NCBI GenBank assembly: GCA_027623325.1
Contig: JAQBXY010000006.1
Location: 62,001-126,000, forward strand
Direction of reading: 5' to 3'
From: Gemmatimonadota bacterium
Lineage (GTDB): Bacteria; Gemmatimonadota; Gemmatimonadetes; Longimicrobiales; Gaopeijiaceae
DNA: 64,000 bases
This document shows positions 1 to 64,000 of the stretch, piece after piece. Made by a program: the position numbers and the translations under genes. Below the pieces are notes generated by a model. It saw only the letters and a list, made by a program, of their open reading frames with translations. It made no database searches and was not told where the DNA came from. Position 1 is the first letter of the stretch. Every line of letters starts with the position of its first letter.

Positions 1-514
1 GTCGCCCGGTCATCATGAAGCGAAACATGCTCTCGAGGTGGCAGTATCCACCGAAGCCTGCCGTCCCCGCGATGTCGTCCCGCAGGGTGGGGTCGCCCGA
101 CGACGCGATCGCATGGGGCGCGCCGAACGAGAATCCGATCACGCCGACGCGCTCGTCGCGCGCGGCGCCCGAGGAACGCAGGCCGGCGATCGCGGCCTTG
201 ATCGTGGGGGCGGAGAGGTGAGGTGCCAAGTCGAGGGCTCGCCATTCCGGTACCTCGGGCACGATCGTCACCGTACCCGTCGCCGCGACGGACCGGGTAA
301 AGCGCACGAGTTGATCGTGCGCTCGTCCCTGTCGGGTGATGCCGTGCATGACGATCCAGGCCGGGAGTGGCCCGGAGGATTTCCGCGGCCGGACGAGCGT
401 CGCAGGTACGGTGGTGCCGTCCCGATCGAGGAGGATCTCATCCTGCACCACCTCCGCGCTTTCGGAGAGCCACGCCCGCGCGTACCGAAGTGTGCGAAGG
501 GTTACGAGGGTCAT
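1..514 (-). CDS. alpha/beta hydrolase (dienelactone hydrolase-like), 3' end outside window
   Basis: Reading the minus strand from ATG at 514 gives MTLVTLRTLRYARAWLSESAEVVQDEILLDRDGTTVPATLVRPRKSSGPLPAWIVMHGITRQGRAHDQ...VGVIGFSFGAPHAIA; GxSxG nucleophile elbow (GFSFG); open to the window edge. Confidence 0.75.
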   Translation of the reverse strand, partial: MTLVTLRTLRYARAWLSESAEVVQDEILLDRDGTTVPATLVRPRKSSGPLPAWIVMHGITRQGRAHDQLVRFTRSVAATGTVTIVPEVPEWRALDLAPHLSAPTIKAAIAGLRSSGAARDERVGVIGFSFGAPHAIASSGDPTLRDDIAGTAGFGGYCHLESMFRFMMTGR

Positions 515-653
515 GCGGAAAGCTAGTGAAGCTGGGTCGACCAGTGCATGGTCCAATTGACGTAGGCGTAGGGTGCTCGGAGCACATCCTTGCCGGACGA
601 GGCGGGGTCGGGCATGATCCGGCTGCATCCACGCCCTTTCCAGGAGAACCACC

Positions 654-1100
654 GTGAAGCGTCTCGCACTTGTCCTCGGCCTGGTCGCGCTGAGCGCACA
701 TCCGGTCGTCGCGCAGGATCAGACGCGCATCGTACATCAGCCCTCGACGCGATCGCCCCTCAGCGCGGCGGTCCAGGTCGGCGACGTGTACTGGCTCTCT
801 GGCAAGCTCGGGGCGACTGCCGAGACTCGCGCCATGACCGAAGGGCGCGTCGCGGCCGAGACGCACAACATCATGCGGTCGTTCGGTGCTCTGCTCGAGG
901 AGCTTGGTTTGGACTTCCAGGACGTCGTAAGAGGCACGGTCTACCTTGCGGACATCGATACCTTCGCAGAAATGAACCAGGTGTACGCCGAGTACTTCGA
1001 GAGCGGCGCCGCCCCCTCGCGGGTCACCGTTGCCGTCGCCGGGCTCGTCGGTGGAGGTGCGATCGAGATCGCGTTCGAGGCGGTGAGAACCGGAGGGTGA
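654..1100 (+). CDS. RidA/YjgF/YER057c family protein with Sec signal peptide
   Basis: ORF 148 aa; MKRLALVLGLVALSAHPVVAQ signal then RidA-like core (SAAVQVGDVYWLSGKLG...GTVYLADIDTFAEMNQVYAEYF...APSRVTVAVAGLVGGGAIEIAFEAV). Confidence 0.85.
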   Translation: MKRLALVLGLVALSAHPVVAQDQTRIVHQPSTRSPLSAAVQVGDVYWLSGKLGATAETRAMTEGRVAAETHNIMRSFGALLEELGLDFQDVVRGTVYLADIDTFAEMNQVYAEYFESGAAPSRVTVAVAGLVGGGAIEIAFEAVRTGG

Positions 1101-1125
1101 CCGCCTAGGGAAGCGGGGCCGTCAT

Positions 1126-2379
1126 ATGACCATGGATCGTCGGGGTTTCCTGAGCGTCGTCGGTGGCGCGTCCTTGGCTTGGCCCCGGTCGATCGAGGCG
1201 CTTGCGCGCGAATTGCAGGAAGGCGGGGCCCAGGACGACGAAGCGTTCTGGTCGCTGGTCCGCCAGCAATTCCTCGTTCCAGCGGATCGGATCTACCTCA
1301 ACAACGGAACGCTCGGCCCTTCACCCAGGATTGTGGTCGACGCGGTCGCCGAACATGTCAGACGGGTGGCGCAGACCTACCCGCCCGGTGTGGCCTGGAT
1401 GGACCTCAAGGCCGCGGCTGCCCACCTGCTCGGCGGAGATCCGGCGGGATTCGTTTTCCCACGGAACACGACGGAGGCGATGAACTTCGTCGCCAATGGA
1501 ATCGAGATCAGTCCGGGGGATGATGTCGTTTCGACGGACCACGAGCACATCGGTGGGCTCGAACCATGGAGACTGATCACGAGCCGCCGTGGCGCGTCGC
1601 TAACGATTGCGTCCCTCCCCGTCCCGGCCAGAAGCAGCGATGAGCTTGCGGACGCGGTTTGGGCCACCGTGACGCCCGCGACCCGCGTTCTGTGTGTCTC
1701 CCACATGACCTTTACGACCGGGACCGTTCTTCCGGTTCGGGAGCTGGCGGACCGCTGCCGCGAACGGGGCGTGATCTTCGTCGTCGACGGCGCGCACCCG
1801 CCGGGAATGCTGTCGATGGACGTGGGCGCGCTCGGCGCCGATTTCTATGCCACGTCACCCCATAAGTGGCTGCTCGCGGCCCAAGGGACAGGGCTTCTCT
1901 ATCTCGATGAGTCGTGGTGGGAGAGGCTTTGGCCCACGCTCGCGTCGGGGGGATGGGACGACCTTTCCTTGGGAGCCCACCGTTTCAACCATCTCGGCAC
2001 CATGGATGAGTCCCGCTTGGCCGGACTGCTTGCCAGCCTGGACTTTGTGCAGGCCCTCGACCCTCACCGTATCGAGGCGAGAATCCGGCACCTTCGCGGC
2101 CTTCTGGAGGCCGGCCTGAGGGAGATCCCGGGGATCGCGATCGCGACGCCGGTAGCTGAGGTGCTCAAGGGTGGGATGGTCTCGTTCGCGATCGACGGGG
2201 TGGAGTCGGCCGCGCTTCAGCGTCACCTTTCCCGGGTCGCGAACGTCCGAACGCGGGTGATCGGCGAGTATGGCTACGGGTGGATGAGGCTTTCGACCCA
2301 CGTCTACAACGCCCCGAGCGAGATCGAGCACGTGCTCACCCTTCTGGACGACGTCGCACGCAACGGGATTCCGGCGTAG
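1126..2379 (+). CDS. Class V PLP-dependent aminotransferase (isopenicillin-N-epimerase-like) with Tat-type signal
   Basis: MTMDRRGFLSVVGGASLAW twin-arginine leader; VVDGAHPPGMLSMDVGALGADFYATSPHKWL PLP-lysine motif. Confidence 0.88.
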   Translation: MTMDRRGFLSVVGGASLAWPRSIEALARELQEGGAQDDEAFWSLVRQQFLVPADRIYLNNGTLGPSPRIVVDAVAEHVRRVAQTYPPGVAWMDLKAAAAHLLGGDPAGFVFPRNTTEAMNFVANGIEISPGDDVVSTDHEHIGGLEPWRLITSRRGASLTIASLPVPARSSDELADAVWATVTPATRVLCVSHMTFTTGTVLPVRELADRCRERGVIFVVDGAHPPGMLSMDVGALGADFYATSPHKWLLAAQGTGLLYLDESWWERLWPTLASGGWDDLSLGAHRFNHLGTMDESRLAGLLASLDFVQALDPHRIEARIRHLRGLLEAGLREIPGIAIATPVAEVLKGGMVSFAIDGVESAALQRHLSRVANVRTRVIGEYGYGWMRLSTHVYNAPSEIEHVLTLLDDVARNGIPA

Positions 2380-2430
2380 ACGAGTCGAATGACCCGTGAG
2401 CAACGCACCAAGCGTGGAGAGCAGGGATCG

Positions 2431-3516
2431 ATGAAGAGAGTGTCGGTGGTGCGAGTCGGCTTGCTGGTCGGTGTGTTGGGGTTCGCGGTCTGGTCCCTCG
2501 CCGGGGCTCAGAATCTCGAAGTCCCCGCGGGCTTCGACATCTCCGTCTTCGCCGAGGGCCTTGGGGGTGTGCGCACTCTGGAGGTCGGACCGGACGGTCT
2601 GTTGTACGCGGTGCGGTCGCGCGACGGGACGATCCACCGCCTCGATCCTGCCGGGAACGGCGGATCGGAGGAAATCGTCGACGGGCTCAACCGACCGTAC
2701 GGCTTGGCGTTCTCCGATGGCTGGATGTACGTGGGCGAGCGACATCGGATCGTTCGGTTCCGGGCGCCCGCGTATTCGACACCCGAAGTTGTGGTTCCGG
2801 ACTTGCCGACCGGCGGGAGCCACTGGACTCGTGAGATCGAATTCGGCTCCGATGGAATGCTCTATGTGTCCGTTGGATCGAGCTGCAATATCTGCGAGGA
2901 GCGGGATCCGAGGAGGGCTGCGGTGACGCGCTATCGTCCCGACGGATCGGACGAAACCATTGTGGCCGAGGGACTTCGCAACTCAGCCGGACTCGCCGTC
3001 CATCCGGCGACAGGAACTCTGTGGGTGTCCCAGAATGAACGCGACATGCTCGGGGACGATCTGCCCGTGGAGGAGATCAACATCCTGTCCGATGGCACGC
3101 ACTTCGGATGGCCGTACTGCCATGGGCAGGGCGAGACGAATCCTGAGTACCGTGATCGGGCCGCGTACTGCCGTGACACGACCCCTCCCGCACTCTCGAT
3201 CCAGGCCCATTCGGCCCCGTTAGGGATGGCGTTTTACACCGGGGAGCAGTTTCCGGCCGAGTACCGTGGAGACCTCTTCGTCGCGTTGCATGGGTCGTGG
3301 AACCGCTCGGAACGAACGGGCTACAAGTTGATTCGGGTCCGGGTGGAGAACGACCGTCCGGTCTCCTACGAGGACTTCGCGACGGGATGGCTGTCCGGGC
3401 GCCGCGTGACGGGTCGCCCCGTGTACCCGGTCGTTGGTCCGGATGGGAGCCTCTTTCTTTCCGACGATGAGGGTGGCCGCATCTATCGAATTCGGTGGAC
3501 GGGTCCGGGAGAGTGA
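2431..3516 (+). CDS. PQQ-type sugar dehydrogenase / soluble glucose dehydrogenase-like beta-propeller, exported
   Basis: Signal MKRVSVVRVGLLVGVLGFAVWSLAGAQ; GLNRPYGLAFSDGWMYVGERHRIVRF... GLRNSAGLAVHPATGTLWVSQNERDMLGDDLPVEEIN; ORF listed from 2389, start placed at internal ATG. Confidence 0.82.
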   Translation: MKRVSVVRVGLLVGVLGFAVWSLAGAQNLEVPAGFDISVFAEGLGGVRTLEVGPDGLLYAVRSRDGTIHRLDPAGNGGSEEIVDGLNRPYGLAFSDGWMYVGERHRIVRFRAPAYSTPEVVVPDLPTGGSHWTREIEFGSDGMLYVSVGSSCNICEERDPRRAAVTRYRPDGSDETIVAEGLRNSAGLAVHPATGTLWVSQNERDMLGDDLPVEEINILSDGTHFGWPYCHGQGETNPEYRDRAAYCRDTTPPALSIQAHSAPLGMAFYTGEQFPAEYRGDLFVALHGSWNRSERTGYKLIRVRVENDRPVSYEDFATGWLSGRRVTGRPVYPVVGPDGSLFLSDDEGGRIYRIRWTGPGE

Positions 3517-5729
3517 TCGACGAAGTGCAGGATCACGAAACGGCGAAACCTCCTTTTGCGACGGCTCTCGGGGTGAGCCTTGGGGTCTTCGCGCTCTACG
3601 TGGCAACGCTTGCCCCGACGACGGCCTTTTGGGACACGAGCGAGTACATCGCGACGGCTCACACCCTTGGGATTCCCCATCCGCCCGGTAACTCGTTCTT
3701 CGTCGTGCTGGCCAAGGCGTGGAGCCTCCTGCTCGCGCCGACGGGTTTGTCCGTGGCGGTCCGCATCAATCTGTTCGCGGCGGCCACGAGTGCGGGTGCG
3801 ACCGGATTCCTTTACCTGATCGCCCACCGGGTCCTGCGCGACGTCTTCCAGAGCGACGCGTTCGCCCGTTACGGTGCCATCGCTTCGGCGATCATCGGCG
3901 CCACTGCGTTCACGGTGTGGAACCAGTCGAACGTCAACGAAAAGGTCTATACGCTCAGCGTCTTCATCATCGCCGCCGTGAGCTGGCTTGCGATTCGATG
4001 GCGCGATCGCAGGGACGAAGCCGGGTCCGAGCGATACCTGTTGTGGGCCGTCTTCCTCATGGCGATCGGCTCCACCAGTCACATGATGTCCGTACTCCCG
4101 GCTCCGGCCTTGGGCGTACTGGTCCTCCTGTCTGGTCCCGGGCGACTCCTGAAGGTCCGCTTCCTCGCCCGCGCCTTTGCGCTGGTTGCGCTCGGGCTCT
4201 CGTTCAACTTCGTGTTGCCCATCCGCGCCTCACTCGATCCGGTCATCAATGAGGGGGACCCCGCCTGTGCCTCGGTCGCGGACGCTGCCGTGGCGATCTA
4301 CTCGAACGGCCGGGCGGGCTGTCGGGCGCTGGGAGCGAACCTCCGGCGGGAGCAGTATCAAACGCCTCCTGTTACGCAGCGAAAGGCGCCGTTCGCCGCT
4401 CAAATGGCGATGTACACGCAGTACTTCGAGTGGCAGTGGTCCCGCGGACTGAATCCATCGGAGCTACCGCGCACGGATCGGGTCCCCTTTACCCTGTTGT
4501 TCCTCGTGCTCGGCCTGGTCGGGTTGGGCGCCGCGGCGAAGGCCGACCGGGTGGTATTCTCGTATCTCGGGGTTCTCGCCGCGACACTCACGGTTGGCCT
4601 GGTGATCTATCTGAACTTCAAGTACGGATACTCCCTGTCGCCAGAGATCACGGATCCGAATCAGCACGAGGTCCGCGAGCGAGACTACTTCTTCGTCGCC
4701 GGGTTCCTGTTGTGGGGCTCACTCGCTGGCATCGGTCTCGCTTGGACGTGGGGTACTCTGGCGGGTGCCCTGGGAGGTGGGGTTCAGAAGATGCGTGTGA
4801 CGGCCCCGATTCTCCTCGTCGCGCTCATACCTCTGGTTCTGAACTGGAGTTGGGCGAGCCGGGCCGGCGACTACGCTGCGCGTGATTGGGCTTACGATCT
4901 GCTCATGAGCGTGGAGCCCTACGGAGTCCTCTTCACCAACGGTGACAATGACACATTTCCGCTCTGGTACCTGCAGGAGGTCGAGGAGATTCGGAAGGAT
5001 GTCACCGTCATCGTAGGACAGTACTTATTCACGACGTGGTATCCGAAACAGCTCCAGGCGCTCACGACTCCCGAGAAGCAACGCACCTTCGATGCGGGCC
5101 TGGTTCCTGGTCTGCATGAGGATCGCGCCGCGCCCAGGGGCCCCATTGTCGATCTCGCGCACGAGATGCTGGACGAGGTCGGCACCGCACGCCTCGCGGA
5201 AGATCTGACGATCTCATTTCCGAAACTCGCCGTGACCTATCCGGCGGGAATGGTGCTCGATCGCGGTCAACAACTCGCCCTCTCGATCATTCACGACTCG
5301 GGAGATGAGCGGCCGATCTTCTTTTCCGCTTCCGGGGGCATGCTGACCGAACTGGGACTCGAGCGGTGGGGGGTACGGCACGGCTTGGCTACGAAGCTCG
5401 TGTTGAGAAATATTGAGACGGATCCCAACGAGGGACTCGTGAAGGGAACGGCAGAGTACGGAGGTAGCTGGTTCGACCTGGACCAGTCGCTCGTTCTGTA
5501 CCAGGAGGTCTACGGCTTCCGGGGGATCAAGGATCGACGCATCTGGCAGGATCGCTCGACTCTGAACATCCCTTGGCAGTATTACGTGATGGCACGCCAG
5601 CTCGGGGACGCTTCGGCGGTGGATGGACGCGACGCAGCGCTCGTACAGCAACTCCGAGACGACGGGATCGCCTTCCAGTTGGTCGCGCAGGGTGGACTGT
5701 TCGGCACACCCGGCCTCCTCGACCGATGA
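3513..5729 (+). CDS. DUF2723 family multi-pass membrane protein
   Basis: LAPTTAFWDTSEYIATAHTLGIPHPPGNSFFVVLAKAW N-terminal signature; many TM helices; GTG start overlaps upstream stop. Confidence 0.85.
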   Translation: MIDEVQDHETAKPPFATALGVSLGVFALYVATLAPTTAFWDTSEYIATAHTLGIPHPPGNSFFVVLAKAWSLLLAPTGLSVAVRINLFAAATSAGATGFLYLIAHRVLRDVFQSDAFARYGAIASAIIGATAFTVWNQSNVNEKVYTLSVFIIAAVSWLAIRWRDRRDEAGSERYLLWAVFLMAIGSTSHMMSVLPAPALGVLVLLSGPGRLLKVRFLARAFALVALGLSFNFVLPIRASLDPVINEGDPACASVADAAVAIYSNGRAGCRALGANLRREQYQTPPVTQRKAPFAAQMAMYTQYFEWQWSRGLNPSELPRTDRVPFTLLFLVLGLVGLGAAAKADRVVFSYLGVLAATLTVGLVIYLNFKYGYSLSPEITDPNQHEVRERDYFFVAGFLLWGSLAGIGLAWTWGTLAGALGGGVQKMRVTAPILLVALIPLVLNWSWASRAGDYAARDWAYDLLMSVEPYGVLFTNGDNDTFPLWYLQEVEEIRKDVTVIVGQYLFTTWYPKQLQALTTPEKQRTFDAGLVPGLHEDRAAPRGPIVDLAHEMLDEVGTARLAEDLTISFPKLAVTYPAGMVLDRGQQLALSIIHDSGDERPIFFSASGGMLTELGLERWGVRHGLATKLVLRNIETDPNEGLVKGTAEYGGSWFDLDQSLVLYQEVYGFRGIKDRRIWQDRSTLNIPWQYYVMARQLGDASAVDGRDAALVQQLRDDGIAFQLVAQGGLFGTPGLLDR

Positions 5730-6913
5730 CTGATCCCTCGCTCGAGCGCGGCGAACTCTATCGGTACGCCCGACATCTTGCTCTCCCCGAGGTAGGAGTC
5801 GCGGGTCAGGAGAAGTTGAAAGCCGCGCGGGTGCTGTGCGTCGGGGCGGGGGGGCTGGGATCTCCGCTTGCGCTCTATCTGGCGGCGGCGGGCGTCGGCA
5901 CCATCGGGATCGTCGACTTCGACACCGTCGATGAGAGCAACCTCCAGCGGCAACTGCTTCACGGCACCAAGGATGTCGGTCGCGACAAGCTCGACAGCGC
6001 GGTCGAACGTCTAGCGGATGTGAACCCGCACGTCCGGGTCGTCCCCCACCATACGAGGCTGTCGGCCGAGAACGCGCTCGAGATCCTCGCGAACTACGAC
6101 GTCATCGTGGACGGGACGGACAACTTCCCGACGCGTTATCTGGTGAACGACGCCTGCGTCTTGTTAGGAAAGCCGAATGTCTACGGATCGGTGTTCCGCT
6201 GGGAAGGGCAGGTCTCTCTCTTCGCGACGGAGGGTGGCCCCTGTTATCGCTGCCTGTTTCGTGAGCCGCCGCCCCCGGGGCTTGTACCGAACTGCGCAGA
6301 GGGCGGTGTGCTCGGCGTGCTCCCCGGCATCATCGGATCTGCACAGGCTATGGAGACGATCAAGCTGATCCTCGGGGTTGGCCGAAGCTTGGCGGGTCGG
6401 CTCCTGCTCTTCGACGCGCTCGAGATGACGTGGCGGGAGGTCGCTCTCCGGCGAAATCCGAAGTGTCCGGTGTGCGGTGACGCCCCCTCCCAGCCCGGCT
6501 TGATCGACTACGAGATCTTTTGCGGGATCAAGCCTGCTCCGGGCTCTGAGATTCCCGGCGACTCACCTGAGGTCCCCGAGGACCGGCCGGTCGAAGAAGT
6601 CGAACCGCGCGAGGCAGCCAAGCGCCTCGCGTCTGAGGCACCTCCCTTCCTTCTCGACGTTCGAGAGTCGTGGGAATGGGCGGTCAGCAATCTGGCGAAC
6701 CATGGGGCCCGGCTCATTCCCCTCTCCGAAGTGGGAGACAGAGTGTCGGAAGTCCCGTTGGACCGCCCCATCGTGGTGTATTGCCGGTCGGGCCAGAGGA
6801 GTCGGGTGGCCGCGCGTCGACTCCTGTCGGCCGGACGTACCGAGGTCTTGAGTCTACGGGGGGGGATTTCCGCGTGGGCTGCGGACGTCGATCCCGATCT
6901 CCGCGTGGGATAG
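5726..6913 (+). CDS. MoeB/ThiF-type E1-like adenylyltransferase with C-terminal rhodanese domain (MoeZ-like)
   Basis: [57 protein letters not shown] zinc pair; rhodanese loop [13 protein letters not shown] overlaps upstream TGA (ATGA). Confidence 0.92.
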
Positions 6914-6918
6914 CGTCC

Positions 6919-7068
6919 ATGCCGCGGCCCCATGTCGTCATCGTTGGCGCGGGCTTCGGTGGTGTATGGGCGGCGCGGACGTTGGCCAACAAGGCGGTCG
7001 ACGTGACGCTGATCGACCGGAACAACTACCACACCTTCTTTCCGCTTCTCTATCAGGTCGCGGCCGCT
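6919..7068 (+). pseudogene. 5' fragment of type II NADH dehydrogenase (NDH-2-like), truncated after about 50 codons
   Basis: [50 protein letters not shown] matches an FAD-binding NDH-2 N-terminus, then the family pattern stops abruptly; frame stays open into the downstream gene. Confidence 0.7.
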
Positions 7069-7248
7069 TTCGGCCTCGTTCGGGTATTCCTCTGCTGGCC
7101 TGCTGAGTTTCTCGACGGGGTCATCGGAGTATCGCTACACTGCGTTTATTGTCGGGCTCGACTGGGTCTTCTAGCTCGGATCCGTTGCAGTGAAGACCCG
7201 CCGAGTGCGAGCTTCATTTCGTTCGATCCCCTGATTCGGAATTCTGCC

Positions 7249-7764
7249 ATGCGTGCTCTTCTTGTGATCGCTCTCGCGTCCGCCGTGCTCCTCCCGACAG
7301 GTGTCGAAGCGCAGCCGCGTCTCATGCTCGGGGGAGGTATCTCCAGCCCGAACGGCGACTTCTCGGCTTCGGCCGAGGCAGGATACCACCTACAGGTCGG
7401 CCTTCAAGTTGGAATCCCTACGTTGCCCGTCGGATTTCGGGCGGATGGCGGAATCCACCGGATGGGCCAAGGGAACGCTGCGCTGGTACGGACCCAGATT
7501 CTGGTCGGGTCCTTGAGCGGCGTTCTTACGCTGCCGGGGATTGGCTTGTCCCCGTACCTGCTCGCGGGCGTGGGGAGCTATCAGACGGAAGCCGGTCTCA
7601 TCGGTGCTTCAGAGAAGATGACCGAGACGGGGTATCATGGCGGATTCGGCGTCAATATCGGGGCCGGCGGCCTGGGCGCCTTCGCCGAGATCCGATTCGT
7701 TCAGATCAAGTCAGATACCCAGACGACACGCTTCATTCCAATGACCTTCGGGATCAGGCTCTAG
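7249..7764 (+). CDS. Outer-membrane beta-barrel-like secreted protein
   Basis: Internal ATG with signal peptide [22 protein letters not shown] followed by alternating beta-strand-like sequence ending MTFGIRL. Confidence 0.65.
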
Positions 7765-7793
7765 GGCACTCCCGAGAGGGCGCCGAGCGACCG

Positions 7794-9929
7794 CTAATAC
7801 GCGGCCAGCTCGACGATCGCATCGACGACATCGGGGGTCTGCGGCAGAATCACGTTCTCGATCTGGGGCGCGTAGGCCACCCAGGTGTCCATTGAAGCAA
7901 CTCGCTTTACTGGACCGTCGAGGTACTCGAAGAGTTCGTCCGCGATGCGTGCCGCGATCTCCGAGCCGATGCCCCAGGACAGGCTGTCCTCGTGCACGAT
8001 GACCACCTTGTTCGTCTTCTTCACCGAGGTGGCGATGCGATCCATGTCGAAGGGCTGGACGGTCCGTAGGTCGATGACTTCGGTTTCGATCCCATGTTGC
8101 TCGGAGACGATCTTCGCAGCATCGAGGCTCCGCTTCACCAGCGCACCGCACGTGACGAGTGTCACGTCCGAACCCTCGCGGCACACCTTGGCCTTTCCGA
8201 AGGGGATCATGTACTCGGGACCGGGATCGCGGCCCTTGTTGTACACCTGCCGATAGAGGTGCTTGTGCTCGAGGAAGATCACAGGATCGTCGCACCGGAT
8301 CGCGGTACGGAGCAGCCCCGCGGCATCCTCCGCCGTCGCCGGCATGCACACCCGCAGCCCCGGTGTGTGCGTGAAGAGCGTTTCACCGGTCTGAGAGTGA
8401 TAGATGCCACCACCCTTGAGATATCCACCGTACGTGACTCGCACGACCGCGGGAGAGGAAAAATGGCCGTTCGATCGATAGCGCATCGTCGCCATTTCGT
8501 TCCGGATCTGCATCATGGCTGGCCAGATGTAGTCGAAGAACTGGATCTCCACGACCGGCTTCAAGCCCCTTGTGGCCATTCCCACCGCACGTCCCGCGAT
8601 GTTGGCCTCCGCGAGCGGTGAATTGTAGACCCGGTCCGAGCCAAAGCGCTGCTGCAGGCCTTGTGTGACCTTGAAGACGCCCCCTTTTCCTTTCACTTCG
8701 GCGAGAATGTCTTCGCGCGACGCGTCGGCTACGTCCTCTCCGAACACCACGATTCGTGGATCACGCTCCATCTCGCTGCTCAGGCAGGAGTTGAGCAAGT
8801 CGACCATGGTCAGGAGCTTGTCGTCCGCGTACTGCGGTGCGTCTTCGGTGTCGAACTCTGACGAGGTAGGATCGACGTCGGCCGAGTAGAGGTGGTGCAT
8901 CGCCGTGGAAGGGTCGGGCTGTGGCGATGCCAGCGCCTGGTCCCCCGCCTCCGCTACGCTCTTCTCTACTTCGCTCTCCAGCGAGTCCAAGTCGTCGGCC
9001 GTCGCTACCCCCAACTCGATCAACAATGCTCGGGCGAGTACCAGCGGATCCCGTGCGTCCTGAGCATCTCGCTCGGCCGACGTGCGATACGCCCGCTCGT
9101 CGTCCGACATCGAGTGCGAGTACGGACGGGTCGTGTGCGCGTGCAGCATGGCCGGCCCATGTCGATTCCGGGCGTAGGAGATGGCTTCGCCCGCGGCCCG
9201 ATAGCTGTCTACGAGGTCGGTCCCATCACAATGCACGATGTGCAGGTGAGGGAACGAAGACGCGAGGCGTGAGATACTGCCACCCGCGGTCTGTACCTCG
9301 ATGGGAACGCTGATCGCATACCCGTTGTCCTGTACCACGTAGACGACCGGCAGACGGAGGTTGCACGCGGTGTTGAGCGACTCCCAGAACTCGCCCTCGG
9401 ATGTCGCCCCATCTCCGGTACAGACGATGACGACCTCGTCGTCTTGGAAGTTGGTGATCCGGTCGCGCAGGCCCTCGACGTTGGGGACTTTGGTCCCGGC
9501 TTCCGCTGCCCCGACGGCCTGAAGGAACTGCGTGCCCGTGGGAGATGAGGAGGTCGGGATGTTGAACCGCACATCCCCGAAGTGGGCCGGCATCTGACGG
9601 CCCCCGGAGGCCGGGTCAGCCTCGGCGCCGACCGCTTGAAGGAGATGATCGAGCGGCGTTTGTCCGAGCGCCAGCATCATCGCCCGGTCCCGATAATACG
9701 GATAGAACCAATCGTGGGCCGACGTACAATGTTCGGCCACCGCGACGCCGATCGCCTCGTGTCCTGCACCGGATATCTGAAAGAAGACCTTGTTCTGGCG
9801 CTTGAGGCTCATCTCGCGATCGTCGATGCGGCGCGAGGTCACCATGGTGCGGTAAAACCTCAGGAGTTGTTCGTGCGTCAAGCCGGCCAGATCCGTGGAA
9901 TCCACGATCTCCTTCGCTTGCGTCGCCAT
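7794..9929 (-). CDS. 2-oxoacid (branched-chain type) dehydrogenase E1, fused alpha and beta subunits
   Basis: 711 aa; N half E1-alpha ([15 protein letters not shown]...[36 protein letters not shown]), C half E1-beta ([15 protein letters not shown]...[20 protein letters not shown]-type). Confidence 0.92.
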
Positions 9930-10225
9930 GTAGTCCGGTGTGGGAGTCTCGATACGGCTTCAAAGATACTGTCCTGGAAGGCAGGGCGAAGGGGTTGAGC
10001 GTCAGGTCGAGTTCGAGAGGCGAATCTCACGACCGATGTGCTGCGGGTCCGTAACGGGGAGTCGACAGGTGTGGCCGCGACCCCCACGGGGGCAAGGAAC
10101 ATTTGAATTCGTCGCCCGAGCGCCTGCCTGCTACATTATTCTCGATTTTCTGCCTCGGGAGACGAAGTCCTGACGGAAGCTTTCGATCCGAAGGAGATCT
10201 GCCGCTGTACCTGAGAATCGCCGGA

Positions 10226-10465
10226 ATGGCGCTCCGCCGCCCGCGGATGATTCCGTACCTGCTACGCGCTGGCTGGGCGTTCCGGGCCCGCGATTGGTAT
10301 CGTCGACCCCCGTTCGTGCCGGTGCCTCCACGCTCCTATATGGAGTGGCGACTGGAAACGGCGTACGGCGATCCGCATGCGACCCCGACCATCGACGAGT
10401 TGGAGCGGTACCTCATGTGGACGGCGCGCATGCGCGAGCAGATGACCAGGCCAGGTCATGACTAG
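10226..10465 (+). CDS. Conserved hypothetical small protein
   Basis: ORF MALRRPRMIPYLLRAGWAFRARDWYRRPPFVPVPPRSYMEWRLETAYGD...; stop overlaps start of next ORF; start uncertain. Confidence 0.55.
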   Translation: MALRRPRMIPYLLRAGWAFRARDWYRRPPFVPVPPRSYMEWRLETAYGDPHATPTIDELERYLMWTARMREQMTRPGHD

Positions 10466-10829
10466 GCTTCTGCTTCTCCTCGGCCTGGCGCTCGCGACCT
10501 GGTACTACTTTCCGGAGACACGGGCGATGTTGCTCGATGTGGCGGAGCCCGTCATCGTGCCCGTTATTCGGTTGGGAACGGAAGAGGAGATGGGTCAAGT
10601 GGGTCGACACGTCATGGATCATGAGCGACTGACGGGGCAGCTGCCCGCGGCGTCGGGCTGGCTGGCCTGGCTCGACTACCGCTATCCATCAGCGACCTTG
10701 AAGGAGGATCCCTGGGGCTCCATCTATCAACTCGAGGTATTCAAGGACTCCATCGCGGTCGTGTCATTCGGCCCCGACCGTACCCGCGGGACGGACGACG
10801 ACTTCTGGGTCGTCACCTCCCGAGAGTAG
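10458..10829 (+). CDS. Small exported/membrane protein with pseudopilin (T2SG)-like C-terminus
   Basis: N-terminal hydrophobic segment; KEDPWGSIYQLEVFKDSIAVVSFGPDRTRGTDDDFWV resembles the DPWG...SxGpD..gtdDD motif of T2SG-like proteins. Confidence 0.55.
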   Translation: MTRLLLLLGLALATWYYFPETRAMLLDVAEPVIVPVIRLGTEEEMGQVGRHVMDHERLTGQLPAASGWLAWLDYRYPSATLKEDPWGSIYQLEVFKDSIAVVSFGPDRTRGTDDDFWVVTSRE

Positions 10830-10841
10830 CGAGCTTCTCGC

Positions 10842-11510
10842 GTGGATCTTCTCAACCCCCTTGTCGACCTCCTGCCGGTCTATGGTCCAGGGTTTCTCTT
10901 CGTTCTGGCCATCCTCGAGACTTGTTTCGTAACTGGGCTGGCTGTTCCCTCCGGAGTGATGACTTCGGCCGCCACGGTGTTGGCGCTCGAAGGGCGTCTC
11001 GAGCTACCGGCGGTCGTGGCTGCGGCAGCCGCGGGTGGTTTCCTGGGCGACAGCCTGGGATTCTGGATCGGGCGGGCATGGGGTCGACACGTCATGCTGG
11101 GTGGAGGCAGGTGGGCCAGGATTCTCGGAGCCCGTCAGGGGAAGGTCGATGAGCTGTTTGGGAGACATCCTTTCTACTCAGTCACTTTCGCCCGGCTGAT
11201 CTCGTTCGTACGAACCGTCATGCCGATCTCGGCCGGCATGAGTGGACTGAGCTACCGTCGTTATCTCCTGTACGAGGTGCCCGGACTCGGGATGTGGGTC
11301 GCGATCTATGTCTCGATCGGCATCCTTGCGAACGAGAGTTGGGGGCTTGCGACCCAATTGCTGGGCGTGGGCGGGACGCTGGCGTTCGCGGCGGCGACGG
11401 TCGTCGTGTGGACCGCTCTGCGACGGAGCGGCACCTCTCGTCGAACACGGCGGACCCGACCCTCCGACGGGCCTACGGAATCAGCGGAAGTTTCCAGCGG
11501 AGCACCCTAG
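10842..11510 (+). CDS. DedA/VTT-domain membrane protein
   Basis: GFLGDSLGFWIGRAWGRHVM...FGRHPFYSVTFARLISFVRTVMPISAGMSGLSYRRYLLYEVPG. Confidence 0.85.
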   Translation: MDLLNPLVDLLPVYGPGFLFVLAILETCFVTGLAVPSGVMTSAATVLALEGRLELPAVVAAAAAGGFLGDSLGFWIGRAWGRHVMLGGGRWARILGARQGKVDELFGRHPFYSVTFARLISFVRTVMPISAGMSGLSYRRYLLYEVPGLGMWVAIYVSIGILANESWGLATQLLGVGGTLAFAAATVVVWTALRRSGTSRRTRRTRPSDGPTESAEVSSGAP

Positions 11511-12770
11511 GTGTTGAGCGTTGCGCTCACCGGGAACGTGGCCGCCGGGAAATCCGCTGTGGCCGCCCGTTGGGCCGAAGTCGGAGTACCAGTCATCAGC
11601 GCGGATCAGCTCGCGCGGGAGGCGGTCGTTCCGGGGAGCACGGGCCTCAGGGCCGTCACGGAGGCGTTCGGACCGGATGTGCTCGCGGTCGACGGATCCC
11701 TCGATCGAGGCCGCTTGCGCGACGTAGTGTTCAACGATCCGACGGCGCGACAGCGCCTAGAGGACATCCTGCACCCCATGATCTGGCAACTGCGGGATCG
11801 CTGGCTAAACGAGCGCCGCGCCGAAGGTGCGTCGCTCGTCGTCTCGGAGATCCCGCTCCTGTTCGAGACGGGTCGCACGGCGGACTTCGACGCCGTGGTG
11901 CTCATCGACGCGCCCGTCTCCCTTCGCCGGGCCAGGCTCGTATCGGACCGTGGCATCGGCGGCGAGGAGGCCGATCGTATGATCGCCGCGCAGCTGGACC
12001 CAGAGGCGAAACGGTCGGCCTCGGACTTCGTCGTCGACAACGACGGCAGTCGCGAAGATTTGATCGAAGAGGCGGACGCGGTCCTCGCTGTACTCCGCGA
12101 GCGAGCAGGGCAGTCTACGATGAGAATCGACATGCATCTCCACACGGCCGGTTCGTGGGACTGCCTGTCCGACCCAGAGTTCGTCCTCGCCGCAGCGATG
12201 GAGCGGGGGTACGGACGCATCGCCATCACCGATCACAACCGACTCGAAGTCGCGCTTCGTATGGCGGAGGCCCATCCCGATCGAATCATTCCGGGGGAGG
12301 AGGTGAAGACCGCCGAAGGGATCGATGTGATCGGACTCTATCTGACGGCGGAGATCCCCAAGGGCACCCCGGCCGAGGAGACCATCGGTCAGATCAGGGC
12401 TCAGGGTGGCATCCCCTATTTGCCCCACCCTTTTGCCGGGGGGAAGGGTGGGGGTGGCAAGTACGCGGAAACGCTTGGTCCGTTGTGTGATGTGATCGAG
12501 GTCTTCAACGCACGGCTGCATTCGGTGAACGCCAATCGGAGAGCACAGGAGCTTGCCGCGCGACTCGGCAAGCTTGGTGGTGCGGGCTCGGACGCCCACA
12601 CGATCGGAGAGGTTGGGAACGCCTTCGTCGACCTTCCGCCCCACCCGAATCGACCCGAGGCGTTGAGGGCTGCCCTGCGGACCGCACGTGTGGGAGGCAG
12701 CGAAGCTTCGAGGGCGGTCCACCTGGCGTCCACGTGGGCGAAGCTGAGGAAGCGGCTTCCGGGTGGCTAA
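11511..12770 (+). CDS. coaE: Dephospho-CoA kinase (CoaE) fused in frame to a PHP-domain phosphoesterase
   Basis: Residues 1-203 CoaE (VALTGNVAAGKSAVAARWAEVGVPVISADQLAREAV, HPMIWQLRDRW); from codon at 12120 MRIDMHLHTAGSWDCLSDPEFVLAAAMERGYGRIAITDHN PHP motifs; no stop in between. Confidence 0.85.
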   Translation: MLSVALTGNVAAGKSAVAARWAEVGVPVISADQLAREAVVPGSTGLRAVTEAFGPDVLAVDGSLDRGRLRDVVFNDPTARQRLEDILHPMIWQLRDRWLNERRAEGASLVVSEIPLLFETGRTADFDAVVLIDAPVSLRRARLVSDRGIGGEEADRMIAAQLDPEAKRSASDFVVDNDGSREDLIEEADAVLAVLRERAGQSTMRIDMHLHTAGSWDCLSDPEFVLAAAMERGYGRIAITDHNRLEVALRMAEAHPDRIIPGEEVKTAEGIDVIGLYLTAEIPKGTPAEETIGQIRAQGGIPYLPHPFAGGKGGGGKYAETLGPLCDVIEVFNARLHSVNANRRAQELAARLGKLGGAGSDAHTIGEVGNAFVDLPPHPNRPEALRAALRTARVGGSEASRAVHLASTWAKLRKRLPGG

Positions 12771-13917
12771 GGAGTCTGGGGAACCAAGGTCGGTAGCGGG
12801 CCGACCCCTGACCGCGGTAGCTTTGCCGTACCGGTCGACACCGAGCGACCGGACTCCACGCCTCCAGGGTCAGGAACGTTTCTTGAGCTATCGAACGCCT
12901 TCGCACCGTGCGGCGGCGGTCAACGAAACCCGGAATGCACTTCTGGCATCCCGGTGCGCGATTCTGACCACCCACCTGAACGCCGACGGCGATGGCGCCG
13001 GCTCCCAAGCGGCGATCGCTTCGTGGCTCCGCGCCAACGGGACCGAAGCCTGGATCATCAATCCGACCGCCTTTCCGGACGGCTTGCGCTTCCTCGTCGA
13101 GAGGAATGAGTGGATCGTCCCGGTGGGCTCCAGGCGAGCGCGCGAGCTGTGTGAGACCGCCGATCTGGCGGTGGTGCTCGATACCGGCGAGGTGCCGCGC
13201 ATCGGACGGGTGCATGAGATGATTCGCGATGTGTCCACCGTGGTCATCGATCACCACCCGGTCGGCGACCACGCCATCGGCGGAGTCTCGCTGCGAGACA
13301 CGACCGCCTGTGCCACTGGCGAGCTCGTCTACGATGTGATTCTGGCGGCGAACGGCCCTTGGACGGACCAAGTGGCCCAGGGCATCTATGTCGGGATCCT
13401 CACCGACACCGGTGGCTTTCGGTTCGAGAACGCGACGGCTGGCTGCCACCGCGTCGTCGCAGAGGTCATCGAGCGCGGGGTCGAACCGGAGGCGATGCAC
13501 GAGCGGATCTACGGTTCGTCGCCCCTGCGCCGGTACCAGGTGCTTCGCTTCGCGCTCGAATCGCTCGAGCACGATTCCGACTCCGGTGTGTCGTGGATGG
13601 TGATTCCCCGGGAGCGGTACGAGGAGTTCGGCGCGACGGCGGAAGACCTTGAGGGCATCGTCGACATTCCGCGTTCGATTTCCGGCACCGAAGTCGGCCT
13701 TCTGTTCCGGAGCACCACGGGCGGTGATGTGAAGATCTCCTTTCGCTCCAATGGGCTGGTCGACGTCAACGCGCTTGCCCGTCGGTTCAACGGAGGTGGG
13801 CACGTGAAGGCATCGGGGGCAATGGTCCCCGGGCCGATGGAACGGGCGATGGGCGAAGTGCTGGAGGCGACCCGGGCCGCAGTGGCCAAAGTAAGAGTCA
13901 AGGGAGCCGGTCGTTGA
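12763..13917 (+). CDS. DHH/DHHA1 phosphoesterase, NrnA-like oligoribonuclease/pAp phosphatase (start uncertain, possibly near 12919)
   Basis: ILTTHLNADGDGAGSQAAIASWL; VLDTGEVPRIGR; VIDHHP; ILTDTGGFRFENAT; C-terminal NGGGHVKASGA. Confidence 0.88.
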   Translation: MAKESGEPRSVAGRPLTAVALPYRSTPSDRTPRLQGQERFLSYRTPSHRAAAVNETRNALLASRCAILTTHLNADGDGAGSQAAIASWLRANGTEAWIINPTAFPDGLRFLVERNEWIVPVGSRRARELCETADLAVVLDTGEVPRIGRVHEMIRDVSTVVIDHHPVGDHAIGGVSLRDTTACATGELVYDVILAANGPWTDQVAQGIYVGILTDTGGFRFENATAGCHRVVAEVIERGVEPEAMHERIYGSSPLRRYQVLRFALESLEHDSDSGVSWMVIPRERYEEFGATAEDLEGIVDIPRSISGTEVGLLFRSTTGGDVKISFRSNGLVDVNALARRFNGGGHVKASGAMVPGPMERAMGEVLEATRAAVAKVRVKGAGR

Positions 13918-14348
13918 GCACGTCGGGACCCCACAAGGACGTCGACCCGGGCGTGCCCGAGGCCCTTCCGCGGATGTTGATCCGCCTACGGGATCGGCTC
14001 GGGGTCGAGACCATCGATCGGCTCTGGATCTTTCCTCCGGTTCGGCGAGGGAGGCGTGAACAAGGGCTCGTCGCCGTCAGCACGTTTCAGGTCGGCGAGG
14101 AACGCAGGAGCATGGTTACCGTCGCCTACAATGCGGAGCACACGGGGACGGGCATCACCGTAGAGCCTTCGTTTACACGTGAGGGGGAAGCACCTGCGGA
14201 ACTCTTCCCGGGAGTCATGGAAGGGGTCGTGCGACGTGGCGGTGAAGAAAAAGGGGAACCGCGAGAGGTCGAGATCGATGCGTCAGCGGAACGCTTTGAA
14301 GAGTTGATTGCAGAGTACGACGACGTATTCCTGGCGAGAGAATTGTGA
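13914..14348 (+). CDS. Conserved hypothetical protein between NrnA-like and Fur-family genes
   Basis: 144-aa ORF; 4-bp overlaps with both neighbours support translation; TTG start. Confidence 0.6.
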   Translation: MSTSGPHKDVDPGVPEALPRMLIRLRDRLGVETIDRLWIFPPVRRGRREQGLVAVSTFQVGEERRSMVTVAYNAEHTGTGITVEPSFTREGEAPAELFPGVMEGVVRRGGEEKGEPREVEIDASAERFEELIAEYDDVFLAREL

Positions 14349-14845
14349 CCACGGAACAAGCGTCGTCTCCGTTCATACGGCTGTTCTCACGTTACCTCCG
14401 GGACCTCGGTCTTCCCGTAACTCACCAGCGGGAGGCTGTTGCACAGGTGGTCATCGCATCCGACGGGCACCTTTCAGTCGATGACATCGAGGGAGCGCTT
14501 CGGGCCGGTGGTGAACGAATCGGCAAGGCGACGATCTACCGAACGCTGGATCTTCTGGTCCGCAGCCGGCTCGTAGAGGAACACGACTTCGGAGAGGGTT
14601 TCAAACGCTACGAGCATCGGCTCTCGAACAACCCCATCCACGAACACATGATCTGTGTGGAATGCGGGACCGTGACCGAATTCGAGAGCAACGAGTTGTA
14701 CCGTGTCGAGAATCGGGTGCGAACGGAGCATGGCTTCCTGCCCGTTCGGAGACGCCTGGAGATCTATGGCCTCTGCAAGGACTGCCAGGACGCGGGGGTC
14801 GAGTTGACCAAAGAAGGCCTCATCTGTCCCATTGAAATCGCGTAG
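14345..14845 (+). CDS. Fur-family transcriptional regulator
   Basis: LPVTHQREAVAQVVIASDGHLSVDDIEGALRAGGERIGKATIYRTLDLLVRSRLV; HEHMICVECG...CKDCQ metal motifs. Confidence 0.93.
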   Translation: MTTEQASSPFIRLFSRYLRDLGLPVTHQREAVAQVVIASDGHLSVDDIEGALRAGGERIGKATIYRTLDLLVRSRLVEEHDFGEGFKRYEHRLSNNPIHEHMICVECGTVTEFESNELYRVENRVRTEHGFLPVRRRLEIYGLCKDCQDAGVELTKEGLICPIEIA

Positions 14846-14859
14846 AGATCGAGTTTCGC

Positions 14860-15837
14860 ATGCCCAACCGTCACGACCCCGACGCAGCAGGCCGAGGATC
14901 GGAAAAGGTGCGCCCGCATAGTGTCCCAAGTGGGCTAGGCGACCTCCCGTGGGAGCTGCCGCATACCTTCCTCGGTCTGGATGAGCCTGCGGACAGCTTT
15001 GAACGGGCAGACGCCATCCTCCTCCCCGTTCCCTACGAGTCCACCACCTCATGGGGAGGTGGCACCCGCCGAGGTCCGGCGGGCATCCTGTCCGCGTCAC
15101 GGTATGTCGAGTTGTACGACCAGGAGTTCGACTGCGAGCCTGGTGCCCGACTTTCGATCCATACGCTCCCGGCCATCGAGTTGACCCGAGCCGGCGCGAC
15201 TCCTGCCATGCAGGAGTTGCAGGAGGTATATGGCCGCGTGGCCGATGCCGCGGGAGATCGATTCGTGCTCATGCTGGGAGGAGAACATTCGGTGTCGTCT
15301 CCAGCGATTCTGGCGCAGGCCGAGCGGCACTCCGATCGGATCTCGGTGCTGCAGATGGACGCGCACGCGGATCTGAGGGGCGAATACGAAGGCACAGCGA
15401 ACTCCCACGCATCGGCGATGGCGCGGGTACTGGACCGGGCCGATGTGGTCGGCGTCGGTCTACGTGCCGTGAGTCAGGAGGAGGTGGACGTTTCGCGCGC
15501 TTCCACAGCGTCGACACTCATCTGGGCCGACGAAATGTGGGAGAATGACGCGTGGATGGATCGAGCGCTCGAGGCGTTGGGCCCCAAGGTCTATCTCACG
15601 TTCGACGTGGACTACTTCGATTCGTCGCTCGTTCCCTCCACCGGGACTCCTGAGCCCGGAGGCGGTGATTGGTATCGGACGTTGCGCTTCCTGAAGCGGG
15701 TCTTCGCCGAGCGAGAGGTCATCGCCGCGGACATCGTGGAACTGGCGCCCGTTCCGGGGCTGAACGCACCGGACTTCCTCGTCGCCAAGCTGGCATACAA
15801 GCTGATTTCCTACCGCTTTCAAGCCCGGCTCACCTGA
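14860..15837 (+). CDS. speB: Agmatinase/arginase (ureohydrolase) family
   Basis: LMLGGEHSVSSPAI; LQMDAHADLRGEYEGTANSHASAM; YLTFDVDYFDSSLVPSTGTPEPGG manganese-binding motifs. Confidence 0.9.
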   Translation: MPNRHDPDAAGRGSEKVRPHSVPSGLGDLPWELPHTFLGLDEPADSFERADAILLPVPYESTTSWGGGTRRGPAGILSASRYVELYDQEFDCEPGARLSIHTLPAIELTRAGATPAMQELQEVYGRVADAAGDRFVLMLGGEHSVSSPAILAQAERHSDRISVLQMDAHADLRGEYEGTANSHASAMARVLDRADVVGVGLRAVSQEEVDVSRASTASTLIWADEMWENDAWMDRALEALGPKVYLTFDVDYFDSSLVPSTGTPEPGGGDWYRTLRFLKRVFAEREVIAADIVELAPVPGLNAPDFLVAKLAYKLISYRFQARLT

Positions 15838-15901
15838 CCGGGAAGGTTGGGTTCGTTCAAGACGTCCCATTCGGACGGACATAGGTTCATGAGGGTCAGG
15901 G

Positions 15902-15929
15902 CGTTCGCAGGGGCGAACGTCTCGTTCGC
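15902..15929 (+). promoter_or_regulatory. Alternating hairpin element in the leader of the ADOP permease
   Basis: CGTTCGC (15902-15908), GCGAACG (15913-15919), CGTTCGC (15923-15929): central arm can pair with either flank. Confidence 0.4.
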
Positions 15930-15950
15930 AAACAGGGGAGGGAGGGTGCC

Positions 15951-18395
15951 ATGATGAGAACCGTGCGACTTACGGTACGGAGTCTGCTTAGGACTCCTGG
16001 ATATACGGTTGCATTCGTTCTGACCCTGGGTCTGGGAATCGGTCTGAACACGGCGATTTTCAGCGTCATCAACGGTGTGTTACTGTCACCGCTCCCGTAT
16101 CCCGACGCGGATCGCATCGTGTATCTCAAGCAGCCCCTGCTGGCGGCTGGCGTGGACAACACTCGGTTCTCCTTCGAAGAAGTCCAGGACTACCGCGAGC
16201 AGTCGCAGACACTCGATCAGTTCGTAGAGTACGGCGACTGGACCTTCACCGTCGTCGGTGATGAGGATCCGCACCGAGCGGTCGGTGGGCTGGTCACGGC
16301 GAACTACTTCGAGGTGCTCGCGATCAACCCGGCGGTGGGTCGTTCCCTCGGTCGTCAGGACGACGGTCAGGGGGCAGAACCGGTCATGGTTCTCACGCAC
16401 GACTACTGGACTCGCGTGTTCGGCGCGGACCCGGACGTCATCGGTACAACCGTCCGACTCTATGCGTTCTCCGCGCCGAAAGTCACGCGTATCGTCGGGG
16501 TCCTCGAGCCCGGGACGCACTACACGGAAACTCGGAAGCAGGACTTCTTCGTCAACTACGCGACGAACGACCACTATATCAGTGCGACGATGCAGGACGC
16601 TCGGAACCATCGCATGACGGACGTCTTCGCTCGCCTCAAGCCGGGCCAGTCGCCGGCGGCTGCGCAGGCCGAACTCGAGTCCCTGCACGGCGCGATGCGC
16701 GCGGCGTACGCAGGTGCCTATCCTCCGCACCTGGAGATGCGGATCCAAGCCACGCTGTGGCAGGACGAACTCACCAGCGAGGCTCGTCCGACGCTCATCG
16801 TCTTGATGGGAACCGTGGCGCTCGTCCTTCTTCTCGCGTGCGCGAATGTCGCGAATCTCACGCTCACGAGGATCGTGCGGCGGGAGCGCGAGCTCACCGT
16901 GCGAGCGGCGCTTGGGGCCGGTCGAACCGCCCTGCGGAATCAACTCCTGACCGAGAACCTGATCCTCTCGCTAGCTGGGGCAGGGTTGGGACTCGTGCTC
17001 GCCGTCTTCGGCATGGAGCTTCTGGTCGAGTATGCGAACCGCTTCACGGTTCGGACCGGCGAGATCGGCATTGACCTTCCCGTACTCGGCTTCACCATAG
17101 TCGTGGCCGTCGTCGTGGCCGTCCTACTCGCCTGGGCTCCGTCACTCCCGAGTGTCCACAGCCTCGGCAACGCCGCCGGCGCGGCCGGAGGAGCGCGAGG
17201 CGGGGTAGGACTCTCTCGAAAGTACGTCCAGAACGGACTCGTCGTGAGCCAGCTGGTCCTTTCGTTCACCTTGCTGATCGGCGCAGGGCTGATGGTGCGC
17301 AGCCTCATCAATCTGACGCAGGTGGATACCGGGCTCGCCTACGAGAACGTGGTCACCATGCAGGCGCCGAACATCACCGGACTCGATGCCGCGGAGGACC
17401 TGATCCTGATGGACCGCGTGGTTGAGGAGATCGGAAGCTTCCCGGGAGTCAGGGCCGCAGCGTACGCGTCCCGGGCCCCGTTCGAGGTCGTTACCCTGCA
17501 ACAGCGCAACTTCCGGGTCGAGGATCTCGCGGAAGAGGGCCTCGCGTCGCCGATGATGCAGGTCAACACGGTTTCTCCCGACTACTTCGGTACCGTTGGG
17601 GTGCCCATGGTTCAGGGACGAGTCTTCCTCTCAACGGACGTTGCGGGAGACGAACCCGTAGCCATCATCAACGAACGCATGGCGATGGACCTCTTCGGGA
17701 ATGAGAGCCCGATCAATCGCCGGATCTCGGGGCAGCAGTTCAATGGTGAATGGGGCGAGTGGAACCGGATTGTGGGGGTTGCCGCGAACACACGTGAATA
17801 CGGTCTGGCAGTAGAGGGCGCACATACGATCTATCTACCCGCAGCACAGGGCTTCCCGGGCCCCGCGATCATAGTAGCTACGGCCGGCGAGCCGGGACCG
17901 GTGGCGCGCCGCGTGAGCGAGATCGTGAAGGGACTGGATGCCGACCGGCCTGTCGACAACGTTGCGACGCTCACCGAGTTGCGGACCGAGGACATCGCTG
18001 CGAACCGTCTGAACGCAGCGCTCTTCTCTGCCTTCGCGGTACTCGCCCTCCTGATTGCGGCGATCGGTGTACTCGGCGTCCTCGCCTTCGCCGTCAGCCA
18101 GCGTACACGAGAGTTCGGAGTCCGGATGGCGCTCGGAGCGCAGCAGCGACAAGTGCTCGGAATGGTCTTGCGCGAGGGTGCCATCCTGGCAGGTGCGGCG
18201 CTCGTCATCGGTGTTTTGGCCGCTCGCGCTCTGTCCGGCTTCCTCGTGGAACTCCTGTACGAAGTGAACGGGACAGACCCGGCAACCTATGCGGGTGTCG
18301 GCTTGGTGTTGGCCACGGTGGCGATCGTCGCCTCGTATGTGCCGGCAAGGCGGGCCACGAGGGTGGAACCGATCGCGGCGCTCCGTTCGGAATAG
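15951..18395 (+). CDS. ABC transporter permease, ADOP/MacB-FtsX type (two MacB_PCD/FtsX modules)
   Basis: 814 aa; N-terminal LRTPGYTVAFVLTLGLGIGLNTAIFSVINGVLLSPLPYPDADRIV; FtsX domains with C-terminal YVPARRATRVEPIAALRSE. Confidence 0.92.
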   Translation: MMRTVRLTVRSLLRTPGYTVAFVLTLGLGIGLNTAIFSVINGVLLSPLPYPDADRIVYLKQPLLAAGVDNTRFSFEEVQDYREQSQTLDQFVEYGDWTFTVVGDEDPHRAVGGLVTANYFEVLAINPAVGRSLGRQDDGQGAEPVMVLTHDYWTRVFGADPDVIGTTVRLYAFSAPKVTRIVGVLEPGTHYTETRKQDFFVNYATNDHYISATMQDARNHRMTDVFARLKPGQSPAAAQAELESLHGAMRAAYAGAYPPHLEMRIQATLWQDELTSEARPTLIVLMGTVALVLLLACANVANLTLTRIVRRERELTVRAALGAGRTALRNQLLTENLILSLAGAGLGLVLAVFGMELLVEYANRFTVRTGEIGIDLPVLGFTIVVAVVVAVLLAWAPSLPSVHSLGNAAGAAGGARGGVGLSRKYVQNGLVVSQLVLSFTLLIGAGLMVRSLINLTQVDTGLAYENVVTMQAPNITGLDAAEDLILMDRVVEEIGSFPGVRAAAYASRAPFEVVTLQQRNFRVEDLAEEGLASPMMQVNTVSPDYFGTVGVPMVQGRVFLSTDVAGDEPVAIINERMAMDLFGNESPINRRISGQQFNGEWGEWNRIVGVAANTREYGLAVEGAHTIYLPAAQGFPGPAIIVATAGEPGPVARRVSEIVKGLDADRPVDNVATLTELRTEDIAANRLNAALFSAFAVLALLIAAIGVLGVLAFAVSQRTREFGVRMALGAQQRQVLGMVLREGAILAGAALVIGVLAARALSGFLVELLYEVNGTDPATYAGVGLVLATVAIVASYVPARRATRVEPIAALRSE

Positions 18396-18414
18396 CCTCG
18401 GGCCTAGCAGCTTG

Positions 18415-18460
18415 CCCCTGAGTGGGCGTCTCTCGACCTTCAGGGGGACGCCCACCTTTT
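18415..18460 (+). terminator. Intrinsic terminator with overlapping second complementary pair
   Basis: GTGGGCGTC (18422-18430)/GACGCCCAC (18447-18455) then CTTTTTATT; additionally CCCCTGA (18415-18421)/TCAGGGG (18440-18446). Confidence 0.75.
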
Positions 18461-18502
18461 TATTGACACCGCCCTCACCGCGGTGCGCGCCGGACGGACC
18501 CG

Positions 18503-20065
18503 TTGATGGAACGCACCGAACCGCCGCCCCGCCCCCTGGTGCCTCGTCGCCTCCCACCCGAAGAGGCGGAAGCCCGGTTCCCTTGGAGTGAGCTTTCTCG
18601 CGCCACCGGCGGGGAGACGATCTGCGGAAACGAAATTTCGCTTCACTTCGACGGCCCCAGCACTTTCTCGTCCTGGCTCGAGTCCATCCAGGCGGCGAAG
18701 CGTTTCGTCTACTTCGAAAACTACCTCGTCCGAGACGACGCGGTCGGTCGTGAGTTCCGCGAGGTACTCGTTCAAAAGGCCCAAGAGGGGGTCGCCGTCT
18801 ACCTCATCTACGATTGGTTCGGATGTTGGGCCACGCCCCGGTCGTTTTGGAAACCCCTCCGTAGGGCAGGCGTTCAGGTACGCGCCTTCAACCCGCCCAC
18901 CGTCGCGTTGGGCAATCCGTTCGGGGCTCTCCAACGCGACCACCGCAAGCTGATCGTGGTAGACGGGGACGTCGCACACCTCGGGGGCCTGTGCATCGGC
19001 GTCGAGTGGGCCGGCACCGCGACCGAATCGCCATGGCGGGATACCGGACTCGAGATTCGGGGCCCCGCCGCGCACGCGGCAGCGCGTGCATTCGAGGCGG
19101 TCTGGGCGTCGATCGGTGCACCGATTGGGTCGCCGGCTCCACCCCCAGAGAACCCGGCGCCGGACGGCGGCGTCCCCGTATGGCTCATTGAGGGCGAGCC
19201 GGGGAGGGCCCGGGTATACCGGACCCTCCATCTCTCCGCGGGTCGAGCGCAGAGGTCGATCTGGATCACGGATGCCTACTTCGTGGCGCCGCTCGCTCTG
19301 TCGGAAGCGCTGGCGGCCGCGGCCCAACAAGGCGTCGACGTCCGAATCCTGGTGCCGGCGCACAACAACTGGCCGATCGTGGGCTCGATGTCACGGGGCG
19401 GCTATCGCACGCTGCTGGAGGCCGGCGTTCGAATCTTCGAGTGGCAGGGATCCATGATCCACGCCAAGACGTCGGTCGTCGATGGGGTGTGGTGTCGGGT
19501 CGGCTCGAGCAATCTCAACCGAGCGAGCCTGCTCGGGAACTGGGAAATCGACGTGGGTGTTCTGGATGGAGGTTTGGGGCAACAGCTCGAGGGTCTGTTT
19601 CTCGCGGATCTCGCGTCCTCGGTTGAAATCGTCTTGCCGGGTGGTCCGATCATCGGAGGTCGACCGGTGTCCACCGCGGTAGGCATGTCGATCGAACCGC
19701 TCGATCCTCATGGCACACTTCCGGAACGGATCGAGCGGGAACTGCGCGCATGGCGGGCCACCCCACGACGTCTCACGATGGCGTCGGTCGTGAGGGCCAG
19801 CGAGGTTCTGGGCGACGCACTGGCAGGAAACCGGACGCTCGGCCGTGAGGACCGAACGGTGCTCGGCTTTCTGTCGATCGGGGTGTTGGTGATCGCGGGG
19901 ATGGCGGCCCTCGCACCCGCGGCGATGGGGTGGGCGGTGGCAGTGGTCGCCGGATGGATCGGGATCACCACGGGCGTCCGGGCGTATGTGCAGGCTCGGC
20001 GTGCCCGGTTCGAAGAACGGGAGGCAGAGAGGCATGCCAATAATTCAGAGAAGGCGACACAGTGA
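18503..20065 (+). CDS. Phospholipase D family / cardiolipin synthase-like
   Basis: Two HKD-like motifs: ALQRDHRKLIVVDGDVAHLGG and MIHAKTSVVDGVWCRVGSSNLN. Confidence 0.88.
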   Translation: MMERTEPPPRPLVPRRLPPEEAEARFPWSELSRATGGETICGNEISLHFDGPSTFSSWLESIQAAKRFVYFENYLVRDDAVGREFREVLVQKAQEGVAVYLIYDWFGCWATPRSFWKPLRRAGVQVRAFNPPTVALGNPFGALQRDHRKLIVVDGDVAHLGGLCIGVEWAGTATESPWRDTGLEIRGPAAHAAARAFEAVWASIGAPIGSPAPPPENPAPDGGVPVWLIEGEPGRARVYRTLHLSAGRAQRSIWITDAYFVAPLALSEALAAAAQQGVDVRILVPAHNNWPIVGSMSRGGYRTLLEAGVRIFEWQGSMIHAKTSVVDGVWCRVGSSNLNRASLLGNWEIDVGVLDGGLGQQLEGLFLADLASSVEIVLPGGPIIGGRPVSTAVGMSIEPLDPHGTLPERIERELRAWRATPRRLTMASVVRASEVLGDALAGNRTLGREDRTVLGFLSIGVLVIAGMAALAPAAMGWAVAVVAGWIGITTGVRAYVQARRARFEEREAERHANNSEKATQ

Positions 20066-20793
20066 ATGAAGTCGAAGTAGGAATCCTGATCGCGTTTACG
20101 GCGGGTGTGTTCTCCTTCCTGTCTCCGTGCGTTCTGCCCCTCGTCCCCAGCTATCTCACCTTCATCACAGGGATGAGTCTCGAAGATCTGGAAGGAGGGG
20201 TGAACCGAAAGGCTACGATGGTTCACGCGAGCCTTTTCGTGATCGGATTCAGTTCGATCTTCATCCTGCTCGGTGCCTCGGCCTCGTTTCTAGGTCAGTT
20301 CTTTCGCCTCTACGAAGTATGGATCGCCCGGATCGGCGGTTTGATCATCGTCGTCTTGGGCCTTCACCTCTCCGGCGTGTTTCGATTGACACCCCTCATG
20401 CAGGAGAAGAGGATCCATCTCGCCAACAAGCCTGCGGGCTATCTGGGGACGCTCGGCGTCGGGATGGCATTCGGCGCAGGGTGGACTCCGTGCATCGGAC
20501 CGATCCTCGGGGCCATTCTGACGTACGGGTTTTCGCAGGATACCATGTGGGCTGGCGTCGGCCTTTTGAGCGTGTATTCGCTCGGCCTCGCGGTGCCCTT
20601 CCTGATCGCTGCCCTCGCTCTCGACTCCTTCCTTCAGACGTTCCGGAAGTTCCGGCACTGGATCCCCGTCATTGAGAAGGCGTCGGGCGTGCTGCTCATA
20701 TTCCTGGGAATTCTGCTACTGACCGGGAAGTTCACGGTGCTGAGCACATGGCTTACGCGCTTCACGCCGAACTTCATTCTCGAGCGGATCTAG
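20062..20793 (+). CDS. ccdA: Cytochrome c biogenesis / thiol-disulfide protein CcdA
   Basis: FTAGVFSFLSPCVLPLVPSYLTFITG; GMAFGAGWTPCIGPILGAILTYG. Confidence 0.93.
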   Translation: MNEVEVGILIAFTAGVFSFLSPCVLPLVPSYLTFITGMSLEDLEGGVNRKATMVHASLFVIGFSSIFILLGASASFLGQFFRLYEVWIARIGGLIIVVLGLHLSGVFRLTPLMQEKRIHLANKPAGYLGTLGVGMAFGAGWTPCIGPILGAILTYGFSQDTMWAGVGLLSVYSLGLAVPFLIAALALDSFLQTFRKFRHWIPVIEKASGVLLIFLGILLLTGKFTVLSTWLTRFTPNFILERI

Positions 20794-20823
20794 TCGCGAG
20801 AGCTTGAGGTACCGGGCGACAGG

Positions 20824-22596
20824 CTACGCCCGATCCGTCGCCAGATCTTCTTCGAGTAGCTGACGTCTCAAGAGGCGGGCATAGGTGCCTTCCTCCGTTA
20901 TCAGGACGGCGTGCCGACCCTCTTGAACGATGCGGCCTCCCTCAAGGACGAGGATCTTGTCCGCGTTCATGACCGCGCTCACTCGGTGGCTGATGATGAA
21001 GGCCGTTCGCCCACCGGTCACGTTTCGCAGGTCGGCCAGGATCGCGGACTCTGTGTGCGTATCGACGGCGCTCAGCGCATCGTCCAGCACCAGAATGACG
21101 GGGTCCCGAGCGAGTGCACGGGCCAGTGTGGCGCGCTGCTTCTGGCCCCCCGACAGATTGATGCCGCGCTCACCGAGCATGGTGGCGTATTCGTTGGGGA
21201 AGTCGAGAATCTGGCCGTGTAGCTGCGCGATTCCCGCTGCGGTTCGGATGGCGGTGTCGATTGATGGCTCGTCCGCATCCTCTCCCCGACCGAGTCCCAA
21301 TCCGATGTTGCCCTCGATCGTGTCGGAAAAGAGGAAGCTGTCTTGGGGCACCATCCCGATCTGACGCCGGAGGTCGGCCGGGTCGATCTCCGTCAGGGGC
21401 ACGCCGTCGAGCAGCACCTGCCCCTCCATCGGATCGTACAGACGGGCAAGAAGCCCGATCAACGTGCTCTTTCCCGAGCCTGTGGGTCCCACGATCGCGA
21501 CGGTCTGGCCTGGCTCGACCGTGAAGTCGATCTGGTCGAGCACGCGGCGTTCCGTCCCGGGGTATACGAACGACACACTTCTGAACTCGACTCCACCCAG
21601 AGCTCCCTGGAGAGACTTCGGTTCTGAGGGCACGACGACGGCGGGAACCGCTTCGAAGATGCGGTTGAGTCGTCCCATCGACGCCGCTCCTCGCTGGTAC
21701 AGATTGACGACCCATCCCAGCGCGATCATTGGCCACACCAGTAAGGCCAGATAAAACCCGAACGCCACGAAGTCGCCGATCGTCATCGTGCCGGCCATCA
21801 CCTCGAGTGCCCCCAGCCACGTAACTAGTACCGTGGCCGCCCCCGCGATCAACATGAGGAATGGGTGGAAGGCCCCGGCCGTCAGGACCAGCTTCATGTT
21901 GCGGACGCGGTACTCGTCGTTGAACGCGTCGAACTGGCGGGCCTGCTCGGATTCCTGGGTGTACGCCCGCACGATTCGTACGCCCGTGAGACTCTCTTGC
22001 ACGAAGGTCGAGAGCGCCGAGAACTGCTCCTGGATCTCCTCGAAGCGCTTGTGGATGATCTTGCCGAACGAGAGCACGATGGCCGGGAGCACGATCATCG
22101 GAATCATCGCGTAGAGCGTGAGCCGAGGGCTGATCCAGATCATGAGGGCCAGCGCGAACACGAAACTCGCGACGGTGTTGGCCGTGTACATGATCGCGGG
22201 CCCGGCGGCCATGCGGACCGACATCGTATCGTTCGTGGCCCGGCTCATCAGATCGCCCGTTCTAGTACTTCCGTAGAAGGTGGCGTCGAGCCGGAGCAGG
22301 TGGCGAAAGAAGTCATTCCGTATGTCGGCTTCGATCCTGCGACTGATGCCGTTCAGCAGCTCTCTCATGCCGTAGCGGAACGCTCCGCCCACGACAGACG
22401 CCACCACGATCAACGAGGCGAGTGCTAGAATGCGACGAGGGGTCACGTTCGGGTCGCCGAGCCCATCGATGGCGAGCTTCATCAGCCACGGGCCGACCAC
22501 CTGGAATACGTTTGCGAACAGGACACAGACCAGTCCCAATACCAGGGGTCGCCGGTACGGACGGAAGTAGGGGATGAGCGATCGCAGTTCACGCAT
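20824..22596 (-). CDS. ABC transporter, fused permease/ATPase (MsbA/LmrA-like)
   Basis: Walker A GPTGSGKSTL, signature LSGGQKQR, Walker B VILVLDDALSAVD, six-TM N-terminal domain. Confidence 0.95.
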   Translation of the reverse strand: MRELRSLIPYFRPYRRPLVLGLVCVLFANVFQVVGPWLMKLAIDGLGDPNVTPRRILALASLIVVASVVGGAFRYGMRELLNGISRRIEADIRNDFFRHLLRLDATFYGSTRTGDLMSRATNDTMSVRMAAGPAIMYTANTVASFVFALALMIWISPRLTLYAMIPMIVLPAIVLSFGKIIHKRFEEIQEQFSALSTFVQESLTGVRIVRAYTQESEQARQFDAFNDEYRVRNMKLVLTAGAFHPFLMLIAGAATVLVTWLGALEVMAGTMTIGDFVAFGFYLALLVWPMIALGWVVNLYQRGAASMGRLNRIFEAVPAVVVPSEPKSLQGALGGVEFRSVSFVYPGTERRVLDQIDFTVEPGQTVAIVGPTGSGKSTLIGLLARLYDPMEGQVLLDGVPLTEIDPADLRRQIGMVPQDSFLFSDTIEGNIGLGLGRGEDADEPSIDTAIRTAAGIAQLHGQILDFPNEYATMLGERGINLSGGQKQRATLARALARDPVILVLDDALSAVDTHTESAILADLRNVTGGRTAFIISHRVSAVMNADKILVLEGGRIVQEGRHAVLITEEGTYARLLRRQLLEEDLATDRA

Positions 22597-22671
22597 TGCG
22601 GCACATACCCCTCATGGGCGTTGCGGATCGGTAGGTCGGCGTTTGGTCCCGATGAGGGCGGTCCGCGTCGA

Positions 22672-24435
22672 TCAATACCCGATCGCCGCGCCTCCCCGTC
22701 GTGGATCGGACCAGGCCGTGAGCCGCCCGCCGTCGACCAGGATCATCTGAACGTCCCCGGATACTCCCGAACGCTCGACCATCGTGTGCCCGAGCGCCTC
22801 GAGGGCGCGGACCGTCGCCGCGTCGAGGGCACCGGGTTCATAGTAGATCTGGTCCGGCAGGTGCTGGTGGTGCACGCGCGGGGCGTTCACCGCCTGCACC
22901 GCGTTCATCCCGTAGTCGAGTACGTTCGATATCGTCTGGAAGACCGTAGTGATGATCGTCGCTCCACCCGGCGTACCGGTGACCATGCGGACCGCGCCGG
23001 TCGAGTCGAGCACGATCGAAGGCGTCATGGCGGACAGCATGCGCTTCCCCGGACCGACCGAGTTGTTCTCACCCTGCACGAGGCCGTATTGGTTGGGTGT
23101 GCCGGGCTTGGAAGTAAAGTCGTCCATCTCGTTGTTGAGAACGAAACCGGCTCCCTCCACGGTCACTTTGCTGCCGTACCACGAGTTGATCGTAGTAGTG
23201 ACCGCCACGGCGTTTCCTTCGGCATCGACGATCGAGAAGTGCGTCGTATTCTGACTCTCATCAGCGCCTCCCTCCATTCCCGGACCGACATCGGCCGAGG
23301 AGGTCGCCGACGTCGTGGAAATCGTTCCTGCCCGTTCGATCGCATAATCCGGCGAGGTCATGCGTTGCAGCGGGATGTCTATGAAGTCGGGGTCGGCGAG
23401 GTAGTGGTTCCTGTCCGCATATGCACGTCGCCAGGCTTCGGCGTACAAGTGGACCATCTCCGCCGAGTGCCAGGGCAGCGACCCCAGTTCGAAGGTGCTC
23501 AGGATATTCGCGATTTCTGCCATCGTTGCGCCGCCCGACGACGAGGGCGGCATCGAAATCACGGTGTGTCCTCGATAGGAGAACGAGATCGGATCGCGCC
23601 ACAGCGCTTCATAGGATGCGAGGTCCTCATGGGTCATGATGCCCTTGCCTCGCTTCATTTCGTCTACGATCAGATCGGCGGTGACCCCTCGATAGAATCC
23701 GTCTGGCCCCTGATCACGAATCCGTCGTAGCGTTGCGGCGAGGTCCGGCTGGCGGAGCGTATCGCCCACTTCTGGAGGTTGCCCTTCGCGAGGGAGGAAT
23801 TGTGCCGCCGACGCAGGATAGGCGGAGAGCGCCTCGATCATCTCCGGGCTCAGCGAGCCGAGGAATCGCGGCAGGACCTCGAAGCCATCGGCCAGAGCGA
23901 TCGCGGGCGCGACGAGCTCGGTCCAGGAGCGTGACCCGAATCGCTCGTGCGCCTTCCACATGCCTGAGACTGTTCCAGGTACGCCCGCGGCCAGGTGGCC
24001 CACGACCGAGGCATTCGTGACGTTGCCGGCGGCGTCGAGGAACATGTCGCGGCTGGCCGCCAAGGGCGCTTTCTCACGAAAGTCGAGAGAAGCCGTCTGG
24101 CCGTCGGCTGTGTGGAGGACCATGAATCCTCCGCCTCCGATGTTCCCCGCTTCGGGATTCACCACCGCGAGCGCGAACTGAACCGCGATGGCAGCGTCGA
24201 TCGCGTTCCCTCCGGCCCGGAGGATGTCGATGCCGACCTGACTCGCGTAGGCGTCGGTCGTCACCACCATGCCCTCGGAGGCCGTGATCGGAGGGACTAC
24301 CGACGAATACGCCCACCCCTCGGGAAAGGCCCATGTGCCCTGGGCCGACTCTGCCGAAGTGCAGGCGGACGCACCCACGACGAGGAGGCCTGTGCCGAGT
24401 ACGTGGCGAACGAGAGAGGTGACAGACTTGGTCAT
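22672..24435 (-). CDS. ggt: Gamma-glutamyltransferase, lipoprotein-like signal
   Basis: GGNAIDAAIAVQFALAVVNPEAGNIGGGGFMV; catalytic ESQNTTHFSIVDAEGNAVAVTTTINSWYGS; signal with GASAC. Confidence 0.94.
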   Translation of the reverse strand: MTKSVTSLVRHVLGTGLLVVGASACTSAESAQGTWAFPEGWAYSSVVPPITASEGMVVTTDAYASQVGIDILRAGGNAIDAAIAVQFALAVVNPEAGNIGGGGFMVLHTADGQTASLDFREKAPLAASRDMFLDAAGNVTNASVVGHLAAGVPGTVSGMWKAHERFGSRSWTELVAPAIALADGFEVLPRFLGSLSPEMIEALSAYPASAAQFLPREGQPPEVGDTLRQPDLAATLRRIRDQGPDGFYRGVTADLIVDEMKRGKGIMTHEDLASYEALWRDPISFSYRGHTVISMPPSSSGGATMAEIANILSTFELGSLPWHSAEMVHLYAEAWRRAYADRNHYLADPDFIDIPLQRMTSPDYAIERAGTISTTSATSSADVGPGMEGGADESQNTTHFSIVDAEGNAVAVTTTINSWYGSKVTVEGAGFVLNNEMDDFTSKPGTPNQYGLVQGENNSVGPGKRMLSAMTPSIVLDSTGAVRMVTGTPGGATIITTVFQTISNVLDYGMNAVQAVNAPRVHHQHLPDQIYYEPGALDAATVRALEALGHTMVERSGVSGDVQMILVDGGRLTAWSDPRRGGAAIGY

Positions 24436-24540
24436 CGGAGAACGTGCCTCGAGAGTGCGCGCGTTGCCGCGGTTGGCCGCAGCCGAGTAGCTTCGAATGC
24501 CGCTGAAGATCAGCCTGCCTCACCCCGGATACAAGCATTC

Positions 24541-25443
24541 ATGCGGGATCACCGCCTCACCGAACAGCGTAATCCGGCTTCCGCGCGGATCGACGAACTC
24601 GACGCGCTCGGGATCGTCGACCTCATCAACGCGCAAGACGAGCTCGTGGCTTCCGCGGTTCGCGAGGCGCGCACCGCAATCGCGCGGGCTCTCGAACTCG
24701 CAGAGGCCGCGTTTCGGGCGGGTGGGAGGCTCATCTACGTCGGCGCAGGCACGTCGGGCCGACTCGGCGTCCTCGACGCCGCCGAGATGCCCCCGACGTT
24801 CGGAACCGACCCGAGCATGGTGCGAGGCGTCATTGCGGGTGGTGTCGAGGCGCTGGTGCGTGCCCAGGAGGGAGCCGAGGATCGCCCAGCGGATGGAGGT
24901 ACCGCGATTGACGCTCTCGGGGTGAATTCGAACGACTTCGTGCTCGGGATCGCCACCTCAGGCACGACGCCCTACGTGCACGGGGCACTGGATCGGGCAC
25001 GCGAATTGGGCGCGCGGACCGGCTTCCTGATGTGCACCACTCCCTCGCCTGAGGTCGTCGAGAAACACGATGTGGTGATCGCAGTGCTTGTTGGCCCAGA
25101 AGTCATCACTGGGTCCACACGCATGAAGGCGGGCACCGCGACCAAGCTCGTCCTGAACACGATCACGACGGGTGCGATGGTGCGCCTCGGGAAGGTGCAC
25201 GGGAACCTGATGGTCGATCTCCAGGTCACGTGCGCCAAGCTCCAGGACCGCGGTGAACGCATTCTCGAGGAGGTCCTCAATGTCGAACGCACGATCGCGC
25301 GTGATCTTCTGAACCGGGCCGACGGACAGGTGAAGACCGCGCTGGTGATGGGTCGGCTGGGCACCGATGCCGACGAGGCGCGGCGGCGGCTCCGTGAGGC
25401 AGCCGGAGTGATCTCCGCGGTGGTCGGAGAACTCGAGGAGTGA
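24541..25443 (+). CDS. murQ: N-acetylmuramic acid 6-phosphate etherase
   Basis: TEQRNPASARIDELDALGIVDLIN; RLIYVGAGTSGRLGVLDAAEMPPTFG; GSTRMKAGTATKLVLNTI. Confidence 0.95.
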   Translation: MRDHRLTEQRNPASARIDELDALGIVDLINAQDELVASAVREARTAIARALELAEAAFRAGGRLIYVGAGTSGRLGVLDAAEMPPTFGTDPSMVRGVIAGGVEALVRAQEGAEDRPADGGTAIDALGVNSNDFVLGIATSGTTPYVHGALDRARELGARTGFLMCTTPSPEVVEKHDVVIAVLVGPEVITGSTRMKAGTATKLVLNTITTGAMVRLGKVHGNLMVDLQVTCAKLQDRGERILEEVLNVERTIARDLLNRADGQVKTALVMGRLGTDADEARRRLREAAGVISAVVGELEE

Positions 25444-27107
25444 CCTCAGCCCGCCTTCACTGGAGCCTCTTTGCGGTCGCCGTCACGGTGAGCACCGTGG
25501 TGGTCGCCGCGGCGTTCAACCCCGTGCCGCATACGGGCGGTGACAACGCCGGCTACATCAGTTTGGCACACGGGCTATTGACTACCGGGAGCTATACCGA
25601 CGTCTTCGACCCGGAAGGGCTGCCCCACACCAAGTATCCGCCCGTCTTTCCGGGGATTCTGGCTGTTCTGATCGGCTTCGGCGCCCGGTCCTGGGTCGCG
25701 TTGAAGCTGACTGCGGTGGTCTCGACCATTACAGCAGTCGGGTTGACGTACTTGTTGGCGGCGCGCTCCCTCGGTGCCGTCGCGGGCCTGGCAGTCGCAC
25801 TCGTGTTCGCGCTCTCCTCCGCGGTCGTGTACTACAGTCACTGGATCTTGTCCGATCCTGTCTTCATGGCTCTGACGCTCGCTGGCCTTCTCGCCCTCCG
25901 GAGAGCCGACGAGGATGGCGCGCGAGGGGTGTGGCTCGTGGTCGGCGTCGCCGCGGCGGGTATGGCCTTCTTCACGCGCTCCGCGGGTCTTCCCCTCGTG
26001 TTGGCGCTCCTCGGATGGCTTGCCTTTCGCCGGAGATGGGGTGCGCTCGGGACCGCCTCCGCCCTGGTCGGCCTCCCGATGCTTCTGTGGTGGTTACGTG
26101 GGAGGGCACCCGGCGTGGCCCAGTACGGGGCCGAGTTCTGGATGGTCGATCCGTACCAGCCCGCGTTAGGGAGTGTGGGGGTGCTCGGCCTGATTCCGCG
26201 CCTCGCGGCGAATGCCGGGGCGTACGTCTTGAATCACGGTCCGGCCGGCGTCTTCGGGGCGGACGGTCCGTTCCTGGCGCCCCTCGGCATCGTTCTAGGG
26301 CTTGCCGCGCTCGCGGGTTGGGGCCTGCTCGTGCGGGAGAGGCTCGGTCCTGTGGAGATCTTCCTTCCTCTCTACACCGGGCTGATTCTGCTGTGGCCGG
26401 AAGTCTGGAGCGGCGATCGCTTCGCGCTCCCCCTCTATCCCTTGGTCTTCCTATATGGTGCGGTTGCGCTCCGCGAAGCCAGGGGCCGCCTCCCGGAGTT
26501 CGCTGGCAACGCCGTGGCGGCGATAGTCTTTCTCTCGCTCTTTCTGCCCGCCGCTACGAACTGGGTCGACGGTGTCCGCACGGCGTCGACGTGTGCGTCG
26601 ATTTCCGAGGAGCGCGGGTCTTGGGCCTGCTACGGACCCCAGGTCGGATACTTCGTGAGTGCGGCAGCCTGGACGGCGCGAGGCCTCCCGGATGGATCTG
26701 CGGTACTCTCGCGTAAGCCCCGGCATTTCTACCTCTTGAGCGGACATCCCAGCCGAGCGTTTCCGTTCAACGAAGACCCGGTGGCCCACCTCGCTCTCGC
26801 CGACTCGTTGGGAGCCCGTTACGTGCTGCTCGATCGGTGGGATGGACTCGCCGGACGGTATGTAGGCGCGGCAGTTCGTGGAAATCCCGGAGCCTTCTGC
26901 TACGTAGGTGGCTTCGGTCCCGCAGAGGAGGGTGGGTCTCAACTATTGGGCATCCTTCCCCTCGAAGCCCGGCGCGCGCAGGGCCCCGGCGATGGGGGAG
27001 GCATCCAGCTCGCTCCGTGCCCGTCGGGTTATTCCCTCAGCACAGCGGTCAACGCGGGCTACACGCCGTCGGGCAGGATTCCCTTGCTCGAGACACTGGA
27101 TTCGTAA
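25440..27107 (+). CDS. Multi-pass membrane glycosyltransferase (GT39/ArnT-like)
   Basis: 555 aa; GGDNAGYISLAHGLLTTGSY...LPHTKYPPVFPGILA lumenal D-containing loop; repeated TM helices. Confidence 0.7.
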   Translation: MTSARLHWSLFAVAVTVSTVVVAAAFNPVPHTGGDNAGYISLAHGLLTTGSYTDVFDPEGLPHTKYPPVFPGILAVLIGFGARSWVALKLTAVVSTITAVGLTYLLAARSLGAVAGLAVALVFALSSAVVYYSHWILSDPVFMALTLAGLLALRRADEDGARGVWLVVGVAAAGMAFFTRSAGLPLVLALLGWLAFRRRWGALGTASALVGLPMLLWWLRGRAPGVAQYGAEFWMVDPYQPALGSVGVLGLIPRLAANAGAYVLNHGPAGVFGADGPFLAPLGIVLGLAALAGWGLLVRERLGPVEIFLPLYTGLILLWPEVWSGDRFALPLYPLVFLYGAVALREARGRLPEFAGNAVAAIVFLSLFLPAATNWVDGVRTASTCASISEERGSWACYGPQVGYFVSAAAWTARGLPDGSAVLSRKPRHFYLLSGHPSRAFPFNEDPVAHLALADSLGARYVLLDRWDGLAGRYVGAAVRGNPGAFCYVGGFGPAEEGGSQLLGILPLEARRAQGPGDGGGIQLAPCPSGYSLSTAVNAGYTPSGRIPLLETLDS

Positions 27108-27739
27108 ATCAAGGCGAGCGCGATGCCGAAGACCACATGCTCCAGGTAGGCCCGATCGTGGCGGTCGAGCCCGTCGACAACGGCCCCGATGACCGGAAGG
27201 CCTCCGTGCGGGGTGTGCGACCCCAGCAGACCTGCCAGTCCACCCATGGGGTCCATCGCATACTCTGCCGAGCCGTACAGAGCGCCCTTCACCGCCGCTG
27301 GGCCGGGGACGCGCGGTTCGACGATCGAGGCGTATACGAGACCCTGTCCGACGCCGGCTACGAGCCGGCTCGCTGTTTCCCGGTCGATGACCGGCAGTTC
27401 GGCCTGCCCCCTGAGCAGGGGTCGGACAAGATCGACGACCAACGCGGCGGCCGCCCCGGCCATGCCCGCGCGGGCCAGTCTCGTGAATCCGGGTTCGCTT
27501 CGTTTCCCCCATCCGGCGAGGGCCCGGTCGACCAGCATGGCGATTCCGGCCGCCATGAGGTCATCGGCGGACGGGAGCCCTGCCCGCGCCTCCACGTCGT
27601 GCCGGTCGCGCCGGGTCGGACCGCGTTCGCTACGTCCGCGCTCGGCCAGCGCAGCAATGGATCGCTTGGGAGGCGTGCCGAGGCGAGCCCTCTCGAAGGC
27701 GTGACCGAGGTGGAACCAGATGCTTCTCTTGGAGGCCAT
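27059..27739 (-). CDS. Hypothetical membrane-associated protein
   Basis: 226-aa ORF, Ala/Gly-rich hydrophobic segments; start abuts divergent gene at 27745; convergently overlaps the preceding gene. Confidence 0.6.
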   Translation of the reverse strand: MASKRSIWFHLGHAFERARLGTPPKRSIAALAERGRSERGPTRRDRHDVEARAGLPSADDLMAAGIAMLVDRALAGWGKRSEPGFTRLARAGMAGAAAALVVDLVRPLLRGQAELPVIDRETASRLVAGVGQGLVYASIVEPRVPGPAAVKGALYGSAEYAMDPMGGLAGLLGSHTPHGGLPVIGAVVDGLDRHDRAYLEHVVFGIALALIYESSVSSKGILPDGV

Positions 27740-27744
27740 TACCG

Positions 27745-30700
27745 ATGATTCCGAAGGGTGGGGGGAGAAGGTTGGCGCGGGGGGCGGGGCTTTTCAAGCT
27801 CGGCAGCGTGGTGCGCGGCGTAGTCGGCGCTTGCGGCTGTGCGCTCATCCTCTCTCCTTCGGCGGCCTGGGCGCAGGCGCCGGACGAGGCCTGGCGAACG
27901 ATTTCCACCGAACACTTCCGCGTGACCTTCCCCGCGCGCCTGGAATCGTTGGGTCGGAAGGCGGCCGACCGAGCGGAGCATGCTTGGACAGAGCTGTCCG
28001 ACTTCTTCATCGAGCCACCCCGCGATGTCATTGACGTGGTGGTGACGGACCACACCGACGTGTCGAACGGCTTCGCGCAGGTCACGCCTTCCAATCGCAT
28101 CACGATCTTTGCCCGCCCGCCCGCCGATGCGCTCTCGCTAGGGCACATGGACGAATGGATGGACCTCGTCATCACGCACGAACTCGCGCACATCGTTCAC
28201 CTCGATCCGGTCCGGAATCCTATCGGACGGGTCGCGCGCGGGGTGTTCGGCCGCATCTCGTCGGAATGGCCCTTCTTTCCCGGCTTGGGCACGCCACGCT
28301 GGATCCGCGAAGGTCTCGCTACCTGGTACGAGTCACGACTTAGCCAGGCGGGCAGGGTGCGGGGAACGTTCAACGAGATGCAACTCCGGACGGCGGTGCT
28401 CGAGGGTCGCTTCGAGAATATCGGCCAGGCCGCGGGGGAGTCGCCGCTATGGCCGGGGGGGAACCGCCCCTACGCATACGGCTCGCTCTTCTTTGACTTC
28501 CTGCTGGAACGCCACGGGGAGGATCGCATGGGAGCCCTCGTCGAGGCGATCGCGGGTCAGTGGATTCCCTATCGGCTCGATGCGGCCGGAGAGAGTGCGC
28601 TAGGTGTGTCGTTGTCGTCCGAGTGGCGCGCCTGGGAGGCGCAGCTCGAACTCGAACTGACCGATCTGGATGCGCGCCTTGCTGAGCGAGGCCCGGTGTC
28701 GGAGCCGGAGCAATTGACGTCAGGAGCGCGTTGGGGGCTGCACCCCAGAGTGTCTCCTGACGGCCGTTGGTTGGTCTACACACGCTCGGACGGCCGTTCC
28801 GATCTCCAGTTGCACCTTCGAGAGCTTGGCACCGGCCTGGTCCGGCCCCTGGGCCGAACGAACGGACTCAGCACGTTCGATTGGCTTCCGGATGGACGCC
28901 TTTTGGTTGCGCAGCTGGAGCTGGAGGATCCGTATCGGACGTATAGCGATCTCTACATCTTCGACCTGACCGGTGGTCAGCATCGGTTGACCCGGAGCGC
29001 GCGCCTGACGCAGCCCTCGGTTTCGCCCATGGGCGAGCACGCCGTGGCCGTTCAAGAAGGCGACGGCACGAATTCCCTCGTCAGGGTCGATCTCGAGACG
29101 GGGGTGGTAACGGTTCTCGTCGCGTCGGATCCGAACGTTCATTGGGCCTTTCCGAGTCACTCCCCCGACGGACGATGGATCGCGGCGACGCGGTGGCTCC
29201 CCGATGCCCACCACGATGTTGTGATCCTGGACGGGCGGAGCGGCGCACTGGTGGATCAGGTTACGGATGACCGCGCCCTCGATATGGGTCCGATGTGGAG
29301 CGCGGATGGGCGCTGGCTCGTGTGGGCATCGGACCGTAGTGGGATCCTCAACATCCTCGGGGCCGGTGTCGATGGCGCGACGGGTGCCGCTGCGGCGCCG
29401 GTCATGTTGACTAACGTGCGGACCGGGGCCGCGTATCCCTCCGTCGATCCGTCCGGGTCGTGGCTCTACTTCAGCGGGTATCACGTAGACGGTTGGGAGG
29501 TCGAACGGATCCCCTTCGAACCGGACGCAGGAGCCGGCGCAGTCCGCGCCGTCGCTCGCTTCGATGCCGCGCTTCCGCCCACGGTGCGGGGAGCTTCCAC
29601 GGCTCCGGTCGAAGACTACTCGCCCCTGCCAACGCTGGCGCCGACCTACTGGGAAATCTCGTCGCGGTCGGCCGTTGCCACGCCAGCGATCTCGCGGACG
29701 GACGAGGATCTATTCCTGCGGAGGAGGGAGCTGCTCGGCTTCGCGCTCGGTGCCCAGACCTCCGGACGGGATCTTGTGGGCCGCCACTCCTATTCGGCGG
29801 CGGCACGTGTCTTCACATCGGGCGGGAAGGCGGAGGGTGGGGCTTCCTACGCGTTCTTCGGTCTCGCGAACCCGATCCTATCGCTATCGGTGCGGCAACG
29901 GTACGACGGCGACGGGCAACAGGTTCAGGGACCGGCTCTCGACACTTTGCTGACGCTCGAACGCGAGCGGGGGATCGACGGGGCGGTCACCTTCAGCGCC
30001 CCGACGTGGAGACGCAACGTCGCGGTCACGGTAACCGGCGGGTTGGTCTGGGAGCACAGGGAATTGCTCGGGAACGACTTGATGCCGTCGACCTTGTATG
30101 CCCTCGCGCGACCCAACAGCCGTCTGTCCAATTTCAGTGTCGCCGCCAACTACAATTCATCGCGGTCCCATTCGTTTCAAATGGGCACGGCGCGAGGCAT
30201 CAACGCCTTCATCCAGGGCCGGATGCGTACCGAATTGAGTCTTCCCGACTCATTGAACGGAGTCGCGGGAGCGGATCGGTCGGTCCATGAAGTGATCGGG
30301 CGGCTGCGCGGCTCGATTCCTCTCGGAGGAGGTGGCCGAGCTGCCCACATCCTCGCGCTTCAAGCGAGCGGCGGAGTGGCGTCGGGACCCGGTGGCGGTG
30401 CGCTTCACTATCGGGTAGGGGGTGCATCGGGCAGCAGGGAGGACCTCACGGGCCTGGATCTGTTTGGTGGTGATTTCATTTTCTTCCCTGTCCGCGGCTA
30501 CGAGACCTCCAGCCGCTTCGGGCGATACGCGTGGAGTGCTTCCGCGGAGTATCGCATTCCGCTCTGGCTCATCAATCGGGGCCTGCGGGCGTGGCCGATC
30601 CATCTGGATCGGGCCATGGGCACGCTCTTCCTGGACGCCGGGAACGCGTGGGGCCCCGATGTAACACCCACTGGCTTTCCCAACACGCTCCAGCTCGCGC

Positions 30701-30840
30701 TCGCGTCGGTCGGTGCCGAGATAACGACTGAGTTCCTGGGCCTGTACAACGTCGAGGTCCGTCTACGCACGGGTGTTGCCGTCCCTCTGGTCCAAAGCGA
30801 TGGGGTTCGCGGTTATGTGAGGGTCGGGCTGCCGTTCTGA
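27745..30840 (+). CDS. Peptidase-MA-like metalloprotease + PD40/TolB-type propeller + C-terminal outer-membrane barrel
   Basis: ITHELAHIVHLDP (HExxH) with downstream EGLATWYES; propeller repeats (SPDGRWLVYTRSDGRSDL, SPDGRWIAATRW, SADGRWLVWASDRSG); barrel end ...RTGVAVPLVQSDGVRGYVRVGLPF. Confidence 0.82.
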   Translation: MIPKGGGRRLARGAGLFKLGSVVRGVVGACGCALILSPSAAWAQAPDEAWRTISTEHFRVTFPARLESLGRKAADRAEHAWTELSDFFIEPPRDVIDVVVTDHTDVSNGFAQVTPSNRITIFARPPADALSLGHMDEWMDLVITHELAHIVHLDPVRNPIGRVARGVFGRISSEWPFFPGLGTPRWIREGLATWYESRLSQAGRVRGTFNEMQLRTAVLEGRFENIGQAAGESPLWPGGNRPYAYGSLFFDFLLERHGEDRMGALVEAIAGQWIPYRLDAAGESALGVSLSSEWRAWEAQLELELTDLDARLAERGPVSEPEQLTSGARWGLHPRVSPDGRWLVYTRSDGRSDLQLHLRELGTGLVRPLGRTNGLSTFDWLPDGRLLVAQLELEDPYRTYSDLYIFDLTGGQHRLTRSARLTQPSVSPMGEHAVAVQEGDGTNSLVRVDLETGVVTVLVASDPNVHWAFPSHSPDGRWIAATRWLPDAHHDVVILDGRSGALVDQVTDDRALDMGPMWSADGRWLVWASDRSGILNILGAGVDGATGAAAAPVMLTNVRTGAAYPSVDPSGSWLYFSGYHVDGWEVERIPFEPDAGAGAVRAVARFDAALPPTVRGASTAPVEDYSPLPTLAPTYWEISSRSAVATPAISRTDEDLFLRRRELLGFALGAQTSGRDLVGRHSYSAAARVFTSGGKAEGGASYAFFGLANPILSLSVRQRYDGDGQQVQGPALDTLLTLERERGIDGAVTFSAPTWRRNVAVTVTGGLVWEHRELLGNDLMPSTLYALARPNSRLSNFSVAANYNSSRSHSFQMGTARGINAFIQGRMRTELSLPDSLNGVAGADRSVHEVIGRLRGSIPLGGGGRAAHILALQASGGVASGPGGGALHYRVGGASGSREDLTGLDLFGGDFIFFPVRGYETSSRFGRYAWSASAEYRIPLWLINRGLRAWPIHLDRAMGTLFLDAGNAWGPDVTPTGFPNTLQLALASVGAEITTEFLGLYNVEVRLRTGVAVPLVQSDGVRGYVRVGLPF

Positions 30841-30928
30841 GGGCCTGTTTTCGAGACGTCTGACCCCTTGCCGGCGACGGCACGATCACCGAAGATAACC
30901 CGAAGATAGCGCTGCGAAGCGGGATTTC

Positions 30929-30946
30929 GCGACAAACATTTGTCGC
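30929..30946. promoter_or_regulatory. 18-bp palindromic operator-like site
   Basis: GCGACAAA-CA-TTTGTCGC, 8+8 bp perfect dyad, ending 14 bp upstream of the -35 hexamer. Confidence 0.55.
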
Positions 30947-30960
30947 CCGTCTCGGCAAGC

Positions 30961-30989
30961 TTGACCCCAAGATATTGGGTCCGTACAAT
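30961..30989 (+). promoter_or_regulatory. Predicted sigma70-type promoter of nrdJ with embedded NrdR-like box
   Basis: TTGACC-17 bp-TACAAT; spacer holds CAAGATATTG (30968-30977), 9/10 to the NrdR core CwAtATaTwG. Confidence 0.6.
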
Positions 30990-31024
30990 GCCTTTGCCCA
31001 ACATCTGGTAGGTGCCTGAGGGGG

Positions 31025-31033
31025 TTATCCACA
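31025..31033 (+). promoter_or_regulatory. DnaA box TTATCCACA
   Basis: Exact consensus 9-mer; further DnaA-box-like sites at 31089-31097 (TTTTCCACC) and 31101-31109 (TTTTCCACA). Confidence 0.55.
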
Positions 31034-31043
31034 GGTGAATCGC

Positions 31044-31070
31044 CGGCGGGAGTGCGCTCCCGCCGTTTTT
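31044..31070 (+). terminator. Intrinsic terminator in nrdJ 5' leader
   Basis: CGGCGGGAG-TGCG-CTCCCGCCG followed by TTTTT. Confidence 0.8.
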
Positions 31071-31125
31071 CAACTCCTAGATCCGGCGTTTTCCACCCGC
31101 TTTTCCACACGGAGCAAGAGTCGAG

Positions 31126-33651
31126 ATGACGCGCGTTCACCAGCCCCGCCCCCGTAGAGAGTCGATCATTTTCGACGATGTTCTCCCCGATGACCTTCCC
31201 CGGGCGGAGTTGACCGAAAACGCTCGCATCGTCCTCGGCAAGCGGTACCTGAAGAAGGATGCCGAGGGTATGCCCACGGAAGATCCGGAAGTCATGTTCT
31301 GGCGCGTGGGGCGCACCATCGCAGCGGTCGACGGAGACTACGGAGCCTCGGAGTCTGCGGTCGACGAGGTCGCGCGGCAGTTCTATGACCTCATGATCAA
31401 CGGCACGTTCGAGCCGAATTCGCCGACGTTGATGAACGCCGGTCGGCCGCTCGGGCAGCTTTCTGCGTGTTTCGTACTTCCGGTCGATGATGCGCTCTCC
31501 AATGGCCAGAGCGGTATCTACGACACGCTGAAGTCGATGGCACTGGTGCATCAGTCCGGTGGTGGGACCGGCTTCTCCTTCTCGCGTCTCCGGTCCGAGG
31601 GGGAGATGGTTCGCTCGACCATGGGAGTCGCGTCGGGCCCGGTCTCGTTCATGAAACTCTACGACGCAAGCACGGACGTGGTGAAGCAGGGAGGGACGCG
31701 CCGGGGGGCCAATATGGGCATCCTCCGCGTCGATCACCCCGACATCCGCTCTTTCATCGCCTGCAAGAACGACACGAGCCAGGTGACGAACTTCAACATT
31801 TCCGTAGCGATCACCGACGCGTTCATGGCGGCCGTGCAGAATGGCGAGTCCTATGACCTCGTGAATCCGCGAGACCAGGAAGTGGTCGGGCAGGAAGACG
31901 CGCGTGAGATCTTCGACATGATCATTCATGGTGCCTGGCTCACGGGTGAGCCCGGTACCTTCTTCATCGATCGCGCCAACGAGTACAATCCGGTTCCGGC
32001 GCTCGGTAGCTACGAGGCTACGAATCCGTGCGGCGAGCAGCCGCTGTTGCCCTACGACGTTTGCAATCTCGGGAGCATCAACCTCGGCAAGTTCGTTCGC
32101 GACGAGGCGCGTCCTGGCACCGATCCGGAAGATGGCATCGACTGGGAGGCGCTGCGGCAGGTCGTGCACCTCTCGACGCATTTTCTCGACAACGTGATTG
32201 ATGCGAACGTCTATCCGCTCCAGGAAATTCACGACCTGGCGCAGAATATTCGGCGCATAGGGTTGGGAGTCATGGGATGGGCGGACATGCTGGTCCGTTT
32301 GGGCATCCCGTACGACTCGGAAGAGGGTGTGGCACTCGGACGCCGCGTGATGGAGTTCGTGAACGAGGAGTCGCGCAACGCTTCGGAGAAGCTGGCCGAG
32401 ATCCGGGGTGTCTTCCCCGCGTGGCCGGCGTCGATCTGGGGCCCCGACGGCAAGGCGGCCGTTCAGGAAAGTGGCGAGCGGATCCGACCGGAGCGAAGGC
32501 TGAGGAATTGCAACCTCACGACGGTCGCTCCGACCGGGACGATCTCGATCTTTGCCGGGTGCTCGGGAGGCATCGAGCCTCTCTTCGCCGTAGCGTTCAT
32601 GCGTAACCAGGCCGGCTCCTTGATGCCGGATGTGAACCCCGACTTCGTCCGACTAGCGGAGGAGGGCGGCTGGTACTCCACGGATCTCATGGAGCGGATC
32701 GCGCAGGAAGGGCATATCCATTTCGATGAGGTGCCCGAAGAGGTCCAGCGGACCTTCCGAACCGCCCACGATATCACGCCGGAGTGGCACGTGCGGATGC
32801 AGGCCGGGTTCCAGGAGCACACGGACTCGGCCATCTCCAAGACGACCAACTTCCCACGGGAAGCGACCGAGGCGGACGTACGCGAGATCTACGAACTCGC
32901 GTTCAGCCTGGGGTGCAAGGGCGTGACCGTCTACCGCGACGGGGCTCGGGAGGGCCAAGTGCTTTCCACGGGCGCCACCACGAAGAGTGAGTCGACGGAC
33001 GCTTCGAACGAGCTGTCGCAACTTCAGCACCAGGTCGCGGACGCTCGCGAGGAGGCGCACAACCTGCGCATCGAGATCGAGCGCCTGAAGGCGGAGCTAC
33101 AGGATCAGGACCTCAACGCCGGGGCATCCCGCCACAAGCGCCAACGACCGGCGGCGCTGCGCGGCTACACCATGAAGATGATGTCACCCTTGGGGGACCT
33201 GTACGTCACCATTAACGAGGACATCGGAGGTCGCCCGTTTGAGGTATTCTGCACGCTCGGAAAGGCGGGTGGGGCCGCCAATGCGGACGCCGAGGCGATC
33301 GGACGATTGATGTCGCTGGCTTTACGCTCCGGCATCTCGATCCGACAGGTCAAAGACCAGCTCCGAGGCATCTCCTGCGATCGCGCGGTGGGGTTCGGAC
33401 CGAACAAAGTACTTTCGGCGCCCGATGCGATCGGTCAGGCGATCGAGCGATACCTCGAAGAGAAGGAGGGTGTGCAGGAGGCTCTTCCTCTCATTCTCTC
33501 TGCTACTCAGGGCGGGACGCAAGTTCAGGCGTCGTCCACAGGTTCAGAGTCGTTCGACATGGGAACGTGCCCGGATTGCGGAACTGGCCACCTCGCCTTC
33601 GAGGAAGGGTGCAAGAAGTGCCACGTGTGCGGATACTCGGAATGCGGGTGA
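31126..33651 (+). CDS. nrdJ: Adenosylcobalamin-dependent (class II) ribonucleotide reductase
   Basis: 841 aa; NSPTLMNAGRPLGQLSACFVLPVDD; SGGGTGFSFSRLR; NPCGEQPLLPYDVCNLGSINL; C-terminal CPDCGTGHLAFEEGCKKCHVCGYSECG. Confidence 0.95.
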   Translation: MTRVHQPRPRRESIIFDDVLPDDLPRAELTENARIVLGKRYLKKDAEGMPTEDPEVMFWRVGRTIAAVDGDYGASESAVDEVARQFYDLMINGTFEPNSPTLMNAGRPLGQLSACFVLPVDDALSNGQSGIYDTLKSMALVHQSGGGTGFSFSRLRSEGEMVRSTMGVASGPVSFMKLYDASTDVVKQGGTRRGANMGILRVDHPDIRSFIACKNDTSQVTNFNISVAITDAFMAAVQNGESYDLVNPRDQEVVGQEDAREIFDMIIHGAWLTGEPGTFFIDRANEYNPVPALGSYEATNPCGEQPLLPYDVCNLGSINLGKFVRDEARPGTDPEDGIDWEALRQVVHLSTHFLDNVIDANVYPLQEIHDLAQNIRRIGLGVMGWADMLVRLGIPYDSEEGVALGRRVMEFVNEESRNASEKLAEIRGVFPAWPASIWGPDGKAAVQESGERIRPERRLRNCNLTTVAPTGTISIFAGCSGGIEPLFAVAFMRNQAGSLMPDVNPDFVRLAEEGGWYSTDLMERIAQEGHIHFDEVPEEVQRTFRTAHDITPEWHVRMQAGFQEHTDSAISKTTNFPREATEADVREIYELAFSLGCKGVTVYRDGAREGQVLSTGATTKSESTDASNELSQLQHQVADAREEAHNLRIEIERLKAELQDQDLNAGASRHKRQRPAALRGYTMKMMSPLGDLYVTINEDIGGRPFEVFCTLGKAGGAANADAEAIGRLMSLALRSGISIRQVKDQLRGISCDRAVGFGPNKVLSAPDAIGQAIERYLEEKEGVQEALPLILSATQGGTQVQASSTGSESFDMGTCPDCGTGHLAFEEGCKKCHVCGYSECG

Positions 33652-33703
33652 GCCTAGGGGTCGGGTGAGCCTCAGCGTGCAGAGGAATCGAAGCCGCGGG
33701 AGC

Positions 33704-33738
33704 GAGCGGGGTGGCGTGATGCGCCACCCCGCTCTTCC
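33704..33738 (+). terminator. Strong hairpin downstream of nrdJ
   Basis: GAGCGGGGTGGCG-TGATG-CGCCACCCCGCTC, 13-bp perfect stem followed by TTCCTT. Confidence 0.7.
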
Positions 33739-33774
33739 TTAAGGAGCCTGCCCCACACTTTCCCGGCCGAACGC

Positions 33775-34548
33775 ATGCGCATTCCGCTTCTGCTCGCCCT
33801 GGCCCTGCTCGGGGGGTCCTCGACTGGCTCGGCCCAGACGGCCGTTCCGAGCCGTGCGATGCAGGAGTCGGACGAGCTGTACTTCGCAGGGCAGGTCGGG
33901 TCGGCGTTCGAGACTCTGAATCGCCATCTGACCTCCGACTCGACGGACTATGACGCGTTGTGGCGTGCCGCACGTGCAGCGGTGGTCCTGGGCGTGGCGG
34001 AGGAGCGCACGGGCTCTCAGAACGAATGGCTCGACCCGGCGATCGTGCTGTCGGAGCGTGCCCTCGCATTACGTCCGCACGGCGTCGACGGTCTCTACTG
34101 GCACGGCGTTGCCGCGGGTCGTCGCGCGCTCAACGCGAAGTCGGACTACGCGGCCCGGCTCGTCCAGGTCGTGTACGACGATGCCCACGCGATCCTCGCG
34201 CTCGATTCCCTTCACGGGGGTGCCCACAACATGCTGGGCAAGCTGAACTACGAAGTGATGAGCTTGTCCCGCGTGAAGCGCGCGATGGCTCGACTCTTCA
34301 TGGGGAACCAGGCCCTCAGTGACGCAAGTTGGGAGAACGCGCGGCACCACCTGACACGGGCCGCCGAACTTTGGCCCGACTACGTGCTCTTTCACTTCGA
34401 TCTCGCGCAGTTCTACCGAAAGCGAGGGCCCGAAGAGGAGGCGATCCGCTCATTCCGTCGCGCGATCGATCTGCCGACCGTGCACCCGATCGACGTCGGG
34501 CTCAGGGCGGACGCCCAAGCGAGGCTGGACGGGATGACTTCTCGGTAG
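33775..34548 (+). CDS. TPR-like exported protein
   Basis: Signal MRIPLLLALALLGGSSTGSAQ; helical repeats; end LAQFYRKRGPEEEAIRSFRRAIDLP. Confidence 0.65.
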   Translation: MRIPLLLALALLGGSSTGSAQTAVPSRAMQESDELYFAGQVGSAFETLNRHLTSDSTDYDALWRAARAAVVLGVAEERTGSQNEWLDPAIVLSERALALRPHGVDGLYWHGVAAGRRALNAKSDYAARLVQVVYDDAHAILALDSLHGGAHNMLGKLNYEVMSLSRVKRAMARLFMGNQALSDASWENARHHLTRAAELWPDYVLFHFDLAQFYRKRGPEEEAIRSFRRAIDLPTVHPIDVGLRADAQARLDGMTSR

Positions 34549-34554
34549 AGCTCG

Positions 34555-35943
34555 TTAGGAGGCCCCGGCTTGAGCCCACCACGGCCCCGTGATCGCCAGC
34601 GTCCATCCGTTGAGCTGCATGTTGACGAAGAACGTCGAGCCGTCCGGTGAGAAGCACGCTCCGGCGAACTCTCCGTCCCCATTCAGGTTGTGGGCGAGTT
34701 TGTAGATCTCTCCCTCCGGCGTGACACCGACCAGATAGTCATCACCGGTCCCGTCCTCGCACACGATCAGGTCTCCCCAGGGTGCGACCGTGAGATTGTC
34801 GGCGTTCTCGATCATCGTCCCGTCATTGGGTTCGATGAAGAGTTCGAGCGTGCCCGGGTCGGAGCGCTCCCCCACGCTGCCTTCGTGCGGGCTCGGTCGG
34901 TACTTCCAGATCTGCCCCTTGCCGGCCTCGCCACCGTTGGTACACGCGATGAAGACCTCGCCGTCGCCGTGGAAGATCCCTTCCCCCCGCGCAAAGAGGG
35001 CGGCCCCTGCGGCGTGACCTCGATGGCGAAGGTCGTTGTCCGGGGATTCGACGTTCTCGAGGTCGATCCAGTCCACGTCCATCACCACGCCGGGTTCGAC
35101 TCCGCGACCCTCGAAGTTGCGGGTGTCCAGCCCCGGTTGGTCTCGAACGGACAGTGCCTGCAGGCGGCCGCCGCGAACGAGTTCACCCGGGACATCGGGA
35201 ATGAAACGGTAGAGCAGGCTATCGCTCGTGTCCTCAGTCTGGTACACGACTCCGCTGGCCGGGTGAACCGCGATCGCCTCATGTTTGAAGCGGCCCATCG
35301 CCCGGAGGGGAACGGGACGAACCGGGAGGCTGGTGAGACGGGCGGGGACCTCAAAGGTGTAGCCGTGGTCACGGGCGTACGGGCCGCCGGCTCGGTGCGT
35401 AATCTCCTCGCAACTGATCCAGGATCCCCACGGGGTCGGGCCGCCGGCGCAGTTCCAAAGGGTGCCCGCCAGGCTCAGGTGATGAGATACGAGCCTCTGG
35501 TTGACCGTATCGAACAGGAGCGTCGTGGTCCCCCCCAGCGGCGGAACGCCGTCCGTTCCCGTGTCGTACAGCAGCGAGCGGTCAAGGCGACCGAGCAACT
35601 CCAAATCCGCTCCGAACGCACTGGTCTCCGCACCGGCCGACTCTGTCTGCTCGTGGTTCCGAACGAGAAGCGTCATTCCACTCGGGCCCCGAAAGGTCGC
35701 CATGCCGTCGTGTCGAGCAGGAACGAAGAAGCCATCGCTCATCCGCTCACCCGCTTGCGAGATGATGCGGTAGCTGAATCCCTCCGGGAGCGCGATGATA
35801 CCGTTCGGATCGTCGAGAAGCGGTCCTGTCGGTCGCCGCGGAACCAAGCCCTGAGCGGTCGGCCGCTGACTACACGCCAACCCTGAGAAACCGAGAGAGA
35901 TGGCTGCAGCGGAACCGAGAAAGCTACGGCGCGAAAGGGTCAT
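34555..35943 (-). CDS. PhoX-family (DUF839) phosphatase-like protein with Tat signal
   Basis: MTLSRRSFLGSAAAISLGFSGLACS; LVRNHEQTES; GGPTPWGSWISCEEITHRAGG; NLTVAPWGDLIVCEDG; start placed at 35943. Confidence 0.85.
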   Translation of the reverse strand: MTLSRRSFLGSAAAISLGFSGLACSQRPTAQGLVPRRPTGPLLDDPNGIIALPEGFSYRIISQAGERMSDGFFVPARHDGMATFRGPSGMTLLVRNHEQTESAGAETSAFGADLELLGRLDRSLLYDTGTDGVPPLGGTTTLLFDTVNQRLVSHHLSLAGTLWNCAGGPTPWGSWISCEEITHRAGGPYARDHGYTFEVPARLTSLPVRPVPLRAMGRFKHEAIAVHPASGVVYQTEDTSDSLLYRFIPDVPGELVRGGRLQALSVRDQPGLDTRNFEGRGVEPGVVMDVDWIDLENVESPDNDLRHRGHAAGAALFARGEGIFHGDGEVFIACTNGGEAGKGQIWKYRPSPHEGSVGERSDPGTLELFIEPNDGTMIENADNLTVAPWGDLIVCEDGTGDDYLVGVTPEGEIYKLAHNLNGDGEFAGACFSPDGSTFFVNMQLNGWTLAITGPWWAQAGAS

Positions 35944-35965
35944 GTATCGTTGGCTAGGGGCACGT

Positions 35966-36928
35966 ATGCCCGATTGGGTCGAGAAATGTGTCCCTCGTGG
36001 TCGGCCGCCCTGGCGCTCCTTCCTTCCACTCGTGCTGGTCATGGCGGCCTGCTCGGCGGACCCGGCGATCGGTCCCACGCCGGGTCGACCCGTATTCGAC
36101 GGGGAAGTGGCCATGGAACTGGTTCAGCGTCAAGTCGCGTTCGGCCCGCGAGTGCCGGGGACTGACGGACATGCTCGCCAGCTGGCCTGGATGCTGGCGC
36201 GACTCGACTCCCTCGCGCCGGTGATGGTCGCCGACACGTTCGACCATGTAGCTGTCTCCGGCGACTCGCTGCGCTTGGTCAACGTGCTGGCGCGATACAA
36301 TCCCGACGCCTCGAGGCGGATCGTCCTGCTCGCCCATTGGGACACTCGCCCCCGATCCGACGAGGCGCTGGACGTTGCTCTGCACGACATACCGGTTCCG
36401 GGGGCGAACGACGGAGCTTCGGGTACAGCGGTCCTCCTCACCCTTTCCAGCATCCTCTCCGAAAACCCGCCTCCGCTGGGCGTCGACCTGCTTTGGGTCG
36501 ACGGTGAAGACTATGGGCCGGGCGTCGAAGACATGCTGTTGGGTGCGCGTCACTACGCGGCGACTGTTGCGGACGACGGCCGGCCGGTATACGGGCTGTT
36601 GCTCGACATGGTCGGCGACGCCGACCCGAGCTTCCCGGTAGAAGGAATCTCCGCGCAGTATGCGAACGTCGTGGTCCAGAAAGTGTGGCGCGCAGCGGAG
36701 CGGCTCGGGTACCGCGCGTTCTTTCCAACAGCGGTTGGAAGGACGCTCACGGATGACCATGTTCCTCTCATCGAGGCCGGCATTCCGACCGCGAACCTCG
36801 TCGACTTCACCTATGGTCCCGGCAACTCGTATTGGCACACTCCTCAGGACGTGCCCGAGAATGTGAGTGCCACGACGTTGGGGATGGTCGGTGAGGTCGT
36901 GACCGAGTTGATCTACTCGGGCGGATAG
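35966..36928 (+). CDS. M28-family peptidase / glutaminyl cyclotransferase-like lipoprotein
   Basis: LVLVMAAC lipobox; VLLAHWDTRP; GANDGASGTAVLLTL; DLLWVDGEDYG; TDDHVPLIEAGIPTANLVDFTYG. Confidence 0.87.
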   Translation: MPDWVEKCVPRGRPPWRSFLPLVLVMAACSADPAIGPTPGRPVFDGEVAMELVQRQVAFGPRVPGTDGHARQLAWMLARLDSLAPVMVADTFDHVAVSGDSLRLVNVLARYNPDASRRIVLLAHWDTRPRSDEALDVALHDIPVPGANDGASGTAVLLTLSSILSENPPPLGVDLLWVDGEDYGPGVEDMLLGARHYAATVADDGRPVYGLLLDMVGDADPSFPVEGISAQYANVVVQKVWRAAERLGYRAFFPTAVGRTLTDDHVPLIEAGIPTANLVDFTYGPGNSYWHTPQDVPENVSATTLGMVGEVVTELIYSGG

Positions 36929-36957
36929 CGCCCGGGCCCACCCGAGAAGGAGCCACA

Positions 36958-37902
36958 GTGTCCGAACGTCCGAGCGCCAGGGTCGCCGTCGTGCAGGCCG
37001 CCGCCGTCCCCTTCGATAGCGAAGCAGCTGTGGACACGGTCTGCGCCATGACAGCGACGGCTGCAGCCGATGGAGCGGAGTTGGTCCTGTTCCCAGAGGC
37101 CTATGTCGGTGGTTACCCCTGGGGCCTGGCGTTTGGCACCGCCGTCGGCGGCCGGTCGGACGCGGGTCGGAGGGTGTGGGAGCGGTACTGGTCCGCGTCG
37201 ATCACCGTTCCTGGCCCCGAAGTCGCCCGGATGGGTGAAGCTGCGCGCGCGGCTGGGGTGTACCTCTGCGTTGGGGTCATCGAGCGCGACAGCACGTATG
37301 GCGGCGGCACCCTTTTCTGCACGCTCCTGTACATCGGACCCGACGGAGCCTTGCTCGGCAAGCATCGCAAGCTCAAGCCGACTGCGGCGGAGCGACTGAT
37401 CTGGGGTGAGGGAGATGGAAGCACACTCACCGCCATCGATACCCCGCTCGGCAAGGTCGGCGGCCTCATCTGTTGGGAGAACTATATGCCCTTGGCCCGG
37501 ATGGCCATGTACGGCAAGGGCGTGCAGATCTACCTCGCTCCCACGGCCGACGCCCGCGAGCGTTGGCAGGCCACACTACGGCACATCGCGCTTGAAGGTC
37601 GGTGCTTCGTGCTCGGCTGTAACCAATACGTTCATCGCGATATGTACCCCGCCGACCTCGAGACTAGGGACGAGCTCGAGGCGTGGCCGGAGACGCTCAG
37701 TGCGGGAGGGTCGTCCATCTACGGACCATTGGGCGAGTTGTTGGCAGGGCCACTCTGGAACGAAGAGGGCATCGTGTTCGCGGATCTGGACATGACCGCG
37801 ATCCCGCGGGCGAAGTTCGACTTCGACGTCATGGGGCACTACGCGCGCCCTGATGTATTTCGCCTTTCGGTGGACGAATCAGCACACAAGCCGATCGACT
37901 AA
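36958..37902 (+). CDS. Nitrilase / carbon-nitrogen hydrolase
   Basis: ELVLFPEAYVGGYPWG (Glu); GKHRKLKPTAAERLIWGEGDG (Lys); GGLICWENYMPLARMAMY (Cys). Confidence 0.92.
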   Translation: MSERPSARVAVVQAAAVPFDSEAAVDTVCAMTATAAADGAELVLFPEAYVGGYPWGLAFGTAVGGRSDAGRRVWERYWSASITVPGPEVARMGEAARAAGVYLCVGVIERDSTYGGGTLFCTLLYIGPDGALLGKHRKLKPTAAERLIWGEGDGSTLTAIDTPLGKVGGLICWENYMPLARMAMYGKGVQIYLAPTADARERWQATLRHIALEGRCFVLGCNQYVHRDMYPADLETRDELEAWPETLSAGGSSIYGPLGELLAGPLWNEEGIVFADLDMTAIPRAKFDFDVMGHYARPDVFRLSVDESAHKPID

Positions 37903-37922
37903 CACGGGCGGGTATTGGCGGG

Positions 37923-37951
37923 TTGGCGCCGGCCGAGAGAGGCATTATAAT
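37923..37951 (+). promoter_or_regulatory. Predicted sigma70-type promoter of rocD
   Basis: TTGGCG-17 bp-TATAAT about 50 bp upstream of the ATG. Confidence 0.55.
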
Positions 37952-38002
37952 GAGCGTCCACTGCATAAACATTCATCGTCGCCCGTTACGACGAGGACTC
38001 CC

Positions 38003-39220
38003 ATGACCCAAGCTACTGTCTCCAAGACACAGGACTTCCTCACCGAAGCCGACCGGTACAGCGCACACAATTACCATCCGCTCCCGGTCGTCATCGAGCG
38101 AGGTGAGGGTTCTTGGGTGTGGGATGTCGACGGAAACCGCTACATCGATATGCTGTCGGCTTATTCGGCCGTCAACCAGGGCCATCGGCATCCTGCCGTC
38201 ATCGCGGCCGCGAAGGCCCAGCTCGACACGTTGACGCTGACCTCGCGTGCGTTCCACAACGACCAGATGGGACCCTTCCTCAAGATGCTCTGTGAGGTAA
38301 CGGGCTTCGATCGGGCGCTCCCGATGAACACCGGGGCCGAAGCGGTCGAAACCGCCATCAAGATGGTCCGGAAGTGGGGCTACAAGGTGAAGGGCGTGCC
38401 AGCGGGCAAGGCCGAGATCATCGTCTGCGAGAACAACTTCCACGGGCGGACGACGACCATCGTCGGATTCTCGACCGAGGATCAGTACAAGGACGGTTTC
38501 GGTCCTTTCACGCCGGGTTTCAAGGTGATCCCGTACGGAGATTCCGACGCCCTCGAAGCCGCGATCACCGAGAACACGGTGGGCTTCCTGGTCGAGCCGT
38601 TGCAGGGCGAGGGTGGCGTCGTGGTACCGCCGGAGGGTTTCCTCACCCGCGTCCGCGAGATCTGCACCGCGAACCGCGTCGCCTTCATTGCCGACGAAAT
38701 CCAGACGGGCCTGGGCCGCACCGGCCGCATGTTCTGTTACGACTGGGATGGAGTCCGACCGGACATCCTCATCGTCGGAAAAGCCCTGGGTGGAGGTGTA
38801 TACCCGGTATCAGCGGCCATCGCCGATACAGAGTTCATGGATGTGTATCAGCCCGGTGACCACGGTTCAACGTTCGGTGGGAACCCCCTTGCTGCGGCTA
38901 TCGGTCTCGCCGCGCTCGGCGTGATCATCGACGAGAAGCTCCCGGAGCGTTCCGATGAACTCGGCACATGGTTCATGGACCAATTGCGTGCGATCGGGTC
39001 GCCGCACGTTGAGGAAGTCCGTGGGAAGGGACTGATGATCGGAGTAGTGATCAAGCAGTCGAGTGGGCCGGCCCGTCCGTTCTGTAAAGCGCTCCAGGCG
39101 CGGGGTGTATTGGCCAAGGAGACGCATCACCAGGTCATACGGTTTGCTCCGCCTCTCACCATCACGACGGATGAGTTGGAGTTCGCCCTCGACCACGCCC
39201 GCGCGGTGCTGAGCGAATAG
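38003..39220 (+). CDS. rocD: Ornithine--oxo-acid aminotransferase
   Basis: AHNYHPLPVVIERGEGSWVWDVDGNRYIDMLSAYSAVNQGH; FIADEIQTGLGRTGRMFCYDWD; ILIVGKALGGGVYPVSA. Confidence 0.94.
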   Translation: MTQATVSKTQDFLTEADRYSAHNYHPLPVVIERGEGSWVWDVDGNRYIDMLSAYSAVNQGHRHPAVIAAAKAQLDTLTLTSRAFHNDQMGPFLKMLCEVTGFDRALPMNTGAEAVETAIKMVRKWGYKVKGVPAGKAEIIVCENNFHGRTTTIVGFSTEDQYKDGFGPFTPGFKVIPYGDSDALEAAITENTVGFLVEPLQGEGGVVVPPEGFLTRVREICTANRVAFIADEIQTGLGRTGRMFCYDWDGVRPDILIVGKALGGGVYPVSAAIADTEFMDVYQPGDHGSTFGGNPLAAAIGLAALGVIIDEKLPERSDELGTWFMDQLRAIGSPHVEEVRGKGLMIGVVIKQSSGPARPFCKALQARGVLAKETHHQVIRFAPPLTITTDELEFALDHARAVLSE

Positions 39221-39246
39221 AGTCCACGCGTTCGTCCGAGAAAACC

Positions 39247-39280
39247 GAAGCCCCCGCCGGTTCCATCCGGCGGGGGCTTC
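39247..39280. terminator. Bidirectional-type hairpin between rocD and yggX-like gene
   Basis: GAAGCCCCCGCCGG-TTCCAT-CCGGCGGGGGCTTC, 14-bp perfect stem between convergent genes; no long U tract. Confidence 0.65.
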
Positions 39281-39322
39281 GTGTTGGAGTTGGTCGACGA
39301 CGGCAGGCTCAGGCGGGTCTTA

Positions 39323-39607
39323 TCACCACTCGACCGAACCCTGCTTCGTGGTATCGATCTCCTTGCCCCCCCCACCATCCAGCAGGACCGTCTCGATCTG
39401 CTCGTAGAGGAACTCACGGGACTTCGGTTCCCTGGGATCGAGCCCATAGTGATTGATGAGCGAGGTCTGGTGTGTGAGCCAGTCCTTCCAGCACGAGGCG
39501 CAGATCGTGAGCGCGATCCGTTCGCCTAGCTCGTTGCGGAAGGGGGGCTTCGCGAGAGGCTGACCTCCGGCACCACAGCGGCGGCATTGGATTGTTTCGT
39601 CGCTCAT
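39323..39607 (-). CDS. Fe(2+)-trafficking / YggX-like protein with two CxxC motifs
   Basis: MSDETIQCRRCGAGGQPLAKPPFRNELGERIALTICASCWKDWLTHQTSLINHYGLDPREPKSREFLYEQIETVLLDG. Confidence 0.75.
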   Translation of the reverse strand: MSDETIQCRRCGAGGQPLAKPPFRNELGERIALTICASCWKDWLTHQTSLINHYGLDPREPKSREFLYEQIETVLLDGGGGKEIDTTKQGSVEW

Positions 39608-39691
39608 TTCGTATCTTGGCCGAGAGGCGAGGGGTGGGGTCACGGTGTACACATCGCCGAGTCGCTAGATCCCTCGCGCTCTTTCCTCTTT

Positions 39692-40699
39692 ATGGAGAAG
39701 GTTGTGCCCGTAACCGTATTCGCTGGCACCGGATATTACGTCCCGGACAGGGTCGTGACCAACGAGGAACTCACGCAGTACATGGATACGTCCGATGAGT
39801 GGATCGTCGAACGGACCGGGATCACGGAGCGCCGATGGGTGAGCGATGGGATGAGCGGCGCGGAGATGGCGCGCCGCGCATCGGTCATGGCGCTCGAGGC
39901 GGCCGAGATGCGAGCGGACGAGATCGACGCGATCGTTCTGGCGACGCTGAGCCCGGACCACTTCTTCCCCGGAACCGGCGTCTTTCTTCAACGCGAACTG
40001 GGACTCGGGACGGTTCCGGCTCTCGACATCCGGGCGCAGTGCTCGGGCTTCGTGTACGGTCTTTCCGTCGCCGACGCCTGGATCCGGTCGGGCCAGTTCC
40101 GAAACGTCTTGTTGGTGGGTGTCGAAATCCAGTCGACGGGTATCGATGTATCGACGCGCGGGCGGGACATCGCTGTCCTTTTCGGCGACGGTGCCGGGGC
40201 GGCCGTCCTCACGGCGACAGAGGACGCGGACCGAGGAGTGCTCTCGACCCGGATCCACTCCGATGGGCGCCACGCCGAGGTCCTGTGGGCGGAAGCGGCC
40301 TCCTCTCGCAAGAACCCGAGAATATCCAAAGAGGACATCGAGGCCGGGCGGCACTACCCCACGATGGAGGGTCGGGACGTATTCAAGCATGCGGTAACAC
40401 GTATGCCAGAAGCGGTTTTGGAGGTCCTGTCGGCGCACGGCCTAGAGCCGTCGGACATCGACCTCCTCATCCCACATCAAGCGAATCTCCGGATCTCGCA
40501 AATGGTACAACGGCGGCTGGGATTGCCGGACGAGAAGGTCTTCAACAACATCCAGAGCTACGGAAACACGACGGCGGCTACGATTCCCATCGCGCTTGCC
40601 GAAGCGGTTCGGGCGGGTCGCCTGGGGCGGGGGGATTTGTTAGCTCTGGTGGCGTTCGGATCCGGCTTCACGTGGGGTGCATCTCTGATCCGCTGGTAG
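39692..40699 (+). CDS. fabH: 3-oxoacyl-ACP synthase III (FabH family)
   Basis: DTSDEWIVERTGITERRW; DIRAQCSGFVYGLSVAD; LIPHQANLRI; FNNIQSYGNTTAATIPIAL; GSGFTWGASLIRW. Confidence 0.94.
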   Translation: MEKVVPVTVFAGTGYYVPDRVVTNEELTQYMDTSDEWIVERTGITERRWVSDGMSGAEMARRASVMALEAAEMRADEIDAIVLATLSPDHFFPGTGVFLQRELGLGTVPALDIRAQCSGFVYGLSVADAWIRSGQFRNVLLVGVEIQSTGIDVSTRGRDIAVLFGDGAGAAVLTATEDADRGVLSTRIHSDGRHAEVLWAEAASSRKNPRISKEDIEAGRHYPTMEGRDVFKHAVTRMPEAVLEVLSAHGLEPSDIDLLIPHQANLRISQMVQRRLGLPDEKVFNNIQSYGNTTAATIPIALAEAVRAGRLGRGDLLALVAFGSGFTWGASLIRW

Positions 40700-40792
40700 T
40701 CTGATTCGGCGGAAAAGACCGTCGGGGCGTGGACGCCCGGAAAGGGCGTGATTAATTTCACCGGCTACGATACTTGGGTTCGCGAGGCATGC

Positions 40793-41176
40793 ATGGCTTT
40801 GACGAAGAAACAGCTGGAGCATCTCGAGAAGCGGTTGCTCGACGAGCGCGCGCGCGCGCTGAAGGCGTTGGGCCTCTTCGATCAACAGACCCAGGAAGAC
40901 CGCGAGTCGACGGATTCCGACTTCTCGGCCTATACCGATCACATGGCTGATCAGGGCACTGAGGCGCAGGAAAGGGAGAAGGCGGCGGCGTTCGCTACAA
41001 AAGAGGGCCGCTACCTCTACCGCCTCGAAGAGGCGTTACGTCGGATGTACTCGGATCCGAAGAACTTCGGGAAATGCCACACGTGTTCCGCTGACGTCGG
41101 CTTCCAGCGACTCGACGCGCTCCCGCACGCACGGTACTGCATCGACTGCAAGCGCAAGGAAGAGTCAGCCGCCTGA
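40793..41176 (+). CDS. DksA/TraR-type C4 zinc-finger protein
   Basis: DSDFSAYTDHMADQGTEAQEREKAAAFATKEGRYLYRLEEAL; CHTCSADVGFQRLDALPHARYCIDCKR. Confidence 0.88.
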   Translation: MALTKKQLEHLEKRLLDERARALKALGLFDQQTQEDRESTDSDFSAYTDHMADQGTEAQEREKAAAFATKEGRYLYRLEEALRRMYSDPKNFGKCHTCSADVGFQRLDALPHARYCIDCKRKEESAA

Positions 41177-41189
41177 TCCCGAAGGCTCG

Positions 41190-42332
41190 TTAGGCGTGAA
41201 GCGCTCGCAGCAGCGCTTCGCCCGCGACCTCGGCCTTCCAGCGGCGCATCCCCTCGATCGCGAGTAGTTCTGCCCCGTCGGTCGGTGCGGCCCTGGCGAT
41301 CTCGATAATGACTGCGTTCGCGAGAAGTGTCCCGGGCGGAAGACCCAGCTCGTCGGCGACCCGATTACGGACGTGCTTGAGCCTGTCGACCATCGCTTCC
41401 AGTTCGGGCGGGGGACGCCCTGGCCCCCGGCGCACACCTCTCGGATAGCCGATCAGCTCATTCTCGGGCATGTCCGCGACGGCCTGCAGGCGTTGAAGGA
41501 GCTTATGGCCTTGGTCCCGCGCCAGGCCACGAGGGAAGCTCTTGATTTCCATGAGCTCCTCGACGCGATTCGGCTTCTGGGCCACGGCCTCGATGAGGGG
41601 CGGATCGCCGATCACTCGAAATGGCGCGCGATCGAGGCTCCTCGCCACTTCGTCTCGCCAAGTGAGTGCCTCACGCAGCGCGGTGACGTGTCGGGGCGAC
41701 AGGTCCCGAGCTCCCTTGACCCTGAGTACGGGGTCATCGGGCTCGGTCGCTTCCGTGGGACCGTCGGCGACGGTCTCGAGCGCCCGACACTCTTCCTCTG
41801 CCCACGCGCGCCGACCCATCGCGTCGAGTTCGGCGTTCAGGAGGTTCACGAGAGCGTTGAGGTGTCGCGTATCGCTGGCGGCGTAGTCGAGCATGCCCTC
41901 GGACAGGGGCCGCTCCGCCCAATCCGCCCGTTGATACTTCTTCGAAACGTGCACGCCGAGTCGAGTCTCCAGCAGCGAAGCGAGGCCGAGCGATTTTTCT
42001 CCCACCAGCGACGCCGAGATCTGTGTGTCGACGAGGCCTGTAATCCGAATGCCAAGATCTCGGCTGAGGAGCCGAAGGTCGAAGTCGGCGCCATGCATCA
42101 TCACCGGGACGTCCGGGTTCTCGATCGTCGGACGCAGCAGTTCAGACGGGTCGAACGAGAGCGGGTCGACCACATACGTCCGATCCTCGATGGACACTTG
42201 CACGAGGCAGAGGCGGTCGGAGTATCGGTGAAAGCCTGCCGCTTCGCAGTCGAGAGCGATACGATCGGCGGTAGCCAGGTCCTCTTTCAACGCCCCCGCT
42301 TCTGCGAGGGATTGTACGTGGATGTGACTCAT
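41190..42332 (-). CDS. rnd: Ribonuclease D with HRDC domain(s)
   Basis: IALDCEAAGFHRYSDRLCLVQVSIEDRTYVVDPL; LLSRDLGIRITGLVDTQISASLVG; YAASDTRHLNALVNLL. Confidence 0.92.
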   Translation of the reverse strand: MSHIHVQSLAEAGALKEDLATADRIALDCEAAGFHRYSDRLCLVQVSIEDRTYVVDPLSFDPSELLRPTIENPDVPVMMHGADFDLRLLSRDLGIRITGLVDTQISASLVGEKSLGLASLLETRLGVHVSKKYQRADWAERPLSEGMLDYAASDTRHLNALVNLLNAELDAMGRRAWAEEECRALETVADGPTEATEPDDPVLRVKGARDLSPRHVTALREALTWRDEVARSLDRAPFRVIGDPPLIEAVAQKPNRVEELMEIKSFPRGLARDQGHKLLQRLQAVADMPENELIGYPRGVRRGPGRPPPELEAMVDRLKHVRNRVADELGLPPGTLLANAVIIEIARAAPTDGAELLAIEGMRRWKAEVAGEALLRALHA

Positions 42333-42496
42333 GGTCTCGGCTTTCGGCTCGCCAACTCGGGAAGGGGTGCGGCGCGAGAAAGAAAACGGAAGCCTGACGA
42401 GACGCCACCCCCCGCGGGTGTTGCCCCGTCTCGTACCGGTGGCGACAATTCCCCTCCGACGTGAGGTGAAGGCCTCCTTCCTCGACCCACTCATCC

Positions 42497-43915
42497 ATGC
42501 TCCGAATCAAGGTCGTCTGTACGCTCGGACCGGCTACTTCCGATCCGGCGACCGTACTCGCGATGGTGCGCGGCGGAATGAACCTCGCCCGGGTCAACAT
42601 GTCGCACGGTTCGCGGGACGATCATCGACGGTCGATCGAGGCTGTCCGCGCCGCTGCCGAAGAGGTCGGACGCCCCGTCGCGATTCTGGTGGATCTCGCC
42701 GGCCCCAAGATTCGGGTAGGGGAGCTGGCCGAGCCGCGGGTGCTGAACCGCGGTGATCAAGTCATTATGGCTCCCGAGGAGAGCGCCACAGGCGACGAAA
42801 TCCCCACGACCTACGCGGCGCTTTCTGAAGAGATCAAGGCGAACGACGTCGTACTTCTCGATGACGGCCTGCTCGAGCTCCGGTGCAAGGGGACGACCGG
42901 GGATCGCACTCGCCTCGAAGTCGTGCGCGGGGGTGTGCTGAAGAGCCGCAAGGGGATCAACCTCCCGACCGTCAACGTCAAGGCGCCGTCGCTCACGGAG
43001 AAGGACCTCTCGGATCTCGACTTCGCGCTCGAGCAGCAGGTCGAGTACATCGGGCTTTCCTTCGTCCGGCGCCCAGAAGACGTGATCGACCTCAAACTAC
43101 GGGTAGCCAAACGTGCGCTCGTAGTGGCGAAAATCGAGAAGGTTCATGCCCTGCGGGCGATCGAAGAAATCCTGGCCGAGACCGATGCGGTGATGGTCGC
43201 CCGCGGGGACCTCGGCGTGGAGTTGCCCTTTGAGCGTGTCCCGCTCGCGCAAAAACGCATCATCCAGCTCGCGAACTACTACGGTCGACCGGTCATTACC
43301 GCGACGCAGATGCTCGAGTCGATGATCGAGCACGCGAGACCGACCCGGGCCGAAGTATCGGATGTCGCCAATGCGATTCTCGACGGGTCGGATGCCGTCA
43401 TGTTGTCGGGCGAGACCGCGGTCGGGAAGTATCCCCTCCAGGCTCTCGATGCCCTCGTCCGGATCGGGACCGAGATTGAGCGAAGCGGATTCCTCGAGAG
43501 GGGCCCCCGCTATCTCACACGTCCAGGGCTACGGACTCGGGGTGGCGCGTCCCGACGCGAGCACGCGATCGCGGCTGCAACCGTTGACTCTGCTCGGCAG
43601 ATCGGCGCACCGGCGGTCATCGTCATTACCCGTTCCGGATTCTCGGCACGCCTTGTTTCCTCGTACCGGCCTGCGGTGCCCGTCTTCGCCGTGACCACGG
43701 AGTTGGCGACGTATCGTCAGTTGGCGGCGGTGTGGGGCGTCCGACCGGTTCTCGCCGAGGGCGTCGATGTGACGTACGAGGCGCTTTCGGCCTACGGTAT
43801 TCGTATGGTCAAGGAGACGGGAGTCGGCGAGGCAGGAGCGTCCGTGGCGATCACGGCCGGGTTCCCGTTCCACGAGCCCGGGTCGACAAACAACATGCGA
43901 CTCGACCGGCTGTAG
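42497..43915 (+). CDS. pyk: Pyruvate kinase
   Basis: KVVCTLGPATSDPATVLAMVRGGMNLARVNMSHGSRDDH; VMVARGDLGVELPFERVPLAQKRII; ATQMLESMIEHARPTRAEVSDVANAILDGSDAVMLSGETAVGKYP. Confidence 0.97.
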   Translation: MLRIKVVCTLGPATSDPATVLAMVRGGMNLARVNMSHGSRDDHRRSIEAVRAAAEEVGRPVAILVDLAGPKIRVGELAEPRVLNRGDQVIMAPEESATGDEIPTTYAALSEEIKANDVVLLDDGLLELRCKGTTGDRTRLEVVRGGVLKSRKGINLPTVNVKAPSLTEKDLSDLDFALEQQVEYIGLSFVRRPEDVIDLKLRVAKRALVVAKIEKVHALRAIEEILAETDAVMVARGDLGVELPFERVPLAQKRIIQLANYYGRPVITATQMLESMIEHARPTRAEVSDVANAILDGSDAVMLSGETAVGKYPLQALDALVRIGTEIERSGFLERGPRYLTRPGLRTRGGASRREHAIAAATVDSARQIGAPAVIVITRSGFSARLVSSYRPAVPVFAVTTELATYRQLAAVWGVRPVLAEGVDVTYEALSAYGIRMVKETGVGEAGASVAITAGFPFHEPGSTNNMRLDRL

Positions 43916-43922
43916 CGGAGCG

Positions 43923-44702
43923 GTGAAGCTCACCTTCCTCGGCACGGGCACGTCGTTTGGGGTGCCGATTGTGGGTTGCGACTGCTCGACGTGCACATCG
44001 TCAGACCCACGCGACCAACGAACCCGACATGGGGCGCTCGTCGACCTCGACGGGGGTCGCCTTCTGGTCGACACACCCCCCGAGCTACGGCTCCAGCTCC
44101 TCGCCGCCGGCGTGGACTCGATCGACGCGTTGTGGTTCACGCACGTACACGCGGACCATATCCACGGTATCGACGACGTCCGGGTGTTTACGGTTCGCAA
44201 CGGTGACATGTCGGCCTTTGTAGCTCACGAGTACATGTCGACCATGCAGGCGCACTTCCAGTACATCTTCGACGATGAAGTGCTTCCTCCCGTGGGTAGT
44301 TCCAAGCCGAAGATCCGGCTGCAAGGGGTCGAGGCCCTGCGCTCGCTCGATATCCTGGGGCATTCCTTTACTCCGGTGCGTGTGCCCCACGGAGATTGTT
44401 CCGTGTATGGCTTTCGCGTGGGTGGGCTAGGGTACATCACGGACGGGAAAGCACTCCCGACCGAGACGCTGGATGTCCTGCGAGGGGTCGATGTGTTGGT
44501 GCTCAACGCGCTCTGGTTCGGTCGACCGCACGCGTCCCACTTCAATGTGGAAGAGGCTGTGGCCGCTGCGCGTGAGGTAGGGGCCGCGAGGACATATCTC
44601 ACGCACCTCACCCATCGAGTCTCGCACCAGGAGCTCCTGGACAGGCTGCCCGAGGGCGTGTTCCCGGCCTACGACGGCCTAACCGTGGAGGTCGATGCAT
44701 GA
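43923..44702 (+). CDS. MBL-fold metallo-hydrolase (PhnP-like)
   Basis: LTFLGTGTSFGVPIVGCDCSTCTSSDPRDQRTRHGALV; FTHVHADHIHGIDDVR; YLTHLTHRVSHQELLDRLP; GTG start. Confidence 0.9.
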   Translation: MKLTFLGTGTSFGVPIVGCDCSTCTSSDPRDQRTRHGALVDLDGGRLLVDTPPELRLQLLAAGVDSIDALWFTHVHADHIHGIDDVRVFTVRNGDMSAFVAHEYMSTMQAHFQYIFDDEVLPPVGSSKPKIRLQGVEALRSLDILGHSFTPVRVPHGDCSVYGFRVGGLGYITDGKALPTETLDVLRGVDVLVLNALWFGRPHASHFNVEEAVAAAREVGAARTYLTHLTHRVSHQELLDRLPEGVFPAYDGLTVEVDA

Positions 44703-46063
44703 ATACGATCCGGTTCGACTACGGGAATCTGTTGTCGTCGCGAGTCGAAGGTGGCATCGACGAGCGCCAACTGGCGACGTCGCTGGCGGATCGCTTCCGC
44801 GCAGCCCATGCGGCTGTCGAGGCACGACGAGCTCAGGGTGATCTCGGCTTCCTCGATCTCCCTTATGCCACCGAATCGGTGGACCGCGTCACCGAACTCG
44901 CCGACGGCTTTGCCCAGTGGTTTCAGGACGTCGTGGTTCTCGGAATCGGAGGGTCGGGCCTCGGTGCGACCGCGCTCAAGGAGGCTTTGCTCGGGCCATT
45001 TTGGAACGCCCGCGACGAAGAGGGGCGCGAGCATTTTCCACGGTTGCATGTCGTAGACAACCCCGATCCCCACACGTTCCAGCGTCTCCTGGAGCTGCTG
45101 GACCCCGCGGGGACGATGTTCAACGTCATTAGCAAGTCCGGGACAACCGCCGAGACGATGGCGCAGTACCTCGTTGCCCGTGATTGGATGGAATCTGCGG
45201 TAGGTCAGGACAAGGCGCGTGGACACTTCCTGTTCACGACCGACCCGACCCGAGGTGCCCTGCGGCAGATCGGGGAGGCCGAGGACATCCCGATGCTCTC
45301 AGTTCCGGAGAACGTGGGGGGGCGATTCTCTGTACTCTCGGCCGTCGGCCTGCTTCCGGCTGCGGTGTGCGGGGTCGATCCGCGCGCTCTCTTGGCTGGA
45401 GCCGCGGCCATGGAAGAGCGCTGCAGGTCTGACCAGCTCGCCGAGAATCCGGCTGGGCTCGTCGCAGTTCTTCTTCACCAGGCCGATCAGGAATTGGGGC
45501 GCCCGATCCATGTCCTCATGCCCTATGCGGATCGGCTCCGGCCGGTCGCGCTCTGGTTCCAACAACTCTGGGCCGAGAGCCTCGGGAAAGCCGATTCGGG
45601 TCCCACTCCTCTCGCTGCCCTCGGTGCTACGGATCAGCACTCCTTGCTGCAGCTCCTCATGGAAGGACCCCACGACAAGGTGGTGCTCTTCATCCATGTC
45701 GAGAATCCCGAAGCGGAGGTGGCCATTCCCCAGCGACACCCGGAAATACCGTCGTTGGCCTATCTTGGCGGACACTCGATGGGCGAGCTGCTCTCCGTCG
45801 AGCGTGCGGCGACGGCCGAGGCGCTTCGCGGCGCCGGGAGACCGAATTGCACCTTGATCATGCCGCGGATCGGCGGTGAAGAGCTCGGGCAGCTCCTCAT
45901 GCTCTTTCAGATCGCGACCGTCTACGCGGGTGCGTTGTACGGCGTCGATCCGCTCGACCAACCGGGGGTCGAGGTTGGCAAGCAACTAACGTACGGCTTG
46001 ATGGGTCGTGTGGGCGTGACTCGTCCCGAAATGCTCGATCCTGACTCCCGCTGGATCGTTTAG
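44699..46063 (+). CDS. pgi: Glucose-6-phosphate isomerase
   Basis: VVLGIGGSGLGATALKEAL; MFNVISKSGTTAETMAQYLVARDWM; ADRLRPVALWFQQLWAESLGK; IATVYAGALYGVDPLDQPGVEVGK. Confidence 0.93.
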   Translation: MNTIRFDYGNLLSSRVEGGIDERQLATSLADRFRAAHAAVEARRAQGDLGFLDLPYATESVDRVTELADGFAQWFQDVVVLGIGGSGLGATALKEALLGPFWNARDEEGREHFPRLHVVDNPDPHTFQRLLELLDPAGTMFNVISKSGTTAETMAQYLVARDWMESAVGQDKARGHFLFTTDPTRGALRQIGEAEDIPMLSVPENVGGRFSVLSAVGLLPAAVCGVDPRALLAGAAAMEERCRSDQLAENPAGLVAVLLHQADQELGRPIHVLMPYADRLRPVALWFQQLWAESLGKADSGPTPLAALGATDQHSLLQLLMEGPHDKVVLFIHVENPEAEVAIPQRHPEIPSLAYLGGHSMGELLSVERAATAEALRGAGRPNCTLIMPRIGGEELGQLLMLFQIATVYAGALYGVDPLDQPGVEVGKQLTYGLMGRVGVTRPEMLDPDSRWIV

Positions 46064-46074
46064 CTACGCCCTGG

Positions 46075-46140
46075 CACTGGTGGTTCGCGTGCCTACCGCT
46101 CGTTACCTTCAGGTAGGCGTGCCCGTGCCGGGCACCAGTG
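46075..46140 (+). ncRNA. Structured intergenic element (outer 8-bp + inner 11-pair stem)
   Basis: CACTGGTG (46075-46082)/CACCAGTG (46133-46140) enclosing GCGTGCCTACC (46087-46097)/GGTAGGCGTGC (46112-46122). Confidence 0.4.
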
Positions 46141-46156
46141 GTCGAGGGAGAGATCG

Positions 46157-46573
46157 ATGAAAGATCACGACGAGGTCCCCTATATCGTCATCGAGCGCGA
46201 CAGCGGCGGTGGCGTCGGTTCTTTTCTCCTCGGAGCGTTGGTGGGTGCGGGCTTGGCACTGCTGTTCGCTCCGAAGAGTGGCGCGGAAACGCAGGAGGAG
46301 CTCAAGGAACAAGCTCGTAAGCTGCGCGTCGTCGCAGAAGAGCGAGTCCGTGAGGCTCAGCGTCAGCTCGAGGATCGACTGGAAGAGGCCCGCGAGGGTG
46401 TTCAGACCCGTTACGACGAGGTCCGCGAAGCGGTAAGCGCGGGCCGAGAGGCTGCGGTCGATGCACGAGGCGAACTCGAAGGAAAGCTGAACCGCTCGAA
46501 GGCCGCCTACCGAGCAGGCATGGCTGCGGCGCGCGAGGCCGTTGTCGCCGGGACGGACGACGCCGAGGACTGA
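46157..46573 (+). CDS. YtxH-domain protein
   Basis: GGGVGSFLLGALVGAGLALLFAPKSGAETQEELKEQARKL followed by amphipathic helix repeats. Confidence 0.85.
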   Translation: MKDHDEVPYIVIERDSGGGVGSFLLGALVGAGLALLFAPKSGAETQEELKEQARKLRVVAEERVREAQRQLEDRLEEAREGVQTRYDEVREAVSAGREAAVDARGELEGKLNRSKAAYRAGMAAAREAVVAGTDDAED

Positions 46574-46670
46574 TCCGCTCCGGGGAGCGCCGACCGACCC
46601 CGCGAGGCCGCGGGTGGGGACCCCCAGGCATCACAGGCTCCGTCATCGCCTGAGAGAGTCGTCCCGTCGT

Positions 46671-47516
46671 ATGATCGAGAAGTGCGACGATGACGACGTA
46701 TTTTTCATGGCCGGCGCAATCGCGTTCAACCTGGTACTAGCTCTTTTTCCCTTGCTCGTACTCGGCATCGGCATCGCGGGCTTTGCGCTCACGCGACTCG
46801 GTGATCCTACCCAGGCGGTCCTGACGCTCGTCACGGACAACCTGCCTCAGGCGTCGGGAGTGGATCTCACTCGCTTCGTTGAAACGGTCACGGAGGGGCT
46901 TGTGGCTCGGCGCGCGGGCTACACGATCGTCGGGGCGATCTTCTTTCTGTGGATTGCGACTCGACTATCGGCATCCGTGCGCGTCGCACTCCGCGAGATT
47001 TTCGACATCGGTGCGAAGCGGGGTCCGCTCGAGGGGAAGCTCTTCGATATCAGCGCCGTGGTGGTGGCTGTATTGCTTCTGACCTTGAATCTCGGCGTCA
47101 CCGTGCTGATCGAGGGCGCGGTCGACTACGGGGTAGACTTCTTTCCGATTGTGGGGTCGACGCTTTCCCTCGCCGAGAGGCTCGTCGGATACGTCATCTC
47201 GTTCGGGTCGATTTGGGTGCTGCTGCTCCTCATGTATCGGTACATGCCGGCGCGTCCCATCGGCTACCGCACCGCGGTCATCGCGGCCACCTTCGCCGCC
47301 GTGTCACACGAGTCGCTGAAGTTTGGCTTCTCCTGGTATGCGACGGAGGTCGCGAACTACGGCTCCGCGCTGGGGAATCTGGCGACCGCGGCCATCCTGT
47401 TCTTCTGGATCTATTACGAGGCCCTAGTGTTTATCCTGGGCGGCGAAGTGGCCCAGGTATACACGATGAGAAAGGCGAGTCGGGTGGGTGTCGTGACCTT
47501 CAAGGACAACGTGTGA
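46671..47516 (+). CDS. YihY/BrkB-family inner-membrane protein (start may be upstream, to 46542)
   Basis: DDVFFMAGAIAFNLVLALFPLLVLGIGIAGF; YRYMPARPIGYRTAVIAATFAAVSHESLKFGFSWY; ILFFWIYYEALVFILGGEVAQVY. Confidence 0.88.
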   Translation: MIEKCDDDDVFFMAGAIAFNLVLALFPLLVLGIGIAGFALTRLGDPTQAVLTLVTDNLPQASGVDLTRFVETVTEGLVARRAGYTIVGAIFFLWIATRLSASVRVALREIFDIGAKRGPLEGKLFDISAVVVAVLLLTLNLGVTVLIEGAVDYGVDFFPIVGSTLSLAERLVGYVISFGSIWVLLLLMYRYMPARPIGYRTAVIAATFAAVSHESLKFGFSWYATEVANYGSALGNLATAAILFFWIYYEALVFILGGEVAQVYTMRKASRVGVVTFKDNV

Positions 47517-47529
47517 CCCGGATCGGTCG

Positions 47530-47991
47530 GTGACAGAGGGCCCAGCGCGAAAGGTCGTTGCCCGTAACCGGAAGGCGAGGCACGAATTCGAGATCCTCGA
47601 GACCGTCGAGGCGGGCATGGAGTTGAGAGGCCCGGAGGTCAAGTCGATGCGCGCGGGTGGAGTCTCTTTTCAGGACTCCTTTGCCCGGGTCGACGGAGGT
47701 CAGGTCTGGCTTCACAGCCTCCACATCAGCCCCTACGAACAGGCCAATCGGGCTAATGTCGACCCGGTGCGAACTCGACGGTTGCTCCTCAATCGAGGGG
47801 AGATCCGCAAGCTCGCCGTGAAGACCGACGAGAAGGGTCTGACGCTCGTCCCACTGGAGATCTACTTTTCCCGAGGATATGCCAAGGTCACGCTGGGCGT
47901 GGCGCGCGGCAAGAAGCTGTACGACAAGCGCGAGGACCTAAAGCGGCGCCAGCAGGACCGAGACGCGCGCCGGGCCATGGAGAACCATTGA
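47530..47991 (+). CDS. smpB: SsrA-binding protein SmpB
   Basis: VVARNRKARHEFEILETVEAGMELRGPEVKSMRAGGVSFQDSFARV; YAKVTLGVARGKKLYDKREDLKRR. Confidence 0.97.
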   Translation: MTEGPARKVVARNRKARHEFEILETVEAGMELRGPEVKSMRAGGVSFQDSFARVDGGQVWLHSLHISPYEQANRANVDPVRTRRLLLNRGEIRKLAVKTDEKGLTLVPLEIYFSRGYAKVTLGVARGKKLYDKREDLKRRQQDRDARRAMENH

Positions 47992-49298
47992 AGCGTATGC
48001 GACTCACCCTTTTGCTGCTGTTCACGGGATTCCTTCCCGCCTGGGGCGAGGCACAAGACCGCCCCAGCCTGGAGATCGAACGCGCGGAAGGAGTGTCGAC
48101 GCGCACCGCCGTAGATCTCGCTCGCGGGTACGCGGCCGTTCGCCTTTCGCTCCTACAAGAGCTCGGGTGGGCCGTCTCGGAAGAAGAGGGGGCGATCGTG
48201 CTGTCCGCGGCCAGGGAAATCACCATCACCATGCGCCTCGACTCCCCTTTCTTCCGCTGGGACGGAGTCGTTCTCCAGATGGCGGACGTGCCCTACCGAG
48301 CCGGAAACCAGACGTTCATCCCGCTTCAATTCCTGACGGACTTTCTGCCGCGCCGTCTTCCGGGTCTCTACGAGTTCGTGGGAGAGCGCTCATTGCTTCG
48401 GGCGGGCGATTTGGACCTGCTCCGGGAGATGATGATCGAGGATCAAACGCCTGAGATCGCTCGAATCCGAGCCTCGACCGCAGGGCCCATCGCCACGGAG
48501 CCTTCGAGCCCGGCCCCACCCGCTACAGGTTCGGTCAACGTTGAGAGCGCGGCGCCATCCACCTACGATGGGGTGCGACTCGTGGTCATCGATCCCGGGC
48601 ACGGGGGAGCCGACCCCGGTGCGTTGGGCCCGGATGGTATTCGCGAAAAGACGGTGGCCTTGGCGATCGGCTTGAAGCTCGCCGAGAGGCTTCGGGGGTT
48701 GCCGAAACTGGAAGTCCTGCTGCTGCGAGACGACGACACGTTCGTGGACGTTTGGGCGCGCGGCCAGATTGCTACGGATGCGAAAGGTGAGCGACCCGGG
48801 ATCTTCGTCTCGATCCACGCCAACTCCTTCCCGGCGCGGCGAGAGGCGAGCGGCTTCGAGACCTACTTTCTGTCGGATGCGCGCACAGAACATGAGCGAC
48901 GTGTCTCGGCGATCGAGAACGCGTCCCTGAGCATGTCGGGCCAGAACGTCAATCCGGAGCAGATGCAGGATATCGACTTTATTCTGCGCGACCTGAAAAA
49001 CTATGAGCACGCGCACTGGTCGGAGAACCTCGCCAGCCTGATTCAAGACGAGATCGCGGACTTCCACCCGGGCCCCAACCGGGGCGTGAAGCAAGGAGTA
49101 CTCGCTGTGTTGACCAACGCGTTGATGCCGTCGGTGCTCGTGGAGGTCGGGTATCTCTCCAATACCGAAGAGGGCCGGCTCCTAGGTGAGGAGGCGTTCC
49201 ATCAGGACACCGCTGATGCGATCTCCGAGGCGATCGTCCGCTTCTTCGATCGTTATCCGCCGGGCGCCGGGGGCGGAGGATCACGGGAGGACCGTTGA
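47988..49298 (+). CDS. N-acetylmuramoyl-L-alanine amidase (Amidase_3)
   Basis: VVIDPGHGGADPGALGPDGIREKTVALAIGLKLAERL; GIFVSIHANSFPARREASGFETYFL; PSVLVEVGYLSNTEEGRLL. Confidence 0.93.
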   Translation: MKRMRLTLLLLFTGFLPAWGEAQDRPSLEIERAEGVSTRTAVDLARGYAAVRLSLLQELGWAVSEEEGAIVLSAAREITITMRLDSPFFRWDGVVLQMADVPYRAGNQTFIPLQFLTDFLPRRLPGLYEFVGERSLLRAGDLDLLREMMIEDQTPEIARIRASTAGPIATEPSSPAPPATGSVNVESAAPSTYDGVRLVVIDPGHGGADPGALGPDGIREKTVALAIGLKLAERLRGLPKLEVLLLRDDDTFVDVWARGQIATDAKGERPGIFVSIHANSFPARREASGFETYFLSDARTEHERRVSAIENASLSMSGQNVNPEQMQDIDFILRDLKNYEHAHWSENLASLIQDEIADFHPGPNRGVKQGVLAVLTNALMPSVLVEVGYLSNTEEGRLLGEEAFHQDTADAISEAIVRFFDRYPPGAGGGGSREDR

Positions 49299-50626
49299 GA
49301 TCAGTCGGCGTCACGATCGCCGGTTGCCTGCTCGTTCTTTCGGGCTGTTCCTATCACAACGTGGTCCACAACGCGGCGGGCCTCTACGCTGAAGCGGAGG
49401 CGCACCGCCGCGCCGGACGTGACTCTGTTGCTCATGTCCAGTATTCACTCGTCATCGAAAAGACGGGGCAGGCCTTCCGGGCTCGGCCGGACAGCGAGTG
49501 GGCAGGGGAGGCCCTCTTCCTGCTCGCTCGTTCTCGACTGCGAGTGGGAGACCTTCGAGCAGCGGATGCGGCACTCTCGGAAGCACGCCACCGAACGCAA
49601 CATCCTGCCCTCCGAGCGGAGATTCTCGTCTATCAGGCGATTGTACAGTTCGAGGCCGGTGACAGGAACGGTGCCTTGGAGCGGGCCAATGAAGCCCTCG
49701 AGGGTCCCATCAAGGGTGAAGCTCTAGCCGAGGCGCACCTGCTCCGGGGTCGCCTGCTCCTCGGGCGCCGACTGACGGATCAGGGTTGGTGGGACCTCGA
49801 TCGAGCGAGCGAAGCGTACGAGCCGCTTCGGGTCGAGGCCGACCTGGATCGCCTGAGGTTCGGCGTGCGCCATGACGATCGATCGAGGGCGCGATGGGCG
49901 CTCGAGGGGCTGCTTGCCCACGCCGAGGCCGGTCCTCGAACTGACACGATCGTGGCACTCGTCGGCCAAGCAACGGCTCGATGGGGAGCGAGTGAGGCGG
50001 CTCGGTTACTTGCCGGCGCCGACTCCTCTACGTGGGATCGGACTGCGCGAGGACGGATCGCTCTCGAGCGGGCGCGTCTGTTGGACCTGGGTGGTGACAC
50101 GATCGCAGCGGCGGCTCAGGCTTGGAGTATCGCAAGGGGTCTGGGGCAGTCTGCCGCCGAAGCCCGACTGCTGATTTCATCCTGGCGCCTGACGAGGTCC
50201 CGTGATCTCAGAGAGGCCTTCGCGGTTCGCGCGATCCTCCTCCCGGCGGGTGGCGATCCGCGCGTGGCGCAGACATTGGAGTCGATCGAGCTCCTCGAGC
50301 ACTTTACGACGGTGGGCCTGAACGAAGCCCTCGGGTGGTTCGCCGCAGCGGAGGTGGCGCGAGACCAGCTGGGAGCTGTGCATCTCGCTCGGGGCTTCTT
50401 CCTCGCCTATGCGGATGGTGCGCCGGCGGACCCCTGGGCTCCCAAGGCCTTGTTGGCCGCGCTTGAGGTGTCGTCGGCGGAGGGTGATCGATCATGGCTT
50501 CGCGGCCGGCTGGAGGCACACGCGCGCAGCCCTTACGTTCTGGCCGCGTTCGGTGGGCCCGCCGCCGGATTCGAAGAGCTCGAGGAGGAATTGGACGTGC
50601 GGCTGAGAGAACTCACACGCAGATGA
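49295..50626 (+). CDS. TPR-like lipoprotein, hypothetical
   Basis: MRSVGVTIAGCLLVLSGCSYHN lipobox; helical repeat composition; 4-bp overlaps with neighbours. Confidence 0.7.
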   Translation: MRSVGVTIAGCLLVLSGCSYHNVVHNAAGLYAEAEAHRRAGRDSVAHVQYSLVIEKTGQAFRARPDSEWAGEALFLLARSRLRVGDLRAADAALSEARHRTQHPALRAEILVYQAIVQFEAGDRNGALERANEALEGPIKGEALAEAHLLRGRLLLGRRLTDQGWWDLDRASEAYEPLRVEADLDRLRFGVRHDDRSRARWALEGLLAHAEAGPRTDTIVALVGQATARWGASEAARLLAGADSSTWDRTARGRIALERARLLDLGGDTIAAAAQAWSIARGLGQSAAEARLLISSWRLTRSRDLREAFAVRAILLPAGGDPRVAQTLESIELLEHFTTVGLNEALGWFAAAEVARDQLGAVHLARGFFLAYADGAPADPWAPKALLAALEVSSAEGDRSWLRGRLEAHARSPYVLAAFGGPAAGFEELEEELDVRLRELTRR

Positions 50627-51546
50627 AGCTTGCCACCACCGTATTCGGACACGAGTTCCAGAACCCGATTCTGCTGGCCGCCGGCACCTGCGGCTTCGGC
50701 CAGGAGCTGGAGGAGGTGCTCGACGTCGAGGAGCTGGGAGGCTTCGTGACCAAGTCCGTGACCGTAGAGCCGCGGAGCGGCAATCCAGCTCCTCGCGTCA
50801 CTGAATTCGGCGCGGGCATGTTGAACTCGGTCGGACTCGCCAATCCGGGATTGATCCGAACCCGTTCCGAGAAACTTCCGTGGCTGGCGAGTCATGTGCG
50901 AAGAGCGCGAGTCTTCGTCAGCGTCGCAGGGCACACGGTGGAGGAGTTCTTCCAGCTCCTGGAAGGCCTCGACGGAGCTGACGGCTTCCTGGGTTTCGAA
51001 CTCAATCTCTCTTGCCCGAACGACAACAATCGTGGTGGCCCGCCCTTCGCGCTCGATCCAGAGGCTGTGTCCGTGATCGTGTCCGGGTGCCGAGCGCGCA
51101 CCCAGCGCCCATTGCTCGCGAAGCTCGCGCCGAACGACCCCGATGTGGGCTCGACGGCTCGACTCGCGACTGAGGCGGGCGTCGATGGAATAACGCTCGT
51201 GAATACCTTGCCGGGATTGTTGCTGCGCGCAGGGTCGGGCGAGACCGAATTGGGTGCCGGTCAGGGAGGAATGAGCGGGCCCGGGCTGCGCCCGGCCGGC
51301 TTGCGGGCGGTTCGAGAGGCCCGGGCCCACACCGATGTGCCGCTCCTCGGAGTCGGGGGCGTGCTCGCCCCGCAGGATGCGGTGGCCTATGCACGGGCGG
51401 GGGCGAATCTTGTTCAGATGGGGACGGCGTCGTTCGCCGCCCCGCGCGCGAGTGCCGCAGTCATTCGGGGCCTGAAACGATGGGGCGCCCGGCAGGGGGT
51501 TGCCTCCTGGGACGACCTTCAGCCCTCGAGGGGAGTGGCGATATGA
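50623..51546 (+). CDS. pyrD: Dihydroorotate dehydrogenase (class 1B-like)
   Basis: FQNPILLAAGTCGFGQELEEVLDVEELGGFVTKSVTVEPRSGNPAPRVTEFGAGMLNSVGLANPG; FELNLSCPN; GMSGPGLRPAGLRAVREA. Confidence 0.95.
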   Translation: MKLATTVFGHEFQNPILLAAGTCGFGQELEEVLDVEELGGFVTKSVTVEPRSGNPAPRVTEFGAGMLNSVGLANPGLIRTRSEKLPWLASHVRRARVFVSVAGHTVEEFFQLLEGLDGADGFLGFELNLSCPNDNNRGGPPFALDPEAVSVIVSGCRARTQRPLLAKLAPNDPDVGSTARLATEAGVDGITLVNTLPGLLLRAGSGETELGAGQGGMSGPGLRPAGLRAVREARAHTDVPLLGVGGVLAPQDAVAYARAGANLVQMGTASFAAPRASAAVIRGLKRWGARQGVASWDDLQPSRGVAI

Positions 51547-52244
51547 GCCGAGTGATCGTGCCGCTCGATGTGATCTCATCAGGAGAAGCCCTGGCTCTGG
51601 TTGATTTGCTCGGAGACCGCTGCGACTTCTACAAGGTCGGGTTCGAGCTGTATACCCGTACGGGCCCTGACGTGGTTCGAGAGCTGATCGCGAGGGGGAA
51701 GAGGGTCTTCCTCGACATCAAACTGCATGATATTCCCAACACCGTGGCCGGAGCGGTCCGGGCTGCGTCTGACCTGGGCGTCGACTTGCTGACCGTTCAT
51801 GCGGCGGGCGGTCCAACCATGCTCGATGCTGCGGCGAAGGCCGCATCGGGTGACCTGCGTCTCCTTGCGGTAACCGTCCTGACTTCGCTGAGCCCGGACG
51901 AAATGGGTACGGTCTGGGACCGTGAGATCCGGTCCGTTCGCGAAGAGGTGGGAAGACTCGCACTCATGGCTCGCGATCGGAACATGGACGGAGTGGTCGC
52001 CTCGGCCCTGGAAACATCCTGGATTCGTGGTCAAGTCGGGGACGATTTCCTGATCGTCACGCCGGGCATTCGTCCTGCGGGTGCGGACCGGGAAGATCAG
52101 AATCGGGTAGCCACGCCCTCGGAGGCTGTCCGTGCCGGTGCCGATTACCTGGTGATCGGTCGCCCGATTACCGCCTCGGACGACCCGGCGGGAGCGCTCT
52201 CCGCCATCCAGGATGAGATCGAACAAGCGGAACAAGCACGCTGA
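51543..52244 (+). CDS. pyrF: Orotidine-5'-phosphate decarboxylase
   Basis: FYKVGFELYTRTGPDVVRELIARGKRVFLDIKLHDIPNTVAGAV; TPGIRPAGADREDQNRVATPSEAVRAGADYLVIGRPIT. Confidence 0.96.
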   Translation: MSRVIVPLDVISSGEALALVDLLGDRCDFYKVGFELYTRTGPDVVRELIARGKRVFLDIKLHDIPNTVAGAVRAASDLGVDLLTVHAAGGPTMLDAAAKAASGDLRLLAVTVLTSLSPDEMGTVWDREIRSVREEVGRLALMARDRNMDGVVASALETSWIRGQVGDDFLIVTPGIRPAGADREDQNRVATPSEAVRAGADYLVIGRPITASDDPAGALSAIQDEIEQAEQAR

Positions 52245-52275
52245 CACCAGTTCAACACTGATCGATGGGGCCCGG

Positions 52276-53709
52276 ATGCCACTGAAGGTCTACAACACAG
52301 CAACCCGTTCGCTCGATCTCTTTGTCCCCCTCGAGGAGGGGCGAGCGAAGGTCTACGCGTGTGGCCCGACGATCTACGATCACGCCCACATCGGAAACTT
52401 CCGGGCGTTCCTCTTCTACGATCTGGTACACCGGTACCTGGAGTGGAAAGGCTACGAGGTCCGGTTCGTCATGAACTTGACCGACGTCGACGACAAGACA
52501 ATCAAGGGGGCGGTCGCGGCCGGTTCTTCCGTCGGTGAATTCACCCGCCAGTTCGGTGACCTGTTTCTTGCGGATTGTGCAACCTTGGGCATCGTCCCCG
52601 TCGATCGTTATCCGCGTGCTACGGACTATATCGGGCCGATGATTGACTTCATCGGCCGGCTCATCGAGTCGGGGCATGCGTACCAAGCGGACGACGGCGC
52701 GGTGTACTACTCCATTGCCAGCTTCGAGCGATACGGAAAGCTCAAGGGAATCGACCTGGATTCGCTGAAGGTCGGAGCGAGAGTGTCCCACGACGAATAC
52801 GAGAAGGAGGACGCTCGAGACTTTGCCCTGTGGAAGGTGGCGAGCGAGGAGGACGAAGTCGCCAGCGCTGCGTGGGACTCACCTTGGGGCCGGGGGCGTC
52901 CGGGATGGCACCTCGAGTGCTCCGTGATGAGCGTCACGGAGCTCGGCGACACGCTGGATATGCATCTCGGAGGGGAGGATCTCGTTTTTCCGCATCATGA
53001 GAACGAGATCGCCCAGTCGGAAGCCGCTACGGGCAAGCCCTTTTCGCGGAACTGGCTGCATGTGAAGCATCTCCAGCTCGAGGGGCGCAAGATGTCGAAG
53101 TCTCTCGGCAACTTCATCACGGTGCGGGAGCTTCTTGAAGAGGGCTTCGGTCCGGCGTCGATTCGGCATCAACTCCTCGGGGCTCACTACCGGAGTGAAC
53201 TCAACTTCACACGGGAAGGACTCAACGCCTCGAAGAGTGCCGTGCAGCGTCTCGTGGACTTCGATGATCGGGTGCGTGCCCTTCCGACCGGACAGGCGGC
53301 AACGGCGACTGATCTCCAGACTATATCCGAGACTGCGCTCGATGCGTTCGCTGCCGCCATGGACGACGACTTCAATACCTCCGACGCCTTGGCGGCCCTA
53401 TTCATGTTCGTATCCCGTGCCAACGCGGCCTTCGATGCGGCTGATGTCGTTCTGGAGAGCGATCGCAACGCGGTGCGCGAGGTTCTCGGTTCCATGGATC
53501 GGGTTCTCGGTCTCCTTGAAGTGGCGCGCGCGTCCCGTGCCGTCGACGACGACCTCGCCCTCTGGGTTGACCTGAAGATTCAGGAGAGGGCCGACGCCCG
53601 CGCTCGTCGGGATTTCGCCGCCGCGGACGGTATTCGCGACGAGCTCTCGGCCCGCAACATCGTCCTGGAGGACGGGGCCGGGGGGACTCGATGGAAGGTC
53701 GTAGACTGA
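52276..53709 (+). CDS. cysS: Cysteinyl-tRNA synthetase
   Basis: VYACGPTIYDHAHIGNFRAFLFYDLVHRYLEWKGYEVRFVMNLTDVDDKTI; HLGGEDLVFPHHENEIAQSEAATGKPF; KMSKSLGNF. Confidence 0.97.
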   Translation: MPLKVYNTATRSLDLFVPLEEGRAKVYACGPTIYDHAHIGNFRAFLFYDLVHRYLEWKGYEVRFVMNLTDVDDKTIKGAVAAGSSVGEFTRQFGDLFLADCATLGIVPVDRYPRATDYIGPMIDFIGRLIESGHAYQADDGAVYYSIASFERYGKLKGIDLDSLKVGARVSHDEYEKEDARDFALWKVASEEDEVASAAWDSPWGRGRPGWHLECSVMSVTELGDTLDMHLGGEDLVFPHHENEIAQSEAATGKPFSRNWLHVKHLQLEGRKMSKSLGNFITVRELLEEGFGPASIRHQLLGAHYRSELNFTREGLNASKSAVQRLVDFDDRVRALPTGQAATATDLQTISETALDAFAAAMDDDFNTSDALAALFMFVSRANAAFDAADVVLESDRNAVREVLGSMDRVLGLLEVARASRAVDDDLALWVDLKIQERADARARRDFAAADGIRDELSARNIVLEDGAGGTRWKVVD

Positions 53710-53734
53710 GCGATGGTCCGCGGTCGGGGGCGTA

Positions 53735-53969
53735 TTGATGGCCGCTTCGCCGGACCGGGGGGTTATCGAAGAGGTTCGTCGCCGTCGGGTGCTGAAGGTG
53801 GTCGCGGCCTACCTGGGGCTCGCCTTCGGCGGCTTTGAAGGCGTCCTCCTCCTCGCCCAGGTCCTGCCGGAACTCGGACGACGCATTGGAGGCGCCACGC
53901 CGGACGTGGATGCTCTTGACGCTCATGGGCGTTGCGGCAGGTGCCCGCATGCAGATCTTCCGTCACTGA
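53735..53969 (+). pseudogene. Frameshifted remnant of a membrane-anchored regulator-type protein N-terminus
   Basis: VIEEVRRRRVLKVVAAYLGLAFGGFEGVLLLAQVLPELG, then a +1 frame continues with RRTWMLLTLMGVAAGARMQIFRH-stop, resembling the second TM of the RRR+V..VAAY family; truncated just before tRNA-Thr. Confidence 0.5.
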
Positions 53970-53996
53970 CCGCGATCGTTAGTTTTTCGGCGTCAC

Positions 53997-54069
53997 GCTG
54001 GCGTAGCTCAATTGGTAGAGCAGCTGATTTGTAATCAGCAGGTTGGGGGTTCAAGTCCCTTCGCCAGCT
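53997..54069 (+). tRNA. tRNA-Thr(TGT)
   Basis: Acceptor GCTGGCG/CGCCAGC; anticodon arm CTGAT-TTGTAA-TCAG region gives TGT; T arm GGTTCAAGTCCC. Confidence 0.95.
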
Positions 54070-54188
54070 TCCTGGGAACCGTGTGGGAACGTGCGTTTCG
54101 AGCCTTCAAAAGGCCCTGAAATCACAGAGGTTTCGACCCTTTACGCCTCCCTGACCGCCGGTTACCTTTCATAGCTCGTTCGTAAAGC

Positions 54189-54222
54189 AGCCGCTCCTAC
54201 TATTACGGGGCGGCTCTTTTCC
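54189..54222 (+). terminator. Intrinsic terminator between tRNA-Thr and tRNA-Tyr
   Basis: AGCCGCTCC-TACTATTAC-GGGGCGGCT then CTTTTCC. Confidence 0.7.
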
Positions 54223-54287
54223 ACGTTCGGAGGATCGTGGTTGAGTCGGTCGAGCGTTCCGCGGCAGCGCTTTCGGGAACGGCATCA

Positions 54288-54369
54288 GGTGGGGTACCGA
54301 AGCGGTCAAACGGGGCAGACTGTAAATCTGCTGGCATAGCCTTCGGAGGTTCGAATCCTCCCCCCACCA
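54288..54369 (+). tRNA. tRNA-Tyr(GTA)
   Basis: GGTGGGG/CCCCACC acceptor, long variable arm, anticodon arm CAGACTGTAAATCTG. Confidence 0.95.
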
Positions 54370-54389
54370 TAGAAGAAAAGATTTTCGAG

Positions 54390-54463
54390 GCGGGAGTAGC
54401 TCAGTTGGCTAGAGCATCAGCCTTCCAAGCTGAGGGTCGCGGGTTCGAGTCCCGTCTCCCGCT
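54390..54463 (+). tRNA. tRNA-Gly(TCC)
   Basis: GCGGGAG/CTCCCGC acceptor, anticodon arm CAGCCTTCCAAGCTG, GGTTCGAGTCC. Confidence 0.95.
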
Positions 54464-54491
54464 CTGCAGGGCCCGGCGGGAGCCGGAGCGC

Positions 54492-54563
<72 letters not shown>

Positions 54564-54634
54564 TGTACGTGAAGTTTCGTCGCGGGGCACTACGTCCCGT
54601 CTTGCGGAATCCTAAGGATCAGAAGAGGACAGCG

Positions 54635-55825
<1,191 letters not shown>

Positions 55826-55840
55826 TTGAAGCGTAGAGGG

Positions 55841-55918
55841 GGCGCGTGAGCGCTGTCTCTCTCCGCGACTTGGACGGCACCAGCCGTAGAGTCGCTCCGA
55901 GAGACATGGCTCACGGCC
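55841..55918 (+). ncRNA. Long near-continuous hairpin between tuf and rpmG
   Basis: Nested pairs CGTGAGC/GCTCACG, TGTCTCTC/GAGAGACA, GCGACT/AGTCGC, ACGGC/GCCGT capped by ACCA. Confidence 0.6.
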
Positions 55919-55968
55919 ACGGCAGCGTGACACAGTAGCAACACAGCAGGGCGCCACAGGAGGCTTTG

Positions 55969-56121
55969 ATGCCGCGCGATAAAGTGATTCTCGCCTGTCA
56001 GGACTGTCAGGAGAGGAACTACAATACGATGAAGAACAAAAGGCTTCACCCTGAGCGGGTTGAGTACCGCAAGTATTGCCCGCGTTGTCGCACGCACCAG
56101 ACGCACAAGGAAACCAAGTAG
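55969..56121 (+). CDS. rpmG: 50S ribosomal protein L33 (four-Cys form)
   Basis: [50 protein letters not shown]; 50 aa, below the ORF-track length cutoff. Confidence 0.95.
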
Positions 56122-56333
56122 TGTCGGCTGTCGAGCGGCTCAAGGACACGCGGACGTTCATTGAGGAGTGCTGGATCGAACTCCAAAAGGTGACGTGGCC
56201 GGATCAGGATCAGCTCCGCAGCGCGACGCTGGTGGTGATCCTGTTCACGATCGTCATTTCGGCAATCATCTGGCTTATGGATAAGAGTGTGAGCTGGGTT
56301 ATCGGGTCCATCATGGGCCTATTCGGGGCTTAG
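56121..56333 (+). CDS. secE: Preprotein translocase subunit SecE (GTG start)
   Basis: IEECWIELQKVTWPDQDQLRSATLVVILFTIVISAIIWLMD. Confidence 0.95.
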   Translation: MSAVERLKDTRTFIEECWIELQKVTWPDQDQLRSATLVVILFTIVISAIIWLMDKSVSWVIGSIMGLFGA

Positions 56334-56334
56334 G

Positions 56335-56886
56335 GTGACGACGATGGCTGACACTCACTGGTACGCGGTTCAGACCTATTCCGGGCACGAGAATAAGGTC
56401 CAGAAGCTGATTCAGCGGAAAATCGAGGACGAGCCAGGTGATGAGGAGCAAGGCGAGATCCTCGAGGTGTTGGTGCCGACTCAGGAAGTCATGGAGATCC
56501 GCAACGGGAAGCGGGTGACTGTCACGCGGCGGCTGTATCCCGGGTACGTGTTGGTGCACATGGCCATGAATGAGCGGACCACGCACGTGATCAACAACGT
56601 GCAAGGAGTCATCAAATTCGTGGGATCGGGGCAGTCGCCACAGCCTCTTCGCGAAGAGGAGATCAACAAGATCCTCGGTGTGGAGGTGGCAGCCGAGGAG
56701 AAGGCGCAGGCTGAGATCCCGTTCCATGTCGGCCAAGTGGTCGAAGTTACGAAGGGACCGTTCACGGACTTCAGTGGAACGGTGCAGGACGTTTACCCGG
56801 ACAAGGGCAAAGTGAAGGTCGAGGTGGCGCTCTTTGGGCGGCCGACCTCGGTTGAACTCGACTATACGGACCTGAAGGGATACTAG
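56335..56886 (+). CDS. nusG: Transcription termination/antitermination factor NusG
   Basis: HWYAVQTYSGHENKVQKLIQRKIE; LYPGYVLVHMAMNERTTHVI; VGQVVEVTKGPFTDFSGTVQDVYPDKGKVKVEVALFGRPTSVEL. Confidence 0.97.
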   Translation: MTTMADTHWYAVQTYSGHENKVQKLIQRKIEDEPGDEEQGEILEVLVPTQEVMEIRNGKRVTVTRRLYPGYVLVHMAMNERTTHVINNVQGVIKFVGSGQSPQPLREEEINKILGVEVAAEEKAQAEIPFHVGQVVEVTKGPFTDFSGTVQDVYPDKGKVKVEVALFGRPTSVELDYTDLKGY

Positions 56887-56889
56887 GGC

Positions 56890-57315
56890 ATGGCTAAGAA
56901 GGTAATCGGGTTCATCAAGCTCCATGTGACGGGCGGGCAGGCCAATCCAGCCCCCCCGGTGGGCCCCGCGCTGGGTCAGCACGGCGTCAACATCATGGAG
57001 TTTTGCAAGCAGTTCAATGCGAGGACCCAAGACAAACACGGCATCACCACGCCGGTGGAAATCACGGTCTTCGCGGATCGCTCTTTCACGTTCATCACCA
57101 AGACGCCTCCCGCAGCAGTGCTGATCAAGCGGGCGGTAGGGCTTCCCAAGGGCTCGCCGGTGCCGAACCGTGACAAAGTGGGCAAGATCACTCGGGCGCA
57201 GTTGACCGAGATCGCTCACACCAAGATGGAAGACCTCAACGCGAACGACCTCGACTCTGCGATCGACATGATCGCGGGAACGGCTCGTTCGATGGGGATT
57301 GTCGTAGAAGGATAG
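56890..57315 (+). CDS. rplK: 50S ribosomal protein L11
   Basis: [45 protein letters not shown]. Confidence 0.98.
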
Positions 57316-57345
57316 CTTTCCGGGGTTTGACCCCGGGCCCGTGCA

Positions 57346-57401
57346 CCACCGACTGAGAGCCGTCAGCGGTGGGAGGGTTTACGAACCGGCTCGATGACAG
57401 G
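57346..57401 (+). promoter_or_regulatory. Candidate L1 autoregulatory leader between rplK and rplA
   Basis: GGTGGGAGG (57368-57376) followed by UACG-capped hairpin GGTT-TACG-AACC and CGATGA; first half of motif also sequestered by hairpin 57346-57372. Confidence 0.45.
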
Positions 57402-58097
57402 ATGCCAAAAACAGGTAAGCGTTACTCTGCCGCGCGCTCGAGCGTGCCGGCGGGTACTAAGTTGCCTCCGGAGGAGGCGGTGAAGCTCGTAAAGGAGCTC
57501 GCCTCTGCGAAGTTCGACGAATCCGTCGATGTCGCGACTCGTCTCGGAGTGGATCCGCGAAAGGCGGACCAACTCGTTCGGGGTACTGTGGTGCTCCCCC
57601 ACGGAACAGGTAAGGCTGTCCGTGTTCTTGTGATCGCACAGGGCGAAAAGCAAGCGGAGGCCACTGCGGCTGGAGCCGACTACGTCGGCGTCGAGTTCGT
57701 CGAGAAGATCCAGGCTGGATGGCTCGACTTCGATGTCTGCGTTGTCACGCCTGACCTCATGGGTAAGGTGGGGCCGCTCGGACGTCTGCTCGGCCCACGC
57801 GGCCTCATGCCGACGCCGAAGGCGGGAACGGTGACGTTCGATATCGGGCGTGCCGTTCAGGAGATCAAGGCGGGTAAGATCGAGTTCCGGGTGGACAAGA
57901 CCGGAAACGTCCACGCGCCGATCGGGAAGGTCTCCTTCACTGAGGAACAGCTCAGCGAGAACCTGAACGCCTTCATGGACCAGATTGTTCGAGCCAAGCC
58001 CTCGGGCGCAAAGGGTACGTACCTCCGGAGCGTCACCGTCTCCAGCACGATGGGGCCGGGCGTGGCTATCGACCTGAACCAATACAGGAGAGCCTAG
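57402..58097 (+). CDS. rplA: 50S ribosomal protein L1
   Basis: [11 protein letters not shown]...[57 protein letters not shown]. Confidence 0.98.
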
Positions 58098-58628
58098 ATG
58101 GATCGTACTCAGAAAGAGTCGTTCGTCGCGGAGCTCCAGGAGCGCATCGATCGCGCACCGGTCCTCTACCTGACGGATTTCACAGGACTGAGCGTCAAGG
58201 CGATGACGGAGCTTCGGAGTTCTCTCCGTAAATCCGGGGCGGAGTACGTTGTCGTCAAGAACCGCCTGGCCAAGCGCATCTTCACCGCGTCAGACTCACT
58301 TCCCGATATAACGGGCAGTCTGAAGGGCCCCACGGGTCTTGTCTTTGGCTACGGAGACGCCGTCGCGCCAGCGAAAGCACTCAGTGACTTCGCGAACGCG
58401 AACGACAAGCGGCCAGTGTTCAAGCTCGGCATCATGGACAACAAGATTCTCCAGCCCGAACAGCTGGAGAAAATCGCGAAGCTTCCGTCGCGAGAGCGGT
58501 TGCTGGCTGAGCTGGTCGGTGCCCTCGAGGCACCCATGGCAGCGCTGGCGTCCGTATTGGAAGCGAAGCTGCAGGAGACAGCCGGACTGCTCGAGGCTCT
58601 CAAGGTGGAGCGCGAACAGGCAGGCTGA
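58098..58628 (+). CDS. rplJ: 50S ribosomal protein L10
   Basis: YLTDFTGLSVKAMTELRSSLRKSGAEYVVVKNRLAKRI; KLPSRERLLAELVGALEAPMAALASVL. Confidence 0.97.
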   Translation: MDRTQKESFVAELQERIDRAPVLYLTDFTGLSVKAMTELRSSLRKSGAEYVVVKNRLAKRIFTASDSLPDITGSLKGPTGLVFGYGDAVAPAKALSDFANANDKRPVFKLGIMDNKILQPEQLEKIAKLPSRERLLAELVGALEAPMAALASVLEAKLQETAGLLEALKVEREQAG

Positions 58629-58736
58629 GCCCGCGTCCAGGGCGAGTAGGCGGGGCGCGGGCGCGTCCCTTGTAACCAACATGGTCCAACCCATCACCGG
58701 CGCGGCGCTGGTGAGCATCAGGAGGAAGCAGGAAAA

Positions 58737-59111
58737 ATGGCGAAACAGGAAGAGCTGCTCGAAACCATCGGTAACATGACCGTTCTCGAGCTCTCCGAGT
58801 TCGTTGACGCCTTCAAGGTCAAGTTCAACGTCACGGCGGTGGTCGCGCCCATGGCTATGCCCGGCGGAGCCGCTGGTGGCGAGGCCGTCGTTGAAGAGAA
58901 GGACGAATTCGACGTCGTTCTCGAGGGCGTGGGCGACAAGAAGATCCAGGTCATCAAGGTGGTGCGCGAGCTCACCGGGTTGGGTCTGAAGGAGGCCAAG
59001 GAATTGGTCGACGGAGCGCCGAACACGGTTAAGGAGGCGGCCACGAAGCAGCAGGCCAATGATATGAAGGCCAAACTCGAGGAAGTCGGCGCCACCGTCG
59101 CCCTCAAGTAA
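58737..59111 (+). CDS. rplL: 50S ribosomal protein L7/L12
   Basis: [48 protein letters not shown]. Confidence 0.98.
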
Positions 59112-59151
59112 TTAAATCCGGAGCGAGCCGCTTGACGGCGAACGCACTGGG

Positions 59152-59168
59152 CGCGGCACCGTGCCGCG
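59152..59168 (+). promoter_or_regulatory. Stem-loop in rplL-rpoB gap
   Basis: CGCGGCA-CCG-TGCCGCG perfect 7-bp stem. Confidence 0.4.
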
Positions 59169-59255
59169 TTGCAACTCGGGCTAGCGCGGGTCCCGGCTGC
59201 GAGTACTCTTCTTCGGGGGGGTGCCTGCAGTCCGGGCCTCGTGCGCTTGTCCCAT

Positions 59256-64000
<4,745 letters not shown>

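What the first reader, a model, noticed from the sequence alone, without database searches (positions are those of the whole stretch)
30961..31011. nrdJ promoter with two NrdR-like boxes 31 bp apart, one filling the -35/-10 spacer
Seen: TTGACC (30961-30966)-17 bp-TACAAT (30984-30989). CAAGATATTG (30968-30977) matches the NrdR core CwAtATaTwG at 9/10; a weaker copy CAACATCTGG (30999-31008) matches 7/10. The cores start exactly 31 bp apart, about three helical turns. Established: NrdR represses ribonucleotide reductase genes through tandem boxes spaced by whole helical turns. Inference: this B12-dependent class II RNR is NrdR-controlled, with the first box inside the promoter spacer and the second over the start site.
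Basis: partly seen in the sequence, partly recalled or inferred. Interest (0 to 1): 0.68.

Follow-up and report, generated by a model that had tools for sequence, protein, structure and literature searches.

The report
NrdR–DnaA control region of nrdJ
The switch region of this bacterium's only detected catalytic gene for making DNA building blocks carries a textbook two-site NrdR repressor operator inside its promoter, followed by binding sites typical of the replication starter DnaA and an RNA stop-signal hairpin before the gene, which suggests that building-block supply is tied both to nucleotide levels and to the replication cycle.

Summary
nrdJ (31126-33651) is the only RNR large-subunit gene found in this Gemmatimonadota genome, and one unlinked nrdR gene is present. 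A matrix trained only on two other families ranks the pair 30964/30995 far above every other pair in 64 kb. A two-core pattern at that spacing occurs once in 3.35 Mb. The arrangement (box 1 in the 17-bp -35/-10 spacer, box 2 31-32 bp downstream) is conserved through the order and in nrdJ of Geobacterales, Nitrospirota and others. On its own this is a new member of a known kind.

Beyond the finding, the 130-bp leader between promoter and ATG holds (i) DnaA boxes: TTATCCACA at 31025, and TTTTCCACC-3 bp-TTTTCCACA at 31089-31109, about 100-fold enriched at nrdJ of this family, helically phased, with the 2-3 bp gap that E. coli DnaA prefers; (ii) an intrinsic-terminator-like hairpin (31044-31070) with G·U pairs, compensatory changes and variable loops, so probably RNA.

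Proposed: NrdR (dATP/ATP) gates initiation, while DnaA and the terminator gate elongation. DnaA control of RNR genes is known (E. coli nrdAB). This layout on a class II RNR leader is, to my knowledge, undescribed. Nothing was tested by experiment.

The parts
30961..30966 (+). -35 hexamer TTGACC
   Evidence: aligned in nearly all relatives with 17-bp spacer
30984..30989 (+). -10 hexamer TACAAT
30964..30981 (+). NrdR box 1 ACCCCAAGATATTGGGTC, fills the -35/-10 spacer
   Evidence: 18.4 bits with matrix trained on other families, best site in 64 kb; conserved
30995..31012 (+). NrdR box 2 TGCCCAACATCTGGTAGG, over the inferred start site
   Evidence: 12.9 bits, 31 bp from box 1; two-core pattern unique in genome
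31025..31033 (+). DnaA box B1 TTATCCACA, about +29 from inferred start
   Evidence: perfect box; one of only 10 TTWTCCACA in 3.35 Mb; fixed 59-62 bp from NrdR box 1 start in nearly all family members that have it
31044..31070 (+). intrinsic-terminator-like hairpin CGGCGGGAG-TGCG-CTCCCGCCG + TTTTT in the nrdJ leader
   Evidence: conserved in 11/11 genus members with leader and several other genera; G.U and compensatory pairs, loops 4-6 nt
31067..31075 (+). weak DnaA-like box B2 TTTTCAACT in the terminator tail; a better box (e.g. TTCTCCACG, TTTTCCACA) at the same place in some hairpin-less relatives
31089..31097 (+). DnaA box B3 TTTTCCACC, first half of double box
   Evidence: 3-bp gap to B4; 2-3 bp gaps in most family members
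31101..31109 (+). DnaA box B4 TTTTCCACA, second half of double box
31111..31114 (+). GGAG, likely ribosome-binding site
   Evidence: read from sequence; GGAG conserved in alignment
31126..33651 (+). nrdJ, adenosylcobalamin-dependent class II ribonucleotide reductase, 841 aa
   Evidence: NF006417 1138 bits (cut-off 961), TIGR02504 694 bits (cut-off 400); only PF02867 match in genome

Best explanation
This is the control region of the genome's only detected ribonucleotide reductase large-subunit gene, nrdJ. Shown by sequence: a sigma-70-type promoter whose spacer is an NrdR box, and a second NrdR box three helical turns downstream over the inferred start; an nrdR gene elsewhere; and a leader with helically phased DnaA boxes (one single, one double) around a terminator-like RNA hairpin. 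Inferred working: when dATP is high, NrdR loaded with dATP and ATP binds both boxes as a tetramer and excludes RNA polymerase. When dATP falls, initiation resumes. DnaA bound to the leader boxes, especially the double box just before the ribosome-binding site, then hinders or stalls RNA polymerase near the hairpin, so that part of the transcripts end at the terminator. nrdJ would thus be lowest when DnaA-ATP has accumulated and relieved once DnaA leaves the boxes after initiation, similar in sign to the repression of E. coli nrdAB by high DnaA-ATP. NrdR control is very likely, DnaA binding likely; the direction of the DnaA effect and the terminator interplay are conjecture.
For: NrdR; spacing rule of 15-16 bp between boxes and the need for two boxes (PMC12051234); boxes overlapping the RNA polymerase site in known cases (PMC9110341, PMC12051234). 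DnaA: TTWTCCACA 3.57 per kb in family nrdJ upstream regions against 0.033 per kb in background, controls near zero; only 10 in the whole genome, 2 of them here, the others mostly inside coding sequence; double boxes with 2-3 bp gaps 26 times against about 0.03 in shuffles, the spacing E. coli DnaA prefers (PMC11317965); the double-box pattern has 11 hits in 34 genomes, 5 of them upstream of nrdJ and one directly after dnaA in the dnaA-dnaN gap; same box type in this genome's dnaA-dnaN gap and a canonical DnaA domain IV; phasing at 10.5-10.8 bp. Hairpin.
Against: No binding, expression or start-site data. Whole-leader folding is not better than shuffles (z -0.14); only the local hairpin stands out. 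The hairpin is limited to part of family f1 and the DnaA boxes are absent in some relatives, so neither is indispensable. E. coli DnaA boxes at nrdA lie upstream of the promoter, here downstream. No antiterminator structure was found. Counts over relatives are not independent of phylogeny.
Confidence: 0.62

Rival explanations
1. Plain NrdR control only. The NrdR boxes work as in other bacteria; the TTTTCCACA repeats and the hairpin have no regulatory role beyond, for example, DnaA titration or mRNA stability.
For: The NrdR architecture is conserved across phyla whereas DnaA boxes and hairpin are lineage-specific.
Against: Box spacing and helical phase are kept across the family, and losses or gains are by about one turn (64-65, 75-77 and 86 bp). 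The hairpin keeps pairing through changes.
Confidence: 0.25
2. The UUUUCCACA repeats act in the leader mRNA, not in DNA: together with the hairpin they form an RNA regulatory element (protein-binding or a new riboswitch-like attenuator).
For: In family f1 the repeats are all in mRNA sense and inside the transcribed leader; the hairpin is RNA-like.
Against: In families f2 and f3 the same boxes often lie upstream of the promoter and on the other strand, so they work as DNA there; the same double box occurs in the dnaA-dnaN gap; no Rfam family; fold z near zero.
Confidence: 0.1
3. The hairpin is simply the terminator of the gene upstream (27745-30840), left inside the nrdJ leader.
For: The upstream gene is on the same strand and ends about 200 bp before it.
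Against: In L100 (the same locus as L049) the nearest upstream gene, about 2258-2630, appears divergent, yet the hairpin is at the same place. A terminator placed after the nrdJ promoter would cut nrdJ transcripts too.
Confidence: 0.08

Closest known systems
Streptomyces coelicolor nrdRJ promoter with NrdR (PMC9110341)
   Same: class II nrdJ under NrdR; two palindromic boxes about three turns apart, overlapping the RNA polymerase site; NrdR contact residues D15, R17, R12, R26-29 and R37 present here
   Different: here nrdR is unlinked to nrdJ and no second box pair was found by the strict pattern, so no sign of autoregulation; here DnaA boxes and a terminator follow
Escherichia coli nrdAB promoter with DnaA double box and NrdR boxes (PMC11317965, PMC8203912, PMC12176259)
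   Same: RNR gene with both NrdR boxes and a tandem DnaA box pair 3 bp apart (TTATCCACAaagTTATGCACT)
   Different: class Ia enzyme; DnaA boxes upstream of the promoter there, in the transcribed leader here; no leader terminator reported in the passages read
Geobacterales and Nitrospirota nrdJ promoters (loci)
   Same: TTGACA-[NrdR box in spacer]-box 2 at 31/32 bp, or 42 bp in several Nitrospirota
   Different: almost no DnaA boxes (0.05 strict boxes per kb) and no leader terminator in nearly all

Membership tests
NrdR operator (NrdR regulon) | two palindromic boxes with conserved C...G in each core | tested here: met
   core C and G present in both boxes
NrdR operator (NrdR regulon) | box centres a whole number of helical turns apart (15-16 bp spacer) | tested here: met
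   31 bp here, 31/32 in relatives; rule from PMC12051234
NrdR operator (NrdR regulon) | nrdR in the genome with Zn ribbon, ATP-cone and DNA-contact residues | tested here: met
   TIGR00244 169.8 bits against cut-off 124.65; PDB NrdR E about 1e-34; D15, R17
NrdR operator (NrdR regulon) | dATP/ATP-dependent binding and repression | not testable with these tools
   needs purified protein
Class II RNR NrdJ | NrdJ family match over curated cut-off | tested here: met
   NF006417 and TIGR02504
DnaA-regulated promoter | consensus DnaA boxes, preferably pairs with 2-3 bp gap | tested here: met
   rule from PMC11317965
DnaA-regulated promoter | DnaA with canonical box-recognition domain IV in the genome | tested here: met
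   PRQVAM and GGRDHSTV read
DnaA-regulated promoter | DnaA binding and change of transcription | not testable with these tools
   needs ChIP or footprint and reporter
Transcription attenuator | intrinsic terminator between promoter and start codon | tested here: met
   (sequence match; termination itself not measured)
Transcription attenuator | alternative antiterminator or other read-through switch | tested here: inconclusive
   no Rfam match; global fold not informative

The most novel reading that the evidence does not exclude
A three-layer switch on a sole class II RNR: NrdR gates initiation from inside the promoter spacer, while a helically phased DnaA array in the transcribed leader works together with an intrinsic terminator, so that the replication initiator controls RNR transcription by roadblock-assisted attenuation instead of at the promoter.
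Probability: 0.3. Interest if true: 0.72.

Novelty: new variant of a known kind. Interest (0 to 1): 0.5.

Why it matters
dNTP supply must match replication. E. coli couples the two through DnaA at nrdAB, but whether this is general, and how it works with NrdR, is little known. An uncultured-rich phylum with apparently one RNR gene, one NrdR operator and a DnaA array in the same 150 bp gives a simple, testable case in which nucleotide sensing (NrdR) and replication timing (DnaA) meet. The comparison also suggests that the 'NrdR box in the -35/-10 spacer' layout of nrdJ is old, being shared with Geobacterales and Nitrospirota.

Tried and rejected
Cobalamin riboswitch or other known RNA in the leader: no Rfam match except a chance CRISPR-repeat hit on the hairpin, E 0.34. 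A third NrdR box at 30929-30946 (GCGACAAACATTTGTCGC): scores -7 with the matrix, 34 bp from box 1, off phase; rejected as an NrdR box though partly conserved. A leader peptide over the hairpin: read by eye in a few relatives; start codon and frame did not look conserved. nrdR autoregulation: no other two-box site by the strict pattern. Box 1 alone as evidence: not significant. Global leader fold: z -0.14. Searches for papers joining Gemmatimonadota, RNR and NrdR found none; papers naming both nrdJ and DnaA were listed but not read one by one.

Full report
OBSERVATION. The bases are as stated. Box 1 alone could be chance: a one-mismatch core is expected 0.38 times in the window. To test the pair without circularity I collected nrdJ upstream regions from 59 relatives (regions; aligned), trained a symmetric 18-bp matrix on two other families of the order (f2 and f3, 23 loci) with the box distance free between 20 and 44, and applied it to family f1 and to the window. 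In f2/f3 the best pair was 31 or 32 bp apart in 22 of 23 loci; in f1 27 of 28. In the window the pair 30964/30995 scores 31.3 bits; non-overlapping pairs score 4.6 or less. A pattern of two cores 31 bp apart occurs once in the whole 3.35-Mb genome, at this place, and the 32-bp version not at all.

NRDR. The genome has one ATP-cone family match, a 165-aa protein that passes NCBIfam TIGR00244 and matches solved NrdR structures. It has, at the same numbers, the residues reported to contact DNA in S. coelicolor NrdR: R12, D15, R17, R26-29 and R37 (PMC9110341, read). nrdJ is the only RNR large-subunit match in the genome. Published rules are met: two boxes, 15-16 bp spacer, three turns between centres, often overlapping the RNA polymerase site (PMC12051234, PMC9110341). 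A named-genome search identifies the relatives as Gemmatimonadota (Longimicrobiales/Gemmatimonadales MAGs) and shows the same layout, TTGACA followed at once by a box in the spacer and a second box at 31/32 bp, upstream of nrdJ in Geobacterales, Nitrospirota, Syntrophobacterales and some actinobacterial MAGs.

DNAA BOXES. Between box 2 and the ATG lie TTATCCACA (31025-31033), TTTTCCACC (31089-31097) and TTTTCCACA (31101-31109). TTWTCCACA occurs only 10 times in the genome; two are here, 76 bp apart, and the others mostly fall inside coding sequence. In 28 f1 upstream regions the strict box occurs 3.57 times per kb against 0.033 in 241 kb of background, with scrambled controls near zero; in other phyla's nrdJ upstream regions it is 0.05 per kb. 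The two last boxes are 3 bp apart. In f1 such pairs with 2-3 bp gaps occur 26 times against about 0.03 expected in shuffled leaders, which is the spacing preferred by E. coli DnaA in vivo, including its nrdA site (PMC11317965). A strict double-box pattern has 11 hits in 34 genomes, of which five are upstream of nrdJ (G000, G005, G014, G041, G045; with coordinates), and one sits directly after the dnaA stop codon in a relative. This genome's dnaA-dnaN gap holds the same kind of boxes, and its DnaA has the usual recognition motifs. Relative to NrdR box 1, the first DnaA box is at +59 to +62 in nearly all f1 members that have it. The first-to-last distance is 75-77 bp in 22 loci, 64-65 in five and 86 in two, that is, changed by about one helical turn; all box distances cluster at a period of 10.5-10.8 bp (R about 0.78). 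In several f2 and f3 genomes the boxes instead lie upstream of the promoter, often on the other strand, which argues for a DNA-level role.

HAIRPIN. CGGCGGGAG-TGCG-CTCCCGCCG followed by TTTTT (31044-31070) is the strongest terminator-like site in 11 kb. It recurs at the same place in all 11 genus members with a leader and in several other genera; scores this high are rare in shuffles (1 of 640 at 11 or more). Pairs are kept through G·U, G-C to A-U and A-U to U-A changes, and loops vary from 4 to 6 nt, which suits RNA and not a protein-bound DNA palindrome. In L100 the nearest upstream gene appears to run the other way, so the hairpin is not simply its terminator. I found no antiterminator.

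MECHANISM. Shown: promoter, operator, boxes, hairpin and genes as sequence features with conservation. Established elsewhere: NrdR represses with dATP plus ATP; DnaA regulates E. coli nrdAB, high DnaA-ATP repressing (PMC8203912). Inferred: NrdR gates initiation here; DnaA binds the leader; DnaA near the terminator lowers elongation. The last step is the least certain.

KNOWN OR NEW. Each element has precedent; the combination on a class II RNR, with the DnaA array downstream of the promoter around a terminator, was not found in the papers searched, which cover open-access papers only. I class it as a new variant of a known kind.

Noticed in passing
window 30889-30909: Direct repeat CCGAAGATAA/CCGAAGATAG, 11 bp apart, upstream of the nrdJ promoter, conserved in much of the genus. 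CCGAAnATAnnCCGAA occurs 4 times in the genome and a few times per relative while the reversed control has none; it often precedes a small conserved gene (MTDIVYTANIRIDRIKGPYRHAWIPAHEGPVEFG...) and is usually followed by TGCAA. Possibly a regulon or promoter element.
   Followed up: partly
window 30929-30946: Near-perfect palindrome GCGACAAACATTTGTCGC; ACAAACATnTG conserved in 7 of 11 genus members 28 bp upstream of the -35; not an NrdR box by matrix.
   Followed up: partly
L122, L134, L136, L149, L152, L120 (Nitrospirota MAGs): Best NrdR box pair upstream of nrdJ is 42 bp apart (four helical turns), like the long spacers described in Streptococcus (PMC12051234).
   Followed up: no
G028, G030 (L100), G037, G050, G052, G056: nrdJ open frames of 1056-1381 aa broken near residue 303 of the query; L100 reads as an intein inserted after ATNPC.
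   Followed up: no
L085 and L101: MAGs labelled Gammaproteobacteria and Deltaproteobacteria carry nrdJ 74% identical to this Gemmatimonadota one; labels are probably wrong.
   Followed up: no
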